DNA from: Balneola sp.
GTDB taxonomy: Bacteria; Bacteroidota; Rhodothermia; Balneolales; Balneolaceae
Assembly: GCA_028284195.1 (NCBI GenBank)
Contig: JANQSE010000006.1
Span: 372,001-436,000 of the forward strand
Reading direction: 5' to 3'
Length of the DNA: 64,000 nt
Made by a program: the position numbers and the translations under genes. Every line of letters begins with the position of its first letter. Within the stretch, counting starts at the first letter, position 1. Of this stretch, positions 1-64,000 are shown one piece after another. The notes beneath the pieces were generated by a model. That model saw only the letters and a list, made by a program, of their open reading frames with translations, did no database searches and was not told the DNA's origin.

Positions 1-1336
1 TTGAATTTTCGGATTTCTCACGGGCTGCCTGAACCGCTTCTTTCAGGGTTTTTGCCACCACAAAGTCATCATCACCTTCCCCGTAATAATAGGCCGGGAT
101 TCGATGTCCCCACCAAAGCTGGCGGCTGATACACCAATCGCGAACATTCTCCATCCAGTGACGATAGGTGTTCTTGAATTTTTCAGGGTGAAAACGAATA
201 TTGTCATTCATCACGTTTTCTAAAGCAGGCTGGCTTAGCTCTTTCATCGCCACCCACCATTGCAAAGAAAGGCGTGGTTCAATTACGACATCGGTCCGTT
301 CCGAGAAACCAACTTTGTTTTGATAATCTTGGGTCTTAACCAGGTTTCCTGCTTTGTCGAGATCTTTTTCAATGTGCTTACGAACTTCAAAACGATCCAT
401 GCCTGTGTAAAGTTCGCCTTCTTTACTTACTGTGCCATCCACATTCATCATGTTGATGGTTTCCAGGTTATGTTGCTGCCCGATTTCGTAATCGTTCACA
501 TCGTGGGCAGGAGTTACCTTTAAGCAGCCTGTTCCGAACTCCATATCCACATAATCATCCAGGATAATTGGCACTTCACGACTTACCAATGGAACTATTG
601 CTTTCTTTCCATGCAGGTGAGTGTAACGTTTGTCGTCAGGATGGATACAAATGGCAGTATCGCCAAGAATGGTTTCCGGGCGGGTGGTAGCTATGGTAAC
701 ATATTCATCAGAGTCTGAAATCTTATATCGAACATGATACAGTTTGGAGTTTACTTCTTTATATATAACCTCTTCATCACTTAAAGCGGTTTTGGCAGCA
801 GGATCCCAGTTAATCATCCGTGCTCCGCGATAGATTTTTCCTTTGTTATATAGATCAATAAAGGTATCGATCACACTTTCAGAGTAAGCTTCATCCATTG
901 TGAATGTAGTACGATTCCAATCGCAGCTTGCACCAAGCTTTTTAAGTTGTTCAAGAATGATGCCCCCATGTTCGTGAGTCCAGTCCCAGGCATGTTCTAA
1001 AAACTCATTTCTGCTTAAATCCGATTTTTTGATTCCCTGCTCACGAAGCTTACGAACTACTTTTGCTTCGGTAGCGATGGAGGCGTGATCGGTTCCCGGA
1101 ACCCAGCATGCGTTAAAGCCCTGCATTCTGGCTTTGCGGGTTAATACATCCTGAATAGTGTTGTTCAACATATGTCCCATATGCAATACTCCGGTTACAT
1201 TTGGTGGAGGTATTACAATAGTGAATGGCTCTCTGTCATCCGGTTCTGAGTGGAAGTAATTATTTTCCATCCAGTAGCTGTACCATTTGTCTTCAACTTT
1301 GGATGGATCGTATTGTGCTGGAATTTCTTTTTTCAA
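1..1336 (-). CDS. valS: Valine--tRNA ligase, N-terminal part (runs off the window)
   Basis: Class I aminoacyl-tRNA synthetase that charges tRNA-Val and edits mischarged threonine. Only the first 445 codons are present; the gene continues beyond base 1. The translation begins [19 protein letters not shown] and carries [13 protein letters not shown], so the HIGH-type ATP-binding motif reads HMGH at residues 52-55. It is followed by [13 protein letters not shown] and by the start of the editing domain ([25 protein letters not shown]). No ATG is available: an in-frame TAG lies two codons upstream, so TTG at 1336 is the only reasonable start. A -7 type element (TATATTTG, minus strand, 1414-1421) lies about 80 bases upstream. 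Family assignment is certain from the motifs. Confidence 0.97.
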
Positions 1337-1413
1337 TTTCTATTACATTTTGCCGCTAAACCACCAAATCACAGAACAGGATGATTTAGGTCTTGCCTGA
1401 GTTAATAAGCGGG

Positions 1414-1421
1414 CAAATATA
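1414..1421 (-). promoter_or_regulatory. Candidate -7 promoter element of valS
   Basis: On the minus strand this reads TATATTTG, a full match to the Bacteroidota -7 consensus TAnnTTTG. No TTG lies at the usual 19-21 base distance, so only half of the promoter is supported. The implied leader is about 70 bases. Confidence 0.4.
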
Positions 1422-1530
1422 CAAAATGCTTAGGATAAGTATTGGAAAGCAATTCAAGTGAGAATTAATTTGGAGTTAATTTTTTTTAAGTTTATTAGCA
1501 AACGTTTTAAATAAAATAACATGGAGAAAT

Positions 1531-1752
1531 ATGAAAAAATTAAAGATCACTAAGAATAAAGTAATTGGTTTATTCAGTTTCATAGTTTTGATTATGAGCT
1601 TGATAGTAACACCAAAAGTTGAAGCTTTCGAAATGGATATAATCACGATAACTTGTGCAAATGAGGCAAGTGTTTGTGCAGTTGTAGAGTCTGGCGATCA
1701 AACCGATATCTACTTAGGTAAACTTAAAAAAATAACCATCGATTACGATTAA
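1531..1752 (+). CDS. Small exported cysteine-containing peptide (NVEALA-like)
   Basis: A 73-residue protein of unknown function. Residues 1-13 are basic (MKKLKITKNK), residues 13-28 are hydrophobic, and a KVEAF stretch at about 29-33 sits where NVEALA-family peptides of Bacteroidota carry their NVEALA motif. The mature part is about 40 residues with two cysteines (TCANEASVC). The resemblance to NVEALA peptides rests on architecture and this short motif only. A strong terminator follows the stop, and a beta-propeller gene and a membrane thioredoxin-like gene come next in the same direction. Such peptides are often found beside 6-bladed propeller genes. I infer secretion and a role linked to the next two genes; the actual role is unknown. 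Confidence 0.7.
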   Translation: MKKLKITKNKVIGLFSFIVLIMSLIVTPKVEAFEMDIITITCANEASVCAVVESGDQTDIYLGKLKKITIDYD

Positions 1753-1765
1753 TAAATTATTAACC

Positions 1766-1794
1766 AAAAGGGGTATTAAAGAATGCCCCTTTTT
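1766..1794 (+). terminator. Intrinsic terminator inside the peptide/propeller cluster
   Basis: A 12-bp stem (AAAAGGGGTATT paired with AATGCCCCTTTT, one G-U pair) closes an AAAG loop and runs into a T tract. It lies between the peptide gene and the propeller gene, so it should end or attenuate transcription after the peptide. Confidence 0.85.
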
Positions 1795-1821
1795 ATATAG
1801 ACTCATTTTTACAAGGATTAT

Positions 1822-2799
1822 ATGAAACGTTGCTTTTTTGTTTTAGTGATATGTTTCCTGAGTTTTTCATCCATAAAAGCTCAAGAAATAGAATTGAAAA
1901 AAAGTTATGAATACGAACTGCCTGATGGATACGATTGTACATTATTGGATGCTACTAATGGCAAAGTTGCAATTACTTGTCCAGATGCTCATTCTTTTTT
2001 TTACTTAGATAACACAGAAGAAGACAGGCAGCTAAAAGAAGTAACTTATACCATTGGAAGAGGGCCGGCAGAAATATCACGAGCACCCTTTGGAATTGGT
2101 ATTATACAGGATAAAATAGTTTTGTCGGACTCAGAGCTTCGGCGGCTTTTTGTATATAACATGGGCACAAACGAAATAAGCATAATCAAACTTGGTATCA
2201 GGAATACAATACTGGGATTATATACTACTAACAAAAAGAATACGGTATTTTTAAAAACATGGGCTGGTTTAAAAGGCAAAGAAATAGGCTTTTTTTATAA
2301 CATAAACACGGCAGAAAAAAGCAAAATGTATAACACAACAGAAGAAATATCTGTTTTTGAGGCTTCAGGGGAAATCGAAATTACCGATGAAAAAATTCTT
2401 TTTGCAAGTTTACAAGGCGGATTCATCTCCCAATGGGGGATAAATGAGGAGGGAAATAAAAACCAGCTTTGGGAAATATTTGATTCTGAAATTAAGCTAG
2501 AAAGAGCCACCATGAACGGCCGTCCGGCATTAATACCCTCAGATTCGGAATATGAAATCTTGGACATAGAATTTAATCCTTTAAATGCCAATCAGTTTTT
2601 CTTATTAATCAGCCCTGTGAACGAAGGCGATGCTTTCAAGGGTAATTACATGTATGTGTTTGATCAGGCAGAAAAAAAAATAGTGCACAAAATAGAGCTT
2701 GAAAGCGAGGCAGATTTAATGGAAGTAGATTCAGGCTTTTTATATTTGCATTTCGAAGATGAAGACAAATTGGTAAAATATGAGATTGGCAAAGGATGA
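1822..2799 (+). CDS. Secreted 6-bladed beta-propeller-like protein
   Basis: A 325-residue exported protein. An N-terminal signal peptide (MKRCFFVLVICFLSFSSIKA, cleavage probably after KAQ) is followed by alternating beta-strand sequence typical of the 6-bladed propeller / TolB-like proteins common in Bacteroidota: GRGPAEIS near residue 80, repeated strand-turn units, and a C-terminal half with FNPLNANQFFLLISP. No catalytic motif was recognised. The gene overlaps the next one by 4 bases (ATGA), which implies translational coupling with the thioredoxin-like protein. In related gene groups, such propellers sit beside NVEALA peptides. Function unknown; the fold assignment is moderately sure. Confidence 0.7.
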   Translation: MKRCFFVLVICFLSFSSIKAQEIELKKSYEYELPDGYDCTLLDATNGKVAITCPDAHSFFYLDNTEEDRQLKEVTYTIGRGPAEISRAPFGIGIIQDKIVLSDSELRRLFVYNMGTNEISIIKLGIRNTILGLYTTNKKNTVFLKTWAGLKGKEIGFFYNINTAEKSKMYNTTEEISVFEASGEIEITDEKILFASLQGGFISQWGINEEGNKNQLWEIFDSEIKLERATMNGRPALIPSDSEYEILDIEFNPLNANQFFLLISPVNEGDAFKGNYMYVFDQAEKKIVHKIELESEADLMEVDSGFLYLHFEDEDKLVKYEIGKG

Positions 2800-3275
2800 A
2801 GAGTACAGACATTTATCTGGTCATTTTAGTTGTTGCTTTTTGTATTGTTGGATTTAAACTTTATAGAGCGAATAGCAGCTTTGAAGAATATATTACAGAG
2901 AGTACCAAACCCCGAAATATATACGAATGCCTGAGTAATGACTGCTTTAAAGATGAATTTAAACGCAGGATTGAAATTAGTGTCAAAAAGTTACTGGTAG
3001 TTACCCCTGTAAGGGGCTGTTATCAGTGTAAAGAAAGTTTTGAAAAGGAAATGGTAGATAGGCTTAAGCATTTTCAAAATATCGAGTATGTTGAACTTGA
3101 CGATGCACAGCTAAAAAATGTTATGGCAGAACATCATATTCAGCTTGAACATGTTACATTAATAGCGATGGATAGATATAAAACATACTACGTGTATGAG
3201 TACCATCCTCAATTCCCTCAAAAACAAGCTAAAACAGAAGCTTTTTTGACCTTTTTGGATGAGTTTAATAAATAG
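2796..3275 (+). CDS. Membrane-anchored thioredoxin-like protein
   Basis: A 159-residue protein with one N-terminal membrane helix (about residues 5-23, YLVILVVAFCIVGFKLY) and a periplasmic domain. The motif VVTPVRGCYQCKES carries a CxxC pair (CYQC) after a beta strand, as in thioredoxin folds, and further strands follow (IEYVELDD, VTLIAMD). The usual WCGPC is absent. The gene starts inside the propeller stop codon (ATGA overlap), so the two proteins are probably made together. The two cysteines of the upstream peptide are a possible substrate; that is inference. Confidence 0.65.
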   Translation: MKSTDIYLVILVVAFCIVGFKLYRANSSFEEYITESTKPRNIYECLSNDCFKDEFKRRIEISVKKLLVVTPVRGCYQCKESFEKEMVDRLKHFQNIEYVELDDAQLKNVMAEHHIQLEHVTLIAMDRYKTYYVYEYHPQFPQKQAKTEAFLTFLDEFNK

Positions 3276-3307
3276 TAAGCATTCAATCTTAGGCTAAGGC
3301 TGTGTGG

Positions 3308-4630
3308 TTACTTAACTCTTTTTAGAAGTACGCCAAAGTGGCCGTCGCACCCATGCTTGTGAGGATAGGTTTGATAGGCTTTGCCATCTTCAGCTAGAAT
3401 TTCTTCGGGCACAAAATCTTCAAGCGGTTCCAGTTCAAAATTGTCGTCCATCTTGCCGAGAAGCTTGTGTACCTGTTCCATATTCTCTTCAGGTTCCAAA
3501 GAACAAGTGCTGTACACTAAACGACCACCCAGTTTCACCATGTTAGCTGCTTCTTCGAGTAGTTGTTCTTGTAGTTCTACGGCTTTCTTTAAGCCTTCTT
3601 TGTCTCGTCTCCAGCGGAGGTCTGCCCGCTTACTAAGAACGCCTGTTCCGGTACAAGGAGCATCCAATAGAACGGCATCAGCCAGGGGGAGGGATAGCTC
3701 CAAAACATCTCCGCGTCGAATCTTGATGTTTTCAGCCCCAAAGTTTAATGCACTTTCTGCTAGTTTTTCCAAACGCTCTGCAGAAATATCAACGGAAAGG
3801 ATATCGCTTTTTGCTTCAGTAAGATCGGCAATCATGATCGATTTAGTACCCGGTGCCGCACAAAGGTCGTATATTTTTTCATTTGGCTGCGGATCAAGAA
3901 TAAAAGGAGCAAACCCCGCAGCAAGATCCTGAACATGGCATAACCCTTTTGCAAATAACCCTTTTTCAATGAACGGTTGTACAGAATCTATTTTGTAGAA
4001 ATTTGGAAGCCACTCGCTCGCTTCAAAATCGATGCCCATTTTATCCATCCGGAGCTCAAAATTCTTAGGTGTGGTTCTGATAGTATTTACACGAACAAAG
4101 TAATTGGGCCGGCTGTTATTGGCCTGGTATAACTGAAAGGCTTCCCGCTCTCCAAATCGTTTATTCCATCTTTTTACCAACCATTCGGGATGAGAGAAAG
4201 TAGTTGCAACCAATTTAGTTCTGTCTTCGAAGGCAGGTTTAGGTAAAGCTCCTTCTTCGCGTTGCATATTCCGGAGTATAGCGTTTACCAGATCGCCGGT
4301 TTTTGATCCAAGCATGTATTTGGCAATCTCAACTGCCTCGTTGATAGCCGCATAATCTGGAGTGCTGTCCATAAACAGCATATCGTAAATAGCCAGGCGA
4401 AGAATATTCTTTAATTCCGGTTTCATCTCAGCGATTCCAACAGAAGAGAAGTGGCCGATGAGAAAATCCAGATAGCTTCTTTTGCGGAGTATGTTTTGAA
4501 CATATTCTCTTACCTGAGCTTTTTCGCGGGTATCAAGCTCGTTTGCGAAGGAATAGTCGAGGACCTTCTCTTGATCAAATTCGATTAAGATTTCAACACT
4601 GACGGATCGTTCTGATAATTCGGGTTCCAA
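3308..4630 (-). CDS. rsmB: 16S rRNA (cytosine-C5)-methyltransferase RsmB
   Basis: SAM-dependent enzyme that methylates C967 of 16S rRNA. An N-terminal NusB-like RNA-binding domain (about residues 1-140, with TPDYAAINEAVEIAKY) precedes a Rossmann methyltransferase domain carrying DLCAAPGTKS (SAM binding), LDAPCTGTG (the cysteine of motif IV) and YSTCSLEPEEN (catalytic cysteine of motif VI). Length of 440 residues is normal. The start is TTG at 4630; in-frame CTG and ATT codons a few positions upstream are alternatives, and an in-frame TGA follows. The gene lies downstream of two minus-strand terminators, so it is probably transcribed on its own. Confidence 0.95.
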   Translation of the reverse strand: MEPELSERSVSVEILIEFDQEKVLDYSFANELDTREKAQVREYVQNILRKRSYLDFLIGHFSSVGIAEMKPELKNILRLAIYDMLFMDSTPDYAAINEAVEIAKYMLGSKTGDLVNAILRNMQREEGALPKPAFEDRTKLVATTFSHPEWLVKRWNKRFGEREAFQLYQANNSRPNYFVRVNTIRTTPKNFELRMDKMGIDFEASEWLPNFYKIDSVQPFIEKGLFAKGLCHVQDLAAGFAPFILDPQPNEKIYDLCAAPGTKSIMIADLTEAKSDILSVDISAERLEKLAESALNFGAENIKIRRGDVLELSLPLADAVLLDAPCTGTGVLSKRADLRWRRDKEGLKKAVELQEQLLEEAANMVKLGGRLVYSTCSLEPEENMEQVHKLLGKMDDNFELEPLEDFVPEEILAEDGKAYQTYPHKHGCDGHFGVLLKRVK

Positions 4631-4668
4631 GGCGCTCAGGGTTTTAAAAATTCATGTTAGGTGCTTAT

Positions 4669-4692
4669 AAAAAAAGGTGATCAAGCCACCTT
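4669..4692 (-). terminator. Second of two tandem minus-strand terminators
   Basis: On the minus strand, AAGGTG pairs with CACCTT around a 7-base loop and is followed by a run of seven T. It lies about 20 bases beyond a stronger hairpin at 4711-4740. Confidence 0.6.
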
Positions 4693-4710
4693 AATTGCAT
4701 AAATGCATCA

Positions 4711-4740
4711 AATAAAACAAGCTGGTTTTCCGCCAGCTTG
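4711..4740 (-). terminator. Terminator downstream of the DUF4139 gene
   Basis: A perfect 8-bp inverted repeat (CAAGCTGG / CCAGCTTG) with a 7-base loop is followed on the minus strand by TTTTATTT. It is placed 74 bases after the stop of the DUF4139 gene. Confidence 0.75.
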
Positions 4741-4813
4741 AATTGCATACAAAGATAAAATATTAAGAGGGGAGTTGCTAATGAGAACTTGCAGAAATCG
4801 CTCAAAATTTAAC

Positions 4814-6712
4814 TCAATAACTAACCCGCTTCCCCTTTGGATATTCAATCTGGAAATTAAGCCTGAGTTTTTTGGTTTCGTTTGGAGCCAGGTTTACTTT
4901 CCATTCAATGATTCCTGTTTCCTTGTTCAGTATTCCACCTGATAATTCTTTTGGGGATACTTTAATACTTTCGTCTCTGGAAACCGGAATTTGATCTTCT
5001 ATCGTAATTTGAATGGACTCTTGCTTGGTATTGCGAATGCTTATTTCAAAAGAAAGGCTTTCTCTTGTTTTACTGCCAAAGAACCGGCGTTCCTCAAAAT
5101 CTTTGAGCTTTTTTCGTTCTACTATAATGCGTTCATCTTTACCGAGCGAGATTTCGAGAGTATCAGAAAGGGAAGAAGGGTCTAGGTAAAGGCTTCCCAC
5201 AAAACTGTTCTCGAAATAGACATTAGCCTCTCCTTCAATCAGGTTTAAGTCATCCCAGTCTATCAATTTACCAAGTAAGTACGCATTGGTTGAAAGTTTT
5301 GGAACTGTTGAATAATTATAGTTGGTGCCGGGTTGTTCTTTCTTAATGGCTAACGTGTATTCTTTACCATCGGATGGTACAGAATAAGGCCGCTCAATTT
5401 TATAACTGAAGGTGGTTTGGTTGGAGAATTCTTCGTTGATAAGAGTATTTGATTGCACGAAGTCTTCCTGACTTTCAAAGGCAACCTCGGCTGCTTCGCC
5501 ATGAAGTTTTGAAGATGAATATCCTGTAACAACCACTTCATCTAACCCCATCAGGTCAGGGGCGAGAAAAGCAGTAATGAGTAATCCCGAATTACTGATC
5601 GTTAAGTAGCCGGAATACGTTTGGTAACCGATAACACTGACGTTAAATAAATGAGTACCATTGGGAACATTGCTTATTAAAAAATTTCCGCCCTCATCTA
5701 CGTTTGTGCTTTTTCTTAAGTTCGGAAAGCTTACCGTAGTACCGATTAGTGTTTCATTGCTTGCCCCATCCACAACACGTCCTTCTACCACTCCTTTTTT
5801 GTTTGTTTTGTTCATGTCAATTCTGGAGTTGTTGCCCGAATTACGTTTTAATTTGTTTTTGAAGAAATCTACATAAGAAGGATAAAGCTCAGGTTTTTGG
5901 ATATTTTGTGATGGGTCTCCCGAATTAATGGTAAAATTTACATTATCCCAGTCATATCCTGTATTCTGATAAATCTTAGCTTTAAAATCGATACTTAACG
6001 GAGTAGAAATATTCTCCGAACGAATATCATACGAGGCATTCCACCCCGCATTGTAAACCAAATACTGAAGGGAAAACTCCATATTGGAGGCGGTTTGTAC
6101 TTCCACTTGAGCAATAACTTCTTTATAGCGGTTTCTGGTAGCTGCTCCTGATTCTCTGATTTGGTTATTGAGCAGTTGTATTTGCTTATTTAATTCCCTG
6201 ATGTTAGCATTCAACGTAATTTTTTGCTCTTCATAAGCCAAGAGCCTTTTGCTTTGCAAGTCCAGTAAAGCATCCAGTTCAGCAGCAGAAAGTTTATGAT
6301 TATTTGCGATATTATTGGATGAGTTAAGAAGTGAGATGTTACTGTCAATCACTTTGATCCTTGCTCTGGTAGAGGTGACCCTTTTCTGTAAGCTATCTCT
6401 GCGATTGATGAGGCTTTGTACCAGGCTGTTATTGGATTTTGTCTCAGTAAAGTTAGTTCTGTTGGAAATGGACAACAGGGTAAAAGAGCCTTTCCCTTTT
6501 AACTGAATACTTTGTTGAACCATAGCTTCACTAAGCTCCGTGAATATGATGGTATTCTTGCCGGGTTTCAGATCAACCTTAGCAATTCGTTCTACCTGAG
6601 CCTGATTTCTGAAAACAGTTATGTTTTCGATGGTACTGTTTACTATAGAAGTATCAGATTGAGTAGGAGAGAAGGGAGCTATCCAAAGAGCAAGAAATAA
6701 AATTAAAGACAT
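4814..6712 (-). CDS. DUF4139/DUF4140 exported protein with an embedded SusC-like beta-sandwich
   Basis: A 632-residue exported protein of the DUF4139 family (sometimes annotated mucoidy inhibitor MuiA). It has an N-terminal hydrophobic segment (MSLILFLALWIAPFSP), a DUF4140 domain (VFRNQAQVERIAKVDLKPG), a long coiled coil at about 95-190, and a C-terminal DUF4139 barrel (VYNAGWNASYDIR; NLAPNETKKLRLNFQIEYPKG). A carboxypeptidase-regulatory-like domain is inserted at about 305-400 (VVEGRVVDGASNETLIGTTV) and ends in LDEVVVTGY, the signature that usually precedes the plug of SusC-type TonB receptors. No receptor barrel follows. The gene is monocistronic, with tandem terminators. The molecular role of DUF4139 proteins is unknown. 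Confidence 0.85.
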   Translation of the reverse strand: MSLILFLALWIAPFSPTQSDTSIVNSTIENITVFRNQAQVERIAKVDLKPGKNTIIFTELSEAMVQQSIQLKGKGSFTLLSISNRTNFTETKSNNSLVQSLINRRDSLQKRVTSTRARIKVIDSNISLLNSSNNIANNHKLSAAELDALLDLQSKRLLAYEEQKITLNANIRELNKQIQLLNNQIRESGAATRNRYKEVIAQVEVQTASNMEFSLQYLVYNAGWNASYDIRSENISTPLSIDFKAKIYQNTGYDWDNVNFTINSGDPSQNIQKPELYPSYVDFFKNKLKRNSGNNSRIDMNKTNKKGVVEGRVVDGASNETLIGTTVSFPNLRKSTNVDEGGNFLISNVPNGTHLFNVSVIGYQTYSGYLTISNSGLLITAFLAPDLMGLDEVVVTGYSSSKLHGEAAEVAFESQEDFVQSNTLINEEFSNQTTFSYKIERPYSVPSDGKEYTLAIKKEQPGTNYNYSTVPKLSTNAYLLGKLIDWDDLNLIEGEANVYFENSFVGSLYLDPSSLSDTLEISLGKDERIIVERKKLKDFEERRFFGSKTRESLSFEISIRNTKQESIQITIEDQIPVSRDESIKVSPKELSGGILNKETGIIEWKVNLAPNETKKLRLNFQIEYPKGKRVSY

Positions 6713-6861
6713 AGCAATATTTTCGTTGATGATTCTAGCATCAACATAAAAGAAAACTTAGTTATTGTCTTATAGATTTTTAGTTGGCTGCTACAGCCTG
6801 GTTGTGATGAATAGATAAAATGGTTCAGAATGATGGGAAAGTTACTCCGAGGTATCGAGGA

Positions 6862-6947
6862 GCCTGCACGACTTAGAACCAAGCAGGAAAGGGTTGTGTA
6901 GATCCATCTTCCGATCCCAAAGGCTTTCGGGACGGGATCTGGATGAC
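6862..6947 (-). repeat. Dispersed intergenic repeat, module 1, copy A
   Basis: Read on the minus strand it begins GTCATCCAG and continues to GATGGATCTACACAA and GTGCAGGC. The centre carries TCCCGAAAGCCTTTGGGA, also present in copy D. It belongs with copies at 25485, 46535, 55711 and 63199. Confidence 0.7.
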
Positions 6948-7018
6948 TCAGGAAAATTATCCAGAAGAATTTAAGAACTCGTATTTAGATTGCGGGATAA
7001 AAATACATCGAAAAATCA

Positions 7019-7049
7019 TTGCCTCTCTTAGCTTATCTCCCTATCTTTT
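7019..7049 (+). promoter_or_regulatory. Candidate promoter of atpD-atpC
   Basis: TTG at 7019-7021, a 20-base spacer, then TATCTTTT at 7042-7049, which matches the Bacteroidota -7 consensus TAnnTTTG in 7 of 8 positions. The implied leader is about 70 bases. Confidence 0.45.
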
Positions 7050-7119
7050 TCAGCCTTTGCAGGAGTGCATACTTTCGAATACTCACACTATCAAAAATTT
7101 TAATAAAATCGCGTTCTAG

Positions 7120-8616
<1,497 letters not shown>

Positions 8617-8627
8617 TTATCTGATTG

Positions 8628-8891
8628 ATGAGCACATTCACAGCACAAATATTAACTCCTGAAGGAACTCTTTACGAAGGGGAAGTAACCGGAGTAAAGA
8701 TGCCCGGATCTCAGGGCAGTTTTGAAGTAAAAGCAAATCACGCACCTATTGTTTCTACATTGGATGAGGGAGAAGTGCTGGTTCGCAAAGCAGATGGCGA
8801 TACAAATTATACCATTTCCGGTGGGTTTGTTGAAGTAGCCAAGAACAAACTTACGTTGTTGGCAGAATCTGTTATAGAGCAAGAAGTGTAA
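8628..8891 (+). CDS. atpC: F1F0 ATP synthase subunit epsilon (short form)
   Basis: Central-stalk subunit that couples the rotor to F1. At 87 residues it consists only of the N-terminal beta-sandwich (TAQILTPEGTLYEGEVTGVKMPGSQGSFEVKANHAPIVSTLDEG). The C-terminal two-helix domain that inhibits ATP hydrolysis in E. coli (about 135 residues) is missing. Such short epsilons are usual in Bacteroidota. I chose ATG at 8628; a TTG directly before it at 8625 is possible. It forms a two-gene operon with atpD and is followed by a strong terminator. Confidence 0.95.
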   Translation: MSTFTAQILTPEGTLYEGEVTGVKMPGSQGSFEVKANHAPIVSTLDEGEVLVRKADGDTNYTISGGFVEVAKNKLTLLAESVIEQEV

Positions 8892-8917
8892 GAACTTATC
8901 CTGTTCTTCATGAAATT

Positions 8918-8953
8918 AAAGCCAGCTTTCGAAAGGGAGTTGGCTTTTTTTAT
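8918..8953 (+). terminator. Terminator of the atpD-atpC operon
   Basis: A 13-bp stem (AAAGCCAGCTTTC with GGGAGTTGGCTTT, three G-U pairs) closed by a GAAA tetraloop and followed by a T run. The tail overlaps the stop codon of the convergent minus-strand gene. Confidence 0.9.
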
Positions 8954-9843
8954 AAATTAAGCTTTGTTTTAACCCATTGCCATAATGAACTGAAGCCATT
9001 GCTGTAACCGGTATTCTTTCTTAAGCTTATTAGCGGAACATCTACGTTGCGTTTATTCTTTTCCAAGTCAGAATAATAGCTGTCCTGAAATAATTTAAGA
9101 TTATCCCAATTCGATAAGCTTTTATAATCTTTTGATGGATAATAGTGCCTGTCAACTTCTAATTGTCCAATTTTTTTGAATTCTGTTTCGGCTTTTTCGA
9201 AATGGTGAGCACTATACCAACTTATTCTTTCTTTTGGAGTGAATTCTTTACTTACTTGTTGTTCAAGTTCAAACAAAATGTGCGCATGCTCGAAATCTTG
9301 TTCATGCGGTTTACTGGTTTTTTTGATATCGGTTATTGCAATCAAATTCAGTCCAAATTCAGTTTCTTTTTCCGATTCAAGTACAAAAGCACCACAGTAA
9401 TCTCCGTCAGGTAATTTGTAAATTATACAATCTCCTTTTTCGAAAATGGCATCTCTCAATTTTTTAGCTTTTCGTTTGCGGGCTGTTTTCTTTTCATTTG
9501 ATATCTTCCTGAGAAAATTCTCTAATACTTTTCTTCGTTTTGTTAAATCGGATTGAGAAGCACCAAGATATTTCCACAATTCGATGTCTTTTTCAGATTC
9601 GATAATTTCCCTAATCCGGTTGAATATTTCCGGGTCAAGTGCTTTACATTCCCATTGAGATTTAGCTATGGTAATCCAAAAATTATTTTGGTCTTCATGA
9701 GAGCTAATAAGTTCTTTATTTTCCTTAATTAACTTTTGGGTAATTGCAGGGACTTCCATTCCCTCGTTATATAGTTCAAAGAATTCATAGTTAATGTCTT
9801 CGTAAACATCGTTTGAAGAAATTCCTGTTCCCCAAGCTCCCAT
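8950..9843 (-). CDS. DUF4259-like protein of unknown function
   Basis: A 297-residue soluble protein. It opens with MGAWGTGISSNDVYEDI, which resembles the M-G-[TA]-W-G-x-G start of DUF4259-type proteins that often occur near contact-toxin immunity genes. The middle is strongly basic (KKTARKRKAKKLRDAIFEKGD, about 128-150), and the C-terminal third is rich in aromatic residues. No signal peptide, membrane segment or catalytic motif was seen. It sits alone, convergent with atpC, in a patch of non-housekeeping genes. No toxin gene is visible nearby, so an immunity role is speculation. Confidence 0.65.
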   Translation of the reverse strand: MGAWGTGISSNDVYEDINYEFFELYNEGMEVPAITQKLIKENKELISSHEDQNNFWITIAKSQWECKALDPEIFNRIREIIESEKDIELWKYLGASQSDLTKRRKVLENFLRKISNEKKTARKRKAKKLRDAIFEKGDCIIYKLPDGDYCGAFVLESEKETEFGLNLIAITDIKKTSKPHEQDFEHAHILFELEQQVSKEFTPKERISWYSAHHFEKAETEFKKIGQLEVDRHYYPSKDYKSLSNWDNLKLFQDSYYSDLEKNKRNVDVPLISLRKNTGYSNGFSSLWQWVKTKLNL

Positions 9844-9918
9844 AGTGTTTCTAAATGTTGGTTAGAGCGGTTATAAATTGCTTTTTAATGCAGTTTATGC
9901 AGCATTATGTGTTGATTT

Positions 9919-10659
9919 TTACGGTACAACAAAAGATATAGCATTTGCGGAAGCCATATTCAAATTCGGAAAAACTTTTCTTTCCAGATCAAGATCGTCA
10001 TATTCATTGCTCCAAAATGAATCTCCATATACTTTCACAAAAACAGTTTGGCCAGATGAAAAGCCTGCACTGGTTAAGTCGTTCTGTGATAAGGTTATTT
10101 GATAAGGGTTAATTTGAGAAATAAGCCCGGGAGAGTAATAGGTATAGTTCTCGTTACTAACATTTGAATCGGTAGAAAGAAAGTACCGCACATAACGAGT
10201 ATTTCCATTGCTTCCGGCAGGATTGGTAGTGATTGAAAAGGTAACATTACTTCCATTTGCACTTGCTACCAGGTTTGTTATTTGTGTAGTGGAAACTTGC
10301 CCTAAGGATGGAATTTCTGCAATAATTGTTGGAGAGCCCATATTTGTATGATCTACATCAAATTTTTTAAATGTTCCAAACCCTGACTTCTCATAGGCAA
10401 GGGTGTACGTTCCGAAAGGCACATCTGAAAGGGTAAATCCTCCGTTAGCATCGGTTATTGCAGAGATAACGGGTGTAATTCCTTCCACAATCACTAACAT
10501 ATTTGAATTATCAATTTGTGTTGTTCCTTCGTCATACAAATTAACAGAGCCAATGATATTGCCATTAGTAGCGGGTTCTGGATTTGAGTCTTCACCTTTA
10601 TCACAGGAAGTGAGTCCAAGCAAAACAAGTAGGCCAAAAATCAAATAGTGCAATTTCAT
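9919..10659 (-). CDS. Lipoprotein with carboxypeptidase-regulatory-like domain
   Basis: A 246-residue predicted lipoprotein: MKLHYLIFGLLVLLGLTSC has a lipobox with cysteine 19, followed by an acidic, proline-containing linker (DKGEDSNPEP). Residues about 33-110 form a carboxypeptidase-regulatory-like beta-sandwich (GNIIGSVNLYDEGTTQ; TDANGGFTLSDVPFGTYTLAYEKSGFG). The C-terminal part (about 125-246) looks like a fibronectin/Ig-type sandwich (TNLVASANGSNVTFSITTNP). It is probably exposed on the outer membrane. No enzyme motif is present and the role is unknown. It is transcribed away from the decayed gene upstream. Confidence 0.8.
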   Translation of the reverse strand: MKLHYLIFGLLVLLGLTSCDKGEDSNPEPATNGNIIGSVNLYDEGTTQIDNSNMLVIVEGITPVISAITDANGGFTLSDVPFGTYTLAYEKSGFGTFKKFDVDHTNMGSPTIIAEIPSLGQVSTTQITNLVASANGSNVTFSITTNPAGSNGNTRYVRYFLSTDSNVSNENYTYYSPGLISQINPYQITLSQNDLTSAGFSSGQTVFVKVYGDSFWSNEYDDLDLERKVFPNLNMASANAISFVVP

Positions 10660-10706
10660 TGTACTTAATTTTTAGTGTTTACATCAACCAAAATATTGGA
10701 ATATAT

Positions 10707-11453
10707 CTATCGAACAAACATTGTGGAGTGGTTTTCAACCCAATTCTGAGCAAACTGTCCATCATTCCACTTTTTTGATGAAGTATTTTCCCAAACCACC
10801 AGGATTGATTGCCAACGGGATTTATTTTTTTCATCCTGTGATTTTTCTATGATCTATTTAGAATTTTCCATTTCTACAACTCCAATGTTTCCGGTTGCTA
10901 CATTAGAATATATTTGAAACCCGATCTTTTTATCAGGAGTTTTGAATACGAACATTCTTACCTTGCCATCAATAGCATCTCCTGTGTAGAATTTATGCAT
11001 GTACTCATATTGTTCATCGGGCGTTTCTCCCCAGGTATTAATTAGTTCGGTCGGGATTTTTTTATTGGATATTTGTTTTGCACCGATGGATTTTAAATAA
11101 TCATTCACACTTTTATCAAATAAATATTGGTTCCAGGGCTTATCGTAAGGGTCCATTTCAATACTCATTTTTTTAACACGTCCTTCCATGCCAAAAAGGG
11201 TGTTGCCGTCAAACATTTCCAGTTTATGAAAATCATAGGATTCTGTGTCGCTACTACTTGTGTTTACTTTCATTCCTTTTGGTGGGGTGATATATGGATA
11301 ATCCCCTATGTCAGCAGTCGATTAAGACACGTCATTCCAATCGAATTCCTTTATTTTTTTTTCAGCTGATAATGATAATTCTTGCGTTGATTCATTATTT
11401 TTTATTGAAGAGGTATTTTTTTCATGTTTAATGTTTTGATTTTTTGTGTTTAT
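10707..11453 (-). pseudogene. Decayed gene with in-frame stops and no start
   Basis: One frame on the minus strand reads through 249 codons with two internal stops: TAA at 11322-11324 and TAG at 10854-10856. The stretch before the TAA ends EFDWNDVS and the text resumes STADIGDYPYITPPKGMKVN, which reads as one continuous protein. After the TAG the frame continues for 48 codons with protein-like sequence (RWQSILVVWENTSSKKW). No ATG exists at the 5' end, and a possible MKK start lies in another frame at about 11424, which suggests loss of a signal peptide. The intact gene is probably a periplasmic protein; the STADIG-PY-TPP-G text recalls the region before the OmpA domain in some envelope proteins, but that is memory-based and uncertain. 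Confidence 0.6.
10854..11273 (-). CDS. Open segment of the decayed gene
   Basis: Longest ATG-initiated open part (139 codons) of the decayed frame at 10707-11453. It contains SYDFHKLEMFDGNTLFGMEGRVKKM and a KIPTELINTWGETPDEQYEYM stretch and lacks a signal peptide. It could still be translated, but the upstream in-frame continuation argues that the ATG is internal. Confidence 0.4.
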   Translation of the reverse strand: MKVNTSSSDTESYDFHKLEMFDGNTLFGMEGRVKKMSIEMDPYDKPWNQYLFDKSVNDYLKSIGAKQISNKKIPTELINTWGETPDEQYEYMHKFYTGDAIDGKVRMFVFKTPDKKIGFQIYSNVATGNIGVVEMENSK

Positions 11454-11496
11454 TTATTGAATTCTTATACAGAGTTTGTAAAGTGCCAGACTATAA

Positions 11497-13830
11497 CTAC
11501 CACCCGATTCTTCCCTTATTTCGATCTCTTACTAATTCCACTTCCACTTCTTTAGGGTCTTCCGGCATTACAAAACCGGGAGGAGGGGTAAAAGCATCAT
11601 ATCCCCAGTAAGCGAGCTCATCTTCTGTAACCATGTTTATAAAAGTGCCTACAATCGGTAACGCAGTTCTTGCTCCCTGGCCAATGCTGTATCCGCCGTC
11701 TTGTGGGAAACGGATCCTACGATCTTCGCCACCTACCCAGGCTCCCATCACAATATGTGGGGTCATAGCAATAAACCAGTTATCAGATGCATCATTTGTA
11801 GTTCCGGTTTTTCCTGCAATATCCTGCCGGACGTTATATGAATTTCGAAGACGTACCCCGGTTCCATTATAGCCTTCACCGCCACGGATAACACCTCTCA
11901 TCATATCTACCATCATATAAGCAGTTTCCGGGCTTATCACTTCTTTTCGGTATTCCGGATAATATTCCTGTAAAACATTGCCTTCTTTATCTTCAATACG
12001 GGTAATTGCTATTGGCTCAATATGAACGCCGTTATTTGCAAACGTTGTGTAAGCCGAGGTCATCTCAAGAAGAGATACTTCTGCTGTACCAAGAGCGATT
12101 GACGGATAAGCAGGAGTATTACTCATATCTATTCCAAGATTGGAGGCCATCTCTTTTATCTTTCTTGCCGCAGCGTCTAATTCCCAAAGTTTATTGGTTC
12201 CGGGATATCCGGCCAATTCAGGAAGTAACCGAACAGTTACGTTGTTCATACTTCGGGCAAGAGCTACTCTTAGGGGTACTTTATCTGGGCCATCGCCTAT
12301 AGATTCATCTGTAGGGCTCCATACTTTTCCGTTTCTGTCCCGGAAGGAGGTGGGGTATTTAGAGAATTTGTGATAGGGTTTAAAGCCATTATCTATGGCA
12401 ACAGTATATACAAAAGGTTTAAACGTTGAACCTACTTGTCTACGTGATTGGTACACATGATCGAACTGTACATTCCCATAATTAGAGCCGCCCACCCAGG
12501 CCAGTACATTTCCATTGCTTGGTTCGATGGCTACGAATCCGGCCTCCAGTCGTGTTCGCGATTTTAATACAGAATCCACAAAAGCCGAATCTGCTTTCAG
12601 GCTGTCTAATACTACTTTTCTGATCTTGGTGTTAAAGGTTTGATATCCATTTTTATATTCATCGGTATCTTCTAAAAAGCTGTCTTTAAAGGATGGGAAT
12701 TCTTCCCAAAGCTCATCCATATACTGGCTGCTTCCTTTCGAAGTCCATTCTCTCTCGAATATTTTTTGAAGCGAATCCAGCTTGGTTCGTAATGCTTTTT
12801 CGGCGTGTTTCTGCAGTTTGGAATCTATAGTGGTATAGATAACCAATCCATCTTTGTAAATATCGTATCCGTTCTCCTCAGCCCAGCCAGAAACTTTTTG
12901 TCGTACATATTCTCCAAAATAACGGCTAACTCTCCCGGCCTGCGAAGGGGGTTGGTAATCGAGTTGAATAGGCTCGCTTTTAAGCTGGTGATAAAAGGTT
13001 GAATCTATAAATCCACGCCTGTTCATAAGTAACAGAACAATATCTCTGCGGCGTTGAGATCTTTCAGGAAACAGCCTTGGATTAAACCGATATACACCAT
13101 TTACAGAACCTACTAAAGTTGCGGCTTCTGTAATGTTAAGTTCCTTAGCCGGTTTATTGTAGTGTGTGCGGGATGCAGCTTCAATGCCAAATGCGCTATT
13201 TGAATATTCAACAGTATTAAGATACATCTCAATGATTTCACGTTTTGTGTAGTTCTGTTCAATCTGAACCGCAGTAATCATTTCCCGGAACTTTCTCGAA
13301 ATGGAAAATTTAAGGCCAATTTCTTTATACAAGTTTCTGGCTAATTGCTGGCTTAAAGTTGAACCTCCTTCAACTCTGCCTCGGAGCAGATTGATAGGAA
13401 TAGCAATGGTTCTGATCATGTCGATTCCCCAATGGCTGTAGAACCGGTGATCTTCAGTAGCTACCAGTGCATTTATAACATGGGGAGATATTTCCTCATA
13501 GGGAACCCATGTTCTGTTTTCTGTGAAATATTTGTCAAGAACCACACCATCGCGGCTTCTGACTTCGGTTGCGATGGCGGTGTCCGGGTTTTCTAGTTTT
13601 TCGAGTGGAGGCAGGCCCTGGAATAAAAATATGATGTATCCAATAAACCCTATAATCAATACTGCTGCTACACTTGCCGCTCCGATAAGGATTTTCTTTT
13701 TGACTGAGTAGTTATTCCAGGTTTTACCGGAAGCTTCTTCGCGCGCTTTTTTTTGTGCCAGAATTTCCTTCCTGTATTCCGGGTCGTTGAAATACCGTTT
13801 ATGATCGATAGGTTCTTTTTTACCACTCAT
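11497..13830 (-). CDS. Class A penicillin-binding protein (PBP1A type)
   Basis: Bifunctional peptidoglycan synthase of the cytoplasmic membrane. A basic cytoplasmic tail (1-44) and one membrane helix (about 46-71) precede the GT51 glycosyltransferase domain, with catalytic Glu126 in ATEDHRFYSHWGID and GGSTLSQQLARNLY at about 155-168. The transpeptidase domain carries STFK with active-site Ser468, SMN at 527-529 and KTGT at 674-677. Length 777 residues fits the family. Its ATG overlaps the stop of lpxH by 4 bases, so it is the last gene of an ispB-lpxH-pbp operon that joins lipid carrier, lipid A and peptidoglycan synthesis. Confidence 0.96.
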   Translation of the reverse strand: MSGKKEPIDHKRYFNDPEYRKEILAQKKAREEASGKTWNNYSVKKKILIGAASVAAVLIIGFIGYIIFLFQGLPPLEKLENPDTAIATEVRSRDGVVLDKYFTENRTWVPYEEISPHVINALVATEDHRFYSHWGIDMIRTIAIPINLLRGRVEGGSTLSQQLARNLYKEIGLKFSISRKFREMITAVQIEQNYTKREIIEMYLNTVEYSNSAFGIEAASRTHYNKPAKELNITEAATLVGSVNGVYRFNPRLFPERSQRRRDIVLLLMNRRGFIDSTFYHQLKSEPIQLDYQPPSQAGRVSRYFGEYVRQKVSGWAEENGYDIYKDGLVIYTTIDSKLQKHAEKALRTKLDSLQKIFEREWTSKGSSQYMDELWEEFPSFKDSFLEDTDEYKNGYQTFNTKIRKVVLDSLKADSAFVDSVLKSRTRLEAGFVAIEPSNGNVLAWVGGSNYGNVQFDHVYQSRRQVGSTFKPFVYTVAIDNGFKPYHKFSKYPTSFRDRNGKVWSPTDESIGDGPDKVPLRVALARSMNNVTVRLLPELAGYPGTNKLWELDAAARKIKEMASNLGIDMSNTPAYPSIALGTAEVSLLEMTSAYTTFANNGVHIEPIAITRIEDKEGNVLQEYYPEYRKEVISPETAYMMVDMMRGVIRGGEGYNGTGVRLRNSYNVRQDIAGKTGTTNDASDNWFIAMTPHIVMGAWVGGEDRRIRFPQDGGYSIGQGARTALPIVGTFINMVTEDELAYWGYDAFTPPPGFVMPEDPKEVEVELVRDRNKGRIGW

Positions 13831-14606
13831 TGTGTAACACTTTGATTGGCGAAAGGTACGAATTCTTTAGCGGAAGCATTCCAACTGACGAGATTGTATT
13901 TTTTATTGTTATATAGCACCAAAGATCTGTGATGAAAAAATGTTCCAAGGTTTATATACGTTCCGGCATCAAAAGTTTCCACTCTTGGAATGTGATCATG
14001 CCCCATTAAAATATGGTCAATGTCTTTCTCTTTCAAAATTCGTTTTGCATGTTTATTTAGTGGTATAGGTGTTCGCATGCCATTTAGCTTAGAAAAGCTC
14101 GAAAATCTTTTCATGATAGAGATACCAATTTCAGGAGGAAATATTGTTTGAAAAAGATGTATAAAAATTTTACTCCTTAGTAATCCGTGCCAGAAAGGGC
14201 GGAGCAAGTCGTCCCTTTTACCAAATTTCCCATCACCATGCATAAGCAATGTCCGGTGGCCGTTTTGTTGAATAATCCTGTAATTTCGTTCCACTTCGAA
14301 GCCCATCGCTTCAAAATGGCCAAATGTCCAGTTATCATGGTTACCGGTTATAAAAACTGTTGGCAGGCATTCGGTATTATGCTTCTTAAAGGCTTTCAAC
14401 ACATTTCGCCCAACTGCGGGTACATATCCTTTTTTGGGGTATTCCATCCAATAATCAAAAAGATCTCCTAAAAGATAAATTCTGATCTTGTTGGCGCAGC
14501 AATACTGGATTAGAGCGATAAGATCTTGTTCTATTTCGACCTCTTTTTGTGTATCGAAAGCCCCCAGATGCACATCAGAAATAAAAATGCTTGTTTGTTC
14601 AGGCAT
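13827..14606 (-). CDS. lpxH: UDP-2,3-diacylglucosamine diphosphatase-like phosphoesterase (LpxH family)
   Basis: Calcineurin-like metallophosphoesterase. The dinuclear metal motifs are all present: DVHLG (11-15), GDLFDYW (47-53), GNHDNW (88-93), HGDG (123-126) and GHDH (202-205). The sequence FDYWMEY and the HGDGKFGKRD region match the LpxH/LpxH2 subgroup, which cleaves UDP-2,3-diacylglucosamine to lipid X in lipid A synthesis. The stop overlaps the next start by 4 bases, and the start touches the stop of ispB. The exact substrate is inferred from family and context. Confidence 0.88.
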   Translation of the reverse strand: MPEQTSIFISDVHLGAFDTQKEVEIEQDLIALIQYCCANKIRIYLLGDLFDYWMEYPKKGYVPAVGRNVLKAFKKHNTECLPTVFITGNHDNWTFGHFEAMGFEVERNYRIIQQNGHRTLLMHGDGKFGKRDDLLRPFWHGLLRSKIFIHLFQTIFPPEIGISIMKRFSSFSKLNGMRTPIPLNKHAKRILKEKDIDHILMGHDHIPRVETFDAGTYINLGTFFHHRSLVLYNNKKYNLVSWNASAKEFVPFANQSVTQ

Positions 14607-15625
14607 TATTTTTTTCTGGTGATTACGTAATGGATAAGATCTACAAAATTGAGGCGGGCCTGAGATTCCGGCAGCCGCTCAAGCCCTTCAATAGCTTTAT
14701 TGGCATAATCGTACATGCTTTGTTTTGCGTAATCCATTCCTCCCGAGGAATGAACAAATTCTACAATCTCATTGATGTCTTTGGATTTCTTTTTTCTTTT
14801 TTTCATTAACGCCCGAATGTGTGCGGCGTGTTTTTTATCAGCATGCTCTAGTGCTTTAATCAACGGCAATGTTACTTTGCGTTCCTGGATGTCATTTCTC
14901 TTGGGTTTGCCAATGTCATATACTCCGTAATCAAAAAGATCGTCCCGGATTTGAAATGCAATACCAATACACATTCCAATATCCGCCATAAGTTCATGCA
15001 TGTTTTCATCCTCAGTAGCAGAAACGGCTCCGCACTCGCAACAGGTTGAAATGAGGCTTGCGGTTTTTTCGGATATGATCTGGAAATATCGTTCTTCTGT
15101 CATATTAAACAGCCCGGCAGTTTTAAGTTGTCGCAACTCGCCTTCGCTCATTTTTTGTACTGCTTTTGACTGAACTTTCAAAAGTTTGTGCTCTTCATTT
15201 TCAAGAGAAACCAACAGCCCGCGTGAGAGGAGATAGTCGCCTAATAATACTCCGGCTTTGTTTTTCCATATTTTGTTAATGCTTACAAAACCCCGCCTGG
15301 AATCAGCTTCATCCACCACATCATCATGAATTAGAGTAGCAGTATGCAGCAGCTCAATCATTGTTGCAGCTATATGGCTTCTTCTCGATATGCCGTCAAA
15401 AAGATCGGCTGTCATAAATACAAGAACAGGCCGAAGTTCTTTCCCTTTTTGTTTATGGAGATAGCGGAGAATTTGGTCGAGCAAAAAAACATCCGACTTG
15501 ATAGTATTTTTAAAGAACGATCTGAACTCGTTCAGATGTTTAGCAACAGGAGCGGTAATTTCTTTTAGAGATTTTCTGGTTACAGAATCTTTATTTACCC
15601 TTTGCAGTACGGCGTTATCAACCAT
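14606..15625 (-). CDS. ispB: Long-chain polyprenyl diphosphate synthase
   Basis: All-E prenyl diphosphate synthase that extends farnesyl diphosphate with IPP to make quinone side chains. Motifs: GKELRP (61-66), first aspartate-rich motif DDVVDEADSRRG (from 101), and second motif DDLFDYGVYDIGKPKRND (from 228). Length 339 residues is slightly above the family average. First gene of the ispB-lpxH-pbp operon and divergent from pfkA. A TAAATTTG element lies about 37 bases upstream. Chain length cannot be read safely from the sequence. Confidence 0.93.
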   Translation of the reverse strand: MVDNAVLQRVNKDSVTRKSLKEITAPVAKHLNEFRSFFKNTIKSDVFLLDQILRYLHKQKGKELRPVLVFMTADLFDGISRRSHIAATMIELLHTATLIHDDVVDEADSRRGFVSINKIWKNKAGVLLGDYLLSRGLLVSLENEEHKLLKVQSKAVQKMSEGELRQLKTAGLFNMTEERYFQIISEKTASLISTCCECGAVSATEDENMHELMADIGMCIGIAFQIRDDLFDYGVYDIGKPKRNDIQERKVTLPLIKALEHADKKHAAHIRALMKKRKKKSKDINEIVEFVHSSGGMDYAKQSMYDYANKAIEGLERLPESQARLNFVDLIHYVITRKK

Positions 15626-15661
15626 TAATTATGTTTAAATTTTCTTAAACTCAGACGGGTG

Positions 15662-15669
15662 CAAATTTA
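15662..15669 (-). promoter_or_regulatory. Candidate -7 element of the ispB operon
   Basis: Minus strand TAAATTTG, a full match to TAnnTTTG, in the 103-base divergent gap between ispB and pfkA. At the -33 position the sequence is TTT rather than TTG. Confidence 0.45.
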
Positions 15670-15728
15670 CTTAATATCTAACACATTAGTTAAAACTATC
15701 ATCACTTACTTACTTAACGAAATTTATT

Positions 15729-16718
15729 ATGGCTGAAAAAAACACTGAGGTTAAAACAATAGGTGTTTTAACAAGTGGCGGCGACTCTCCAGGCATGAAT
15801 GCCGCGGTACGTGCAGTAGTTCGGGTTGCAGAAAAAAAAGATATACAGGTATATGGAATTCGCCATGGTTACCATGGGCTAATTACCGATGAAATTAAAT
15901 TAATGGAGAAAAACTTCGTTTCTAATATCATTCAACGTGGAGGAACTATACTGAAATCTGCCAGATCAAAAGAATTCCGGACAGAAAAAGGAAGAGCTAA
16001 AGCTGCAGAGAACATAAAAAAATATGGTATTGATGCACTGGTTACTATCGGCGGTGATGGGACATTTACCGGAGCTGATATTCTGAGTAAAGAGCATGAT
16101 ATAACAGTAGTTGGGATTCCTGCTACTATTGATAATGACATTACCGGAACAGATGAAACTATTGGTTATGATACTGCTTTGAATACGGCACTCGAAGCCA
16201 TAGATAAAATCAGGGATACGGCAGACGCCCATGAACGGATGTTTCTTGTTGAGGTAATGGGACGAGATGCCGGTTTTATAGCGTTGGAAACGAGCATTGC
16301 AGGCGGTGCAGAACTGGTGCTACTGCCTGAAGAACTTACTGATATAAATGATGTGAAATCCCAGCTCAATAAAATGCTTAAGAACCAGATACGAAGCAGT
16401 TTAATTGTAGTGGCTGAAGGAGATGAGATTGGAGGAGCTATTAAGTTAGCCGATGAGATCAGAGATGACTTTGAGCGATATGATATGCGTGTTTGTATTC
16501 TCGGGCATATTCAACGCGGAGGCACACCAACTGCCAGAGATCGCGTGCTTGCAAGCCGGTTAGGAGCCGCAGCAATAAAAACACTTACGGAAGGCCACAG
16601 TAACGTTATGGTAGGAGTGGTTAATAATCAGGTTAAAATAACCCCGCTACGGGTGGCGGTTTCCAAAAAGAAAGATCTGGATTACTCGCTCATCGAACTT
16701 GCAAAACAACTCAGGTAA
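15729..16718 (+). CDS. pfkA: ATP-dependent 6-phosphofructokinase
   Basis: Glycolytic enzyme that phosphorylates fructose 6-phosphate to fructose 1,6-bisphosphate. Residues 17-24 GGDSPGMN and 108-112 GGDGT bind ATP; TIDND at 133-137 carries the catalytic aspartate. GYDTALNT and GHIQRGGTPTARDR line the substrate and effector sites. Glycine in GGDGT favours ATP over pyrophosphate as donor. At 329 residues it has the length of bacterial PfkA. Its stop codon overlaps the start of pgi (TAATG), so the two glycolytic enzymes are translationally coupled. Confidence 0.97.
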   Translation: MAEKNTEVKTIGVLTSGGDSPGMNAAVRAVVRVAEKKDIQVYGIRHGYHGLITDEIKLMEKNFVSNIIQRGGTILKSARSKEFRTEKGRAKAAENIKKYGIDALVTIGGDGTFTGADILSKEHDITVVGIPATIDNDITGTDETIGYDTALNTALEAIDKIRDTADAHERMFLVEVMGRDAGFIALETSIAGGAELVLLPEELTDINDVKSQLNKMLKNQIRSSLIVVAEGDEIGGAIKLADEIRDDFERYDMRVCILGHIQRGGTPTARDRVLASRLGAAAIKTLTEGHSNVMVGVVNNQVKITPLRVAVSKKKDLDYSLIELAKQLR

Positions 16719-18007
16719 TGATGTTAGTTGATATAGGTATTGCAAAAGCATTTGTCTCTAAAGAAGAATTTGAATCTTCCTATACGAAGTGCAAAAACGC
16801 ATTAAAGCAGGTTAAAAACAAAAGCGGAGCAGGTTCTGAATGGCTGGGTTGGAGAGATATCCTTAAAAAACCCAATGATGCACAACTTCAGGAAATAGAT
16901 TCCTTTTCCAGAAGCATTAGAACAAAGGCAGACATATTTATTATTTGTGGAATCGGCGGATCTTATTTGGGAGCAAAAGCTGTTATCGACGCTTTGACCC
17001 CGCATTTTGGATGTAACGGACCTGAGATTATCTTTGCTGGTCATCATATGGGAGGCAGGTATTTAAAGGATGTATTAAAATACATCCGGCTTCCTAAAAA
17101 GGATGGTTCATCCAAAAGCGTTTATTTGAATGTGATCTCCAAATCAGGTTCCACACTTGAGACGGCACTTTCATTCAGAATGATCCGGGAAGCTCTTGAA
17201 GAAATGTATGGAGATGAAGCATCAGGTAGGATCATTTGCACCACGAGTAAAGAAGGAGGGGTTCTTAATGCTCAAATAGAAGAAAAAGGATATCGCAAGT
17301 TTATTATCCCCAACGACGTGGGCGGGCGTTTTTCTGTGTTGACCCCGGTTGGTCTTATTCCAATTGCAGTTGCAGGTATCGATATCAAAACATTGTTTTA
17401 TGGAGCAGTTTCAGCGTTTAATGCTTATGAAAAAGATGCTGCACTTGTTTTAGAGCATGCTGCGATTCGCAACGCTCTGCATGAGAAAGGTATTACCATT
17501 GATGTGTTTTCTTGTTTTGAACCGGAACTTACTTCTTTTGGTGGATGGATACAGCAGTTGATGGGAGAAAGTGAAGGGAAAAACGGGAAAGGAATATTTC
17601 CTGCGATAGCTGCTTTTTCAACAGATCTACACAGCCTGGGCCAATTTATACAGCAGGGTAAAAGAAGTTTAATGGAAACATTTTTAGCTGTAGAAAAACC
17701 TACATCAAATTTAAAAGTGAATGAGCTGGATGAAGATTATGATAAACTAAATTATCTGGCTGGAGAACTTTTTCATGAGATCAACACCAAAGCAAGAATA
17801 GGAACTACCGAAGCGCACAAAAATGGGAATGTCCCGATAATAAATCTTTCAATACCTTCTTTAAGTGCGGAGTCTCTCGGTGGGTTAATTTACTTTTTTG
17901 AGCTTTTGACGGCAATATTTGTGTATAGTCTGGATATAAATCCTTTTAACCAGCCGGGAGTTGAAGATTACAAAAAAGCGATGTACCGTTTGCTTGGAAA
18001 AGATTAG
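16718..18007 (+). CDS. pgi: Glucose-6-phosphate isomerase
   Basis: Interconverts glucose 6-phosphate and fructose 6-phosphate. It has the tandem SIS fold: ICGIGGSYLGAKA, the phosphate-binding SKSGSTLETA, GGRFSVLTPVG, and GIFPAIAAFSTDLHSLGQFIQQG. At 429 residues it belongs to the shorter form known from Firmicutes and Bacteroidota rather than the 550-residue enterobacterial form. The start ATG shares its A with the pfkA stop; a second ATG three bases later would serve equally. A dnk gene follows 10 bases downstream. Confidence 0.96.
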   Translation: MMLVDIGIAKAFVSKEEFESSYTKCKNALKQVKNKSGAGSEWLGWRDILKKPNDAQLQEIDSFSRSIRTKADIFIICGIGGSYLGAKAVIDALTPHFGCNGPEIIFAGHHMGGRYLKDVLKYIRLPKKDGSSKSVYLNVISKSGSTLETALSFRMIREALEEMYGDEASGRIICTTSKEGGVLNAQIEEKGYRKFIIPNDVGGRFSVLTPVGLIPIAVAGIDIKTLFYGAVSAFNAYEKDAALVLEHAAIRNALHEKGITIDVFSCFEPELTSFGGWIQQLMGESEGKNGKGIFPAIAAFSTDLHSLGQFIQQGKRSLMETFLAVEKPTSNLKVNELDEDYDKLNYLAGELFHEINTKARIGTTEAHKNGNVPIINLSIPSLSAESLGGLIYFFELLTAIFVYSLDINPFNQPGVEDYKKAMYRLLGKD

Positions 18008-18016
18008 AAAAAAAGC

Positions 18017-18658
18017 ATGTCAAAAACTGAAAGCACAAACTCAAAATACATTGCTGTAGCCGGAAATATTGGCGCAGGCAAATCATCGCTCACAGATTTG
18101 TTGTCGAAACATTTTAATTGGGAAGCGTTTTTTGAATCGGTAGATGATAATCCTTACCTGGCAGATTTTTATGAAGACATGCGCCGCTGGAGTTTCAACC
18201 TTCAGATTTATTTTCTTTCAAGCAGGTTTCGCCATCAAAAAGAAATGCTTGAGAATCAGACCAGCCTTATCCAGGATCGAACTATTTATGAAGACGTAGA
18301 AATATTTGCCAAAAACCTGCATGAAATGGGCCTGATGAGCGACAGGGATTTTAAAAACTACGAAGCTCTTTTCCATGAAATGAGCCATTACCTTCGTCCA
18401 CCCGATCTTTTAATTTATTTACGTGCCCAGGTGCCTACGCTGGTAAATCAAATTCAACAGCGGGGCAGAGATTACGAAAATACCATTCGCATTGATTATC
18501 TCGAAAGACTCAATCGTTTGTACGAGGATTGGATTGGGCGTTACCCACACGAGAAGCTAATCATAGAAACAGACGATCTTGATTTTGTAAACAGTAAAGA
18601 AGATTTGGGAAAAATAATTGAACAGGTAGATAAGCGGTTGTTTGGCCTGTTTAATTGA
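18017..18658 (+). CDS. Deoxynucleoside kinase
   Basis: Phosphorylates deoxyribonucleosides for salvage. The P-loop GNIGAGKSS is at residues 16-24, followed by the ESVDDNPYLADFYED motif, the catalytic DRTIYEDVEIFA segment (ERS/DRS-type motif) and the lid region IQQRGRDYENTI. This matches the dCK/dGK family of deoxynucleoside kinases; base specificity cannot be told. Length 213 residues is normal. It follows pfkA-pgi closely, and its 3' end contains the promoter of the next gene. Confidence 0.92.
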   Translation: MSKTESTNSKYIAVAGNIGAGKSSLTDLLSKHFNWEAFFESVDDNPYLADFYEDMRRWSFNLQIYFLSSRFRHQKEMLENQTSLIQDRTIYEDVEIFAKNLHEMGLMSDRDFKNYEALFHEMSHYLRPPDLLIYLRAQVPTLVNQIQQRGRDYENTIRIDYLERLNRLYEDWIGRYPHEKLIIETDDLDFVNSKEDLGKIIEQVDKRLFGLFN

Positions 18659-18689
18659 TTGGAAGCAAGCAGGATAATCGTTATCTTTG
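18659..18689 (+). promoter_or_regulatory. Promoter of the yceD-rpmF-fatty acid cluster
   Basis: TTG at 18659-18661, 20-base spacer, TATCTTTG at 18682-18689: a full match to the Bacteroidota vegetative promoter. The start of transcription would fall near 18695, which rules out the TTG codon at 18687 as a translation start. Confidence 0.75.
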
Positions 18690-18710
18690 CCCGCTGAAAT
18701 GGAGACATCT

Positions 18711-19214
18711 ATGTTGAAGTTTAAGATCTTTGAAATTCCTGAAGGCCAAAGTAAAAAAACTGTTGAGATAACCGATGAAGATTTGCATATCGAGGCGTTC
18801 CCGTTTAAGGGTGCTGCTATCGATTTTAATTTTTATCGAACACTTCAATTTATTCAGGTTAAATTCAGATTATCTGCCACTGTGGAGCTTGTTTGCGACC
18901 GGTCGCTGGATACATTTGATTACAAAGTTGAAACTGATTATCAGGTTTTATTCAAATCGGAAGAAATAGAAGAATCTGCAGATGAAAATGGCTCAATCAG
19001 AAATTTCGATAGCAACTCCCAACAAATAGATTTAGAGCAAGATGTTTTAGACAGCATAGTGCTTAATCTCCCGGCAAAGAAATTACACCCCCGTTTTTTG
19101 GATGAAGACGGTAGTCCGAAAGAGTTCGTTGACCAGCGATTTGGTGACGTTTCTGAGGATAACGAAGAACACATTGATCCAAGATGGGAAGCACTTAAAG
19201 AATTAAAGAAATAA
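18711..19214 (+). CDS. yceD: DUF177 (YceD) family protein, linked to 23S rRNA accumulation
   Basis: DUF177/YceD proteins lie almost always directly before rpmF, as here, and in plants and E. coli are needed for accumulation of 23S rRNA. Seen here: an N-terminal beta-rich part (LKFKIFEIPEGQSKK) and the family core VELVCDRSLDTFDYKVETDYQVLF, followed by an acidic C-terminal part ending with DPRWEALKELKK. The usual paired cysteines are reduced to one (Cys in VCDR). I chose ATG 18711; ATG 18699 is possible but would leave a leader of only a few bases from the promoter at 18659-18689. Confidence 0.88.
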   Translation: MLKFKIFEIPEGQSKKTVEITDEDLHIEAFPFKGAAIDFNFYRTLQFIQVKFRLSATVELVCDRSLDTFDYKVETDYQVLFKSEEIEESADENGSIRNFDSNSQQIDLEQDVLDSIVLNLPAKKLHPRFLDEDGSPKEFVDQRFGDVSEDNEEHIDPRWEALKELKK

Positions 19215-19220
19215 TTATAA

Positions 19221-19403
19221 ATGGCACATCCAAAGCGAAAAACATCAAATCAGCGAAAAAATACGCGTCGTGCACATCATGCAATTTCTGATGTTACACT
19301 GGCAAAATGTTCTAACTGTGGGGCACTTCACAGATATCACCATGCTTGTGAGGAATGCGGATACTACCGCGGCCGCCAGGTTACAAAAGCAGCGGTTAAC
19401 TAA
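19221..19403 (+). CDS. rpmF: 50S ribosomal protein L32
   Basis: Small zinc-ribbon ribosomal protein, 60 residues. The N-terminus MAHPKRKTSNQRKNTRRAHH is diagnostic. Four cysteines in CSNCG and CEECG make the zinc-binding (C+) form. It sits 6 bases after yceD and 12 before plsX, the conserved order. Confidence 0.98.
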   Translation: MAHPKRKTSNQRKNTRRAHHAISDVTLAKCSNCGALHRYHHACEECGYYRGRQVTKAAVN

Positions 19404-19415
19404 AATATTGCGATC

Positions 19416-20399
19416 ATGATTGTTGCAGTTGATGCAGCCGGAGGAGATCATTACCCAAAAGTACCTGTAGAAGGTGCGCTTTTAGCTGTTAAAGAGAATC
19501 AACATCTTTCCGTATTGTTACTAGGCCCTGAAGAGGCGATAAAAAAAGAACTGGAAGGCAAAGAGTATGATAAAGAACGGGTACTCATTCAGGATGCTCC
19601 CCAGATCATTGGAATGGAAGAATCTCCTTCTTCAGCGGTTAAAAATAAGCAACAATCTTCTATTGTAATTGGTATGGGGCTGCATAAAGCCGGCAAATGC
19701 CAGGCTTTTGTTAGTGCAGGTAATACCGGAGCTCTGTTAGCGGCTTCTACTTTTATTTTAGGCAAGCTTGATGGTATTCACCGTCCTACCATTGGTGCAT
19801 ACTATCCAACTATTAAAGGTTTTCGCCTTCTTGTTGATGCAGGTGCTAATCTGGAGATGAAACCGGAAGTGGCACATCAATTTGCTAAAATGGGTCAGGT
19901 GTTTTGTAAGAACATCCTCAATATTGAATCCCCAACCGTTGGTTTGCTTAATGTTGGTGAAGAAGATGAAAAAGGCACCGATGTTCTTAAAACAATTCAT
20001 CATCATATTAAAGAGATGCCCGGTTTTATTGGCAATGTCGAAGGAAAAGATATTCTATCCGGCAAAGCTGATGTTTACCTAACCGATGGACTTGTGGGAA
20101 ATATCATTCTCAAATTTGGGGAGTCCATTCCGGCAACAATAATGAAATTAGTACAGCGGGCAATTTCTGAACTTGGTATAGATGCAGATAAAGTTGCCGT
20201 TGCACAAGAAATTTTAAAAACCGCTCTTGCTCCTTTCAATTATGAAAGAGTGGGCGGAGTTCCTTTCCTCGGTGTAAACGGGGTAAGTATAGTGGGGCAT
20301 GGCAGTAGTTCTCCATTAGCAATTAAAAACATGATAAAAAGCGCGGTTTCCTGCATCGAAAATGATGTAAATGGTAAAATCGTTGCATCTCTAAACTGA
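19416..20399 (+). CDS. plsX: Phosphate acyltransferase PlsX
   Basis: Makes acyl-phosphate from acyl-ACP, the acyl donor for the first step of phospholipid synthesis with PlsY. The N-terminus IVAVDAAGGDHYPK, QSSIVIGMGLHKAG, FVSAGNTGALLA and GTDVLK, plus the C-terminal GVPFLGVNGVSIVGHGSS, are characteristic. Length of 327 residues fits. The gene lies between rpmF and fabH in the classical order. Confidence 0.97.
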   Translation: MIVAVDAAGGDHYPKVPVEGALLAVKENQHLSVLLLGPEEAIKKELEGKEYDKERVLIQDAPQIIGMEESPSSAVKNKQQSSIVIGMGLHKAGKCQAFVSAGNTGALLAASTFILGKLDGIHRPTIGAYYPTIKGFRLLVDAGANLEMKPEVAHQFAKMGQVFCKNILNIESPTVGLLNVGEEDEKGTDVLKTIHHHIKEMPGFIGNVEGKDILSGKADVYLTDGLVGNIILKFGESIPATIMKLVQRAISELGIDADKVAVAQEILKTALAPFNYERVGGVPFLGVNGVSIVGHGSSSPLAIKNMIKSAVSCIENDVNGKIVASLN

Positions 20400-20409
20400 G
20401 AACTCCTTT

Positions 20410-21402
20410 ATGGAAGTAAAAAAAGCTAAGATTACATCAGTAGGCCATTATTTGCCTGAGTTCAGAATGACCAATTTCGAACTCGAAAAAATAATGGATA
20501 CCAACGACGAATGGATCCGTACCAGAACAGGAATTGAAGAACGCAGAATTTTAAAAGATGAGGATAAGGCTACAGCTTTTATGGGTGCTGAAGCTGCAAA
20601 AGAAGCTTTAGCCGATGCAGGAGTAGCTGCCGAAGAATTAGATTTAGTTATTGTAGCCACTGTTACTCCCGATTACCTTTTTCCTGCTGCGGCATGTTTG
20701 GTTCAGAATATGATTGGGGCTACCAATGCATTCGCTTTTGATCTTTCTGCGGCGTGTTCCGGATTTTTGTATGCGCTTAGCACAGGTTCCATGTATATCG
20801 AATCTGGCAGAGCAAAAAAAGTACTTGTAGTTGGTGCAGACAAAATGAGTTCGATTATCGATTACGAAGATCGAACCACCAGTATTCTATTTGGCGATGG
20901 TGCAGGGGCAGTTTTGCTGGAAGAGTCAACAGATGGCACTGGTTTTATCGATTACATCCATTACACAGAAGGAGATACAAATTGCAGTTTATACCAGCAT
21001 GCCGGCGGTAGTAGAAATCCGGCTTCTCACGAAACTGTAGAAAACAGACAGCATTTTGTTACCCAGGACGGACGTACGGTATTCAAGAAAGCCACAATGG
21101 GAATGGCGGATGTGTCGCTTGAAATCATGCAAAAAAATAATCTTTCTCCTGAAGATGTAGCTTGGCTGGTGCCGCATCAGGCAAATTTGAGAATTATTGA
21201 TGCCACGGCAAACCGGATGGGTCTTTCATCAGATAAAGTGATGATCAATATCAATAAATATGGCAATACTACTGCCGCTACTATTCCACTTTGTTTATAT
21301 GATTGGAAAAGCAGGCTGAACCATGGAGATAATATTATTCTCGCAGCATTTGGTGGTGGGTTTACCTGGGGGGCTTCTTACATAAAATGGGGGATGAAAT
21401 AA
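20410..21402 (+). CDS. fabH: Beta-ketoacyl-ACP synthase III
   Basis: Starts fatty-acid synthesis by condensing acetyl-CoA (or branched starters) with malonyl-ACP. The catalytic triad is complete: Cys116 in DLSAACSGF, His256 in VPHQAN and Asn286 in YGNTTAA. FGDGAGAVLL and the C-terminal FGGGFTWGA are also typical. Length 330 residues. The stop codon overlaps the fabD start (TAATG). Confidence 0.97.
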   Translation: MEVKKAKITSVGHYLPEFRMTNFELEKIMDTNDEWIRTRTGIEERRILKDEDKATAFMGAEAAKEALADAGVAAEELDLVIVATVTPDYLFPAAACLVQNMIGATNAFAFDLSAACSGFLYALSTGSMYIESGRAKKVLVVGADKMSSIIDYEDRTTSILFGDGAGAVLLEESTDGTGFIDYIHYTEGDTNCSLYQHAGGSRNPASHETVENRQHFVTQDGRTVFKKATMGMADVSLEIMQKNNLSPEDVAWLVPHQANLRIIDATANRMGLSSDKVMININKYGNTTAATIPLCLYDWKSRLNHGDNIILAAFGGGFTWGASYIKWGMK

Positions 21403-22289
21403 TGAGCACTGCTTATTTATTTCCTGGCCAGGGCTCACAATTTGTTGGAATGGGGAAAGATCACTACGATTCGGACGGAGATTTCAAAGAATTAGTAGAT
21501 AAAGCCAATAGTGTTCTTGGGATTGATTTGAAATCGATCATGTTTGAAGGGCCGGAAGAAAAGCTCAAGCAAACCGAATTCACTCAGCCGGCTATTTTCC
21601 TTCATTCAGTAGCTTTATATAGCACATTAGATGTTGCGCCAAATATGGTTGCAGGCCATAGTCTTGGAGAGTTCTCTGCTTTGGTAGCTTGTGGAGCTGT
21701 AAGCTTTGAAAACGCATTAAAAATTGTTCGCAAAAGAGGAGAGTTAATGCAGGCTGCAGGAACTTCTAACCCGGGAACAATGGCTGCTGTAATTGGCATG
21801 GATGATGAGAAAGTAGAAGAACTTTGTAACCAGGCCACAGAATTAACGGGGAAAGAAGTTGTTGCTGCAAATTATAACTGCCCGGGGCAGTTGGTAATTT
21901 CAGGATATGTTGAAGCCGTAGAAAAAGCGGTTGAATTAGCAAAACAAAAAGGGGCCAGAATGGCAATGCTGCTTCCGGTTTCGGGTGCATTTCATTCTTC
22001 ATTGATGGAACCTGCCTTTGTGGGGCTAAAAGAATCTCTTGAAAATCTGGAGATTAATTCACCAATATGCCCTGTTTACAGTAACTATACCGCACAGCCA
22101 ACTACAGATATTGAGGAGATTCGTTCCAACCTGCTCAATCAGTTAATGAACCCAGTGCGATGGACACAGACTTTGAAGAATATGTTAAGCAATGGAGCGG
22201 ATTCTTTTGTCGAAGTAGGCCCCGGTAAAGTTTTACAAGGTTTGGTAAAAAGAACCGATAGAAATGCAGAAATTTCAGGATATCAATAG
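21402..22289 (+). CDS. fabD: Malonyl-CoA--ACP transacylase
   Basis: Transfers malonyl from CoA to ACP. With ATG at 21402 (sharing its A with the fabH stop) the protein begins MSTAYLFPGQGSQFVGMG, the normal N-terminus; the upstream ATG at 21387 would add five residues inside fabH. The active-site serine lies in AGHSLGE (Ser87), and the catalytic His in SGAFHSSLM. VEVGPGKVLQGL is at the C-terminus. Length 295 residues. Confidence 0.96.
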   Translation: MSTAYLFPGQGSQFVGMGKDHYDSDGDFKELVDKANSVLGIDLKSIMFEGPEEKLKQTEFTQPAIFLHSVALYSTLDVAPNMVAGHSLGEFSALVACGAVSFENALKIVRKRGELMQAAGTSNPGTMAAVIGMDDEKVEELCNQATELTGKEVVAANYNCPGQLVISGYVEAVEKAVELAKQKGARMAMLLPVSGAFHSSLMEPAFVGLKESLENLEINSPICPVYSNYTAQPTTDIEEIRSNLLNQLMNPVRWTQTLKNMLSNGADSFVEVGPGKVLQGLVKRTDRNAEISGYQ

Positions 22290-22298
22290 AAAATAATT

Positions 22299-23048
22299 AT
22301 GAGTTTATCATTAGAAGGTAAAAGTTGCTTAGTAACCGGAGGAAGCAGAGGCATAGGAAGAGCAATTGCTTTGCGCCTTGCTGAATTCGGAGCTGATGTT
22401 GCAATTACATATGCACGCTCGGCAGACGCGGCTAATGAAGTAGTTGCGGAAATTGAAGCTAAAGGCCGAAAGGGAAGAGCTTTTCAGGCAGATGCTGTAG
22501 ATTTTGCCCAGGCCGAAGGAGTGATAGCATCTATTACCGAAGAATTTGGAAAACTGGATGTACTGGTAAACAATGCGGGTATTACTAAAGATAATTTGAT
22601 TCTTCGCATGAGTGAAGAACAATGGGATGATGTGATTACAACAAACCTGAAAAGTATTTTCAACTATTCTAAGGCAGCTGCCCGCCCAATGATGAAAAAC
22701 AGGGGTGGTTCTATTGTTAATATTAGCTCGGTAGTTGGTATTTCAGGTAATGGCGGACAAACCAACTATGCGGCATCAAAAGCTGGTATTATTGGTTTTA
22801 CAAAGTCATATGCTAAAGAGTTAGCCTCGCGTAATATTCGCGCAAATGTTATTGCTCCCGGCTATATTCTTACTGATATGACAGATCAATTAGATGAAAA
22901 AGTATTAGAAGGAATTAAAGCAGAAACACCACTTGGCAGAGCTGGAGAAGCACATGAAGTAGCTGATGCAGTTGTGTTTTTAGCATCAGATATGAGTGCG
23001 TACATTACGGGTGAAACTATCCGTGTAGATGGCGGAATGGCTATGTAA
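22299..23048 (+). CDS. fabG: 3-oxoacyl-ACP reductase
   Basis: NADPH-dependent short-chain dehydrogenase of the elongation cycle. TGGSRGIGRAIA (13-24) binds the cofactor, NNAG is at 91-94, and the catalytic set is Ser144 (NISS), Tyr157 and Lys161 (YAASK). The C-terminus ITGETIRVDGGMAM is typical of FabG. The acpP promoter overlaps the end of this gene. Confidence 0.97.
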   Translation: MSLSLEGKSCLVTGGSRGIGRAIALRLAEFGADVAITYARSADAANEVVAEIEAKGRKGRAFQADAVDFAQAEGVIASITEEFGKLDVLVNNAGITKDNLILRMSEEQWDDVITTNLKSIFNYSKAAARPMMKNRGGSIVNISSVVGISGNGGQTNYAASKAGIIGFTKSYAKELASRNIRANVIAPGYILTDMTDQLDEKVLEGIKAETPLGRAGEAHEVADAVVFLASDMSAYITGETIRVDGGMAM

Positions 23049-23080
23049 TTGCAATGCTCATGATTTTTATATTAAATTTG
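23049..23080 (+). promoter_or_regulatory. Internal promoter driving acpP
   Basis: TTG at 23049-23051, 21-base spacer, TAAATTTG at 23073-23080: a full match to the Bacteroidota consensus inside the fab cluster. It gives a leader of about 38 bases and fits the known need for much more ACP than FAS enzymes. Confidence 0.7.
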
Positions 23081-23123
23081 TTATAGTTTAACCTAACTAC
23101 TAAATAACCCTAAAGGACACAAT

Positions 23124-23363
23124 ATGTCACAAGATGTAGAATCAAAAGTAAAAGACATTATCATCGACAAACTTGGCGTTGATGAATCAGAAGTAACTGC
23201 AGATGCAAACTTCACAAATGATCTTGGAGCTGACTCGCTCGATACTGTCGAGTTAATCATGGAATTCGAAAAAGAATTTGATATCAGCATTCCTGACGAA
23301 GACGCAGAAAACATTGCTACCGTAGGCGATGCAGTGAGCTACCTGTCAGGTAAACTCTCTTAA
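23124..23363 (+). CDS. acpP: Acyl carrier protein
   Basis: Carries growing acyl chains on 4'-phosphopantetheine attached to Ser38 of the [12 protein letters not shown] motif. An acidic, four-helix protein of 79 residues, normal for AcpP. It has its own promoter in the 75-base gap after fabG, and AAAGGAC lies upstream of the ATG. fabF follows 15 bases later. Confidence 0.98.
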
Positions 23364-23378
23364 AATACTACTTAATTT

Positions 23379-24623
23379 ATGACAACACGCAGAGTAGTTG
23401 TAACAGGAATCGGCGCTCTTACCCCAATCGGTAAGAGCGCACCTGATTTTTGGAATGGATTAATTTCCGGTAAAAGTGGTGCCAAAACCATTGAGCACTT
23501 TGATGCCAGTGACTTTCCAACCCAGTTTGCTTGTACAATTCCTGAATACAACACCGAAGACTATTTTGAGAGAAAAGAGGGCCGTAGGCTCGATAAAGTC
23601 GCTCAATACGCATTAATAGCAACCGAAGAAGCAATAGCAGACAGTAAAGTAGATCTTGATGTCATTGATAAAGACCGGGTAGCAGTTATAGTTGGTACCG
23701 GTATTGGTGGTATGAAGACCTTCTATGATCAATCTATTTCTTTCCACGATCGCGGGCCCCGGGGGGTTTCTCCCTTCTTTATCCCGATGTTGATTCCGGA
23801 TTTAGTGCCCGGACAGATATCCATTAAGTATGGATTCAGAGGACCTAATTATTGTGTAGTTTCAGCTTGTGCAACAGGTTCAAATAATATTGGAGCAGCC
23901 TATGATTCTATCAGATATGGCCAGAGTGATATGGCAATTACAGGAGGATCTGAGGCTCCGGTTACACGAATTGGTGTGGCAGGCTTCAATTCTATGAAAG
24001 CTATGTCAACAAGAAATGACGATCCGGAAGCAGCATCAAGGCCATTTGATAAAGATCGGGATGGATTTGTGCTTGGTGAAGGTGCAGGAATGTTCTTTCT
24101 TGAGGAATATGAACATGCTAAAAATCGTGGTGCTCGCATTTATGGTGAAATTGTAGGCTACGGCTTTTCAGCTGACGCCTATCATATCACGGCTCCTGAT
24201 CCGGAAGGTGGAGGAGTTCAGTTAGCTATGAACACTGCATTAAAATCAGCAGGAATTAAGCCTGAAGATATTGACCATATCAATATGCATGGTACTTCCA
24301 CACCACTGGGCGATATTGCAGAAACAAATTCCATTAAAAAAGTATTTGGCGACCATGCCAAGGAAATGAATTTGAACTCTACCAAATCAATGACAGGCCA
24401 CACATTAGGTGCAGCTGGTGCAATTGAGTCGGTAGCAGCACTGCTTGCTATCTATCATAGCATGGTTCCGCCAACAATCAACATAGATAACCAAGATCCG
24501 GAATGCGATCTCAACTATACCGCAAACGAAGCTGTTCCAAGAGACTTAAAATATGCTCTTAATAATGCTTTTGGTTTTGGTGGCCATAACACTTCATTAG
24601 TTTTTAAAAAGTTTGAAGAATAA
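23379..24623 (+). CDS. fabF: Beta-ketoacyl-ACP synthase II
   Basis: Elongating condensing enzyme. Cys164 in VVSACATGSNN is the nucleophile; the two histidines lie in NMHGTSTPLGD and MTGHTLGAAGA, giving the Cys-His-His triad of KAS I/II. The C-terminal AFGFGGHNTSLVF is diagnostic. Length 414 residues. It follows acpP and precedes rnc by 6 bases. Confidence 0.97.
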   Translation: MTTRRVVVTGIGALTPIGKSAPDFWNGLISGKSGAKTIEHFDASDFPTQFACTIPEYNTEDYFERKEGRRLDKVAQYALIATEEAIADSKVDLDVIDKDRVAVIVGTGIGGMKTFYDQSISFHDRGPRGVSPFFIPMLIPDLVPGQISIKYGFRGPNYCVVSACATGSNNIGAAYDSIRYGQSDMAITGGSEAPVTRIGVAGFNSMKAMSTRNDDPEAASRPFDKDRDGFVLGEGAGMFFLEEYEHAKNRGARIYGEIVGYGFSADAYHITAPDPEGGGVQLAMNTALKSAGIKPEDIDHINMHGTSTPLGDIAETNSIKKVFGDHAKEMNLNSTKSMTGHTLGAAGAIESVAALLAIYHSMVPPTINIDNQDPECDLNYTANEAVPRDLKYALNNAFGFGGHNTSLVFKKFEE

Positions 24624-24629
24624 GCTCAT

Positions 24630-25394
24630 ATGACATCCTGGTTTCGGTCTTTATTCGGTAAGAAAGATCAGCGAGCAGATCAGGTAGGGCATGAACGGTT
24701 AAAAAAGCTTGAAAGGATCATTGGTTTTAAAATTGATGATCCTTCTTTGTTTTTGAAAGCACTTCGTCATCGCTCAACACTTTCAAACGACCAATATGCC
24801 GCACACGATTCGTACGAGCGACTGGAGTTTTTGGGAGATGCGGTTCTGGATTTGATAGCAGCAGAAATTCTTTTTGAAAAGTTTCCCAAAGCAAATGAAG
24901 GTTTCTTAACTAAAAGCCGTGCAAAACTGGTAAAAGGAGATGCTCTTTCGGATTTCTCCAGAGGCCTTGGAATCGAGAACATACTTGAGCTGGGAGAAAG
25001 ATCTGATCAGGTTAAGATATCAAAAGGAATTCTGGCAGATGTATTTGAATCCATAATAGCTGCGATTTATATCACCAAAGGGTACGAGGCGGCGTTTATG
25101 TTTGTAGCACAAGTATTTGAGCAACAAGTAGATTTTAACCAGTTGGTTCATAAGCTTGATAATTTTAAAAGTGCATTACTCGAATTAACCCAGGCACAGA
25201 AAATGAGTCTGCCTTATTACGATGTGGTGTCAGAGTCAGGCCCGGGGCATGATAAAATTTTCGAAATAAAAGTACTTGTTGATGGAAAAGAACTGGGAGT
25301 AGGAAAAGGAAAGAGTAAAAAAAGTGCTGAACAGGAAGCAGCAAAAATGGCACTTAAAACACTTGAAAAGATGAGTTCGACTAGGGTGGGTTAA
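24630..25394 (+). CDS. rnc: Ribonuclease III
   Basis: Cleaves double-stranded RNA in rRNA processing and mRNA turnover. The signature ERLEFLGDAVLDL is at 63-75, with metal-binding acidic residues there and in DVFESIIAAIYI. The C-terminal dsRNA-binding domain covers about 175-245 (NFKSALLELTQAQ; GVGKGKSKKSAEQEAAKMAL). A 20-residue extension precedes the RNase domain. Last gene of the fatty-acid cluster. Confidence 0.96.
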   Translation: MTSWFRSLFGKKDQRADQVGHERLKKLERIIGFKIDDPSLFLKALRHRSTLSNDQYAAHDSYERLEFLGDAVLDLIAAEILFEKFPKANEGFLTKSRAKLVKGDALSDFSRGLGIENILELGERSDQVKISKGILADVFESIIAAIYITKGYEAAFMFVAQVFEQQVDFNQLVHKLDNFKSALLELTQAQKMSLPYYDVVSESGPGHDKIFEIKVLVDGKELGVGKGKSKKSAEQEAAKMALKTLEKMSSTRVG

Positions 25395-25911
25395 TATATA
25401 TTAGGCCAGCCATATCCAATCCTGACCGAGGCCGTGATCGGGGGCAGGCAAGTGCATTAAAATGGCACGAAGCTAGACTAAAAAGTCATCCAGAAGGAGC
25501 CAAAGCGACTGATGGATCTACCTAATCCCAGCACTCGTCCGATTCCTGATTGGGCAGGCATGCTCATCACTTCATCAACTTTGTTGATTTCGTTGCGGGT
25601 GACCTTCCTGGGTCGTTAAAAAAGCAGTTTTTACGAGGAGTTAGGTAGTTATTTAGGGCTGAGGTTTTTATCGAAAACGTAATCTCCCTTTATAAACGCC
25701 AGTTTTTTCCAAGAGATTGCGTTATCTGCCTTGTCCACCTCCTGGCAAAGATACCTCTCGTTAGCCCGCCAGCCCGGTGGAGAGTTTGAGCCAGTTAAAG
25801 AAAGAAAAGATGCTAAAAACTCTTAAAAACTGGTAAAACCTCAACTTGTTTTTTGGATGATTTACCACGATTCTTAGCCTGCTACAAGAATCATTTTTCA
25901 GAACGATAATA
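25395..25911. other. 517-base gap before mgtE: repeat plus structured leader
   Basis: The first half holds the dispersed repeat copy B. The second half (about 25670-25790) can form two hairpins: 25677-25686 with 25713-25722 (10 bp, one U-G), and 25734-25781 (TCCACC/GGTGGA outside CTGGC/GCCAG). These may be the leader of mgtE. The conserved core of the M-box magnesium riboswitch was not recognised. No reading frame is supported. Confidence 0.5.
25485..25600 (+). repeat. Dispersed intergenic repeat, copy B (modules 1 and 2)
   Basis: Module 1 (25485-25560) runs GTCATCCAGAAGGAGCC, CGACTGATGGATCTAC, then CCGATTCCTGATTGGGCAGGC. Module 2 follows as a diverged form (GCTCATCACTTC to GGTGACCTT). Confidence 0.75.
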
Positions 25912-27294
25912 ATGCTAGTTCAGCTTATAAAACCAGAATTTGAAGAACTCATCCAGGCGAAAGATTGGGTTGCTTTAAAAGATGTGCTCTCAGATGTGCC
26001 TGCTGCTGATATAGCTGAGCTTTTAGTTGAGCTGGACGGCAACATAGCCATAGTTATATTCCGGTTGCTCAAAAAACCGCTGGCTGCAGACGTATTTTCA
26101 GAGCTGCCTTCTAATAAAGGAGTAGAGTTACTGGAACTGTTTAACAAGCAACAGTTGAGTGATGTAATGGTGAACCTGGAACCTGATGAGCAGGTTGCTT
26201 TAATGGAAGAACTTCCCGGGCATTTAACGCAGCGGGTAATGAACTCGATGAACCGGGAGGATCAGAAGCAAATCAAAAAGCTGCTTGGTTATCCCGAAGA
26301 GAGTGTAGGCCGTTTAATGACCCCAAGATATGTTCGGGTAAAAGCTGACTGGACTATTGAACGCAGCATGAAACACATTCGTAAGTATGCGGAAGTGGCA
26401 GAAACGCTGAATCGGATTTATGTTGTAGATGATAAAGAGTATCTGATTGATGATTTGATGCTTACAGAATTGATTCTTGCTGATCCTGAAGACATTATCG
26501 ATTCCGTTATGGACAAATCTTTTGAAGCACTTACCGCTTTTGAAGATCAGGAGGCAGCTGTAAAAATGTTTGCTAAGTATGATCGTGCAGCACTACCTGT
26601 TGTTGATACAGATGGTATTTTGGTTGGCATCGTAACGGTTGATGATGTGATAGACGTTGCTGAGGAAGAAGCAACCGAGGATATGCAGAAAATGGCGGGT
26701 ATGGATGCGTTAGATGATTATTATTCGCAAACATCGGTTGTTGATCTTGTTAAGAAACGAATAGGCTGGTTGATCGTTCTTTTTGCAGGTCAGATTCTCA
26801 CAGCATTAACCATGAGTGGGTACGAAGAAGTTCTGCAAAAGATCGTACTACTCTCATATTTTGTTCCCCTTTTAATTGCAAGTGGGGGGAACTCTGGCTC
26901 ACAAGCAGCTACACTTATTATCCGTGCACTTGCAACCGATGATATTAAATCTGATGGCTGGAAGAAGGTATTAGGAAGAGAAATTACATCCGGATTACTA
27001 CTTGGTGGACTTTTAGGGATTTTAGGCTTTGCAACATTATTAGTTTGGGGGATGATTGATGGGGACCTGATGAACCAGGAGTTGATTTTAAAAGCATCGG
27101 TGGTGGCATCCAGCCTGTTGCTTATCGTTTTATTTGGGAACATAATAGGGGCTATGCTTCCGTTTATTTTATCCAAGATCGGGCTTGACCCTGCTGTATC
27201 TTCTGCTCCTTTTGTAGCAACTTTAGTGGATGTAAGCGGCATCATTATTTATTTTACCATCGCAGTTTTTCTCTTAAATGGAATTTTACTCTAA
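25912..27294 (+). CDS. mgtE: Magnesium transporter MgtE
   Basis: Mg2+ channel of the cytoplasmic membrane. The N-terminal superhelical domain (about 1-130, LPGHLTQRVMNSMNREDQKQIKKLLGYPEESVGRLM), a CBS pair (about 130-250, RAALPVVDTDGILVGIVTVDDVID) and five C-terminal membrane helices (about 280-460) with the pore sequence LIASGGNSGSQAATLI are all present. Length 460 residues fits. It is separated from rnc by 517 bases with possible structured leader RNA, and thyA follows 15 bases downstream. Confidence 0.96.
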   Translation: MLVQLIKPEFEELIQAKDWVALKDVLSDVPAADIAELLVELDGNIAIVIFRLLKKPLAADVFSELPSNKGVELLELFNKQQLSDVMVNLEPDEQVALMEELPGHLTQRVMNSMNREDQKQIKKLLGYPEESVGRLMTPRYVRVKADWTIERSMKHIRKYAEVAETLNRIYVVDDKEYLIDDLMLTELILADPEDIIDSVMDKSFEALTAFEDQEAAVKMFAKYDRAALPVVDTDGILVGIVTVDDVIDVAEEEATEDMQKMAGMDALDDYYSQTSVVDLVKKRIGWLIVLFAGQILTALTMSGYEEVLQKIVLLSYFVPLLIASGGNSGSQAATLIIRALATDDIKSDGWKKVLGREITSGLLLGGLLGILGFATLLVWGMIDGDLMNQELILKASVVASSLLLIVLFGNIIGAMLPFILSKIGLDPAVSSAPFVATLVDVSGIIIYFTIAVFLLNGILL

Positions 27295-27309
27295 TCGTTA
27301 AGTCAATCA

Positions 27310-28158
27310 ATGAAAGCATATCTCGATCTGGTCAAAAATGTACTTGAAAACGGAGTTAGAAAAGAAAACAGAACAGGAACCGATACGATCTCGAATTTTG
27401 CTGAATTCTACAAAGTAGATTTGTCAGAAGGGTTCCCGCTTTTAACCACAAAAAAGGTTTTTTTCCGGTCAGTAATACTTGAACTGCTTTGGTATTTGCG
27501 GGGAGAGGATCATATCCGCTGGCTGCGGGATGAAAACGATTGTCACATTTGGGATGCCTGGGCAGATGAAGACGGCCATGTTGGTCCAATTTACCCGGTA
27601 CTTTGGAGACGCTTCCCTTACATGGAAAAAGAGAACGTACGGATGGAAGGAATTGGCGGTGCGGTCGAAAAAGAAACGTGGGTTCGCAAAGAATTTGACC
27701 AGGTTCAACGAGCAATTGATTTGTTAAAAACTAACCCCGGTAGCCGCCGAATAGTGGTAAGTACCTGGCATCCCGGTTTATTGGGAGAAATGGCACTGCC
27801 TCCATGCCATATCATGTATATTTTTAACGTAGCAAATGGGAAATTAAATTGTCATCTCACACAGCGATCCGGAGATATTGCGCTTGGCATTCCATTTAAT
27901 CTGGCTTGTTATTCAGCACTTACCATGGCTATTGCTCAGGAAGTAGGGCTGGAACCCGGAATATTTGCACACACCATTGTGGATGCCCATATTTATGAGA
28001 ACCATATTGAAGGTTTGAAGGAACAACTTACTCGAAAACCGAAGCCACTCCCCACGCTGGAGGTCGCAAACAAACCTGTTGACGAACTTACATTTGATGA
28101 CTTTAAGCTGCATAATTATGATCCTGATCCCCTAATCAGGTTCGAGGTAGCAGTATGA
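27310..28158 (+). CDS. thyA: Thymidylate synthase
   Basis: Converts dUMP to dTMP using methylene-tetrahydrofolate. Arg-Arg at 146-147 (GSRRIVV) bind the dUMP phosphate, and the nucleophile Cys166 lies in LPPCHIMY, followed by QRSGDIALGIPFN. Compared with the 264-residue E. coli enzyme there is an insertion at about 103-127 in the variable small domain, giving 282 residues. Its stop overlaps the start of folA (ATGA), coupling the enzyme to the reductase that regenerates its cofactor. Confidence 0.97.
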   Translation: MKAYLDLVKNVLENGVRKENRTGTDTISNFAEFYKVDLSEGFPLLTTKKVFFRSVILELLWYLRGEDHIRWLRDENDCHIWDAWADEDGHVGPIYPVLWRRFPYMEKENVRMEGIGGAVEKETWVRKEFDQVQRAIDLLKTNPGSRRIVVSTWHPGLLGEMALPPCHIMYIFNVANGKLNCHLTQRSGDIALGIPFNLACYSALTMAIAQEVGLEPGIFAHTIVDAHIYENHIEGLKEQLTRKPKPLPTLEVANKPVDELTFDDFKLHNYDPDPLIRFEVAV

Positions 28159-28622
28159 TATTGACCATTGTTGTTGCCCACGATCCAAATCTTGTAATTG
28201 GAAAAGATGGCGGGCTGCCCTGGCATTATCCTGAGGACTTAAAACACTTCAAAGAAACTACTATAGGTGGTACGATGATAATGGGCAGGGGAGTGTTTGA
28301 AGAGTTGAACGAAATTCCTCTTCCGGGTAGAAAGAATATTGTGCTCAGCCGTTTCAAAACCTATTATAATGTAGATACCTACACCTCGTTGGAAGAAGCA
28401 TTAACTGTATTAGACGAAGAGGAAGTTTTTATTATTGGCGGCGGGGTACTTTATAAGAAAGCAATAAAAAAAGCAGACAAAATGATTGTTACCCAAATCA
28501 AGAAAGAATATGAAGGGGATACATTCTTCCCGGAATATCGGGATGACATAGGAAAAACCTGGATTGAGACAAATAGGAGAGAGACAGAAAAGTTAATTTT
28601 CTTAGAGTACGAGCGGGCTTAA
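28155..28622 (+). CDS. folA: Dihydrofolate reductase
   Basis: Reduces dihydrofolate produced by ThyA. The signatures VIGKDGGLPWHYPEDLKHFKE, IMGRGVFE, and FIIGGGVLYKKAI followed by TFFPEY are complete. Length 155 residues is typical. Coupled to thyA by a 4-base overlap; its end overlaps the convergent hypothetical gene by 4 bases. Confidence 0.97.
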   Translation: MILTIVVAHDPNLVIGKDGGLPWHYPEDLKHFKETTIGGTMIMGRGVFEELNEIPLPGRKNIVLSRFKTYYNVDTYTSLEEALTVLDEEEVFIIGGGVLYKKAIKKADKMIVTQIKKEYEGDTFFPEYRDDIGKTWIETNRRETEKLIFLEYERA

Positions 28623-29086
28623 TCAGTTTTGATCCTTTCTGAAAATTCAAAGTCAAGATCCTCGTTATTTACCCAGCTGATTGTTCGCACATCATTACCA
28701 ATATCAGCTTTAATGGCTTTACATTCAAAAGTTCTAAGAAACATGATAAGCCGATCCATTCCGCCATATGGAAAAGCATAGGGCACGAAATCAATTTGGG
28801 CAGTGCTATTCTCCAATTCTTGGCACAGTATAAAATCAACTTCCATATCGTGTTGCAGATAGTCCATAATTATGTTGAAATCGTACACTCCGTCTTTATA
28901 ACCCTCAGTACCATAAGGCACCGTGTTAAAAAAAGACTGGCTGTATTTGGGAATAATTTCGTTCCAAAACTCTATAGGTAACGTCTGCTCCATATAGCGG
29001 ATTTCCTTTATCAAGTGGAACATTCTTAAAAAATCTTCAAATTTAGAGCGGTCAAGAATTTCAAAAACTATATACAGTAAAGGCAT
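28619..29086 (-). CDS. Conserved hypothetical protein
   Basis: A 155-residue soluble protein not recognised. It is rich in acidic and aromatic residues (IEFWNEIIPKYSQSFF; FVPYAFPYGGMDRLIMFL), with no signal peptide, membrane helix or nucleotide-binding motif. The alternation of strands and helices would fit a small alpha/beta fold. It lies 16 bases after the HD hydrolase on the same strand, so it may share that transcript. Confidence 0.7.
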   Translation of the reverse strand: MPLLYIVFEILDRSKFEDFLRMFHLIKEIRYMEQTLPIEFWNEIIPKYSQSFFNTVPYGTEGYKDGVYDFNIIMDYLQHDMEVDFILCQELENSTAQIDFVPYAFPYGGMDRLIMFLRTFECKAIKADIGNDVRTISWVNNEDLDFEFSERIKTD

Positions 29087-29102
29087 AGCAAAAATGTAAA
29101 AT

Positions 29103-30368
29103 TTATTGTGCTTTTAATGAAGATGAAACCTCTTTTAAATGCACGCAATAGTGCTTTACAACCGGTTCAGTAAGGGCAATGATATTTTTGGTATCCGCGG
29201 CTTTAGAGAATTCAATAGCGTGTTCATTTTCCAAAATCCATATGCTTTCATTTTGGTATTTGTAAGCTTCCGAATAGCTCTGGTCAAAATTATAAAAGTA
29301 AGAAGCAGCATCATCGCCGTAAGGTAATCCCATTTTTTTTAAAGCAGCTTTGGTTTGATTGTGAACTTCTTCTTTTTGTTGTTGAGTCGGTTCTTTTTCG
29401 AAAAAAGTTGTTCTGAATAAGGCCCTGTTCAAAAAACGGGAGCATAGTTCCGAAAGCACTTTATCATTACTTTGTATCCAGAATTTTATATTCAGATAGA
29501 TATCGTAGTCGTCTAGCTGGGTATAAGCATTCATCATTTTTTTAGTGATCTGCTTTTTTGCCGAAGGTTGTTCTTCCATGAAATACCTTAAACCTTCTGA
29601 AACAAAATTCAACTCTCTGCCAGAATCCAAAATATCACGGACTCTTTGGAATATAGACCGGATCAAAGCATCGGCACTTAAAACCGTTTTGTGTAAATAT
29701 ACCTGCATATACATCAACCGGCGTGCAATGATGTAATTTTCGATAGCATAAATTCCCTTTCTTTCAATAACAATATTGCCTTTATGAACCCTCATTGTTT
29801 TGAGAATACGGTTAACGCCTATACGCCCCTCTGATACGCCTGTAAAAAAGCTGTCTCGGCTAAGGTAATCCAACCGATCCATATCTAACTGCGAAGAAAT
29901 TAGCTGATGCAGAAATTTCTTTTTATGCTGATTGGTGAAAATGTCGATTGCTTCGCTCAAAGCCCCGTCAAACTCTTTATTGAGTTCTTTCATAATAGCA
30001 AGGCTCATCATCTCGTGATTGAAGTCTTTAATCAGGGAATGTTCCAAAGTGTGAGAAAGAGGGCCATGGCCCACATCATGAAGAAGAATGGCGACTAACG
30101 TTCCTTCCACTTCTTTTTTTGTTATAGTGGTGTTTTTTTCAAGCAGGTTGTTGAGTACTCGTTTTGCTAATTCAAGAGCTCCAACAGCATGTGAAAATCG
30201 CGAATGTTCTGCCGCTGGAAAAACAAGGTATCCCAAACCTAACTGGCGTATTCTTCTGAGCCTTTGAATGTAAGGATGATCAATCAGCTTAAGGACGATT
30301 CCCTTTGGAACAGTTATAAACCCGTGTATCGGATCGTTGAATATCTTGTAGCGGGTACTTTTATCCAT
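29103..30368 (-). CDS. HD-domain phosphohydrolase (dNTPase-like)
   Basis: A 421-residue HD-superfamily protein. The metal ligands are in HSRFSHAVGALELA, LLHDVGHGPLSHTLEHS and, further on, SSQLDMDRLDYLSRDSFFTG, the pattern of dGTPase/SAMHD1-like hydrolases and of B. subtilis YwfO-type proteins. The N-terminal YKIFNDPIHGFITVP is also characteristic of this subgroup. The substrate may be dNTPs, but this is inferred from family only. The start overlaps the stop of the thioesterase gene by 8 bases. Confidence 0.9.
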   Translation of the reverse strand: MDKSTRYKIFNDPIHGFITVPKGIVLKLIDHPYIQRLRRIRQLGLGYLVFPAAEHSRFSHAVGALELAKRVLNNLLEKNTTITKKEVEGTLVAILLHDVGHGPLSHTLEHSLIKDFNHEMMSLAIMKELNKEFDGALSEAIDIFTNQHKKKFLHQLISSQLDMDRLDYLSRDSFFTGVSEGRIGVNRILKTMRVHKGNIVIERKGIYAIENYIIARRLMYMQVYLHKTVLSADALIRSIFQRVRDILDSGRELNFVSEGLRYFMEEQPSAKKQITKKMMNAYTQLDDYDIYLNIKFWIQSNDKVLSELCSRFLNRALFRTTFFEKEPTQQQKEEVHNQTKAALKKMGLPYGDDAASYFYNFDQSYSEAYKYQNESIWILENEHAIEFSKAADTKNIIALTEPVVKHYCVHLKEVSSSLKAQ

Positions 30369-30807
30369 CTGTAAGTGGCTTTATCATCATAGCTTCCAGG
30401 TTTTTAATTTCTGGAAGTTTTACTGGCCGTTGCTTGTTTATATCAAACCAAACACCTGTAGTTCTGCCGGTACTCAACAACTTTTTAGACTCTGAATGGT
30501 AAATAGCCTGAAACGCATCCAGGCTGGAATTGCCAACTTTACTGATACCCGTTCCAATCAATATTGAATCAGGAAATTTGATCTGCCCGATGTATTCTAT
30601 CTCGGAACGAACCATCACAAAAGATTTGCCTTCATAGAATTCTTTATTCAAGGCAAAATACTCACCAAGAAACCGTAAACGTGCTTCTTCATAATAGGTA
30701 TTAAAAGTTGCATTGTTTACATGTTGCAGGGAATCAACATCGCTGAAGCGGACGGTGAGTTGATGCCAGTGGTAGAAAAAATCGAAATCGTAAGCAGGCT
30801 TAATCAT
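30361..30807 (-). CDS. Acyl-CoA thioesterase (hotdog fold, 4HBT type)
   Basis: A 148-residue hotdog-fold protein of the YbgC/4-hydroxybenzoyl-CoA thioesterase class. The signature VRFSDVDSLQHVNNATFNTYYEEARL carries the catalytic aspartate (DVDxxxHVNN). No membrane part. It is the first gene of a transcript with the HD hydrolase. The acyl substrate is unknown. Confidence 0.9.
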   Translation of the reverse strand: MIKPAYDFDFFYHWHQLTVRFSDVDSLQHVNNATFNTYYEEARLRFLGEYFALNKEFYEGKSFVMVRSEIEYIGQIKFPDSILIGTGISKVGNSSLDAFQAIYHSESKKLLSTGRTTGVWFDINKQRPVKLPEIKNLEAMMIKPLTDG

Positions 30808-30919
30808 ATAGGAAATTAGGGATATAGGCCGTAGGAATAAAGAGAATAATTCAGCTACAAGTTCATGGCTGTTTCACTATATTCGAAGCCGAAAACATGT
30901 ATTCATAATTCCGCATTAA

Positions 30920-32002
30920 ATGTCTGATAATACCAGTAAACAATTTCTAGAAAATTTATTGATCACTCCAAGTCCTACCGGGTTCGAAAAAGCAGGGGTA
31001 AAAGTTTGGAAAGAGTATGTAGAACAGTTTTCTGATGAAGTGGTAACGGATGCTTATGGTTCTGCGGCGGGCAAGATAAATATAAGCGGTGATGTAGCTA
31101 CTGTGTTGCTGGAAGCACATTGCGATGAAATTGGAATGGTGGTTCAGCATATTACTGATCAGGGGTTTGTGTATGTAAATAAGCTTGGGGGAAGTGATTC
31201 TACCATAGCACGTGCAAAAAAAGTGCTTATCCATAACAAAAGAGGGAGAGTGGTTGGCGTAACGGGCAATACGGCTATTCATCTTCAATCCGCAAAAAAC
31301 GGAGGAGGAAAACAGCCAGCCTGGAAAGAGATTTATGTTGATATCGGGGTGAACTCAAAAGAGGAGGCTCTCAAATTGGTTCAGATTGGAGACCCGATTA
31401 CATACGCGACTGACTTTGAATTTTTGAACGATACTATTTTAACCGGGCGGGCTATTGATAACCGAATGGGCGGATATATCATTGCAGAGGCGATGAAAAG
31501 GATCAGCAAAAAGAAAAAGGATTTAAAAGTGAATGTGATCGCTCTTAATTCGGTACAGGAAGAAGTAGGTGGATTCGGTGCCCGGATGATGAGTTATCGC
31601 TTTATGCCGGATGTAGCCTTAGTTACTGATGTTACGCATGCAACAGATACTCCCGGAATCGACCAAAAAGAACATGGTACTGTGGAGATAGGTAAAGGTC
31701 CAACCATTCAGCATGGGGGAGCGAATCATCCTAAAGTAGTTTCTTTTTTGGAAGAAGTTTGTGAGAAAGCCGGGATTGATGTTCAGCATGAAGCAACCAG
31801 TGTACGTACTGGTACAGACACCGACAGTATTTTTTATCAACAAACCGGGATCCCTAGTGCGTTAATCTCGCTTCCGTTGCGTTATATGCATTCCCCTGTA
31901 GAAACGTGCAATATGAATGATGTAAACCAGCTTATTTCAGTTATGGAAGAAGCAGTATTAGCTATGCGGCCGGATCAGACGTTTGGAGTTTTCGAGGGGT
32001 AA
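30920..32002 (+). CDS. M42 family metallopeptidase (glutamyl/deblocking aminopeptidase type)
   Basis: Cobalt/zinc aminopeptidase, usually a dodecameric cytosolic shell that degrades short peptides. Metal and catalytic motifs: EAHCDEIGMVV (His, catalytic Asp), GRAIDNRMGGYI (bridging Asp), NSVQEEVGGFGARM (catalytic Glu), LVTDVTHATDTPG (Asp) and LRYMHSPVE (His). Length 360 residues is normal. It stands alone, divergent from the thioesterase. Confidence 0.95.
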   Translation: MSDNTSKQFLENLLITPSPTGFEKAGVKVWKEYVEQFSDEVVTDAYGSAAGKINISGDVATVLLEAHCDEIGMVVQHITDQGFVYVNKLGGSDSTIARAKKVLIHNKRGRVVGVTGNTAIHLQSAKNGGGKQPAWKEIYVDIGVNSKEEALKLVQIGDPITYATDFEFLNDTILTGRAIDNRMGGYIIAEAMKRISKKKKDLKVNVIALNSVQEEVGGFGARMMSYRFMPDVALVTDVTHATDTPGIDQKEHGTVEIGKGPTIQHGGANHPKVVSFLEEVCEKAGIDVQHEATSVRTGTDTDSIFYQQTGIPSALISLPLRYMHSPVETCNMNDVNQLISVMEEAVLAMRPDQTFGVFEG

Positions 32003-32146
32003 GCAACTTGTTTTATATTCGGGAATTTTTTTTGCAAACATTTCAATAGTAAGTAGTCTTCTTGCTGCTCCAGAAATGAGATCACCACCAGATCGTTAAT
32101 GATATTTTTTGAACATTTCTACTTAATTATCGATCATGAGTCGAAC

Positions 32147-33070
32147 TTAACTAATTGCTTTACCAATTCTATTTAAAAGAGCAGGAATTATTGCAACATT
32201 ATTTCTTTCATCAAAAGGCTCAATTACTACCGTTTTATATTTTTCAATATCTGCCTGACGAAAACGATCGTAAAGCTCTCTGGCTAACCGGTCAAACTCC
32301 TGGTCATAATTGATGATGTTATTCTGCTTCTTGTTACCATTGATTAGAAGAAATAGGGTAGAAGGATCTCTAAGATCATCTTTGGGGTTTAACCAGCGAA
32401 CTTCTGCTTTGGGTTTGTAGTGCGAATATTTTTGTCCGGGGCTTTTTGGTTTCGCTTTTTCTGAATCATCAATCAAAACTGTTGAGCCTAATACGGCTTC
32501 AATTTCTTCCTTACTGATGCTTCCTGGTCTTAATATCATGGGAGAAGGCCGGCTTACATCCAGAACAGTGGATTCTAACCCAACTTCGGTAGTTCCTCCA
32601 TCAATGATGCTAACAGTATCACCGAAATCTTCAAATACATGATTAGCTTTTGTCGGGCTTGGCTGGCCGGATTTATTTGCACTTGGGGCCACAAGCGGCC
32701 CGGTTTTGGCAATCAAATCTAAAGCAAGTTTATGTTTAGGCATTCTTAATGCTACCGTATTTAAACCAGCAGTTATTTTATCTAAAACAATGGGTTTCTT
32801 TTTCAGAACCAGAGTTAAAGGCCCGGGCCAAAACTCCTGAATAAGTATATTGACGGATTCCGGAATTTCTTTTGCGAAATCATTGATTTGAACCGGATCG
32901 GAAATATGAACAATTAAGGGATTGTCAGAGGGACGGCCCTTTGCTTTAAATACCTTTTCAATGGCCTTAGTATTGAACGCATCAGCACCAAGCCCATAAA
33001 CAGTTTCGGTAGGGAAGGCAACGGGTTCTCCACTTTTGATGAGCTCAATATAATACGGTTCAATAGTCAT
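32147..33070 (-). CDS. L-threonylcarbamoyladenylate synthase (Sua5 type)
   Basis: Makes threonylcarbamoyl-AMP for the t6A37 modification of ANN-decoding tRNAs. The YrdC domain shows FPTETVYGLGADAF, KAKGRPSDNPLIVHI, LRMPKH and PSANKSGQPSPT. With 307 residues it is the long Sua5 form: after about residue 200 a linker (KPKSPGQKYSHYKP) leads to the C-terminal Sua5 domain. Convergent with the M42 gene and preceded by a long hairpin at 33142-33185. Confidence 0.95.
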   Translation of the reverse strand: MTIEPYYIELIKSGEPVAFPTETVYGLGADAFNTKAIEKVFKAKGRPSDNPLIVHISDPVQINDFAKEIPESVNILIQEFWPGPLTLVLKKKPIVLDKITAGLNTVALRMPKHKLALDLIAKTGPLVAPSANKSGQPSPTKANHVFEDFGDTVSIIDGGTTEVGLESTVLDVSRPSPMILRPGSISKEEIEAVLGSTVLIDDSEKAKPKSPGQKYSHYKPKAEVRWLNPKDDLRDPSTLFLLINGNKKQNNIINYDQEFDRLARELYDRFRQADIEKYKTVVIEPFDERNNVAIIPALLNRIGKAIS

Positions 33071-33141
33071 TTATGAAGAAAGGGCTGTGATAGGGTTTGG
33101 TTCACAGAGCTACTATCAAGATCCGTATAGAAACCCAAAGG

Positions 33142-33185
33142 GTATAAACAACAAAATTCCGGATTGGGAACTTTGTTGTTTATAC
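33142..33185 (-). other. Long AT-rich perfect hairpin between the pilin-like unit and tsaC
   Basis: A perfect 14-bp inverted repeat (GTATAAACAACAAA and its complement) encloses a 16-base loop in which TTCC and GGAA can also pair. It lies 69 bases after the last gene of the pilin-like unit. No T run follows on either strand, so it may be a 3' stabiliser, a factor-dependent terminator or an operator. Confidence 0.7.
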
Positions 33186-33253
33186 TGAGATCGTAATAAT
33201 TTCTGTAAAATTCAGCACTTTGTATGTGCCGCCTTATGAATAATGAAAGTTGA

Positions 33254-34498
33254 TTATTCGTACACGCTTGTTATAAAATAACTGACAGCACCACTTGTTG
33301 AATATGTGGTAATAAGGTTATTAGCAATATTGATAGCTTCAGAACTGTATTTTACATCGAGATCATTTCTGACTCTCATATTGAATCTGGGATTTCTACC
33401 CTTTCCTTGCTGTCCAAAGGCCATAGATCCATTTAAGTTGAAACTTCCATTACGGATATCAAAATTTGAATTTCTGTTTTGGTTTCGGTTAAGGGCACGG
33501 TGTCCGGTAACGTAAAGTAATCCGTTAAGGTTAAAATCACCGTTTCTTATTTTCAGGTCAACATGCTCTCCGCTTAATATAACAAGGCCCGTCCAGTTCA
33601 AATTGTTTCTAATATCAATTAAAAACTCGTCTTCATCTTCTTCTTCGGCGTTTATAATTAATATTCCATAGCCTGTTAAGCTTCCCTCAATTTCCATTTC
33701 CTCTTCGCTATTTATATACACAACCTCAGGTGAAGTGGGTGTACCCCAGGTTACACTGTGTTCGATCTCAACTTCATCGTTATATCTTCTTGTAGCATTT
33801 GCCTTAAAATCCTTAACGAGCTGCTCAAAATCTGGCTGTACTAAAGAAGGGTCAACCTCTACACTTGGGGTTGAGCCCGCTATATAGCCTCTACCTTTAA
33901 TACTGTCTAATTCTGCAGGGCTAATCTTAGACCTACTGGAATTTAGAATAGTATTTCTTGTCAAATTACTGCTTGTATGTAAACCCGGTAAAGCGGGCTC
34001 CGGGCCTGGGGTGCCATCCAGGTTTGTATCATTACCATCAATATTAAAACCACTGCCTTGTACATCTAACTGGAATCGATTAGACTCAGAATATACCGAC
34101 ATGGCTCCATCAATATTGGGAAGACTTAAATTAGTTTGTTGTGCTATGGTGATGGTTTGATGGGTTCGATCTTCATAATTCCCCCATACTGTTATTCTTA
34201 CTTCTTTTGGGCTGGCACTTATACTTGGGTCATCGGCACTGTCTTCAATAATAGCTTTTGCAGAGCCGGAACCAAGTGTTATTTTTAAGGTATCGCCGCC
34301 GTTTTTCCAATTGGGGTCTACTCTTAGCTGATTTAAAACTGTTTCTGTAGCCGAATTAGCTACTGCAAGAGCCTGCTCAGCATAAATAGACTCAATATTT
34401 CTTTCGTTGATTAATTTTTGCCGGCCTTGTATTCCTAAGTGGACTAAACCAACGGTTATACTAAGACCAATAACTGAAAAAATGAGTGATCGTCCCAT
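33254..34498 (-). CDS. Membrane-anchored envelope protein, PilX-like N-terminus and repetitive beta-rich body
   Basis: A 414-residue protein of unknown function. One N-terminal hydrophobic helix (SLIFSVIGLSITVGLVHLGI, from residue 4) is followed by an amphipathic stretch (YAEQALAVANSATETVLNQL) like that of PilX minor pilins, but no prepilin-peptidase site precedes the helix. The middle is Asn/Gly/Asp-rich; from about 270 the sequence repeats short strands (EEEMEIEGSLTGYGILIINAEEE; IRNGDFNLNGLLYV; IRNGSFNLNGSMAF), suggesting a stacked beta-helix. Third gene of a unit with its own promoter; the spacing to the gene before is 3 bases. Confidence 0.75.
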   Translation of the reverse strand: MGRSLIFSVIGLSITVGLVHLGIQGRQKLINERNIESIYAEQALAVANSATETVLNQLRVDPNWKNGGDTLKITLGSGSAKAIIEDSADDPSISASPKEVRITVWGNYEDRTHQTITIAQQTNLSLPNIDGAMSVYSESNRFQLDVQGSGFNIDGNDTNLDGTPGPEPALPGLHTSSNLTRNTILNSSRSKISPAELDSIKGRGYIAGSTPSVEVDPSLVQPDFEQLVKDFKANATRRYNDEVEIEHSVTWGTPTSPEVVYINSEEEMEIEGSLTGYGILIINAEEEDEDEFLIDIRNNLNWTGLVILSGEHVDLKIRNGDFNLNGLLYVTGHRALNRNQNRNSNFDIRNGSFNLNGSMAFGQQGKGRNPRFNMRVRNDLDVKYSSEAINIANNLITTYSTSGAVSYFITSVYE

Positions 34499-34501
34499 AG
34501 C

Positions 34502-35089
34502 TTAATGATTAAGATTTCTCGGATTAATTTGCTTTTCCCAAACGATTTTTTGGTACGTATTATTTATAGGTTCTGTACTCTCAAACATAAGTTTAATCTC
34601 TATAGTTTTTATAAGGTCAAGATCAGCTACAGGTGTGGGTATTAATACGTTATCAACATCGTAATAAGAAAATTCAAACATGGTAACACTGGTTGGCATA
34701 CCTACGCTGTCAGTTTTAACTAAAGCAGGGTATGTATAATCGGTTCTGTATAAGGTAAAATCGTTCGGATTAATAGTAGAAGGCACGGGTTGACTCTTAT
34801 CGTAATGCCAGGTTATCCTGTTACTTATGCCATCATTCTCCAAATCAGTTTCGAATTGGATTTTGACTGAATCAGCATATATAATAGCACTTGCTCCTGT
34901 AAGCCCAAACTTGGTATAACCAATTTTTCTTAAGTCAAATTCTATCAATTCAGAAATGTCACCCAAGGCAATTTTGGTGTTAGCTAATAAAACATCGTCA
35001 GCAGAGTCGTAAGATACATTTATTGTAAAATAGGCTATAGAAACTAACATTAGCCCGCCAATAACATAACCAATTAGTAAACTATTCAT
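34502..35089 (-). CDS. Membrane-anchored envelope protein, PilW-like
   Basis: A 195-residue protein of unknown function with one N-terminal helix (LLIGYVIGGLMLVSIAYFTI, about 4-23) and an extracytoplasmic domain. After the helix comes LANTKIALGDISELIEFDLRKIGYTKFG, the kind of amphipathic segment that follows the helix of PilW/PulJ minor pilins, and then beta-strand-rich sequence (ISNRITWHYDKSQPVP; MFEFSYYDVD). A canonical GFTLIE site is absent. It is the middle gene of the three-gene unit. Confidence 0.72.
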   Translation of the reverse strand: MNSLLIGYVIGGLMLVSIAYFTINVSYDSADDVLLANTKIALGDISELIEFDLRKIGYTKFGLTGASAIIYADSVKIQFETDLENDGISNRITWHYDKSQPVPSTINPNDFTLYRTDYTYPALVKTDSVGMPTSVTMFEFSYYDVDNVLIPTPVADLDLIKTIEIKLMFESTEPINNTYQKIVWEKQINPRNLNH

Positions 35090-35099
35090 AACTTACTCC

Positions 35100-35618
35100 C
35101 TAGTTATAATATGTTTTAAGAAATGTAAGATAGTTAGGTGCCCGTTCAATACCATACTGTGTGGGGTTTAGATTGTCGAACTGGACGTACAATTTCATGA
35201 GCTTAAAACGGGTACGTGAGTTAGTACAGTTGGTTGATTTGGCATCACTGACATAGCAAACTGTTGTCCAAACTGTATAAGTACCATTATCAGTTGTGGT
35301 AGTCCATTTATGATTATTATAGTCGTCAACATCATCAAAGTCAGCTCTGTCTGACTCACCTGCATCTCTTCCCAAGTCCTTTGCGAGGACAAAGTCTTTC
35401 TCAGTAGCCACCTCATCAATTACCTGAACATTCTCATCGAAAGCTAAATACTTTACATCACCGAGTACCGAACCAAGAACTGCAACTGAGGAAAAGTCTT
35501 TCTCTGATTCAAGATCAATAACCAAGTTATTAAGTGAATTTCGATTGTAGTTGTGGGAGACTAAAGAAAAAAGCACCATTGCTCCCATAAGAAGTATTAA
35601 ATCTGAATAATCACTCAT
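35100..35618 (-). CDS. Membrane-anchored envelope protein, first of pilin-like unit
   Basis: A 172-residue protein of unknown function. One N-terminal helix (LILLMGAMVLFSLVSH, about 7-22) is followed by NYNRNSLNNLVIDLESEKDFSSVAVLGSVLGDVKYLAFDE and an extracytoplasmic domain with two cysteines (VCYVSDAKSTNC) that could form a disulfide. The organisation mirrors a small pseudopilin, again without a prepilin cleavage motif. It is the first gene of the unit, preceded by a strong promoter and a leader hairpin. Confidence 0.72.
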   Translation of the reverse strand: MSDYSDLILLMGAMVLFSLVSHNYNRNSLNNLVIDLESEKDFSSVAVLGSVLGDVKYLAFDENVQVIDEVATEKDFVLAKDLGRDAGESDRADFDDVDDYNNHKWTTTTDNGTYTVWTTVCYVSDAKSTNCTNSRTRFKLMKLYVQFDNLNPTQYGIERAPNYLTFLKTYYN

Positions 35619-35673
35619 CTTGATATGGTTGTATAATTAATAAGAGAAATGTCCATTTTTAAAACGTTTCTGA

Positions 35674-35696
35674 TTTCCGGTTATTTTGACCGGAAA
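35674..35696 (-). promoter_or_regulatory. Hairpin at the 5' end of the pilin-like transcript
   Basis: A perfect 8-bp inverted repeat (TTTCCGGT / ACCGGAAA) with a 7-base loop. If transcription begins near 35701, this is the very 5' end of the mRNA and may protect it from decay. It might also serve as a 3' hairpin for mfd. Confidence 0.6.
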
Positions 35697-35707
35697 ATGT
35701 CCTTGAA

Positions 35708-35738
35708 CAAAAGTACTCAGATATTGCTAGGGTATCAA
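35708..35738 (-). promoter_or_regulatory. Promoter of the pilin-like three-gene unit
   Basis: On the minus strand: TTG (35736-35738), 20-base spacer, TACTTTTG (35708-35715), a full match to the Bacteroidota promoter. The predicted leader is about 83 bases. Confidence 0.75.
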
Positions 35739-35769
35739 CTAAATAAAATTAGATTGCATTAACAATAAT

Positions 35770-38700
35770 TCAGACATTTAAGTTTTTTAATAACTCAATT
35801 ACTGCTTTTAAATTTGGTATATCTTTTATAATCAAACGCAGAGTATCGTTTTTTTGAATTAACTGGAATTGGTTGGGTTTAAGCTTTTCAAGCTTTGCTA
35901 GCAGTTGTTGAAATTTTCCGGAATCGAAGAAAAGGCTACCTGTTTTTGAATCAGCTTTAGGGCAAATTATCCATGCGCGATTTGAACGGGTTGTAATCTT
36001 GTTAAACATACAGTGAGATGCAAACAACTTAACTTTGGTTGCTTCAACCAATATCTTGGCGGCATTTGGCAGGGGGCCAAATCGATCGGTGAGTTCTTCC
36101 GTCCAATCATCAATATGCTTCTCTGTGTTAGCTTTAGATAGTTTTCGGTAGAGGTTCAATCGTTCTACATTATCGCTTACATAGTCGCTTGGGAGAAGTG
36201 CAGATTCATCAAATTCTACGATAGTTTCCGGTAACTCAATTTCGGCTTCTACTTCTTTAAACATATCACCAAATTCAGATTCTTTAAGTTCACGAACTGC
36301 GTCATTCAAAATTTTAGTGTACAGTTCAAACCCAATATCATTAATGAACCCGCTCTGTTCACCACCAAGGATATTGCCTGCTCCACGAATATCAAGATCA
36401 CGCATTGCAATATTGAACCCTGAGCCAAGGTCAGAAAATTCTTCAAGAGCAAGTAGCCGTTTTCTTGCTTCTGGTGTAAGGGTTTTAATGGGTCTGGTTA
36501 TCAGGTAACAGAATGCCTTTCTGTTCGATCTTCCTACCCGTCCACGAAGTTGATGAAGCTCAGCTAAGCCAAAATTATCTGCCTGGTTTATGATAATAGT
36601 ATTGGCGTTCCCGATATCAATCCCATTTTCAACAATATTGGTTGAGACCAATACATCGAATTTATGGGTATAAAAATCGGTGATGATTTTTTCTAATTGA
36701 GAACCGCTCATTTGTCCATGGCCATATCGTACCCGAACATCGGGAACCAGCCTGCGGATCATTTCGGCAACTTCTTCGATATTTTTGATCCGATTATTGA
36801 TAAAAAATACTTGCCCGCCACGGCTCATTTCCTGTAATATCGCATCCCGTATCAACCCTTCATCAAAGCTATGGATCTCGGTATAAACAGGCTGTCGGTT
36901 GGGAGGAGGGGTATTAATCACGCTAAGATCTCGTGCTCCCATTAAAGAAAATTGAAGCGTTCTGGGAATTGGGGTAGCCGTTAATGTAAGTACATCAACA
37001 GCCGCCCGAAGTTTTTTAAGTTTTTCCTTTGCTCCAACCCCGAAACGTTGTTCTTCATCTACAACCAAAAGGCCCAGGTCTTTGAACTTTACATCTTTTG
37101 AAAGTATTCGATGGGTTCCAATAAGGATATCAATTTCGCCGGCTTCTAATTTTTTAAGAACGTTGGTTTGTTCTGCTTTAGATCGGAAACGGGAAAGTAC
37201 TTCAATGGAAACAGGGAATTTGCTCATCCTTTTTTGGAAGGTTTTACCATGTTGCTCGGCAAGAATGGTTGTAGGTACTAAAACACCAACTTGCTTATGA
37301 TCCATCACAGCTTTAAACGCTGCGCGGACAGCAACTTCGGTCTTACCAAAGCCCACATCACCGCAAATTAGGCGGTCCATAGGCTGCTCACTTTGCATAT
37401 CTTTTTTTACGGCATGTATAGCAGCTTCCTGATCCGGAGTTTCTTCGAATTGGAAACCTGCTTCCATTTCGGTTTGCCAACTGGTATCCTCATTAAACGA
37501 ATACGCTTTTTGAGCTTTCCTTTTTGCATAAAGGAGGATGAGCTCGCGGGCAATGTCTTTTACTTTTTTCCTGGTTTGAGCTTTTTTGCGAGCCCATTCA
37601 CCTGAACCAAGCTTCGTAATGCGCGGTGCAGTTCCTTCCTTCCCTGAGTATTTTTGAAGTTTATGAAGGCTGCTCACATTTACATAAAGCACGGAATCGT
37701 CTTTGTAATGGAGAACTACTACTTCTTGTTCGGTGTTTTTTATCTGAATTTGTTTGAATCCGGCAAATTTTCCGATCCCATAATCAACGTGAACTACAAA
37801 ATCACCAATGTTCAGGTCTTTTAGTTCTTTAAACGAAATGCCTCCCTGGTGCTTTCTTCGTTTAACTTTTGGGCGATAGTATCGATTAAATATTTGATGA
37901 TCGGTGTACACACAGAGATTTGAAGAAGGCAGAATGAACCCTTCGTGTAATGATTCTATGAGAAGGGAATAGTTGAACTCACCAGATGTTTCGCCCAGTA
38001 ATTCTTCGAAACGTTTTTGCTGCCCTTCGTTGTCGCAACAAATAAGAACGTTATTCCCATTTTTTGTTTGCTGGGTAATATCTTTGCGAAGAAGTTCAAA
38101 ATTAGCATGGAAATCTGGTTGAGGTTTGGAGCCAAATTCAAATACATCATCATTTGATAAAGAACTTCTAAACAGAGTTTTTTTTAAGAAGTTTTTAGTT
38201 TCGGAACCAAATTCAGAAGGGGACAAGTAAAGTGTATCTGGTTTTTCAGTGTGTGGATTTTCCAGGTTGGTAAATGAATCAGAAGCTTGTTCAAAATATT
38301 CCTCAACATTTGCTTCAATGAATTCCGGATTGATTAGTACAAGCGCTGTTTCTTTACCAAAGTAAGACAGAAAGCTGGATTTTTCTGAATCCGGCAGGTT
38401 TGTAAGATCGGGAATAAAACGCGCCTGATTCAGAAAAGAAACAGAGCGTTGCGAATCTGCATCGAATTCCCTGATAGATTCAAGCTCGTTTCCAAAAAAC
38501 TCAAGGCGGATAGGGTATTCGCCGGCAAAAGGGTACACATCAAAAATTCCACCTCTTACAGCAAAATCACCGGGTTCATCTACAAACCTCGCAGGTTGAT
38601 ATCCTTGACCTACCAAACGTTTTTTGAGTTCTTCCGGGTCTAAATTATCACCTTTGTTAACATTAATGCTGACTTTATCCAAAACCTGAGGTGGGGTTAC

Positions 38701-39084
38701 TTTTTCGGCAATGGCTGCAGCCGAAGTAAGCACAATCTTTTTTCTTCTGCTTTTAACTGATTCCAGAGCCTCAGACCGAAGCACCAGTGCACCAGAATCA
38801 ATGATTTGATCTGTATCATATGGCTTGTGATTAGTTTTTGGGAAACTGATCACTGTTGATTTTGAGATTATTTCAAGGTCAGCTCTGAGAAAGCGTTCAT
38901 TTTCTTCTGTATCTGTAATTACAAGAACAGTGTTAAATTTCGAAGCAAGTTCATTAATTGCAAAAGCCTTTAATGAACCAACAGTTCCTTTCACAGAAAT
39001 AGTGGGGTTTTTGCTTACCGCAGCAGAAAACTCAGAAAATATATGGGACTCAAAAACTCTTTTAAGAAATGTCGTTTTTTTCAT
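35770..39084 (-). CDS. mfd: Transcription-repair coupling factor
   Basis: ATPase that removes RNA polymerase stalled at DNA lesions and recruits UvrAB. UvrB-like N-terminal part (about 1-330, DEPGDFAVRGGIFDVYPF), CarD-like RNA polymerase-interacting domain (about 415-480, IGDFVVHVDYGIGKFAGF), and RecG-type translocase with GDVGFGKTEVAVRAA (Walker A), VVDEEQRFGV (Walker B) and QLRGRVGRSNRKAF. The C-terminal TRCF domain follows. Length 1104 residues is normal. Monocistronic; its 3' end reaches the promoter of the pilin-like unit. Confidence 0.97.
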   Translation of the reverse strand: MKKTTFLKRVFESHIFSEFSAAVSKNPTISVKGTVGSLKAFAINELASKFNTVLVITDTEENERFLRADLEIISKSTVISFPKTNHKPYDTDQIIDSGALVLRSEALESVKSRRKKIVLTSAAAIAEKVTPPQVLDKVSINVNKGDNLDPEELKKRLVGQGYQPARFVDEPGDFAVRGGIFDVYPFAGEYPIRLEFFGNELESIREFDADSQRSVSFLNQARFIPDLTNLPDSEKSSFLSYFGKETALVLINPEFIEANVEEYFEQASDSFTNLENPHTEKPDTLYLSPSEFGSETKNFLKKTLFRSSLSNDDVFEFGSKPQPDFHANFELLRKDITQQTKNGNNVLICCDNEGQQKRFEELLGETSGEFNYSLLIESLHEGFILPSSNLCVYTDHQIFNRYYRPKVKRRKHQGGISFKELKDLNIGDFVVHVDYGIGKFAGFKQIQIKNTEQEVVVLHYKDDSVLYVNVSSLHKLQKYSGKEGTAPRITKLGSGEWARKKAQTRKKVKDIARELILLYAKRKAQKAYSFNEDTSWQTEMEAGFQFEETPDQEAAIHAVKKDMQSEQPMDRLICGDVGFGKTEVAVRAAFKAVMDHKQVGVLVPTTILAEQHGKTFQKRMSKFPVSIEVLSRFRSKAEQTNVLKKLEAGEIDILIGTHRILSKDVKFKDLGLLVVDEEQRFGVGAKEKLKKLRAAVDVLTLTATPIPRTLQFSLMGARDLSVINTPPPNRQPVYTEIHSFDEGLIRDAILQEMSRGGQVFFINNRIKNIEEVAEMIRRLVPDVRVRYGHGQMSGSQLEKIITDFYTHKFDVLVSTNIVENGIDIGNANTIIINQADNFGLAELHQLRGRVGRSNRKAFCYLITRPIKTLTPEARKRLLALEEFSDLGSGFNIAMRDLDIRGAGNILGGEQSGFINDIGFELYTKILNDAVRELKESEFGDMFKEVEAEIELPETIVEFDESALLPSDYVSDNVERLNLYRKLSKANTEKHIDDWTEELTDRFGPLPNAAKILVEATKVKLFASHCMFNKITTRSNRAWIICPKADSKTGSLFFDSGKFQQLLAKLEKLKPNQFQLIQKNDTLRLIIKDIPNLKAVIELLKNLNV

Positions 39085-39119
39085 GAAACAGCAGGGAGTT
39101 CCGGCCGGAAATTAGGAGC

Positions 39120-39127
39120 CAAATGTA
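39120..39127 (-). promoter_or_regulatory. Candidate -7 element of mfd
   Basis: Minus strand TACATTTG, matching TAnnTTTG, with TTG 16 bases upstream, a shorter spacer than usual. The implied leader is about 30 bases. Confidence 0.45.
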
Positions 39128-39157
39128 AGAAAGTTGCAGAAATCAAGTAAGAGATGA

Positions 39158-40156
39158 TTAGGTTTCAACAATACTTCGAAGAGCGAAACGGTCTGTTATA
39201 AAAGCCAGTAAAAATAGAAGTAAAGAACCTCCTAAATATATTGGGTACTGGTCTTCAAAATCGGTATAAATAAGTTCTTCTACTTTAGATTTTTCGAACT
39301 GGTCAATTTCATTATAAACACGAATAAGCTCTTCGGTATCGGTGGCCCGATAGTATTTGCCACCTGTTAACTGTGCTACTGAAGTAAGCATATCTTCATC
39401 GATATTTACTTCTATATTTTGATAACGACGCCCGAAAATGGGATCCTGAATAGGGTAGGGAGCGGTTCCTCGTGTACCTGCCCCAATCGTATATATCTTT
39501 ATTCCATACGTAACCGCGAGGTCTGCAGCTGTAACAGGATCAATTTCTCCGGCATTGTTTTGTCCATCTGTAAGCAGGATGATAACTTTGCTTTTGGTTT
39601 CGCTGTCTTTAAGACGGTTAATGGCGGTAGCTATTCCCATACCTATTGCGGTACCGTCTTCAATTACTCCCATTTCGAGATCTTCGAGTAATTGGGTAAG
39701 TAGTTTATAATCCAGCGTGGGCGGCACAACTGTAAAGCTTTTCATTGCAAATGTAACGAGTCCTATTCTGTCCGACACTCTTTTTTCGACAAATTCTTTA
39801 GCAACTTGTCTTGCGGCTTCAAATCGGTTTGGCTGCAAATCTTCTGCCTTCATAGACGATGACATATCTAGAACCATTACAATATCGATTCCTTCGGCAT
39901 TACGCTCTACCGTGGTAAGTTTAAGTTGAGGGCGAGCGAGGGCAATGATCAACAGAGAAAATGCACTCCAGCTAATTATAGCAGTAACCCAGTGAGCATG
40001 AGATTTCCAGTTACCGGGTAAATGGTTGGTATCTTCTAAAGAAGAAAAGGATAATGAAGGCTTTCTTTTTGAAAAAAACCGGAACAAATATATCGCGATT
40101 AAAACCGGAAGAAATATAAAAGCCCAGAACCATTCAGGGTTAGCCCATTCCATCAT
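39158..40156 (-). CDS. batA: BatA-like von Willebrand factor A protein
   Basis: Inner-membrane VWA protein of the Bat (Bacteroides aerotolerance) group. Two N-terminal helices (about 9-27 and 57-75), a VWA domain with the MIDAS motif DMSSS (97-101), and further metal ligands in GTAIGMGIATAI and LLTDGQNNAGE, then a C-terminal helix (about 308-325). Length 332 residues matches BatA/BatB. The gene overlaps the end of the BatD-like gene by 17 bases. The precise role of Bat proteins is not settled; they act together with MoxR-type ATPases, none of which is in this window. Confidence 0.9.
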   Translation of the reverse strand: MMEWANPEWFWAFIFLPVLIAIYLFRFFSKRKPSLSFSSLEDTNHLPGNWKSHAHWVTAIISWSAFSLLIIALARPQLKLTTVERNAEGIDIVMVLDMSSSMKAEDLQPNRFEAARQVAKEFVEKRVSDRIGLVTFAMKSFTVVPPTLDYKLLTQLLEDLEMGVIEDGTAIGMGIATAINRLKDSETKSKVIILLTDGQNNAGEIDPVTAADLAVTYGIKIYTIGAGTRGTAPYPIQDPIFGRRYQNIEVNIDEDMLTSVAQLTGGKYYRATDTEELIRVYNEIDQFEKSKVEELIYTDFEDQYPIYLGGSLLLFLLAFITDRFALRSIVET

Positions 40157-41138
40157 TTACTTCCTCCATATCTGAAAAGCGATTTTCAAATTCCTGTCTT
40201 ATACGTTCAATTCTATCACGATCTACTATACGCGTCCTGTCCAGGAAGGAGTATGCTTCGTGAAAAGCCTTCCATGATTGATCGAGCGTAGGTTTAAATT
40301 TGGCAAATTTAGTCATGTCTGCTTCATTAAGTACTTTTCGGGTATGTTTAACCATCTCAACATCTACACCAAAAGCATCCATATATCTTAAAACTTCACG
40401 TGTGGTAGATTCGAGGGCAGGAATTTTGTAGAGTTCTTCGATGTACCATCTTAAAGCATCTCCAAGTTCGCTATAGAATTCTTTGTAGTTTTTTTCGGGA
40501 GTGTTAGTATGTTTTTCTTTTATGCTATTAAGGATGTTCTCAAGCTCAACTACAGGATTTTCAAAAACAGGGATGGTCCGGGGTTGGATTGGTTCCGCTT
40601 CTTTTTCTTTGAAATATCTTGCCCAAATAAAGTAACCAGCAACAAGCAGTAAAAGTAACACTGCAAAGTATGGCCAGATAGTTCTTGGGAAAGGAAAAAT
40701 GGGCTTTAATGGCTTTAGAGGGTCTTCTTGTGAAGTGATTGTTTGCTTATAAACCAGTTGAAATGATTCTGTAAAGACAAGCAGTGTATCAACCTCTGTG
40801 ATAATTCTTACAGGAAGAGGGGGAATGCTGATATCTTCTATCCCAAAAAATTGTAGTTTGTACCGTATACTGTCAGAATAATCGCTTACTTTAAATTGTT
40901 GTTGAGAGATGAACTCAAGGCTTGGGCCAAAAGAGATTGAATCGGGGAAGATAATCTTGGTATATGGAGAAGCCGAATTGAGCGTAATAGAAAGATCAAA
41001 CACTTCTCCTACTGTAAGAGAATCATCGGGCGTGTGTGTTGAAACAGTTTGTGCAACGCCAACTACCCTTAGTGTTGAAAATAATAGAATAAATAAAAAG
41101 GCTCGTCTTAAGATGAACAGTAGATCAAACTTGATCAT
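40140..41138 (-). CDS. BatD-like membrane protein of the Bat cluster
   Basis: With ATG at 41138 the product has 332 residues: signal peptide (MIKFDLLFILRRAFLFILLFS), an extracytoplasmic BatD-like Ig domain (DSLTVGEVFDLSITLNSASPY), one membrane helix at about 170-190 (TIWPYFAVLLLLLVAGYFIW), and a cytoplasmic helical part (YKEFYSELGDALRWYIEELY) resembling DUF4381. A TTG 33 bases upstream would lie inside the putative -7 element, so it was rejected. The position beside BatA supports the assignment. Confidence 0.78.
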   Translation of the reverse strand: MIKFDLLFILRRAFLFILLFSTLRVVGVAQTVSTHTPDDSLTVGEVFDLSITLNSASPYTKIIFPDSISFGPSLEFISQQQFKVSDYSDSIRYKLQFFGIEDISIPPLPVRIITEVDTLLVFTESFQLVYKQTITSQEDPLKPLKPIFPFPRTIWPYFAVLLLLLVAGYFIWARYFKEKEAEPIQPRTIPVFENPVVELENILNSIKEKHTNTPEKNYKEFYSELGDALRWYIEELYKIPALESTTREVLRYMDAFGVDVEMVKHTRKVLNEADMTKFAKFKPTLDQSWKAFHEAYSFLDRTRIVDRDRIERIRQEFENRFSDMEEVNDGMG

Positions 41139-41168
41139 TAATGATGATTTTCTGCTTTTTCGTTTCAA

Positions 41169-41176
41169 CAAATATA
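41169..41176 (-). promoter_or_regulatory. Candidate -7 element of the BatD-BatA transcript
   Basis: Minus strand TATATTTG, a full match to TAnnTTTG, with no TTG at the right distance. It lies 31 bases before ATG 41138 and supports that start. Confidence 0.4.
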
Positions 41177-41244
41177 AATGTATCAGCCGAATATAACGGC
41201 TTTATATAAGTATTCTTTAATCAAATTTACATCTTCGTGCCTCT

Positions 41245-42573
41245 ATGAAAAAAGATTTTTTCATTGTAGTTTTGAAATCATCTACAAAACGAGGCTACAT
41301 GATTTGGGCTAAAGGGTTTTATACCTCTATTATTCTATTGGTTTTATTTCAGGCGTGTTCTGTTTTTCAGGAAAAGAAAAAGGAGCAGGGACCTTCTGTG
41401 GTAATTCACAATTTGGTTGAAATAAAAGAATTGCCGGGATTTGATTCTTATGGTTTTGAAAAGGATAAGGCGGTTGTTAAAGAAGCAAAGGTTAAAAGGA
41501 ATGAAAGCCTGTACATTATTTTGAGGAGTTTGGATGTTTCGCCCCAAGAGATTTATGAAATAGAGCGAAAATCGAAAGGAATTTTCAACACCCGGCAAAT
41601 TAAGCAGAATCAAAAATATTATACGTACCACGATGCTGAATCAGGTATCCCGGTAAGGATGGTATTTCATGAAACTGCTACTGATTATGTAGTTTTTGAT
41701 TGGGAGGATGGTATTAATATTAAAACCGGGCAAAAAGAAATTACAAAAGAGATTGTATCAGCTCATGGTACTATAAAATCATCTTTATACGAAACACTGG
41801 TAGATAAGAATGTGAATATTTTGGTGGCAAACAGCCTCAGCGAAATATTTGGATGGGAAATAGATTTCTTTAGGCTTTACAAAGGTGATAAGTTTAAAGT
41901 GATTTATGAAAAGCGTTACGTTGATGATAAACCTTATGGCATCGGGCAGATTTTGGCTGCAGAATTTGAGCACAGAGGGGAAGTGCATCAGGCATTTTTT
42001 TATGAAAGTGAGGCTGCTTACGGATATTATGATGAGGTAGGGAATAGTGTTCAAAAAGCACTTTTAAAAGCTCCATTCAAATACTCTCAAAGAATAAGTT
42101 CAAACTTTTCTCATAACAGATTTCATCCGGTATTAAAAAAGCATACACCGCATTATGGAGTGGATTATGCAGCCCCGTTAGGCACACCGGTAATTTCTGT
42201 GGGGGATGGGGAAGTTATTGAATCTCGCTACAGAGGCGCGAATGGAAACATCGTTAAGATCAGGCACAATTCGACTTATAAAACTGCTTATTTACATTTA
42301 AACGGCTTTGCTAAGGGTATTAAAAAAGGGAAAAAGGTAAGGCAGGGCCAGGTTATTGGATATGTTGGCAGAACAGGCCGTGTTACAGGGGTGCATCTTG
42401 ATTACAGGGTGTATAAAAATGATAAACCTGTAAACCCTGCTAAATTAGTGCTTCCTCCTTCCAAAGGCATTTCCAATAGAGAATTAGAAACGTACAAAAG
42501 TTATACCAGCAAATGGAAGGCGGAACTTGAAGCTCTTATCGCCGAGCAGCCCGTGGCCGAAGTGAGCCTTTAA
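41245..42573 (+). CDS. M23 family peptidoglycan metalloendopeptidase, lipoprotein
   Basis: A 442-residue predicted lipoprotein (IILLVLFQAC lipobox, cysteine at about 38) that cuts peptide cross-links in peptidoglycan. An OapA/LysM-like region (about 75-135, VKRNESLYIILRSLDVSPQEI) precedes the M23 domain with HYGVDYAAPLGTPV (His and Asp zinc ligands) and YLHLNGF. The last motif reads GVHLDYRV, so the second His of the usual HxH is Asp, a variant also seen in other OapA-type M23 proteins. An internal ATG (residue 19) would shorten the N-terminus. It interrupts the Bat cluster on the opposite strand. Confidence 0.92.
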   Translation: MKKDFFIVVLKSSTKRGYMIWAKGFYTSIILLVLFQACSVFQEKKKEQGPSVVIHNLVEIKELPGFDSYGFEKDKAVVKEAKVKRNESLYIILRSLDVSPQEIYEIERKSKGIFNTRQIKQNQKYYTYHDAESGIPVRMVFHETATDYVVFDWEDGINIKTGQKEITKEIVSAHGTIKSSLYETLVDKNVNILVANSLSEIFGWEIDFFRLYKGDKFKVIYEKRYVDDKPYGIGQILAAEFEHRGEVHQAFFYESEAAYGYYDEVGNSVQKALLKAPFKYSQRISSNFSHNRFHPVLKKHTPHYGVDYAAPLGTPVISVGDGEVIESRYRGANGNIVKIRHNSTYKTAYLHLNGFAKGIKKGKKVRQGQVIGYVGRTGRVTGVHLDYRVYKNDKPVNPAKLVLPPSKGISNRELETYKSYTSKWKAELEALIAEQPVAEVSL

Positions 42574-43449
42574 TCAGTAACGATTTACACGCCGCAGGAA
42601 AAAATTCATTAAAGGTTGTACATACGACTGGTTTGTTTGTACCTCTACAGAATCTATTTTCATTTTCAAGAGCTTTGCCGAAAGTTCTTCCTTGTGTTTC
42701 AATCTTTTTTCTCTAAAAGTATTCCGAACTTTTTGGTTAGAAGTATCAACTAAAATTTCCCGGTTCGATTCTGAGTCTCTTAAAGGGATCAGCCCTAAGT
42801 TTGGTAATTCATCTTCATGCTCGTCGTTTACAATAATGCTTACAAGGTCATGCTTTTGGTTGGTTATTCTCAGCTGTTTATCAAAATTACTGTCTTGAAA
42901 ATCCGAAGCGAGCACAACGATTGCCCTGCGGTCTAATAAGCGGTTAATGTAAGAGAGTGCATCAGCAATTTTAGTACCCTTTCCGGTAGGCTTGGTAGTA
43001 TATAGTTCGCGGATTAAACGAAGAACGTGCGTGCGCCCTTTTTTAGGGGGAACTACTTTTTCGATGTGGTCGCTAAATAAAACAAGCCCAACTTTATCAC
43101 TGTTTTTGATAGCACTGAAAGCTAAAACGGCGCATATCTCAATAGCTAAATCCATTTTAGTTTGATTAAGAGTACCAAAACTTCCACTAGGCGAAATATC
43201 CACACATAGCATAAGGGTTTGTTCCCGCTCTTCTTCAAAAATCTTTATATATGGGTCTCCGGTTCTGGCAGTTACATTCCAGTCAATTTGCCGGATATCA
43301 TCTCCGTAGTTATAAGCGCGCACTTCAGAGAACTCCATTCCTCTGCCTTTAAATGCCGATTGATACTCTCCCCCAAATAAAGTATTGACGATACCTTTGG
43401 TCTGAACTTCAAGCTTTCTGATTTTCTTTAATACTTCTTTTGAAACCAT
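42574..43449 (-). CDS. DUF58 domain protein
   Basis: A 291-residue cytosolic protein, with ATG at 43449 giving the usual N-terminus MVSKEVLKKIRKLEVQTKG. The DUF58 signature is complete: GGEYQSAFKGRGMEFSEVRAYNYGDDIRQIDWNVTARTGDPYIKIFEEEREQ read in parts, followed by a VWA-like domain with VDISPSGSFG. DUF58 proteins are encoded with MoxR ATPases and Bat proteins. It ends exactly where the convergent M23 gene ends. The upstream TTG at 43488 was not used. Confidence 0.93.
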   Translation of the reverse strand: MVSKEVLKKIRKLEVQTKGIVNTLFGGEYQSAFKGRGMEFSEVRAYNYGDDIRQIDWNVTARTGDPYIKIFEEEREQTLMLCVDISPSGSFGTLNQTKMDLAIEICAVLAFSAIKNSDKVGLVLFSDHIEKVVPPKKGRTHVLRLIRELYTTKPTGKGTKIADALSYINRLLDRRAIVVLASDFQDSNFDKQLRITNQKHDLVSIIVNDEHEDELPNLGLIPLRDSESNREILVDTSNQKVRNTFREKRLKHKEELSAKLLKMKIDSVEVQTNQSYVQPLMNFFLRRVNRY

Positions 43450-43639
43450 ATAGTAGATTAAATTTTTCTGAAATAATGTAGGTATCAATTATTCAATTAA
43501 ACAATAATTTTAAAACATATTTAAAATTATATGCCTGATGCCTCACTGTAATTCAACAAAACCTGTGATTAACAAATCAGTAGTAGCTTTAGTTTAGATA
43601 GCAGTTTCATTTTATAGATTGGAAGAATAGATTCCACAT

Positions 43640-44377
43640 ATGATTACTACCTCCAAAGCTATTGTTTTACGATGCATTGATTACCAGGAATCCAGCAGAA
43701 TTGTAACTGTTTTGAGTCAGGCACACGGCAAAATAGCATTGCTTGCAAGAGGAGCTAAGAAACCAAAGAGCAGGCTTGCAGGTGTGATTGAAGTAGGCAA
43801 TATTCTGGAAATTACCTATTACTATAAACCGCTGAGAAATGTTCAAACCCTTTCACAGGCATCCATTAATTACCAGTCTCTTAATTTCCGTAAAGATTTT
43901 GAAAGAGCGTCTATTCTGTATGCAACATTAGAACTTATCGCTTTGTTGATTCATGAAAATGAAGAAAACGAAGAGCTTTTTTTGTTTGCCAATAGCTTTA
44001 TTTCCTGGTTGGGTGAGTTGACAGAAACATTTCCGGCCATAATGCCTTATGTACAAGTGCGCCTTGCACAAATAGTGGGTGTTAGTTTAGTGGATCAAAG
44101 TTCTTCTGAAGATGAAACAGTTTTTCTTAATATCAGTAGTGGGGCATTATCTCCTCAACCTGATTCGGAACTGGCATACAAACTAACCAGAAAGCAGGCT
44201 GAGTTTTTAAAAAAGGCAACAACTTCAAGAAATAAAGAAATATTTAAAACAGGACTGGCAAATTCCGAACTAAAACAGTTAATTCATCATTTAGATGTGT
44301 ACTTTAAATACCACATTGATGGATTTAAAGATCGGCGTACAGATTCTATTTTTGAACAAATGATAAAGGAACCATAG
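43640..44377 (+). CDS. recO: DNA repair protein RecO
   Basis: Helps RecR load RecA on SSB-coated DNA. N-terminal OB fold (about 1-80, SKAIVLRCIDYQESSRIVTVLSQAHGKIALLARGAKKPKSRLAG) and a helical C-terminal domain. The zinc-binding cysteines of some RecO proteins are absent, as in many Bacteroidota. Length 245 residues. It starts an operon with htrA (1-base gap) and an LPP20-like lipoprotein. Confidence 0.93.
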   Translation: MITTSKAIVLRCIDYQESSRIVTVLSQAHGKIALLARGAKKPKSRLAGVIEVGNILEITYYYKPLRNVQTLSQASINYQSLNFRKDFERASILYATLELIALLIHENEENEELFLFANSFISWLGELTETFPAIMPYVQVRLAQIVGVSLVDQSSSEDETVFLNISSGALSPQPDSELAYKLTRKQAEFLKKATTSRNKEIFKTGLANSELKQLIHHLDVYFKYHIDGFKDRRTDSIFEQMIKEP

Positions 44378-44378
44378 C

Positions 44379-45890
44379 ATGCGAAAGAGAGATCAGTTTT
44401 TAACAGGCGTTTTACTTGTACTTATCGGGGTTTCGATCGGTACTCTTGTGGCATTATATACCATGAACGATGATTTAGCTCCGCTTTCGGAAGTTCGTTA
44501 TACCGAAGTAAATAAAAGTAACTCTCCTTTTTTTGAAGATGAAGAACTGGCTGATATTGATCCCAGGTTTGTTTTCAAAACCATTTCAGAGACAGTAACC
44601 TCTTCGGTGGTATATATAGAAACCATTGTTCCTGTATCAAGTGAAGAAGGCGGCAGTGGGAATTTTTGGAACCGTGTAATGCCCAGAAGAGCCCGGACAG
44701 TAGGCTCAGGTGTGTTGATTACAAAAGACGGATACATCCTCACCAATAACCACGTAGTGGAAGACGCTGTTGAGCAGGGAATTAAAGTGGTGTTAAACGA
44801 TAAAAGAGAATATCCGGCCAGAATTGTTGGTTTAGACCCCAGCACCGATCTCGCAGTAATCAAGATATCGGGTTCTAATCATTCAGCAATAACAGTAGGT
44901 AATTCAGAAACGGTTGATGTTGGGGAATGGGTGCTTGCCATTGGGAACCCGTTCAGGCTCAGATCTACTGTTACAGCAGGCATTGTAAGTGCGCTTAGCA
45001 GGGATGTGCAGATCATTAATGACAATTTCCGGATTGAAAGTTTTATTCAAACAGATGCTGCGATAAATAAGGGGAACAGTGGTGGTGCTTTGGTAAACAC
45101 AAGCGGCCAGCTGATTGGAATTAATACAGCCATTGCTTCTCAAAGTGGTAGTTATCAGGGATATGGATTTGCGGTACCAATAAATTTGGCAATGAAAGTA
45201 GCTACCGATTTGATCGAATACGGGGAAGTGCGCAGGGCTTTGTTAGGTGTCAGTATTGCTTCCGTCAGTTATGATCGTGCCGTTGATATTGGATTAGATG
45301 AAGTAAAAGGGGTAGAGATTATTGTAATTACAAGAGACGGTGCAGCAGATATAGCCGGATTAGAATTAGGCGATGTTATTCTGAAGGTGAATGGAGTAGA
45401 AGTGAACGAGTCGAATCAGTTACAGGAAAAGATAGCTATTATTCGTCCGGGAGAAACAGTAGATCTGGAAATATGGAGAGATGGAGAAGTTTTTAATCAA
45501 ACAGTAGAATTAAAGATGCTGGAGCAGCAACAAGTTAACGAGTTGGTCGGGGTTCCGGATCAACAGCTTAACGAGGAAAATGAGCCTGAAATGTTTGAAC
45601 TGGATATAAAAGCGTATGAATCTGATCTTGGATTCAGAGTTATTTCCATTCCAAACCCTGACGGTGGTGAAGGGCAACAGCTTATTATATCACGTGTGTA
45701 CAAATATTCAGAAGCATGGAACCGGGGCCTCAAAAAAGATTATGAAATTATGGCTGTTGATGAAAAAAAGGTTGAAGATCTCGATACTTTGGAAGAACTT
45801 CTTTCCAAAAATTTAATTGAAAACGGATCGGTAACGTTAGAGGTATTGGATAAAAACAACGCCCGGGGATTTATCGAATTGAAACAATAG
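44379..45890 (+). CDS. HtrA/Deg-type periplasmic serine protease with two PDZ domains
   Basis: A 503-residue membrane-anchored protease for misfolded envelope proteins. N-terminal helix (about 8-28), trypsin-like domain with the triad His in LTNNHVVEDA (about 127), Asp in PSTDLAVIKI (about 158) and Ser in NKGNSGGALV (about 233), and PDZ domains at about 280-375 (GADIAGLELGDVILKVNG text region) and 410-500 (YSEAWNRGLKKDYEIMAVDEK). It is co-transcribed with recO and the following lipoprotein gene (3-base gap). Confidence 0.95.
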   Translation: MRKRDQFLTGVLLVLIGVSIGTLVALYTMNDDLAPLSEVRYTEVNKSNSPFFEDEELADIDPRFVFKTISETVTSSVVYIETIVPVSSEEGGSGNFWNRVMPRRARTVGSGVLITKDGYILTNNHVVEDAVEQGIKVVLNDKREYPARIVGLDPSTDLAVIKISGSNHSAITVGNSETVDVGEWVLAIGNPFRLRSTVTAGIVSALSRDVQIINDNFRIESFIQTDAAINKGNSGGALVNTSGQLIGINTAIASQSGSYQGYGFAVPINLAMKVATDLIEYGEVRRALLGVSIASVSYDRAVDIGLDEVKGVEIIVITRDGAADIAGLELGDVILKVNGVEVNESNQLQEKIAIIRPGETVDLEIWRDGEVFNQTVELKMLEQQQVNELVGVPDQQLNEENEPEMFELDIKAYESDLGFRVISIPNPDGGEGQQLIISRVYKYSEAWNRGLKKDYEIMAVDEKKVEDLDTLEELLSKNLIENGSVTLEVLDKNNARGFIELKQ

Positions 45891-45893
45891 ATA

Positions 45894-46418
45894 ATGAAAA
45901 AAAACTTTAGCACTCTTTTTGCAACACTGATAGTTATTGGTTTAGCATGCTCATCTTCAGAAAAGCTTACAAATACAAAAACTTCAAATAGCATATACCC
46001 AGCCTGGTATTCCAGTTTTGCATTTACTTCAGACAACACAACATTTTATGCAAGAGCAACGGCGGTAGCCTCAAATCCTGAAACTGCTAAACAGAGAGCA
46101 GAACTCGAAGCCCGGGCTTTCCTGGAAAGCTATATCGCAAAAGAAATAGAAGATATCCGCTATGAGTTAGAGCGGGATGGCATGAAAGGAATGAATGCCC
46201 CGGATTTTATTCTAAAGCTTAGAAATGCCCATGCTAAAGTGGAAAGCGAAGCATCAGTAGTTAACTCTTCAGCAACTGAAACAGATGGGATTTTCAGAGG
46301 GTTTGTTCGCGTCAGTATTTCTAAAAAGAAGGTAGAAGAACTAATGAAATCTGAGCTAAACGCTACAGATTTTGTTGCATCTCAAAGCTTTATAGAGTTT
46401 CTTGGTACTTCAAATTAA
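45894..46418 (+). CDS. LPP20-like lipoprotein
   Basis: A 174-residue predicted lipoprotein (LFATLIVIGLAC, cysteine about 19). The mature part shows the LPP20-type pattern: YPAWYSSFAFTSDNTTFYARATAVASNPETAKQRAELEARA read in parts, i.e. a W-Y segment, a strand, and a helix with AxxRAxLEAR, then FVRVSISKKKVEELM. Such proteins are outer-membrane lipoproteins of unknown role. Third gene of the recO-htrA operon; a hairpin follows at 46450-46475. Confidence 0.78.
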   Translation: MKKNFSTLFATLIVIGLACSSSEKLTNTKTSNSIYPAWYSSFAFTSDNTTFYARATAVASNPETAKQRAELEARAFLESYIAKEIEDIRYELERDGMKGMNAPDFILKLRNAHAKVESEASVVNSSATETDGIFRGFVRVSISKKKVEELMKSELNATDFVASQSFIEFLGTSN

Positions 46419-46449
46419 GCTTCATTTCTTTACTTCGTTAATTTTGAAT

Positions 46450-46475
46450 CTGGATTGTGCCTTGGCAGAATCCAG
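46450..46475 (+). repeat. Hairpin of the TCTGGATT type after the LPP20-like gene
   Basis: CTGGATT pairs with AATCCAG, with TGC/GCA pairing inside around CTTG. It has the same stem start as the hairpin at 48462-48481. It may act as a 3' end, but no T run follows directly. Confidence 0.55.
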
Positions 46476-46534
46476 GTTCCTCGTTTCGAAACTCCAAAGG
46501 GATAAAGAATACTTTTGGGGCAAAGACCTTCTGT

Positions 46535-46677
46535 GTCATCCAGAAGGAGCCGGGGCGACTGATGGATCCACACAATTCTGAACCAGCCCGATTCCTGATT
46601 GGGGTGCCTGCCTACACTATTCTTTCCCAGTTGATTTTATTTTTGGGCAGACTCATCGCTCCGCTCTGAGTGACTTT
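46535..46677 (+). repeat. Dispersed intergenic repeat, copy C (modules 1 and 2)
   Basis: Module 1: GTCATCCAGAAGGAGCC, CGACTGATGGATCC, ACACAATTCTGAACCAGCCC and GATTCCTGATTGGGG. Module 2: CAGACTCATCGCTCCG to CTGAGTGACTT. Confidence 0.8.
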
Positions 46678-46968
46678 TCCCGGGACTTTACGATAACCTC
46701 CTCAAATTTAAATAACTGCCAGCCTCCTCGCAATGACTGGGGTGAGGTGTTAAAGTGTAAGGTGGTTTTTTACCCCAACACAACGCATTAAAGCGAGGCA
46801 AATCCCGCTAATCTGGAAAATCAAGATAAAATCCCGGTAAAGAAGGAGAAAGAAACAGGATAAAAAAGAAATCCCGTCTCGAACTGGTGGGGTTTTTTAT
46901 TTCACTACCATTTGAATTTTCACGATATTCCTGCCGAATAAAAAGGCTTAATCAAGAAGAAGGCATTT

Positions 46969-48339
46969 GTGAAAGAATTTATCCGTATTGCATCGGGACA
47001 GGGTTTTTGGGGCGACTTGCCTATCGCTCCTGTTAACCAGGCAAAAAAGGGGCCTATCGATTATTTAGTGATGGATTATCTGGCAGAGGTTACTATGTCC
47101 ATCATGCAGAAGCAGCGAATGAGAAACCCGGATTGGGGATATGCGAGAGATTTTGTGGGCGTAGTGGAACAAATTCTTCCTGAGATTACAGAGAAAGGGA
47201 TTAAAGTAATAAGCAATGCAGGTGGCGTAAATCCTTTGGCTTGTAAAGATGAAATTCTAAAGACTGCTAAAGAAAAAGGCTATACCAATCTAAAAGTAGC
47301 CGTAGTAGATGGCGATGATATTCTTCCCAAAATAAATGACTTAATTGCCGAAGGCCATACATTAAAAAACATGGAAACCGGAGAGCCTGTTACCAAAGTG
47401 CAAGATCAGTTACTGAGCGCAAATATTTATTTCGGTTGCAGGCCAATTGTTGAGGCGTTAAAACTTGGTGCAGATGTTATTATTACAGGAAGGGTAACGG
47501 ATACCGGATTAACTTTGGCTCCAATGATCTATGAATTTGGATGGGAGTACGATGATTTTGACAAAATGAGTGTTGGTACTATTGCCGGACATATTTTGGA
47601 ATGTGGAGCCCAGGCATCTGGCGGTAATTTTACAGATTGGGAAATGGTAGAAGATTTTACAGATATAGGTTTTCCCATTGTTGAGGTATATCCAAATGGA
47701 GAATTCTTTGTTACCAAACATGAGGGTACAGGCGGGCTGGTAAGCTCTATGACAGTAAAAGAGCAATTGCTTTATGAGATAAGAGATCCTGAAGAGTACA
47801 TTACTCCGGATGTTGTGGCAGACTTCACATCCATACATGTAGAAGATGTTGGCAGGAACAGAGTAAAAGTACATGGCATAAAAGGGGCACCATTCACAGA
47901 TTCGTATAAAGTATCTGCCAGTTATAATGACGGATATAAATTATCAGCCACATTGGTATATTCCTGGCCCAATGCCCTTAAAAAAGCACAGAAAGGAGCA
48001 GAAATACTTGAACAAAGAGCGAAAGCTTTGGGGCTGGAACTCACGGAATTCAATAAAGACTACATTGGATACAATGGCGTAGGTGAGCAGCCTGCTGATG
48101 ATAATCCGGAAAATGAAGACCTGGATGAAATACAGATGAGAATTTCAGTAACCGGGCCCAAAAAAGAAGATTTAAATCGGTTCGGAATGGAGATTGCGCC
48201 CTTAATTTTAACAGGGCCAAGTGGTGTAACCGGATTCGCGGGTGGGCGGCCAAAAGCAAGCGATGTGGTAGCTTACTGGCCGGCTTTGCTGGCAAAAGAA
48301 GCCGTACAACCACGAGTAACAATATTTGAAATTAAATAA
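46969..48339 (+). CDS. DUF1446 (AtuA-like) protein
   Basis: A 456-residue protein of the DUF1446 family, named after AtuA of acyclic terpene utilisation. Characteristic stretches: IASGQGFWGDLPIAP, YLVMDYLAEVTM, ISNAGGVNPLAC, VVDGDDILP, VIITGRVTDTGLTLAP and GAQASGGNFTDWE. The start is GTG at 46969. AtuA takes part in citronellol/geraniol degradation in Pseudomonas, but no other terpene gene is near, so this role cannot be transferred. No operon partner within 200 bases. Confidence 0.9.
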   Translation: MKEFIRIASGQGFWGDLPIAPVNQAKKGPIDYLVMDYLAEVTMSIMQKQRMRNPDWGYARDFVGVVEQILPEITEKGIKVISNAGGVNPLACKDEILKTAKEKGYTNLKVAVVDGDDILPKINDLIAEGHTLKNMETGEPVTKVQDQLLSANIYFGCRPIVEALKLGADVIITGRVTDTGLTLAPMIYEFGWEYDDFDKMSVGTIAGHILECGAQASGGNFTDWEMVEDFTDIGFPIVEVYPNGEFFVTKHEGTGGLVSSMTVKEQLLYEIRDPEEYITPDVVADFTSIHVEDVGRNRVKVHGIKGAPFTDSYKVSASYNDGYKLSATLVYSWPNALKKAQKGAEILEQRAKALGLELTEFNKDYIGYNGVGEQPADDNPENEDLDEIQMRISVTGPKKEDLNRFGMEIAPLILTGPSGVTGFAGGRPKASDVVAYWPALLAKEAVQPRVTIFEIK

Positions 48340-48461
48340 ATGAATTTGATGTGGAAAAATTCTGAATCTACAATTGAGTCTATAATAAAGTGATTCCACG
48401 GCATATGTCTGGAATCTAAATTTCTTTTATGACCATTATATGGTTTCAAAATTTGATCTGG

Positions 48462-48481
48462 ATTCCTGCCTTCGCAGGAAT
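48462..48481. repeat. GGATTCCTGC hairpin (widespread intergenic repeat type)
   Basis: Perfect 8-bp stem ATTCCTGC/GCAGGAAT with CTTC loop, followed by GAC. This hairpin type is known from intergenic regions of many bacteria and often gives false ORFs with LRRND or SCEGRNP text on the two strands. Confidence 0.7.
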
Positions 48482-48556
48482 GACAATAAGATCTTTCTTT
48501 GTATTCGTACATATTTTCATATCAGAATCATAAACCAACAAAACTTTAAACAAATA

Positions 48557-49588
48557 ATGAAGATTGCAGTAATAGGAGCAGGGGTAGCAGGTTTAACGGC
48601 AGGGCGGGTACTTGCAGAAGCCGGGCACGAAGTGGTAGTATTTGAAAAAAGCAAAGGCTATGGCGGCAGGTTGGCTACCCGATATGCGGGGGCTAAAGGT
48701 GATACTAAGCTCGATTACGGCTTACCTTATATAGAAGCAGGTTCTCCGAAAATAGAATCATTTATAAACCACCTTCAAAGCAAAGGTATTTTAGAACCAT
48801 TTGTTGGTCCTTTTGTACATAAAGATGCAGAAGGAAAAACTAAACAAGTAAAGCCAACCAGGAAAAGATATATAGCACCTGATGGCTTGAACAAAGCAGG
48901 TAAAGAGCTTGCAAGAATGGTGGATGTTCGACTGGAAACAAAAGTAAGTGGCATTACGCATATTGGTGAAGACAGAACCAGAAAACGTTCGTGGATGCTC
49001 AACTTCCCAACCGGCTATACCGAAAATGCAGATGCTGTCATCATTGCTACTTCATCAAAGCAGGCTTATGCGATATTAAACACCACGATAGATGAAGTAG
49101 CCACTCTCAAATTACTTCGGGATGTGGATAGTGTTGAATACGAGCCATCGTTTTCTTTTATGGCCGGTTACGGAAATGCGGAAATTCCTGAATGGGCAGT
49201 TATGGAATGTGAAAACGAAATCATCTCATCTATTACAAACGAGGCTGTTAAGCGTGGAAAAGATGCAGAATGCTCGTTTGTTGTTCATACAACTTCTGGA
49301 TTTGCTCAAAAGCACATGAATTCTGACCAGGAAAGAATTGAAGAGATTATTCTTGACGAGCTGAGTGAAGTTATAGGCGGGTGGAGTGCTTTGCCCGACT
49401 GGAAGCAGCTGCACTTCTGGAGATACAGCAAAGTAATTAATCCGCTTCCATGCCCATTTATGGAAGTTGTGGGCAATGATGCACCAATAGCTTTGATTGG
49501 AAGTTATATGAATGGTAACTCTTTAGAGTCTGCTTATTTATCCGGCCTGGCCATTGGTACATATTGGAATGATAAGTTTTCAGATTAA
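48557..49588 (+). CDS. Renalase-like FAD-dependent amine oxidase family protein
   Basis: A 343-residue flavoprotein. The start ATG at 48557 gives MKIAVIGAGVAGLTAGRVLAEAG, the dinucleotide-binding fold, followed by VVVFEKSKGYGGRLATR (the GGR motif of the amine oxidase/renalase group) and, near the C-terminus, IALIGSYMNGNSLESAYLSG for FAD binding. Upstream in-frame codons run through the GGATTCCTGC hairpin and are not coding. The substrate is unknown; bacterial renalases oxidise isomeric forms of NAD(P)H. Confidence 0.9.
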   Translation: MKIAVIGAGVAGLTAGRVLAEAGHEVVVFEKSKGYGGRLATRYAGAKGDTKLDYGLPYIEAGSPKIESFINHLQSKGILEPFVGPFVHKDAEGKTKQVKPTRKRYIAPDGLNKAGKELARMVDVRLETKVSGITHIGEDRTRKRSWMLNFPTGYTENADAVIIATSSKQAYAILNTTIDEVATLKLLRDVDSVEYEPSFSFMAGYGNAEIPEWAVMECENEIISSITNEAVKRGKDAECSFVVHTTSGFAQKHMNSDQERIEEIILDELSEVIGGWSALPDWKQLHFWRYSKVINPLPCPFMEVVGNDAPIALIGSYMNGNSLESAYLSGLAIGTYWNDKFSD

Positions 49589-49614
49589 AAGAAATCCAAA
49601 CTTAACCCGGTTTT

Positions 49615-51420
49615 GTGGGAGCTTTAAAACAGTTAAATAGCTACATCAGAAAGTACAAATGGTCGGTTGTACTTGGGGCTCTGTTTCTTACAGGGGCTAA
49701 CTTCTTTTTGGTTTGGATACCGAGCCTTATTCGTAAAACCATGGATGAAGTAGAATCTCTAAAAGATTCGAATTATGAAGAAGCAGAAACACTTTTTACA
49801 ACATTGTTTACAAGTGATGCAGGGATTATTCTGGCACAAAATGCCGGATTGTTAATTGGGGCTGTTGCTTTGTATGGTTTACTATTATTTGCCACCCGCC
49901 AAACTTTGATCGTTTCATCAAGAAAAGTGGAGTTTGATATGAGAAATCAGATTCTGCAGAAATTGATGAGTTTGCCGCAGCGTTTTTACGCAAAATTTTC
50001 ATCGGGCGAGATCTATGTTCGTGCCACAGAGGATGTAAATAAAGTTCGTGAATATTATGGGCCGGTAATCATGTATAGTATCAACACTATTACACGTGCA
50101 GGTTTTGTAATCACCATGATGTATATCGTGAGTAAAGACCTGATGCTCTGGGCACTTATTCCGCTTCCATTTATATCTGTGTTTGCGTACTGGATTACGG
50201 GATATATCCATAAGCATTCAACAATTATACAAGAGCAGTATTCAGAATTAGCCGGACAAGCCAAAGAAACGTTTTCAAGTATCCGGTTAATTAAAGCTTA
50301 TAACAGGCTCGATTTCGAGCAGAATAAGTTTGAAGGCTTAAGTGAAGAATACCGGAAAAAGAAGCTCCGGCTTGATATGATCGAATCATTATTCCATCCT
50401 GCTTTAAATTTTATGATAGGGATTTCGCTGCTCATTGTTATTTGGAAAGGGGGAGAAATGATTATACAAGGATCGCTTACTGTAGGTAATATTGCTGAGT
50501 TTTTAATTTATGTGGCATACCTTACCTGGCCGGTAGCAGCTCTTGGTTATACCACTAATCGTTTCCAAAAATCGCTGGCATCGTGGAACAGAATTGCAGA
50601 AGTACTAGATCAGCCGGTTGAAATTGAATCTCAAAAACTGTTGCCCAAAGCGAATTCTGCCAGGGTTATTTCCGGCTCCATAGAATTCAAAAATGTAAGC
50701 TTTGGATATCCTGATACCGGAGTGGATATCATCAAAAATGTAAGTTTTAAAGTTGAAGCTGGGCAGAATGTAGCTTTTGTCGGGCGAACAGGGTCTGGTA
50801 AAACAAGCCTGGTACAATTAATTCCCCGTTTATTCGATCCCAAAGAAGGCGAAGTGCGAATAGACGGAGAAAATATAAGGGCAATGGATTTAGAACAGCT
50901 GAGATCGTCAATCGGTTTTGTTCCTCAGGATACTTTCTTGTTTTCTGACACTATTAAAGAGAACATTGCGTTTGGGGTAGAAGATGCTTCGCAGGATATG
51001 ATTGAAGTAGCAGCAGAAAAAGCTCAGGTGAGAGATAATATTTTGGAATTTGAGAAAAAATTTGAGACTATTCTCGGAGAAAGGGGAATAACACTTTCGG
51101 GCGGGCAGAAACAACGAACCGCTATTGCAAGAGCGTTAATAAAAGACCCGAAGATTTTAATATTTGATGATTCATTAAGTGCGGTTGATACAAAAACAGA
51201 AGAAGCAATATTAAAGCATTTGAGACAAGAATTGAGTGGCAGGACAACCATTATGATAAGTCATCGCATATCAACAATAAAAGATGCAGATGTAATTTTT
51301 TATTTAAAAGATGGTGCAATAGAAGAAAGTGGTACCCATCAAGAGCTTTTAGCATTAGAAGGACATTACACTAACATGTATAACAAACAAATACTAGAAC
51401 AAGAACTGGCTGAAATATAA
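49615..51420 (+). CDS. ABC exporter half with degenerate NBD (MdlA/YheI type)
   Basis: A 601-residue half-transporter: six-helix membrane domain (about 15-320) and a nucleotide-binding domain with Walker A GRTGSGKT (about 393-400), Q loop VPQDTFLFS, signature LSGGQKQRTAIARAL, and Walker B ILIFDDSLSAVD. In the Walker B the catalytic Glu is Asp (DD), as in one half of heterodimeric exporters such as MdlA or TM287. The start is GTG at 49615. The partner is probably the canonical half at 52695. Substrate unknown. Confidence 0.92.
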   Translation: MGALKQLNSYIRKYKWSVVLGALFLTGANFFLVWIPSLIRKTMDEVESLKDSNYEEAETLFTTLFTSDAGIILAQNAGLLIGAVALYGLLLFATRQTLIVSSRKVEFDMRNQILQKLMSLPQRFYAKFSSGEIYVRATEDVNKVREYYGPVIMYSINTITRAGFVITMMYIVSKDLMLWALIPLPFISVFAYWITGYIHKHSTIIQEQYSELAGQAKETFSSIRLIKAYNRLDFEQNKFEGLSEEYRKKKLRLDMIESLFHPALNFMIGISLLIVIWKGGEMIIQGSLTVGNIAEFLIYVAYLTWPVAALGYTTNRFQKSLASWNRIAEVLDQPVEIESQKLLPKANSARVISGSIEFKNVSFGYPDTGVDIIKNVSFKVEAGQNVAFVGRTGSGKTSLVQLIPRLFDPKEGEVRIDGENIRAMDLEQLRSSIGFVPQDTFLFSDTIKENIAFGVEDASQDMIEVAAEKAQVRDNILEFEKKFETILGERGITLSGGQKQRTAIARALIKDPKILIFDDSLSAVDTKTEEAILKHLRQELSGRTTIMISHRISTIKDADVIFYLKDGAIEESGTHQELLALEGHYTNMYNKQILEQELAEI

Positions 51421-51485
51421 ATAGGTTTCTGGAGATAGCCTGATCGCAAAATCTCCATAAAAAATAACAAAACGGGAGACATATT

Positions 51486-52682
51486 ATGATAGTAGTACCA
51501 TTAGGAGTGGCATCAGCAACACCAACCGCATTGAGGCATTTACCGGCAGTAGCCCTTTGGCGTGAAGGCAGTGTATTTCTTTTCGATTGTGGAGAAAATG
51601 CCCAAATGCGAATGCTACAGGCAGGCATAAAACGATCTAAAATCGAATGTATATTTATTTCTCACTTTGATGTGGATCATTATTCAGGGCTGATTGGCCT
51701 GCTTTCAACATTGCAGTTACAACGCAGAGAAAAGCCATTACGAATTGCAGGACCAGCCGGAATTCAGGAATATGTTGAATGGAATCTGAAATTTTCGGGG
51801 GTAGAGCTTGGCTTTGAGATCATATTCATCGAAGTAGAAGAAGGAACAGATGAAGCGCGTGTAATTGATGAGGATGATTACTACGTAGAAGCGAGAGCTT
51901 TAAAACACCGCCGTTATTGCCTGGGTTATCGATTTCAAGAGAAAGACCGTCCGGGGAAAGTAAATGCAGAATTGGCTGCAGAAATGGGCGTTACGGAAGA
52001 CCAGCATTTTAAAGACCTGAAATCAGGAAAAGACGTAACTCTTTCTGATGGCACTGTTGTTAAATCCAGTGACATTGTTGGGCATCCTCGTCCGGGCGAT
52101 AGTTTTGCTTATGTAACTGATACGGAATATTGCCCGAATGCAGTAAAGCTGGCATTGAATACCAATATTTTGTATCACGAGGCAACTTTTAGTGACACAC
52201 TTGCCGACAAAGCATCCGAAACCGGGCATTCATCAGCTAAAGATGCGGCCAGGGTTGCTACAGAAGCACAAACAAAACTGTTAGTTATTGGACACTTTTC
52301 TGCTCGTTATACCAATGCCCATGTTTTGTTGAAAGAAGCCAGAGAAGGATTTTACCCGGCATGGTTGGCAAACGAACTTCGCCCTATTTTTACGGACCCA
52401 ACCCATGAGCGTGGCATTGTAAAAGCCAAAGTTGAGCTAAGAGATCTTAGCAAGGAATCAGATAGAAAAGATAACTATCGCAGCGACTATCATAGTGGGG
52501 GGAAGAGAAATTTTCGCCCAAGAAGGAGCAGCGGAGGTTACAGAAGTAATAATCGTGGAAGGAGCAGAGGTGGTTATCAAAACAGACACCGCTCAAGCGA
52601 CCGAAACAGAGATGAAAATCGTTGGAATAACGATTCAAGCAACCGTTCAAGATCGTCATACAGAGATCACGACAGATTCTAA
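51486..52682 (+). CDS. RNase Z-like protein with altered metal motif and Arg/Gly-rich tail
   Basis: A 398-residue metallo-beta-lactamase fold protein most like tRNA 3'-processing RNase Z: FLFDCGENAQMRMLQAGI, the motif SHFDVDHYSGL, LKHRRYCLGYRFQEKDRPGK, YVTDTEYCPNAV, YHEATFSDT and LVIGHFSARY. In the core motif HxHxDH the second His is Asp (His60-Phe-Asp62-Val-Asp64-His65). From about residue 325 the protein continues as a disordered, Arg/Gly/Ser/Asn-rich tail (GGYRSNNRGRSRGGYQNR), resembling RNA-binding RGG tails. It lies between two ABC exporter halves. Whether it still cuts tRNA precursors is uncertain. Confidence 0.85.
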   Translation: MIVVPLGVASATPTALRHLPAVALWREGSVFLFDCGENAQMRMLQAGIKRSKIECIFISHFDVDHYSGLIGLLSTLQLQRREKPLRIAGPAGIQEYVEWNLKFSGVELGFEIIFIEVEEGTDEARVIDEDDYYVEARALKHRRYCLGYRFQEKDRPGKVNAELAAEMGVTEDQHFKDLKSGKDVTLSDGTVVKSSDIVGHPRPGDSFAYVTDTEYCPNAVKLALNTNILYHEATFSDTLADKASETGHSSAKDAARVATEAQTKLLVIGHFSARYTNAHVLLKEAREGFYPAWLANELRPIFTDPTHERGIVKAKVELRDLSKESDRKDNYRSDYHSGGKRNFRPRRSSGGYRSNNRGRSRGGYQNRHRSSDRNRDENRWNNDSSNRSRSSYRDHDRF

Positions 52683-52694
52683 GCTAAAAGTTCA

Positions 52695-54470
52695 TTGGGT
52701 AAGAAAGAAAACAAGAAAGCCGTCGATACCAACCTGATTCGGCGGCTTTATTTTTATATACGCCCGTATAGATGGTACGTAGTTCTTGCCATAGTTCTTA
52801 CCCTTACTGCGGCTTTTTTGGGTACTGTGCGCCCAAAGCTTACCCAAATTGCAGTTGATGATTACATAGCCACCAAAAATATGGAAGGGCTTCTTAAAAT
52901 TATTGTCTTGTTGTTTCTTGCACAAATTGGGGAGTTTGTTCTCCAGGTTGTAAATACGTATATCACACGTTGGTTTGGGCAGGGCGCATTGTATTCTCTC
53001 AGGAATGCCGTTTTTCAAAAAATTCAGAGCCTTAATGTTCAATTCTTTGACAAAAACCCGATTGGCAGATTGATAACAAGAACAACCAGCGATATTGAAG
53101 CGCTAAGCGAACTTCTTTCTGATGGAGTTGTTGCTATAATAGGAGATTGCTTCCGTATTGTATTTATTCTCTTTTTTATGTTCAGCATGAGCTGGGAGCT
53201 TTCGCTGGTTACCATAGCTATTTTGCCGGTTTTGTTTTACGCTACATTTTGGTTTAAAAATAAAGTCAGGATTGCTTTTCTGGATGTACGGGATCAAATC
53301 GCTCGTTTGAATTCCTTCGTTCAGGAGCATATTAACGGAATGGATGTAGTACAACTGTTTAATCGTGAAAAAAAACAACAGGCTAAATTCGAAAAGATTA
53401 ACGCAGCTCATAAAAAAGCGCATATCGAAACCATTTTTTATTTCTCCATATTCTGGCCTTTGGTAGAAGTTATGGCAAGTTTTGCAATGGCCTTAGTAGT
53501 GTGGTATGGTGGGGGAAGGGCTCTTATGGGGGGTGTTACTTTTGGTGTGTTGCTGGCATTTATACAATATGCACGCCAATTCTTTATGCCCATTCGGGGA
53601 TTGTCAGAAAAGTTTAACACACTTCAATCGGCTTTAGCTTCGTCGGAACGGATCTTTAATGTGATGGATACCGAAACAGAAGTGATCGAGCACTTGAATC
53701 CTAAAACCATTGAAAATCCTAGAGGCCATATCGAATTTCACAATGTGTGGTTTACATACAATGAAGGGGAAGATGACATTCTGAAAGATGTTTCTTTTTC
53801 AGCAAATCCCGGTGAAACCATAGCTATTGTAGGTGCAACAGGTGCGGGGAAAACTACGATGATAAATCTGTTGCTTCGTTTTTATGATATTCAAAAAGGA
53901 AGCATCACACTTGATGGTGTAGATATTAAAGAGCTGAGTTTGCAAGCACTGAGATTAAACTTTGGATTGGTTCTTCAGGATAATGCACTATTCTCAGGTA
54001 CCATTCTGGAAAACATAACCTTGGGGAACCCTGATATTTCAAGGGAGCAGGTGATTAAAGCAGCTCATGATGTAGAAGCTCATCGTTTTATTGAAAACCT
54101 TCCCGGAACGTATGATTACAAGCTTCGGGAACGCGGAGCATCTCTTTCAATGGGGCAGAAACAGTTGATATGTTTTGTAAGAGCGTTGGTGTATAACCCC
54201 CGGATTTTGATTCTGGATGAGGCAACCTCAAGCGTGGATTCGGAAACAGAAGCCCTTGTAACACAGGCTAGTACAAAGATGATGGAAGGCAGAACATCGA
54301 TTGTGGTTGCTCATCGTTTATCTACCATTCAGGGAGCGGATAAAATTTTGGTGATGCACAGAGGAGAGGTGAGGGAGTCAGGCTCTCATCAGCAATTAAT
54401 TCAGCAGGAAAACGGGCTGTACAAAAAGCTGTACGAATTGCAGTATAAAGATCAGTTAGTTAACTCATGA
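52695..54470 (+). CDS. ABC exporter half with canonical NBD (MdlB/YheH type)
   Basis: A 591-residue half-transporter: six membrane helices (about 20-310) and a nucleotide-binding domain with Walker A GATGAGKT, signature LSMGQKQLICFVRAL, and Walker B ILILDEATSSVDSETE with the catalytic Glu. The LSMGQ signature and the complete Walker B complement the degenerate half at 49615, as in MdlAB/YheIH heterodimers. The start is TTG at 52695 (MGKKENKKAVDTNLI); no ATG is near. It follows the RNase Z-like gene by 12 bases, so all three may share a transcript. Confidence 0.92.
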   Translation: MGKKENKKAVDTNLIRRLYFYIRPYRWYVVLAIVLTLTAAFLGTVRPKLTQIAVDDYIATKNMEGLLKIIVLLFLAQIGEFVLQVVNTYITRWFGQGALYSLRNAVFQKIQSLNVQFFDKNPIGRLITRTTSDIEALSELLSDGVVAIIGDCFRIVFILFFMFSMSWELSLVTIAILPVLFYATFWFKNKVRIAFLDVRDQIARLNSFVQEHINGMDVVQLFNREKKQQAKFEKINAAHKKAHIETIFYFSIFWPLVEVMASFAMALVVWYGGGRALMGGVTFGVLLAFIQYARQFFMPIRGLSEKFNTLQSALASSERIFNVMDTETEVIEHLNPKTIENPRGHIEFHNVWFTYNEGEDDILKDVSFSANPGETIAIVGATGAGKTTMINLLLRFYDIQKGSITLDGVDIKELSLQALRLNFGLVLQDNALFSGTILENITLGNPDISREQVIKAAHDVEAHRFIENLPGTYDYKLRERGASLSMGQKQLICFVRALVYNPRILILDEATSSVDSETEALVTQASTKMMEGRTSIVVAHRLSTIQGADKILVMHRGEVRESGSHQQLIQQENGLYKKLYELQYKDQLVNS

Positions 54471-54516
54471 TCACTTTTTTGTATAACTAAGAATTATTAA
54501 ATGTGTATATTGCTTA

Positions 54517-54545
54517 CAAATTTGTATTTCAACTTCAAATTTGTA
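54517..54545 (+). promoter_or_regulatory. Twin CAAATTTGTA sites upstream of the DUF4143 ATPase
   Basis: Two identical 10-mers, CAAATTTGTA (54517-54526 and 54536-54545), 19 bases apart, each containing a palindromic core. The second, with TTG at 54510-54512, could also form a promoter with a -7 box that mismatches at one position. An operator or a promoter is possible. Confidence 0.5.
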
Positions 54546-54550
54546 GAATT

Positions 54551-55708
54551 TTGAGTTTTTTATTTATACCCAGAGAATTATCACCCGAGTTAATCCGATT
54601 AAGGAAATTATACCCGATTGTGGTACTTACCGGGCCAAGGCAATCGGGTAAAACAACCTTATGTAAACACCTATTTAAGTCATTTAAATACTATAATCTG
54701 GAAGATATATCGCTCAGAGAACTCATTCGTGAATCTCCAAAAGCTTTTTTGGAATCAAATAAAGCAGGAGCTATTATTGATGAGGTACATAATTTCCCTG
54801 AGCTTTTCTCATATTTGCAAGTAGTAGTGGATGAACATCCGAAAAGTAAGTTTATACTTACTGGCAGCAGTAATTTCAAATTACTGGAGCAGGTAACTCA
54901 GTCATTAGCCGGAAGGGCAGCTACACTTACCCTGCTTCCATTTTCCTTAAGTGAATTAAATACCCAAAGTAAAATAGACACGAACAGATTGATATTAAAT
55001 GGTGGATATCCTGTAGTATGGGGCAAAGGTATTCCGGTTCAGGACGCTAGCAGGAATTATTACAATACCTATGTTGAAAGGGACGTAAGACAGATTCTGA
55101 ATATAAAAGATGTAACAAAATTTGCAACATTTGTTCGTTTATGTGCCGGAAGAACAGGTGCGATTGTTAATGCGTCTGCATTATCGAATGAAGTTGGCGT
55201 AAGTGTACACACCATTCAGGATTGGTTAAGTGTACTTGAAGCTTCGTATATCTTGTTCAGGTTGCCTCCTTTTTATAAAAATATTGGTAAACGCCTTATT
55301 AAAGCCCCTAAAATGTACTTTTACGATACCGGTCTCGCATGTTTTTTAATGGGGATTGAAAACGAAAACCAACTTGCTGTTCACCCGCTGCGCGGAGCAT
55401 TGTTCGAAAATTTAGTAGTTATGGAATTTTTGAAACGAAGGCTGAACAAAGGAAAACAGCCTAATTTGTATTTTTACAGAGATCAGTCTCAACGGGAAAT
55501 AGATTTGCTACAAGAAGAGGGGGCAGCAATTAATGCTTTTGAAATTAAATCGGCACAGGTATTTCAAAAAGGATTTTTCAAAAACTTAGACTACCTAACC
55601 AAAATTCTGGGCAAAATGGCAGGCAGTACTCAATTAATCTATGATGGTGAAGCAGAGATAAATACTACTGAAAATGGAGTTGTCAATTTTAGAAACCTAC
55701 CCATTTAA
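54551..55708 (+). CDS. AAA ATPase with C-terminal DUF4143 nuclease-like domain
   Basis: A 385-residue protein of the AAA_14-DUF4143 family. With TTG at 54551 it begins MSFLFIPRELSPELIRLRKLYP; P-loop GPRQSGKTTL at 28-37, Walker B IIDEVHNFPELF, LTGSSNFKLL (sensor), RAATLTLLPFSLSEL, then YVERDVRQI and the C-terminal DUF4143 domain with a PD-(D/E)xK-like pattern (LFENLVVMEF; REIDLL; AFEIKSA). An ATG 48 bases upstream would add residues encoded by the twin CAAATTTGTA sites and is less likely. These ATPases are widespread accessory genes of unknown biological role. Confidence 0.85.
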   Translation: MSFLFIPRELSPELIRLRKLYPIVVLTGPRQSGKTTLCKHLFKSFKYYNLEDISLRELIRESPKAFLESNKAGAIIDEVHNFPELFSYLQVVVDEHPKSKFILTGSSNFKLLEQVTQSLAGRAATLTLLPFSLSELNTQSKIDTNRLILNGGYPVVWGKGIPVQDASRNYYNTYVERDVRQILNIKDVTKFATFVRLCAGRTGAIVNASALSNEVGVSVHTIQDWLSVLEASYILFRLPPFYKNIGKRLIKAPKMYFYDTGLACFLMGIENENQLAVHPLRGALFENLVVMEFLKRRLNKGKQPNLYFYRDQSQREIDLLQEEGAAINAFEIKSAQVFQKGFFKNLDYLTKILGKMAGSTQLIYDGEAEINTTENGVVNFRNLPI

Positions 55709-55969
55709 ACCTGCACAATCAGGAATCGGGCCGGATCAGAATGGTGTAGATCCATCTCTCAGTCCCAAAGGCTTTCGGGAAGGGATTCCATCAAGATGGT
55801 AAGCCAGCCAGGGGCTTTAGTCCCGCATGGTTAAGGAGTAATTTTCCCCGTGCTTCATCTCCAACTGATGGATAAAACCCATCTTGTCGACAGGCAGAAG
55901 GGGGCAAAAGAATAGCTATCAATCCCGAAAACGATTGGAACTTCATGGTGGCTTTGCTGCCGCTACAGT
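55709..55969. other. 261-base gap with repeat copy D
   Basis: Convergent gap between the DUF4143 ATPase and the toroid gene. It contains repeat copy D (55711-55799) and no other recognisable element. Confidence 0.6.
55711..55799 (-). repeat. Dispersed intergenic repeat, module 1, copy D
   Basis: On the minus strand: CCATCTTGATGGAATCCC, TCCCGAAAGCCTTTGGGA, GATGGATCTACACCATTCTGA, GCCCGATTCCTGATTGTGCAG. The centre matches copy A; the 3' half matches copies B and C. Confidence 0.75.
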
Positions 55970-56794
55970 TTAAAGTGCAGCCATCCTTTCTTTGAGTTTT
56001 TTATATCGAATGGTTGCCAATTCACTCGGTTCTCCTTTTTTGCAGAAGCTTAGCCCGGCAAGCTGCCGGTTCGGGTTTTCTACGGTCATTTTACCATCAA
56101 CCACTTTTTCATCTAATGCTTTTACTGCTTCCTGGAACCGTTTGTCTTTACATGCCTGCTTATAAAAAGACAATGTATGGCAGTAGTAGAACAGGTTGTA
56201 TCGAAGAAATGGGAATTCGGTTTGCATGAATAAGGAGCCAATCCCAAACATGCATGGGCCAATCGGTTTTTTAATTTGCCAGTGGTTAAGCAAAAAATCC
56301 ACAGCATCATCCAAACGTTTATCATCATTACAATGCTCTGTAAACCTGAATGCATCAAGAGCTTCGAGGGTAACTCCGGGATTTGATACGTCTGTTTCCG
56401 GGCTTTTACCCATTTTAACTCTATTGCACCTCCAGCCGCCATCTTTGTTTTGAATTTCAAATAAGTGGATGAACGTTTTTTGTAATCTGTCATCGTTTGA
56501 ATAGCCTGCATAGCATAATGCACGAAGAGCTGTGATGGTATGGCATGGATATATGGAACCGGAAGGAGTAATTCTGAATTTCCCATCCGGTCTTTGTGTA
56601 TTAAAAATTTTTGTAGCGATTCCGACTAACTCATCGTCCTTCGCAGTAAAGCCAAGTTCTGAAAGGATAATAGCAACATCTCTGGCAGAAAAGGGCGATC
56701 CTTTTCCTATTCTGTTATCATCTGTGGTCCAGTAATTCCCACCCAGATGGTTTTGCTTGGATCTGATAAATTCGATGTCGGCTTTATAATCCAT
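55970..56794 (-). CDS. Alpha/alpha-toroid (prenyltransferase/cyclase-like) protein
   Basis: A 274-residue protein, with ATG at 56794 preferred to TTG at 56833. It contains repeated helix-turn units with QW-like motifs (QRPDGKFR; QNKDGGWRCN) typical of the alpha/alpha toroid shared by prenyltransferases and squalene cyclases. It has the length of a single toroid domain, far below the roughly 630 residues of squalene-hopene cyclase, and no DxDD motif was found. It may be non-enzymatic. It lies 54 bases after proline dehydrogenase on the same strand. Confidence 0.7.
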   Translation of the reverse strand: MDYKADIEFIRSKQNHLGGNYWTTDDNRIGKGSPFSARDVAIILSELGFTAKDDELVGIATKIFNTQRPDGKFRITPSGSIYPCHTITALRALCYAGYSNDDRLQKTFIHLFEIQNKDGGWRCNRVKMGKSPETDVSNPGVTLEALDAFRFTEHCNDDKRLDDAVDFLLNHWQIKKPIGPCMFGIGSLFMQTEFPFLRYNLFYYCHTLSFYKQACKDKRFQEAVKALDEKVVDGKMTVENPNRQLAGLSFCKKGEPSELATIRYKKLKERMAAL

Positions 56795-56848
56795 ATCTGC
56801 ATCACATTTCAATTGGATGAATATAAAACTCAAATACTGATCGAAAAA

Positions 56849-58030
56849 CTACTTTTCGGCTTTCTCTCTTCTATCTAATTCCTTACTAATCATCAAATAT
56901 TCCCGGGAGGCATCATTGGTAACCGATGTATTTTCCTGGGCGCGCCGCACTAAATAAGGAAAAGTATTTTCAACAGAGCCATAGGGAAGGTATTTCATAC
57001 TTTTTAAGCCCTGGGCAGCCAGATTGAATGTGAGGTTATCGCTCATTCCATATAATTGGCAAAACATGACATTTGGATGATTTTCTACACCATGCTGTTT
57101 AACTAATTCGAGGAGTAAGATGCAGCTTTCGCGGTTATGAGTTGCACAGCAAAAAGCAATTTCTTCCCGGTTCTCAAAGCAATATCCAATGGATTTATTA
57201 TAGGCATTATCCGTACCGGTTTTTGAAGTGTGAACCGGATCTTCGTAACCAAACTTTTTTGCCCTGGCCGACTCTTTTTCCATATATGCTCCACGAACAT
57301 TTTTTGCCCCAAGAATAATGCCAAGCCCGGAAAGTTCATGGTGATGTTTCTGCAGCCTGTTCATAGAACTTTTAAGGTACATCTGGTATGTATTGTAAAT
57401 AACAGCCTTTTTGGTGTTGTACTTTTTCATCATAGCCAGAACAAGGGAATCTATGGCCCCTTGCAGCCAGCTCTCTTCGGCATCTACAAATATACTAACG
57501 TCTGCTTTATAAGCGGATTTACAGATCAGCTCAAATCTTTCTTTAACCCTGTTCCAGGCATCAACCTGATGATTTGATTTAGATGTGGAACCATTACTGT
57601 ATGCTTCTAACAAATCAAAATCGGCAAGAGCAGTAATTTTTAAGCTGATTATAGGAACGCCTTTATGTTTGCCCGCAAACCGGATGGCTTTTAGAAATTC
57701 CTGGGTAACAGCTTCATATTCTTTTTCTGTATCTTTTGCTTCGGCACCATAATCGAGTACAGTAAGTACACTATGTTCGTGAAGATTATTAATGACTGGA
57801 ATGCAATCCTCAAGGTCTTTACCCCCGCAAAAAACTTTGTAGAAGGTGTTGTACACAATGTGCCCTGCAAAAGGCAAACGCCATTCAACGGCCGTCATAC
57901 CAACTTTACTCAATCCTAAAACCAGGTCGGGGTATTGATGCATTAACCCGTAAATCCATTTTGCGAGCTTAAGGTCGCTCGTTGATTTATATTTAAAAGC
58001 GGTTTTAGTATTAGTGAGTAGTTCCTGCAT
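56849..58030 (-). CDS. Proline dehydrogenase
   Basis: FAD enzyme that oxidises proline to pyrroline-5-carboxylate. With ATG at 58030 it has 393 residues, the monofunctional size of Bacteroidota and mitochondrial PRODH. Typical features: the TIM-barrel strands ISLKITALADF and VSIFVDAEESWLQGAID, the KNVRGAYMEKESARAKKFG flavin/substrate region, and the C-terminal YLPYGSVENTFPYLVRRAQEN with the two arginines of the substrate site. No P5C dehydrogenase is beside it. Confidence 0.93.
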   Translation of the reverse strand: MQELLTNTKTAFKYKSTSDLKLAKWIYGLMHQYPDLVLGLSKVGMTAVEWRLPFAGHIVYNTFYKVFCGGKDLEDCIPVINNLHEHSVLTVLDYGAEAKDTEKEYEAVTQEFLKAIRFAGKHKGVPIISLKITALADFDLLEAYSNGSTSKSNHQVDAWNRVKERFELICKSAYKADVSIFVDAEESWLQGAIDSLVLAMMKKYNTKKAVIYNTYQMYLKSSMNRLQKHHHELSGLGIILGAKNVRGAYMEKESARAKKFGYEDPVHTSKTGTDNAYNKSIGYCFENREEIAFCCATHNRESCILLLELVKQHGVENHPNVMFCQLYGMSDNLTFNLAAQGLKSMKYLPYGSVENTFPYLVRRAQENTSVTNDASREYLMISKELDRREKAEK

Positions 58031-58093
58031 CAATAACGTTTTGAATGCTTCTTTGAAGCAGGGGCAATGATAGTAAATTTTAAAGTGAAACCA

Positions 58094-58690
58094 TCATTTC
58101 GTTCCTATAAAAAACGAGTAATTCCACATGCCCGAATACGCACTTTTAGAAGCTTCGAATTTTACCCGAAATACATGGTTTAAGTGAGGAAATAATTTCC
58201 CCGACAAATCCACGTGATTCACCGCCATCCATTTCTTAAAAAAAGAAGAAGGAGTGCTATCAAAGTCAACAACTGCGATTATTCCATTTGGTCTTAGTGA
58301 TTGATGGCAGCAGTGCAGACACTGTTCTATGTTTCCTGTCATGGTTAAAGAATAGGAACACAGAATCAAATCAAAATGCTCTTGTGCTGGCAAATAATCT
58401 TTCCAGGCTGCATGAATAAGGGTAATGTTGTTTTGTTGAGAGATTTTTCCGGAAGCTTTTTCAAGCATTTCTTTAGAAGAATCGAGCCCGGTTATACTGG
58501 AATTGGGAAACCGGCTAGAAAGCAGCCTTAAGTGTTTTCCGGTTCCACATCCTAAATCGAGGATTCTGCTTTTACTAGGAATGTCAGGTAATTTTTGTAG
58601 GATGTTATCCCTGCCAAACAAAATTCCCCATCTGGTTGCATCATAAATATGATGATGAATTTTATAATATGAGTTTACCGAATCAAACAT
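58094..58690 (-). CDS. btaB: Betaine-lipid N-methyltransferase BtaB
   Basis: A 198-residue class I SAM methyltransferase. Motif I is ILDLGCGTGKHLRLL; motif IV region is FDLILCSYSLTM. The N-terminus YYKIHHHIYDATRWGILFGRD resembles that of BtaB (HIYDLTRKYYLLGRD in others). BtaB trimethylates the headgroup made by BtaA to give diacylglyceryl-trimethylhomoserine (DGTS). The start overlaps the end of btaA by 8 bases, a strong sign of coupled function. Confidence 0.88.
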   Translation of the reverse strand: MFDSVNSYYKIHHHIYDATRWGILFGRDNILQKLPDIPSKSRILDLGCGTGKHLRLLSSRFPNSSITGLDSSKEMLEKASGKISQQNNITLIHAAWKDYLPAQEHFDLILCSYSLTMTGNIEQCLHCCHQSLRPNGIIAVVDFDSTPSSFFKKWMAVNHVDLSGKLFPHLNHVFRVKFEASKSAYSGMWNYSFFIGTK

Positions 58691-59810
58691 GCAGCTCCAT
58701 TAAAAAAGTAGAAGGGTAGGTGCCAACTCTGTCGTTAAGTTTAAGAAACTCCTGATTAACCGGTATTTGACTGACCCGTTCTTTAACGGAGCAGGGAAGA
58801 AAACCTAAGTCAGGGTAAACCGACCTCATTAATACTTTAGCTTTGGGTTTAGCTGATTTTAGAATAGCCTGCCATTCCTGTTCCAATTCATTTGTTCCAT
58901 TGCCTATAAACCAGTCCTGGTGATCGAGCAATATAAAGTGAGAGTATTTCTTTGAGGTTTTTGAAAGAAAATCTTTCACCGAAATGGTTTGGCTGGAGAG
59001 CTTCGGGATTTGTGAGCTAATGAGTTTAAAGTTTTCCTCCTTCAAATAATTTGGTAACGCTTCTTTGTGGTATAAACCATTCAGGTAAAGTCTCCAAAAG
59101 TAGTTCGCAACAGGGTTTTGAACTACGAAGATGTTCCATAGCACCGTTTTTATATGCTCGTTAAGCGTGCGCATTCCCTGTTTTTGGTTAAGAGGAACAC
59201 CTGCAAGGCTGAGCATTAAATTCGATTTCCACAGATATTTACTGAACCCGTTCCATAAATGTGGTTCAATGTCGCTCCTGAACAAAGCTTCTCTCTGTTC
59301 GATAGTATGCAAGCCAAGTAGTTGGTTTATGCTTCCCCGCAGGCCTTTTACATTAATAAGAGTGTTTAATATTGTTGAAAACCGCCCTGTTAACCCGTTT
59401 TTGTAAAAGCCGTTTTCAGAGGCAAACCAGTGAATGTGTTGGTTCCAAAAGCGGAGAGAGTCTTCTTTTAGAAAAGATGAAACAGAGCTGTAGATATCCT
59501 GGTAGTATGTCGATTTGCCGGTCAAAAATAATTCGCTCAGGTTTTTCCGATCCTTACCCATATAACATGCTTTTTTAAAATCAAAAAGAGCATTCTGATA
59601 AGGGTTGATATCTACGCAATCAACAGAGCCAGGTTCGTCAAGTAAATAATCGAACGCATTGTCGCCAGCACTGGTTATCATCAACAAGTCGCTTTTCTCA
59701 TTGATCTGCAGTAACTCCCGGTCAATGGCGGGATCTTCCCAGCATGTGTTATAGATAAGGAAACGGGATGTCAGAAACCTGAACCAATAGGAAGAAAGCG
59801 AATTATACAT
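58683..59810 (-). CDS. btaA: Betaine-lipid synthesis protein BtaA (DUF3419)
   Basis: A 375-residue DUF3419 protein. BtaA transfers the 3-amino-3-carboxypropyl group of SAM to diacylglycerol, making diacylglyceryl-homoserine. Seen: FLIYNTCWEDPAIDRELL, MITSAGDNAFDYLLDEPGSVDCVDINPYQNALFDFK (SAM fold with acidic loop, read in parts) and C-terminal RSVYPDLGFLPCSVKERV. Paired with btaB, this indicates phosphate-free betaine lipids. A TAAGTTTG element ends 5 bases before the ATG, so the mRNA may be leaderless. Confidence 0.88.
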   Translation of the reverse strand: MYNSLSSYWFRFLTSRFLIYNTCWEDPAIDRELLQINEKSDLLMITSAGDNAFDYLLDEPGSVDCVDINPYQNALFDFKKACYMGKDRKNLSELFLTGKSTYYQDIYSSVSSFLKEDSLRFWNQHIHWFASENGFYKNGLTGRFSTILNTLINVKGLRGSINQLLGLHTIEQREALFRSDIEPHLWNGFSKYLWKSNLMLSLAGVPLNQKQGMRTLNEHIKTVLWNIFVVQNPVANYFWRLYLNGLYHKEALPNYLKEENFKLISSQIPKLSSQTISVKDFLSKTSKKYSHFILLDHQDWFIGNGTNELEQEWQAILKSAKPKAKVLMRSVYPDLGFLPCSVKERVSQIPVNQEFLKLNDRVGTYPSTFLMELHV

Positions 59811-59814
59811 CGTG

Positions 59815-59822
59815 CAAACTTA
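59815..59822 (-). promoter_or_regulatory. Candidate -7 element of btaAB
   Basis: Minus strand TAAGTTTG matches TAnnTTTG and lies only 4 bases from the ATG of btaA. No TTG at -33. If real, transcription starts at or beside the start codon. Confidence 0.35.
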
Positions 59823-59906
59823 GCACAATTTTGAAGAATCTTCTGATGAATCCCTCAAAACAATTAAGTATCAAATTTGTATTTTCAACCATTAAATAAA
59901 AACGTT

Positions 59907-60167
59907 ATGAGCACCTCAGATACAAAGAAGAAAATAGAGCAAGGCATAGAAAAAGCAGCTGAAGTTTTAGAGCAGAAAGCTATTGAAAGCTATGACAAGG
60001 CTTTGGTTAAACTTCAATACGAAAAAGAACGCCTGGAACGGGAATTACGCCACGAATACCGCAACGCCCGCCGTTATGTTCGTGCAAATCCTGAGCAGGG
60101 TATAGGAATAGCATTTGCAGCCGGATTGTTTTTGGGAATTCTTCTTACCCGGGGCGGAAAAGACTAA
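59907..60167 (+). CDS. Small membrane-tail protein (YqjD/ElaB-like)
   Basis: With ATG at 59907, an 86-residue protein with a charged helical N-terminus (TKKKIEQGIEKAAEVLEQKA, then KLQYEKERLERELRHEYRN) and one C-terminal helix (GIGIAFAAGLFLGILLTRG) with glycine-zipper spacing. The ANPEQGIGIAFAAGLFLGILL pattern is that of the YqjD/ElaB/DUF883 group, whose E. coli members bind ribosomes at the inner membrane in stationary phase. CAAATTTGTATTTTC upstream resembles the sites before the DUF4143 ATPase. prfB follows 13 bases downstream. Confidence 0.75.
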   Translation: MSTSDTKKKIEQGIEKAAEVLEQKAIESYDKALVKLQYEKERLERELRHEYRNARRYVRANPEQGIGIAFAAGLFLGILLTRGGKD

Positions 60168-60180
60168 TTTATAGCAACAG

Positions 60181-61297
60181 ATGGGAATTAATAAAGATCA
60201 CCTGCAGGAACTCTATGAGCGTGTGGACTCGCTCAGGAGGTACCTTTGACTACGATAAACGCAAAGTCCGCATCATAGAGCTTACCGAAAAAACGCAGGA
60301 TCCTGAGTTTTGGAACGATCCTGATTCGGCACAAAAGGTGATGAAGCAGCTGGATCACGAGAAAAGCTTGGTCGGATCATGGGATGAACTGGATTCTCTA
60401 CGCGATAGTATTAATGTGTTTCTGGAATTCGAGGAAATGGGAGAGGATGTCTCATCTGAGCTTGAAGCAGAGTATGGTAAACTCCGAAAACAGCTTGAAG
60501 CACTTGAATTGCGAAATATGCTAAACGGGCCTGACGACCAGCGAGATGCCGTGGTTACATTTAACCCGGGGGCAGGTGGAACAGAAAGCCAGGATTGGGC
60601 ACAGATGTTGTACCGGATGTACGTTCGTTGGTGTGAGAAGAACGATTTTAAAGTTTCTGTTATCGATTATCAGGATGGGGATGTGGCAGGCCTCAAATCA
60701 GCTACTATTGAAGTACAAGGCATTAATGCGTATGGGTTTCTAAAGGCAGAGAGTGGGGTACACCGTTTGGTTCGGGTTTCTCCTTTCGACAGTAATGCAA
60801 GAAGGCATACTTCTTTTTGTTCGGTTTTTGTATCTCCTTTAATCGATGACTCTATCGAAGTAAATATCAATGAAAGCGATGTTGAGCTTCAACGATTCCA
60901 CTCAAGTGGTGCCGGTGGGCAGAATGTGAATAAAGTTGAAACTGGTGTACGGCTAATATGGGAAGGAGAACTATCAGATGGCCGGGTAGGGCGTGTTGTG
61001 GCTGAATGCCAGCAAGAACGTTCGCAATTACAGAATCGCGAAAAGGCCATGATTTTGTTAAAGTCTCGGATTTATGAAATTGAAAAAGAAATCCAGGAAG
61101 CAGAAAAAGCACGGTTAGAAGGAACAAAAGGGAAAAACGAATGGGGATCACAAATTCGAAGTTACGTATTTGATGATCAGCGGGTAAAGGATCACCGAAC
61201 CAATCACGAAACCTCTAATGTAAATGGAGTAATGGATGGAGATCTGGATGAATTTATTAAAGCCTACCTGTTAAGTATTTCAACTCAACCTCAATAG
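60181..61297 (+). CDS. prfB: Peptide chain release factor 2, with programmed +1 frameshift
   Basis: Terminates translation at UGA and UAA. Frame 0 runs from ATG 60181 to TGA at 60247-60249 (MGINKDHLQELYERVDSLRRYL, 22 codons); skipping T 60247 enters the main frame at 60248 (DYDKRKVRIIEL), giving 371 residues in total. The slip site CTT TGA C is preceded by AGGAGG at 60235-60240 with a 3-base spacer, the classic arrangement. The product has the RF2 codon-recognition motif in VSPFDSNA and the catalytic GGQ in SSGAGGQNVNKVETG. Low RF2 favours frameshifting and so raises RF2 synthesis. coaE follows after 2 bases. Confidence 0.96.
60235..60250 (+). promoter_or_regulatory. prfB recoding site
   Basis: AGGAGG, TAC, CTT TGA C. 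Internal Shine-Dalgarno, slippery CTT codon and in-frame TGA in context C, identical in layout to the E. coli element. Confidence 0.95.
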
Positions 61298-61299
61298 TT

Positions 61300-61908
61300 T
61301 TGATAATAGTAGGTGTTACAGGAGGGATCGGTTCCGGTAAAACAGTGTTTTGTAAAGAACTGGAATCCTATGGTGCTTATGTTGTTTATGCTGATGACCT
61401 TGCAAAAAAGATCATGGTATCAGACCTGGAACTTATCAGGGAAATTAAATCTGCTTTTGGAGCAGAATCCTACGAAGAAGACGGTAGCCTTAATCGCTCG
61501 TACTTAGCTGAAGAAGCTTTTAATAAAGGTAGAGTTCAGGAATTGAATGATCTTGTTCATCCGGTGCTTTGGCGGGAAACAGATCGGTTGCTATCAGAAA
61601 AGGAGCAAGAGGGGGTCGAGGTTTTTGTAAAAGAGGCAGCCATTTTGTTAAACAATGGAAGGCCTGAAAATCTGGATTATGTTGTGCTGATTGAGGCCTC
61701 GCTTAACAAAAGAGTTGAAAGGGTGGTGAAAAGGGATGCATCAAATAAAGACCTTGTGCTTGACCGGGTTGCCAGGCAGCCAGACTTTGGTTCTCTGTTA
61801 CATTTGGTTGATTTCAGGATAATAAACGATGGAAGCATCGAACAATTGAATAATAAAGCGGAAGAACTTTACGTGAGAATTAAAAATTCTGAGAGTATCG
61901 GCGGATAA
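61300..61908 (+). CDS. coaE: Dephospho-CoA kinase
   Basis: Last step of coenzyme A synthesis, phosphorylating the 3'-OH of dephospho-CoA. The P-loop GVTGGIGSGKT is at 5-15, followed by the CoA-domain DDLAKKIM and HPVLW. Length 202 residues is normal. The start is TTG at 61300, two bases after the prfB stop, with no ATG near; the sequence MIIVGVTGGIGSGKT fits the family N-terminus. Co-transcribed with prfB. Confidence 0.94.
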   Translation: MIIVGVTGGIGSGKTVFCKELESYGAYVVYADDLAKKIMVSDLELIREIKSAFGAESYEEDGSLNRSYLAEEAFNKGRVQELNDLVHPVLWRETDRLLSEKEQEGVEVFVKEAAILLNNGRPENLDYVVLIEASLNKRVERVVKRDASNKDLVLDRVARQPDFGSLLHLVDFRIINDGSIEQLNNKAEELYVRIKNSESIGG

Positions 61909-61950
61909 ACATGCGTATATTCCCGAAGTACTTTATAAAACAATAGGGAT

Positions 61951-62988
61951 ATGACGGCACAGAAAGAAGAAAGACTTGTTACGTTAGAAGAATTTATTAT
62001 TCAGGCACAAAACAGATTTCCGGGGGCAACAGGGGAACTTTCTCAGTTACTAAGAGACATTGGTTTAGCAGCTAAAATCATATCAAGGGAAGTAAATAAA
62101 GCCGGTATTACAAACATTCTCGGTTTCGACGGTTCAACCAATGTGCACGGCGAAGCAGTAAAGAAGCTAGATTTATTCGCAGACAGCCAATTAATTTCTG
62201 CCCTTGAGCGCTCCGGAATTACCTGCATGGTAATTTCAGAAGAAAATGATGGAATTGTAAAACTCAGTACTACTGGCGGCAAATACATTGTGTATCTTGA
62301 TCCGCTTGACGGTTCTTCTAATATTGATGTAAATGTTTCGATAGGAAGTATTTTTTCGATCTATATGCGTGAGCCCCGTTTTGATAATGCTGTACATGAG
62401 CAGGATGCTTTGCAGCCCGGATCTAAACAGGTTGCAGCAGGTTATGTGCTTTATGGATCAAGTACGACCCTTGCTTACACCACAGGACTGAATGTGAGTT
62501 TGTTTACGCTCGACCCCAGCCTTGGGGAATTTATTCTTTGTGATCGTTGTGTTAAGATCCCAAAACATGGCAATATTTATAGTATTAACGAAGGAAGCTA
62601 CAATTCCTGGGATGTTGGGCTAAAAAGGTATATCAAATACTGTCAGGAAGAGGATACTGAATCTGGCCGTCCTTATTCTGCGCGGTATATAGGTTCTATG
62701 GTGGCAGATATTCATCGAACCCTTATAAAAGGCGGTATTTTTATTTATCCGCACAGCAAAAAATATCCTAATGGCAAATTAAGGCTGATGTACGAGTGCA
62801 ATCCCCTGAGTTTTATTATTGAGCAGGCAGGGGGTATGGCCACGGATGGAGAAAACCGCATTCTGGATATCGAACCCAAAGCCATCCACGAGCAGACTCC
62901 CATTTATATTGGTTCACCTGAAAATGTGAAACATGTAATGGATTTTCTACATGAGTTTGCTGAGAAAGAGCCTGAATTTAAAATTTGA
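61951..62988 (+). CDS. fbp: Fructose-1,6-bisphosphatase class 1
   Basis: Gluconeogenic phosphatase. VISEEND, the metal-binding DPLDGSSNIDVNVSIGSIFSIY region, SARYIGSMVADIHRTLIKGG, and KLRLMYECNPLSFIIEQAGG (substrate site) are all present. Length 345 residues fits class 1 enzymes. With pfkA elsewhere in the window, both directions of the F6P/FBP step are encoded. It follows coaE by 42 bases. Confidence 0.97.
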   Translation: MTAQKEERLVTLEEFIIQAQNRFPGATGELSQLLRDIGLAAKIISREVNKAGITNILGFDGSTNVHGEAVKKLDLFADSQLISALERSGITCMVISEENDGIVKLSTTGGKYIVYLDPLDGSSNIDVNVSIGSIFSIYMREPRFDNAVHEQDALQPGSKQVAAGYVLYGSSTTLAYTTGLNVSLFTLDPSLGEFILCDRCVKIPKHGNIYSINEGSYNSWDVGLKRYIKYCQEEDTESGRPYSARYIGSMVADIHRTLIKGGIFIYPHSKKYPNGKLRLMYECNPLSFIIEQAGGMATDGENRILDIEPKAIHEQTPIYIGSPENVKHVMDFLHEFAEKEPEFKI

Positions 62989-63417
62989 TCTCAGTGCCTA
63001 AAAGAAAAGCCTTCTTAATATAACCATTCTAATCCCGACCGCTTTTAGGAGAAGAACTCACACAATTTTTACAGCTGGTTCTCAATTTGGATAGATCTGT
63101 CCGTCGTATAAAACTTTGGAAGCCCAGGCCTCCCTATGCCGAAGCTTCGCGCGACAGGCTCATCGCTCCGAATATTAAAGTCTCTGAGTGACTTAGCCGT
63201 CATCCAGAAGGAGTTGCTTTGCAACGACTGATGGATATGAACAATTCTGTTCTTTTAACTATACCTTCAGCTATTTCGATTTATTTGCTCTGCTTTAAAT
63301 GCCTCAATTTTTGCTGCGTTAATCATATAACTTGACGATAGAACCATCCATTGACATCAGAGAATCCGGTATGGTTATTTCTTTCTTAGTTGCCGCGAAC
63401 GTAGTTCCTTATTCCAT
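62989..63417. other. 429-base convergent gap with repeats
   Basis: Between fbp and the small outer-membrane gene. It contains repeat copy E at 63155-63252. The rest shows no gene, RNA or clear terminator. Confidence 0.6.
63155..63252 (+). repeat. Dispersed intergenic repeat, copy E (module 2 then module 1)
   Basis: Module 2 (63155-63194): CAGGCTCATCGCTCCG to CTGAGTGACTT. Module 1 (from 63199): GTCATCCAGAAGGAG, a GTTGC/GCAAC hairpin, CGACTGATGGAT, ACAATTCTG. The module order is the reverse of copies B and C. Confidence 0.8.
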
Positions 63418-63981
63418 TTAAAACCGATATCCAATTCGGACATGTAAATTTAAAATGGTTTCTCCTTCGTTTTCCAAATATCCAACACTTTTAGCGAAAA
63501 TGTACCTGTATCCAATTCCAATTCCGGTTTCATATGTAAAACTGTTTCCTATATTCCTTTTTATTCCCCAAGTTGGGATTATCGAAATTTGGTTAGCAAT
63601 TTCTACATTGTCATAATTTGATATCACGAACCAATTCGGATGATAACTTGCCTGAAGAGCCAGGAAGTTTCCGCTATTCCCGGTTATGTTTCTTGATTTA
63701 GATATTCGTTTATCTAAATTATAATACCATCGTGGCTCCAATCTAATTACGGGTGTTATTAAGTATCCATTATTTGGATAAAAACTACCTCCCCAAAATC
63801 CGGCATCCATTCCGGCCTCTGCTCTAAAAGCAATTTGATTCGATAATTTTGCTTCTTTGTGTGCCCAAACTCCTAAAACTCCTGTTTGGATTCCATAAAT
63901 AGATTTTTCTACACTTGCATTTTGAGATTTAGCCAGAAATGTGAATCCGCAGAGAGTTAAGGTTAATAGGGTTTTTTTCAT
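63418..63981 (-). CDS. Small outer-membrane beta-barrel protein
   Basis: A 187-residue exported protein of unknown function. Signal peptide MKKTLLTLTLCGFTFLAKSQ, then amphipathic strands with aromatic girdle residues (YLITPVIRLEPRWYYNL; GNFLALQASYHPNWFVIS; ISIIPTWGIKRNI) and a C-terminal strand ending in Phe (LNLHVRIGYRF), the pattern recognised by the BAM machinery. The size fits an 8-stranded barrel. Not recognised as a specific family. Confidence 0.78.
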   Translation of the reverse strand: MKKTLLTLTLCGFTFLAKSQNASVEKSIYGIQTGVLGVWAHKEAKLSNQIAFRAEAGMDAGFWGGSFYPNNGYLITPVIRLEPRWYYNLDKRISKSRNITGNSGNFLALQASYHPNWFVISNYDNVEIANQISIIPTWGIKRNIGNSFTYETGIGIGYRYIFAKSVGYLENEGETILNLHVRIGYRF

Positions 63982-64000
63982 TTAATTTATTTTTGTTTTT

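Follow-up and report, generated by a model that had tools for sequence, protein, structure and literature searches.

Three consecutive genes in Balneola most likely encode tip subunits of a retractable surface filament with apparently leaderless pilins

To our knowledge, prepilin-peptidase cleavage is regarded as a step that all type IV filaments require. According to a review of distributions, Nanoarchaeota is the only filament-bearing phylum without the peptidase (PMC4471445), and the ancestral machine has been reconstructed with it (PMC6668835). In open-licence papers we found no description of a type IV filament that lacks the peptidase, though it may have been described earlier elsewhere, and no account of type IV pili in Balneolales. 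Here we describe three genes of a Balneola sp. whose products, A, B and C, judged by sequence and predicted structure, are most likely the tip subunits of a retractable surface filament. They would form a GspI/J/K-like tip complex, with the motor and outer-membrane channel encoded elsewhere in the genome.

The nearest known relatives in structure come from Thermus thermophilus, in which ComZ, PilA2 and TTHA1219 are minor pilins of one filament, as we propose for A, B and C. ComZ is a GspK-like pilin with a solenoid, similar to ice-binding proteins, inserted before its last strand; it is bound to a neighbouring minor pilin and has been argued to sit at the tip (PMC6561018). The predicted structure of C has the same plan, with an ice-binding-like solenoid before the last pilin strand, and that of B is best matched by TTHA1219. 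The solenoid of C is shorter than that of ComZ, and no sequence similarity between the Thermus pilins and the triplet was detected. ComZ is likewise not a predicted PilD substrate (PMC6561018). Unlike the system described here, the Thermus genome that we used as a control has a prepilin peptidase, and its PilA1-3 are predicted type IV pilins (PMC6561018).

The T2SS tip proteins GspI-GspJ-GspK (XcpV-W-X, EpsI-J) are also encoded by three consecutive genes with the same order of kinds, and B is predicted to share the GspJ fold (Z 10.7-12.4). The Balneola system differs in having no cleavable leader, a beta-solenoid in C where GspK has an alpha-domain, and a PilT protein. The T4aP minor pilins PilV-PilW-PilX show the same gene order and kinds, and the machine here is PilB/PilC/PilT/PilQ-like, but it is without a prepilin site and without PilD, and no PilY1 was seen. 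The Bacteroidetes T2SS of Cytophaga hutchinsonii (chu_3191-3202), from the same phylum as GTDB defines it, has a divergent secretin, ATPase and platform alongside hypothetical minor pseudopilins. It encodes a Peptidase_A24 gene, chu_3197 (PMC5553014), whereas none was found for the system here.

The window analysed is a 64,000-nucleotide stretch of one Balneola contig. The original prediction had described three consecutive envelope genes, and the ORFs confirm this: A (35100-35618, 172 aa), B (34502-35089, 195 aa) and C (33254-34498, 414 aa, starting MGR) are co-directional on the minus strand with intergenic gaps of 10 and 3 bp. They are flanked by an mfd-like gene (35770-39084) and a threonylcarbamoyl-AMP-synthase-like gene (32147-33070). 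None of the three proteins has a Pfam or NCBIfam match above cut-off; the sub-threshold matches to DHOR and OB_DEPS were rejected as chance. Single relatives of C match DUF4900 (1e-8, one protein) and DUF7305 (0.003, another). A back-translated search with protein B alone as query returned no relatives.

Beyond the stop of C, at 33142-33185 on the minus strand, lies the terminator-like hairpin that had been predicted as a perfect 14-bp stem; it has 19 pairs including the perfect 14 (dG -24.1 kcal/mol, z -8.3) and is followed by CCTTTGGGTT, a poor T run. A hairpin in the presumed 5' leader of A does exist at about 35674-35696 (minus strand), but it is a weak one (z -1.95), and genome G007 has no comparable structure in its syntenic leader (L050). 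The predicted consensus promoter was not recovered: upstream of A on the minus strand, a promoter scan found no sigma-70-like promoter, and no match to the Bacteroidota-type TTTG-N-TAnnTTTG was found.

An N-terminal helix followed by a beta-rich domain had been predicted for each protein, and the AF2 models bear this out for B and C. The model of B (pLDDT 87.5) has a helix at residues 2-54 and then a beta domain. Foldseek matches it to 3cfi (E 3e-3, prob 1.00), and VIA sets ten entries apart, among them TTHA1219 (Z 13.1), XcpW (12.4), EpsJ (11.8) and GspJ (10.7), with the next unrelated chain at 3.5. As modelled, B is a minor pilin of the GspJ/PilW pseudopilin fold, with a long N-terminal helix and beta-sheets.

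The model of C (pLDDT 82.8) has a helix at residues 3-60, a pilin roll of four strands at 71-122, a beta-solenoid at about 124-387 and a last strand at 406-413. The solenoid corresponds to the repetitive, beta-helix-like body foreseen for the third protein. Three ComZ chains (Thermus, 6qvi) head the Foldseek matches (E 2e-5 to 2e-4, prob 0.99), with no other match below 0.001. VIA aligns ComZ over residues 34-414 (Z 10.6) and the minor pilin 7o5y over 32-414 (Z 8.9), and finds ice-binding solenoids over 124-391, with a Z of 12.7 to ice-binding protein 5uyt. The Foldseek TM-score against ComZ is low over the full chain (0.2), which fits two domains in a different relative orientation. C as modelled thus combines a pilin domain with an insertion and a last strand that goes back into the pilin sheet, as in the GspK/ComZ tip pilins, and in both the AF2 model and VIA the insertion is a beta-solenoid, not the alpha-helical domain of the GspK type.

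A would be a GspI/PilV-like minor pilin, and its presumed pilin fold is suggested by gene order and by the pattern that follows the helix in the family alignment (ALAQDIIEExR...FDE). The protein carries a DDxDDY/F motif and an aspartate at residue 6; across the family, residue 6 is D or E in 40/64, which is the place of Glu5 if the methionine is not counted. A search of PDB sequences with its profile gave nothing relevant, as was the case for all of the profiles A1-A3.

A single-query search with C finds relatives in 45 of 92 family genomes, and a profile search finds them in 119 of 245 genomes of the class, both counts being lower bounds as they come from draft genomes. The relatives mostly stand in triplets, and 33 of the loci whose surroundings were read have all three genes in the order A-B-C. 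In G007 the same triplet lies at the same site between the same neighbours, with 39 % identity in C. Judged by these searches, the conservation of the triplet, which the original prediction had proposed looking for and which is found through the family, is far above chance. Extra copies of C occur at some loci (L033, L035, L156), including three in a row at L156:15406-19141. In G130 and G129, two A-B-C type sets follow each other within a single machine operon (L104:13436-17187, L110); together with the L156 copies this points to repeated duplication of tip genes.

The structural matches raise the possibility that the filament is specifically a DNA-uptake (competence) pilus, in which C would be the DNA receptor, as proposed for ComZ. 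ComZ binds DNA (PMC6561018), and the best matches to both C and B (ComZ and TTHA1219) are Thermus pilins. However, the ComZ paper itself regards the solenoid fold as uninformative for DNA binding (PMC6561018). Several genomes, e.g. G007, G035 and G012, also have multiple divergent triplets, suggesting different tips for different surfaces, and this suits varied adhesins better than one DNA receptor. We consider a competence-specific role rather unlikely.

The original prediction noted that no motor or secretin gene is near the triplet. This holds for the window itself, but the genome encodes both, and the proposed search for distant pilB, pilC and pilQ finds a machine (locus L063) at about G000:C4:625037-635472, on the same contig and ~190 kb beyond the window end. 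The PilB-like protein (593 aa) matches T2SSE above cut-off (1e-95) and TIGR02538 PilB at 1e-130, below that equivalog's cut-off. The platform protein PilC/GspF matches T2SSF above cut-off (3e-29) and the GspF/PilC model at 1e-45, and the secretin PilQ matches PF00263 above cut-off (3e-27). A PilT-family retraction ATPase is above cut-off for T2SSE and just below it for TIGR01420 (9e-92, 307.9 bits vs 319.1). Proteins of 591 aa and 289 aa sit where the alignment complex (PilM/N/O) would be expected; neither matches a Pfam or NCBIfam model, and the labels PilM-like and PilO-like reflect their place and a rough likeness. Between the PilB and PilT-like genes, a small cyclic-nucleotide-binding protein is kept (L063:8875-9372 and orthologues, PF00027 9e-12), and its presence in the machine operon suggests cNMP control of the filament.

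The machine of this genome also includes two short pilin-like proteins, beginning MGQQQLLLVILVTIIVG and MANKELLL. Against PDB sequences, T4 pilins are the top matches of the pilin profile; they are weak (E 0.006-0.017) and place query residue 9 on mature residue 6. The profile also weakly picks up the classical pilin of G017 (E 0.001).

The absence of a prepilin peptidase motif from the three PilV/PilW/PilX-like proteins, as first predicted, extends to their homologues and to the shaft pilins. In the four pilin-like families no canonical prepilin site was found, bar one weak match from a separate classical system. In the Balneola genome the start codon is separated from the preceding in-frame stop by 1 codon in C, 1 in B, 6 in A (with no start codon between) and 3 in each shaft pilin. 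Across the families the median distance is 3 to 5 codons, and the hydrophobic helix starts within the first few residues. We also considered whether wrongly called starts might conceal a leader, and rejected this because the upstream stop is 1-3 codons away in B, C and both shaft pilins.

The peptidase itself is missing from most of these genomes. Peptidase_A24 was not found in the Balneola genome nor in 16 other genomes of the family (17/21 in total), whereas a filament ATPase was above cut-off in 20/21; the same search was positive in 12 of the 14 genomes used as controls. A family-specific A24 profile, which found known A24 proteins at about 1e-97, gave nothing in the Balneola genome or 15 others even at E 10. 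In the class, Peptidase_A24 occurs in 19/245 genomes and in 15 of the 159 that are pilin-positive (144 without); in the phylum sample, 15 of 130 pilin-positive genomes have it and 115 do not.

A minority of Balneolaceae carry, in addition, a type IV pilus or T2SS-like locus of the classical kind, in which Peptidase_A24 accompanies canonical pilins (L075, L076, L080). In the three A24-positive genomes that were closely read (G003, G017, G035), the peptidase is encoded at another locus, together with a canonical pilin (GFSLTELLIVLAIIGI or GFTLPELLIVLVIIGI) and a separate ATPase. In G001, A24 and the same type of extra ATPase are ~5 kb apart on one contig. The A24-positive genomes with both systems are a natural internal contrast.

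A normal type IV pilus could also look like this if its pilins were cut after a conserved Gly2 (MG|QQQ, MG|RAL) by an unrecognised peptidase that has replaced the usual one, leaving a two-residue leader. Glycine at -1 is a hallmark of the class III signal, and Gly2 is strongly conserved in the pilins (121/131, with 120/131 starting MGQQQ) and in C (57/66, with 55/66 starting MGR or MGK). However, Gly2 is not shared by A and B, MG is also a substrate start for Met aminopeptidase, and no gene in the operons read stood out as a candidate peptidase. We therefore regard a replaced peptidase as unlikely. Instead, it is probable that a type IV filament system with leaderless shaft and tip pilins has wholly dispensed with prepilin peptidase in the FCB group, in Balneolales and other Rhodothermia, Kryptonia, KSB1, Calditrichota and Ignavibacteria.

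Although triplet and machine are unlinked in the Balneola genome, the two are joined in relatives. In five genomes of the family (L039, L041, L046, L048, L049) the triplet lies inside the machine operon, in the order PilC-like, PilB-like, triplet, second ATPase, PilM-like, PilO-like and secretin-like where the stretch extends that far. In other families of the class, the triplet or parts of it occur with the machine at L104, L107, L108, L109 and L111, and share one operon with machine genes at L104, L107 and L111. In Kryptonia (L173, L189) the profiles of A (1e-19 to 1e-23), B and C (both 1e-8 to 1e-10) match a run of three genes flanked by PilB and the next ATPase. In KSB1, the secretin is followed by an A relative (L171; also L175 and L180). 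Such linkage argues strongly that triplet and machine work together. The pilin is present in 107 of 119 C-positive genomes of the class (Fisher p 3e-16, shared ancestry ignored), and 52 pilin-positive genomes have no C at E 0.001. G037 has neither pilin nor C, and its sole T2SSE match is below cut-off.

The machine could belong to a T2SS-like protein secretion system, with the triplet as the tip of a pseudopilus and not of a pilus. B and C are as similar to GspJ and GspK as they are to the minor pilins of pili, and the GspF and GspE models also score well on machine proteins. The Bacteroidetes T2SS of Cytophaga also branches with T4aP (PMC6668835). Several features of the Balneola machine and its relatives nevertheless argue against secretion, among them the PilT-family ATPase in the machine operon (9e-92). 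A T2SS is not known to have a PilT retraction ATPase. Two or more MGQQQ shaft pilins are common, and in several relatives a Wzy_C O-antigen-ligase-type gene adjoins an MGQQQ pilin gene (L067:2127-3656, 2e-13; similar ORFs at L068, L069, L072, L073 and L103), which suggests pilin glycosylation; no such gene was seen in the machine operon of the Balneola genome. A secretion pseudopilus is thus doubtful. It is highly improbable that the triplet is, as first proposed, a stand-alone envelope complex of three proteins with no part in filament assembly, since the lack of a linked machine gene in the Balneola genome is outweighed by operon linkage in relatives, co-occurrence with the pilin and the folds of B and C, which largely refute it and point to an unlinked minor-pilin set of the machine in the same genome.

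Taking sequence and models together, it is very likely that A, B and C form the minor-pilin complex that primes, and makes up the tip of, a T4aP-like filament whose machine lies ~190 kb away and whose pilins are leaderless, with no prepilin peptidase needed or encoded. The pilins would be made starting at or within about three residues of the mature-pilin start, so that no prepilin peptidase would be needed, and Met aminopeptidase may trim the methionine where residue 2 is small. C, B and A would insert with their N-termini inside, B and A joining C by their N-terminal helices as GspJ and GspI join GspK. C would then sit at the tip, displaying its beta-solenoid. The platform PilC and the ATPase PilB would add MGQQQ shaft pilins beneath the tip, the filament would exit through the PilQ-like secretin, and PilT would retract it. 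We infer this assembly order, the tip position, extension and retraction, and likewise the ligand of the solenoid, which may be DNA, a surface or a glycan.

Other gene contexts of the triplet were also seen. Some triplets lie beside three to four secreted DUF4402-type proteins and a PapD_N-like protein (9e-4) (L032:7179-10967, L033:10700-13970, L038:172-9665, L047:11472-13158), a context that recurs at L034, L037, L042, L043 and L044. At L038 a 1491-aa putative outer-membrane protein by the triplet, with no solved relative by sequence, could be an usher; at this and similar loci, type IV tip pilins could be paired with chaperone-usher-like genes. Directly upstream of the same triplet is a very large surface protein (L038:10430-15409) with Invasin_D3 (5e-38) and the type IX sorting domain Por_Secre_tail (6e-10), possibly a type IX-secreted adhesin partner of the triplet. 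Similar large ORFs lie upstream of triplets in L034, L037, L042 and L044. In many loci C is followed by a secreted protein of ~130 aa that weakly resembles CBM_20 (L036:8772-9164, L047:8438-8833). VirB-type conjugation gene clusters, located via T2SSE-family ATPases, are present in G010 and G065 (L081, L082).

With this reading, three hypothetical proteins and their many homologues become named pilus tip subunits. If a widespread peptidase-less system is indeed present, pilins encoded close to their mature form can do without the cleavage step, and the roles of the leader, Glu5 and N-methylation would become testable in nature. It would also explain why such pili have been missed by motif-based surveys.
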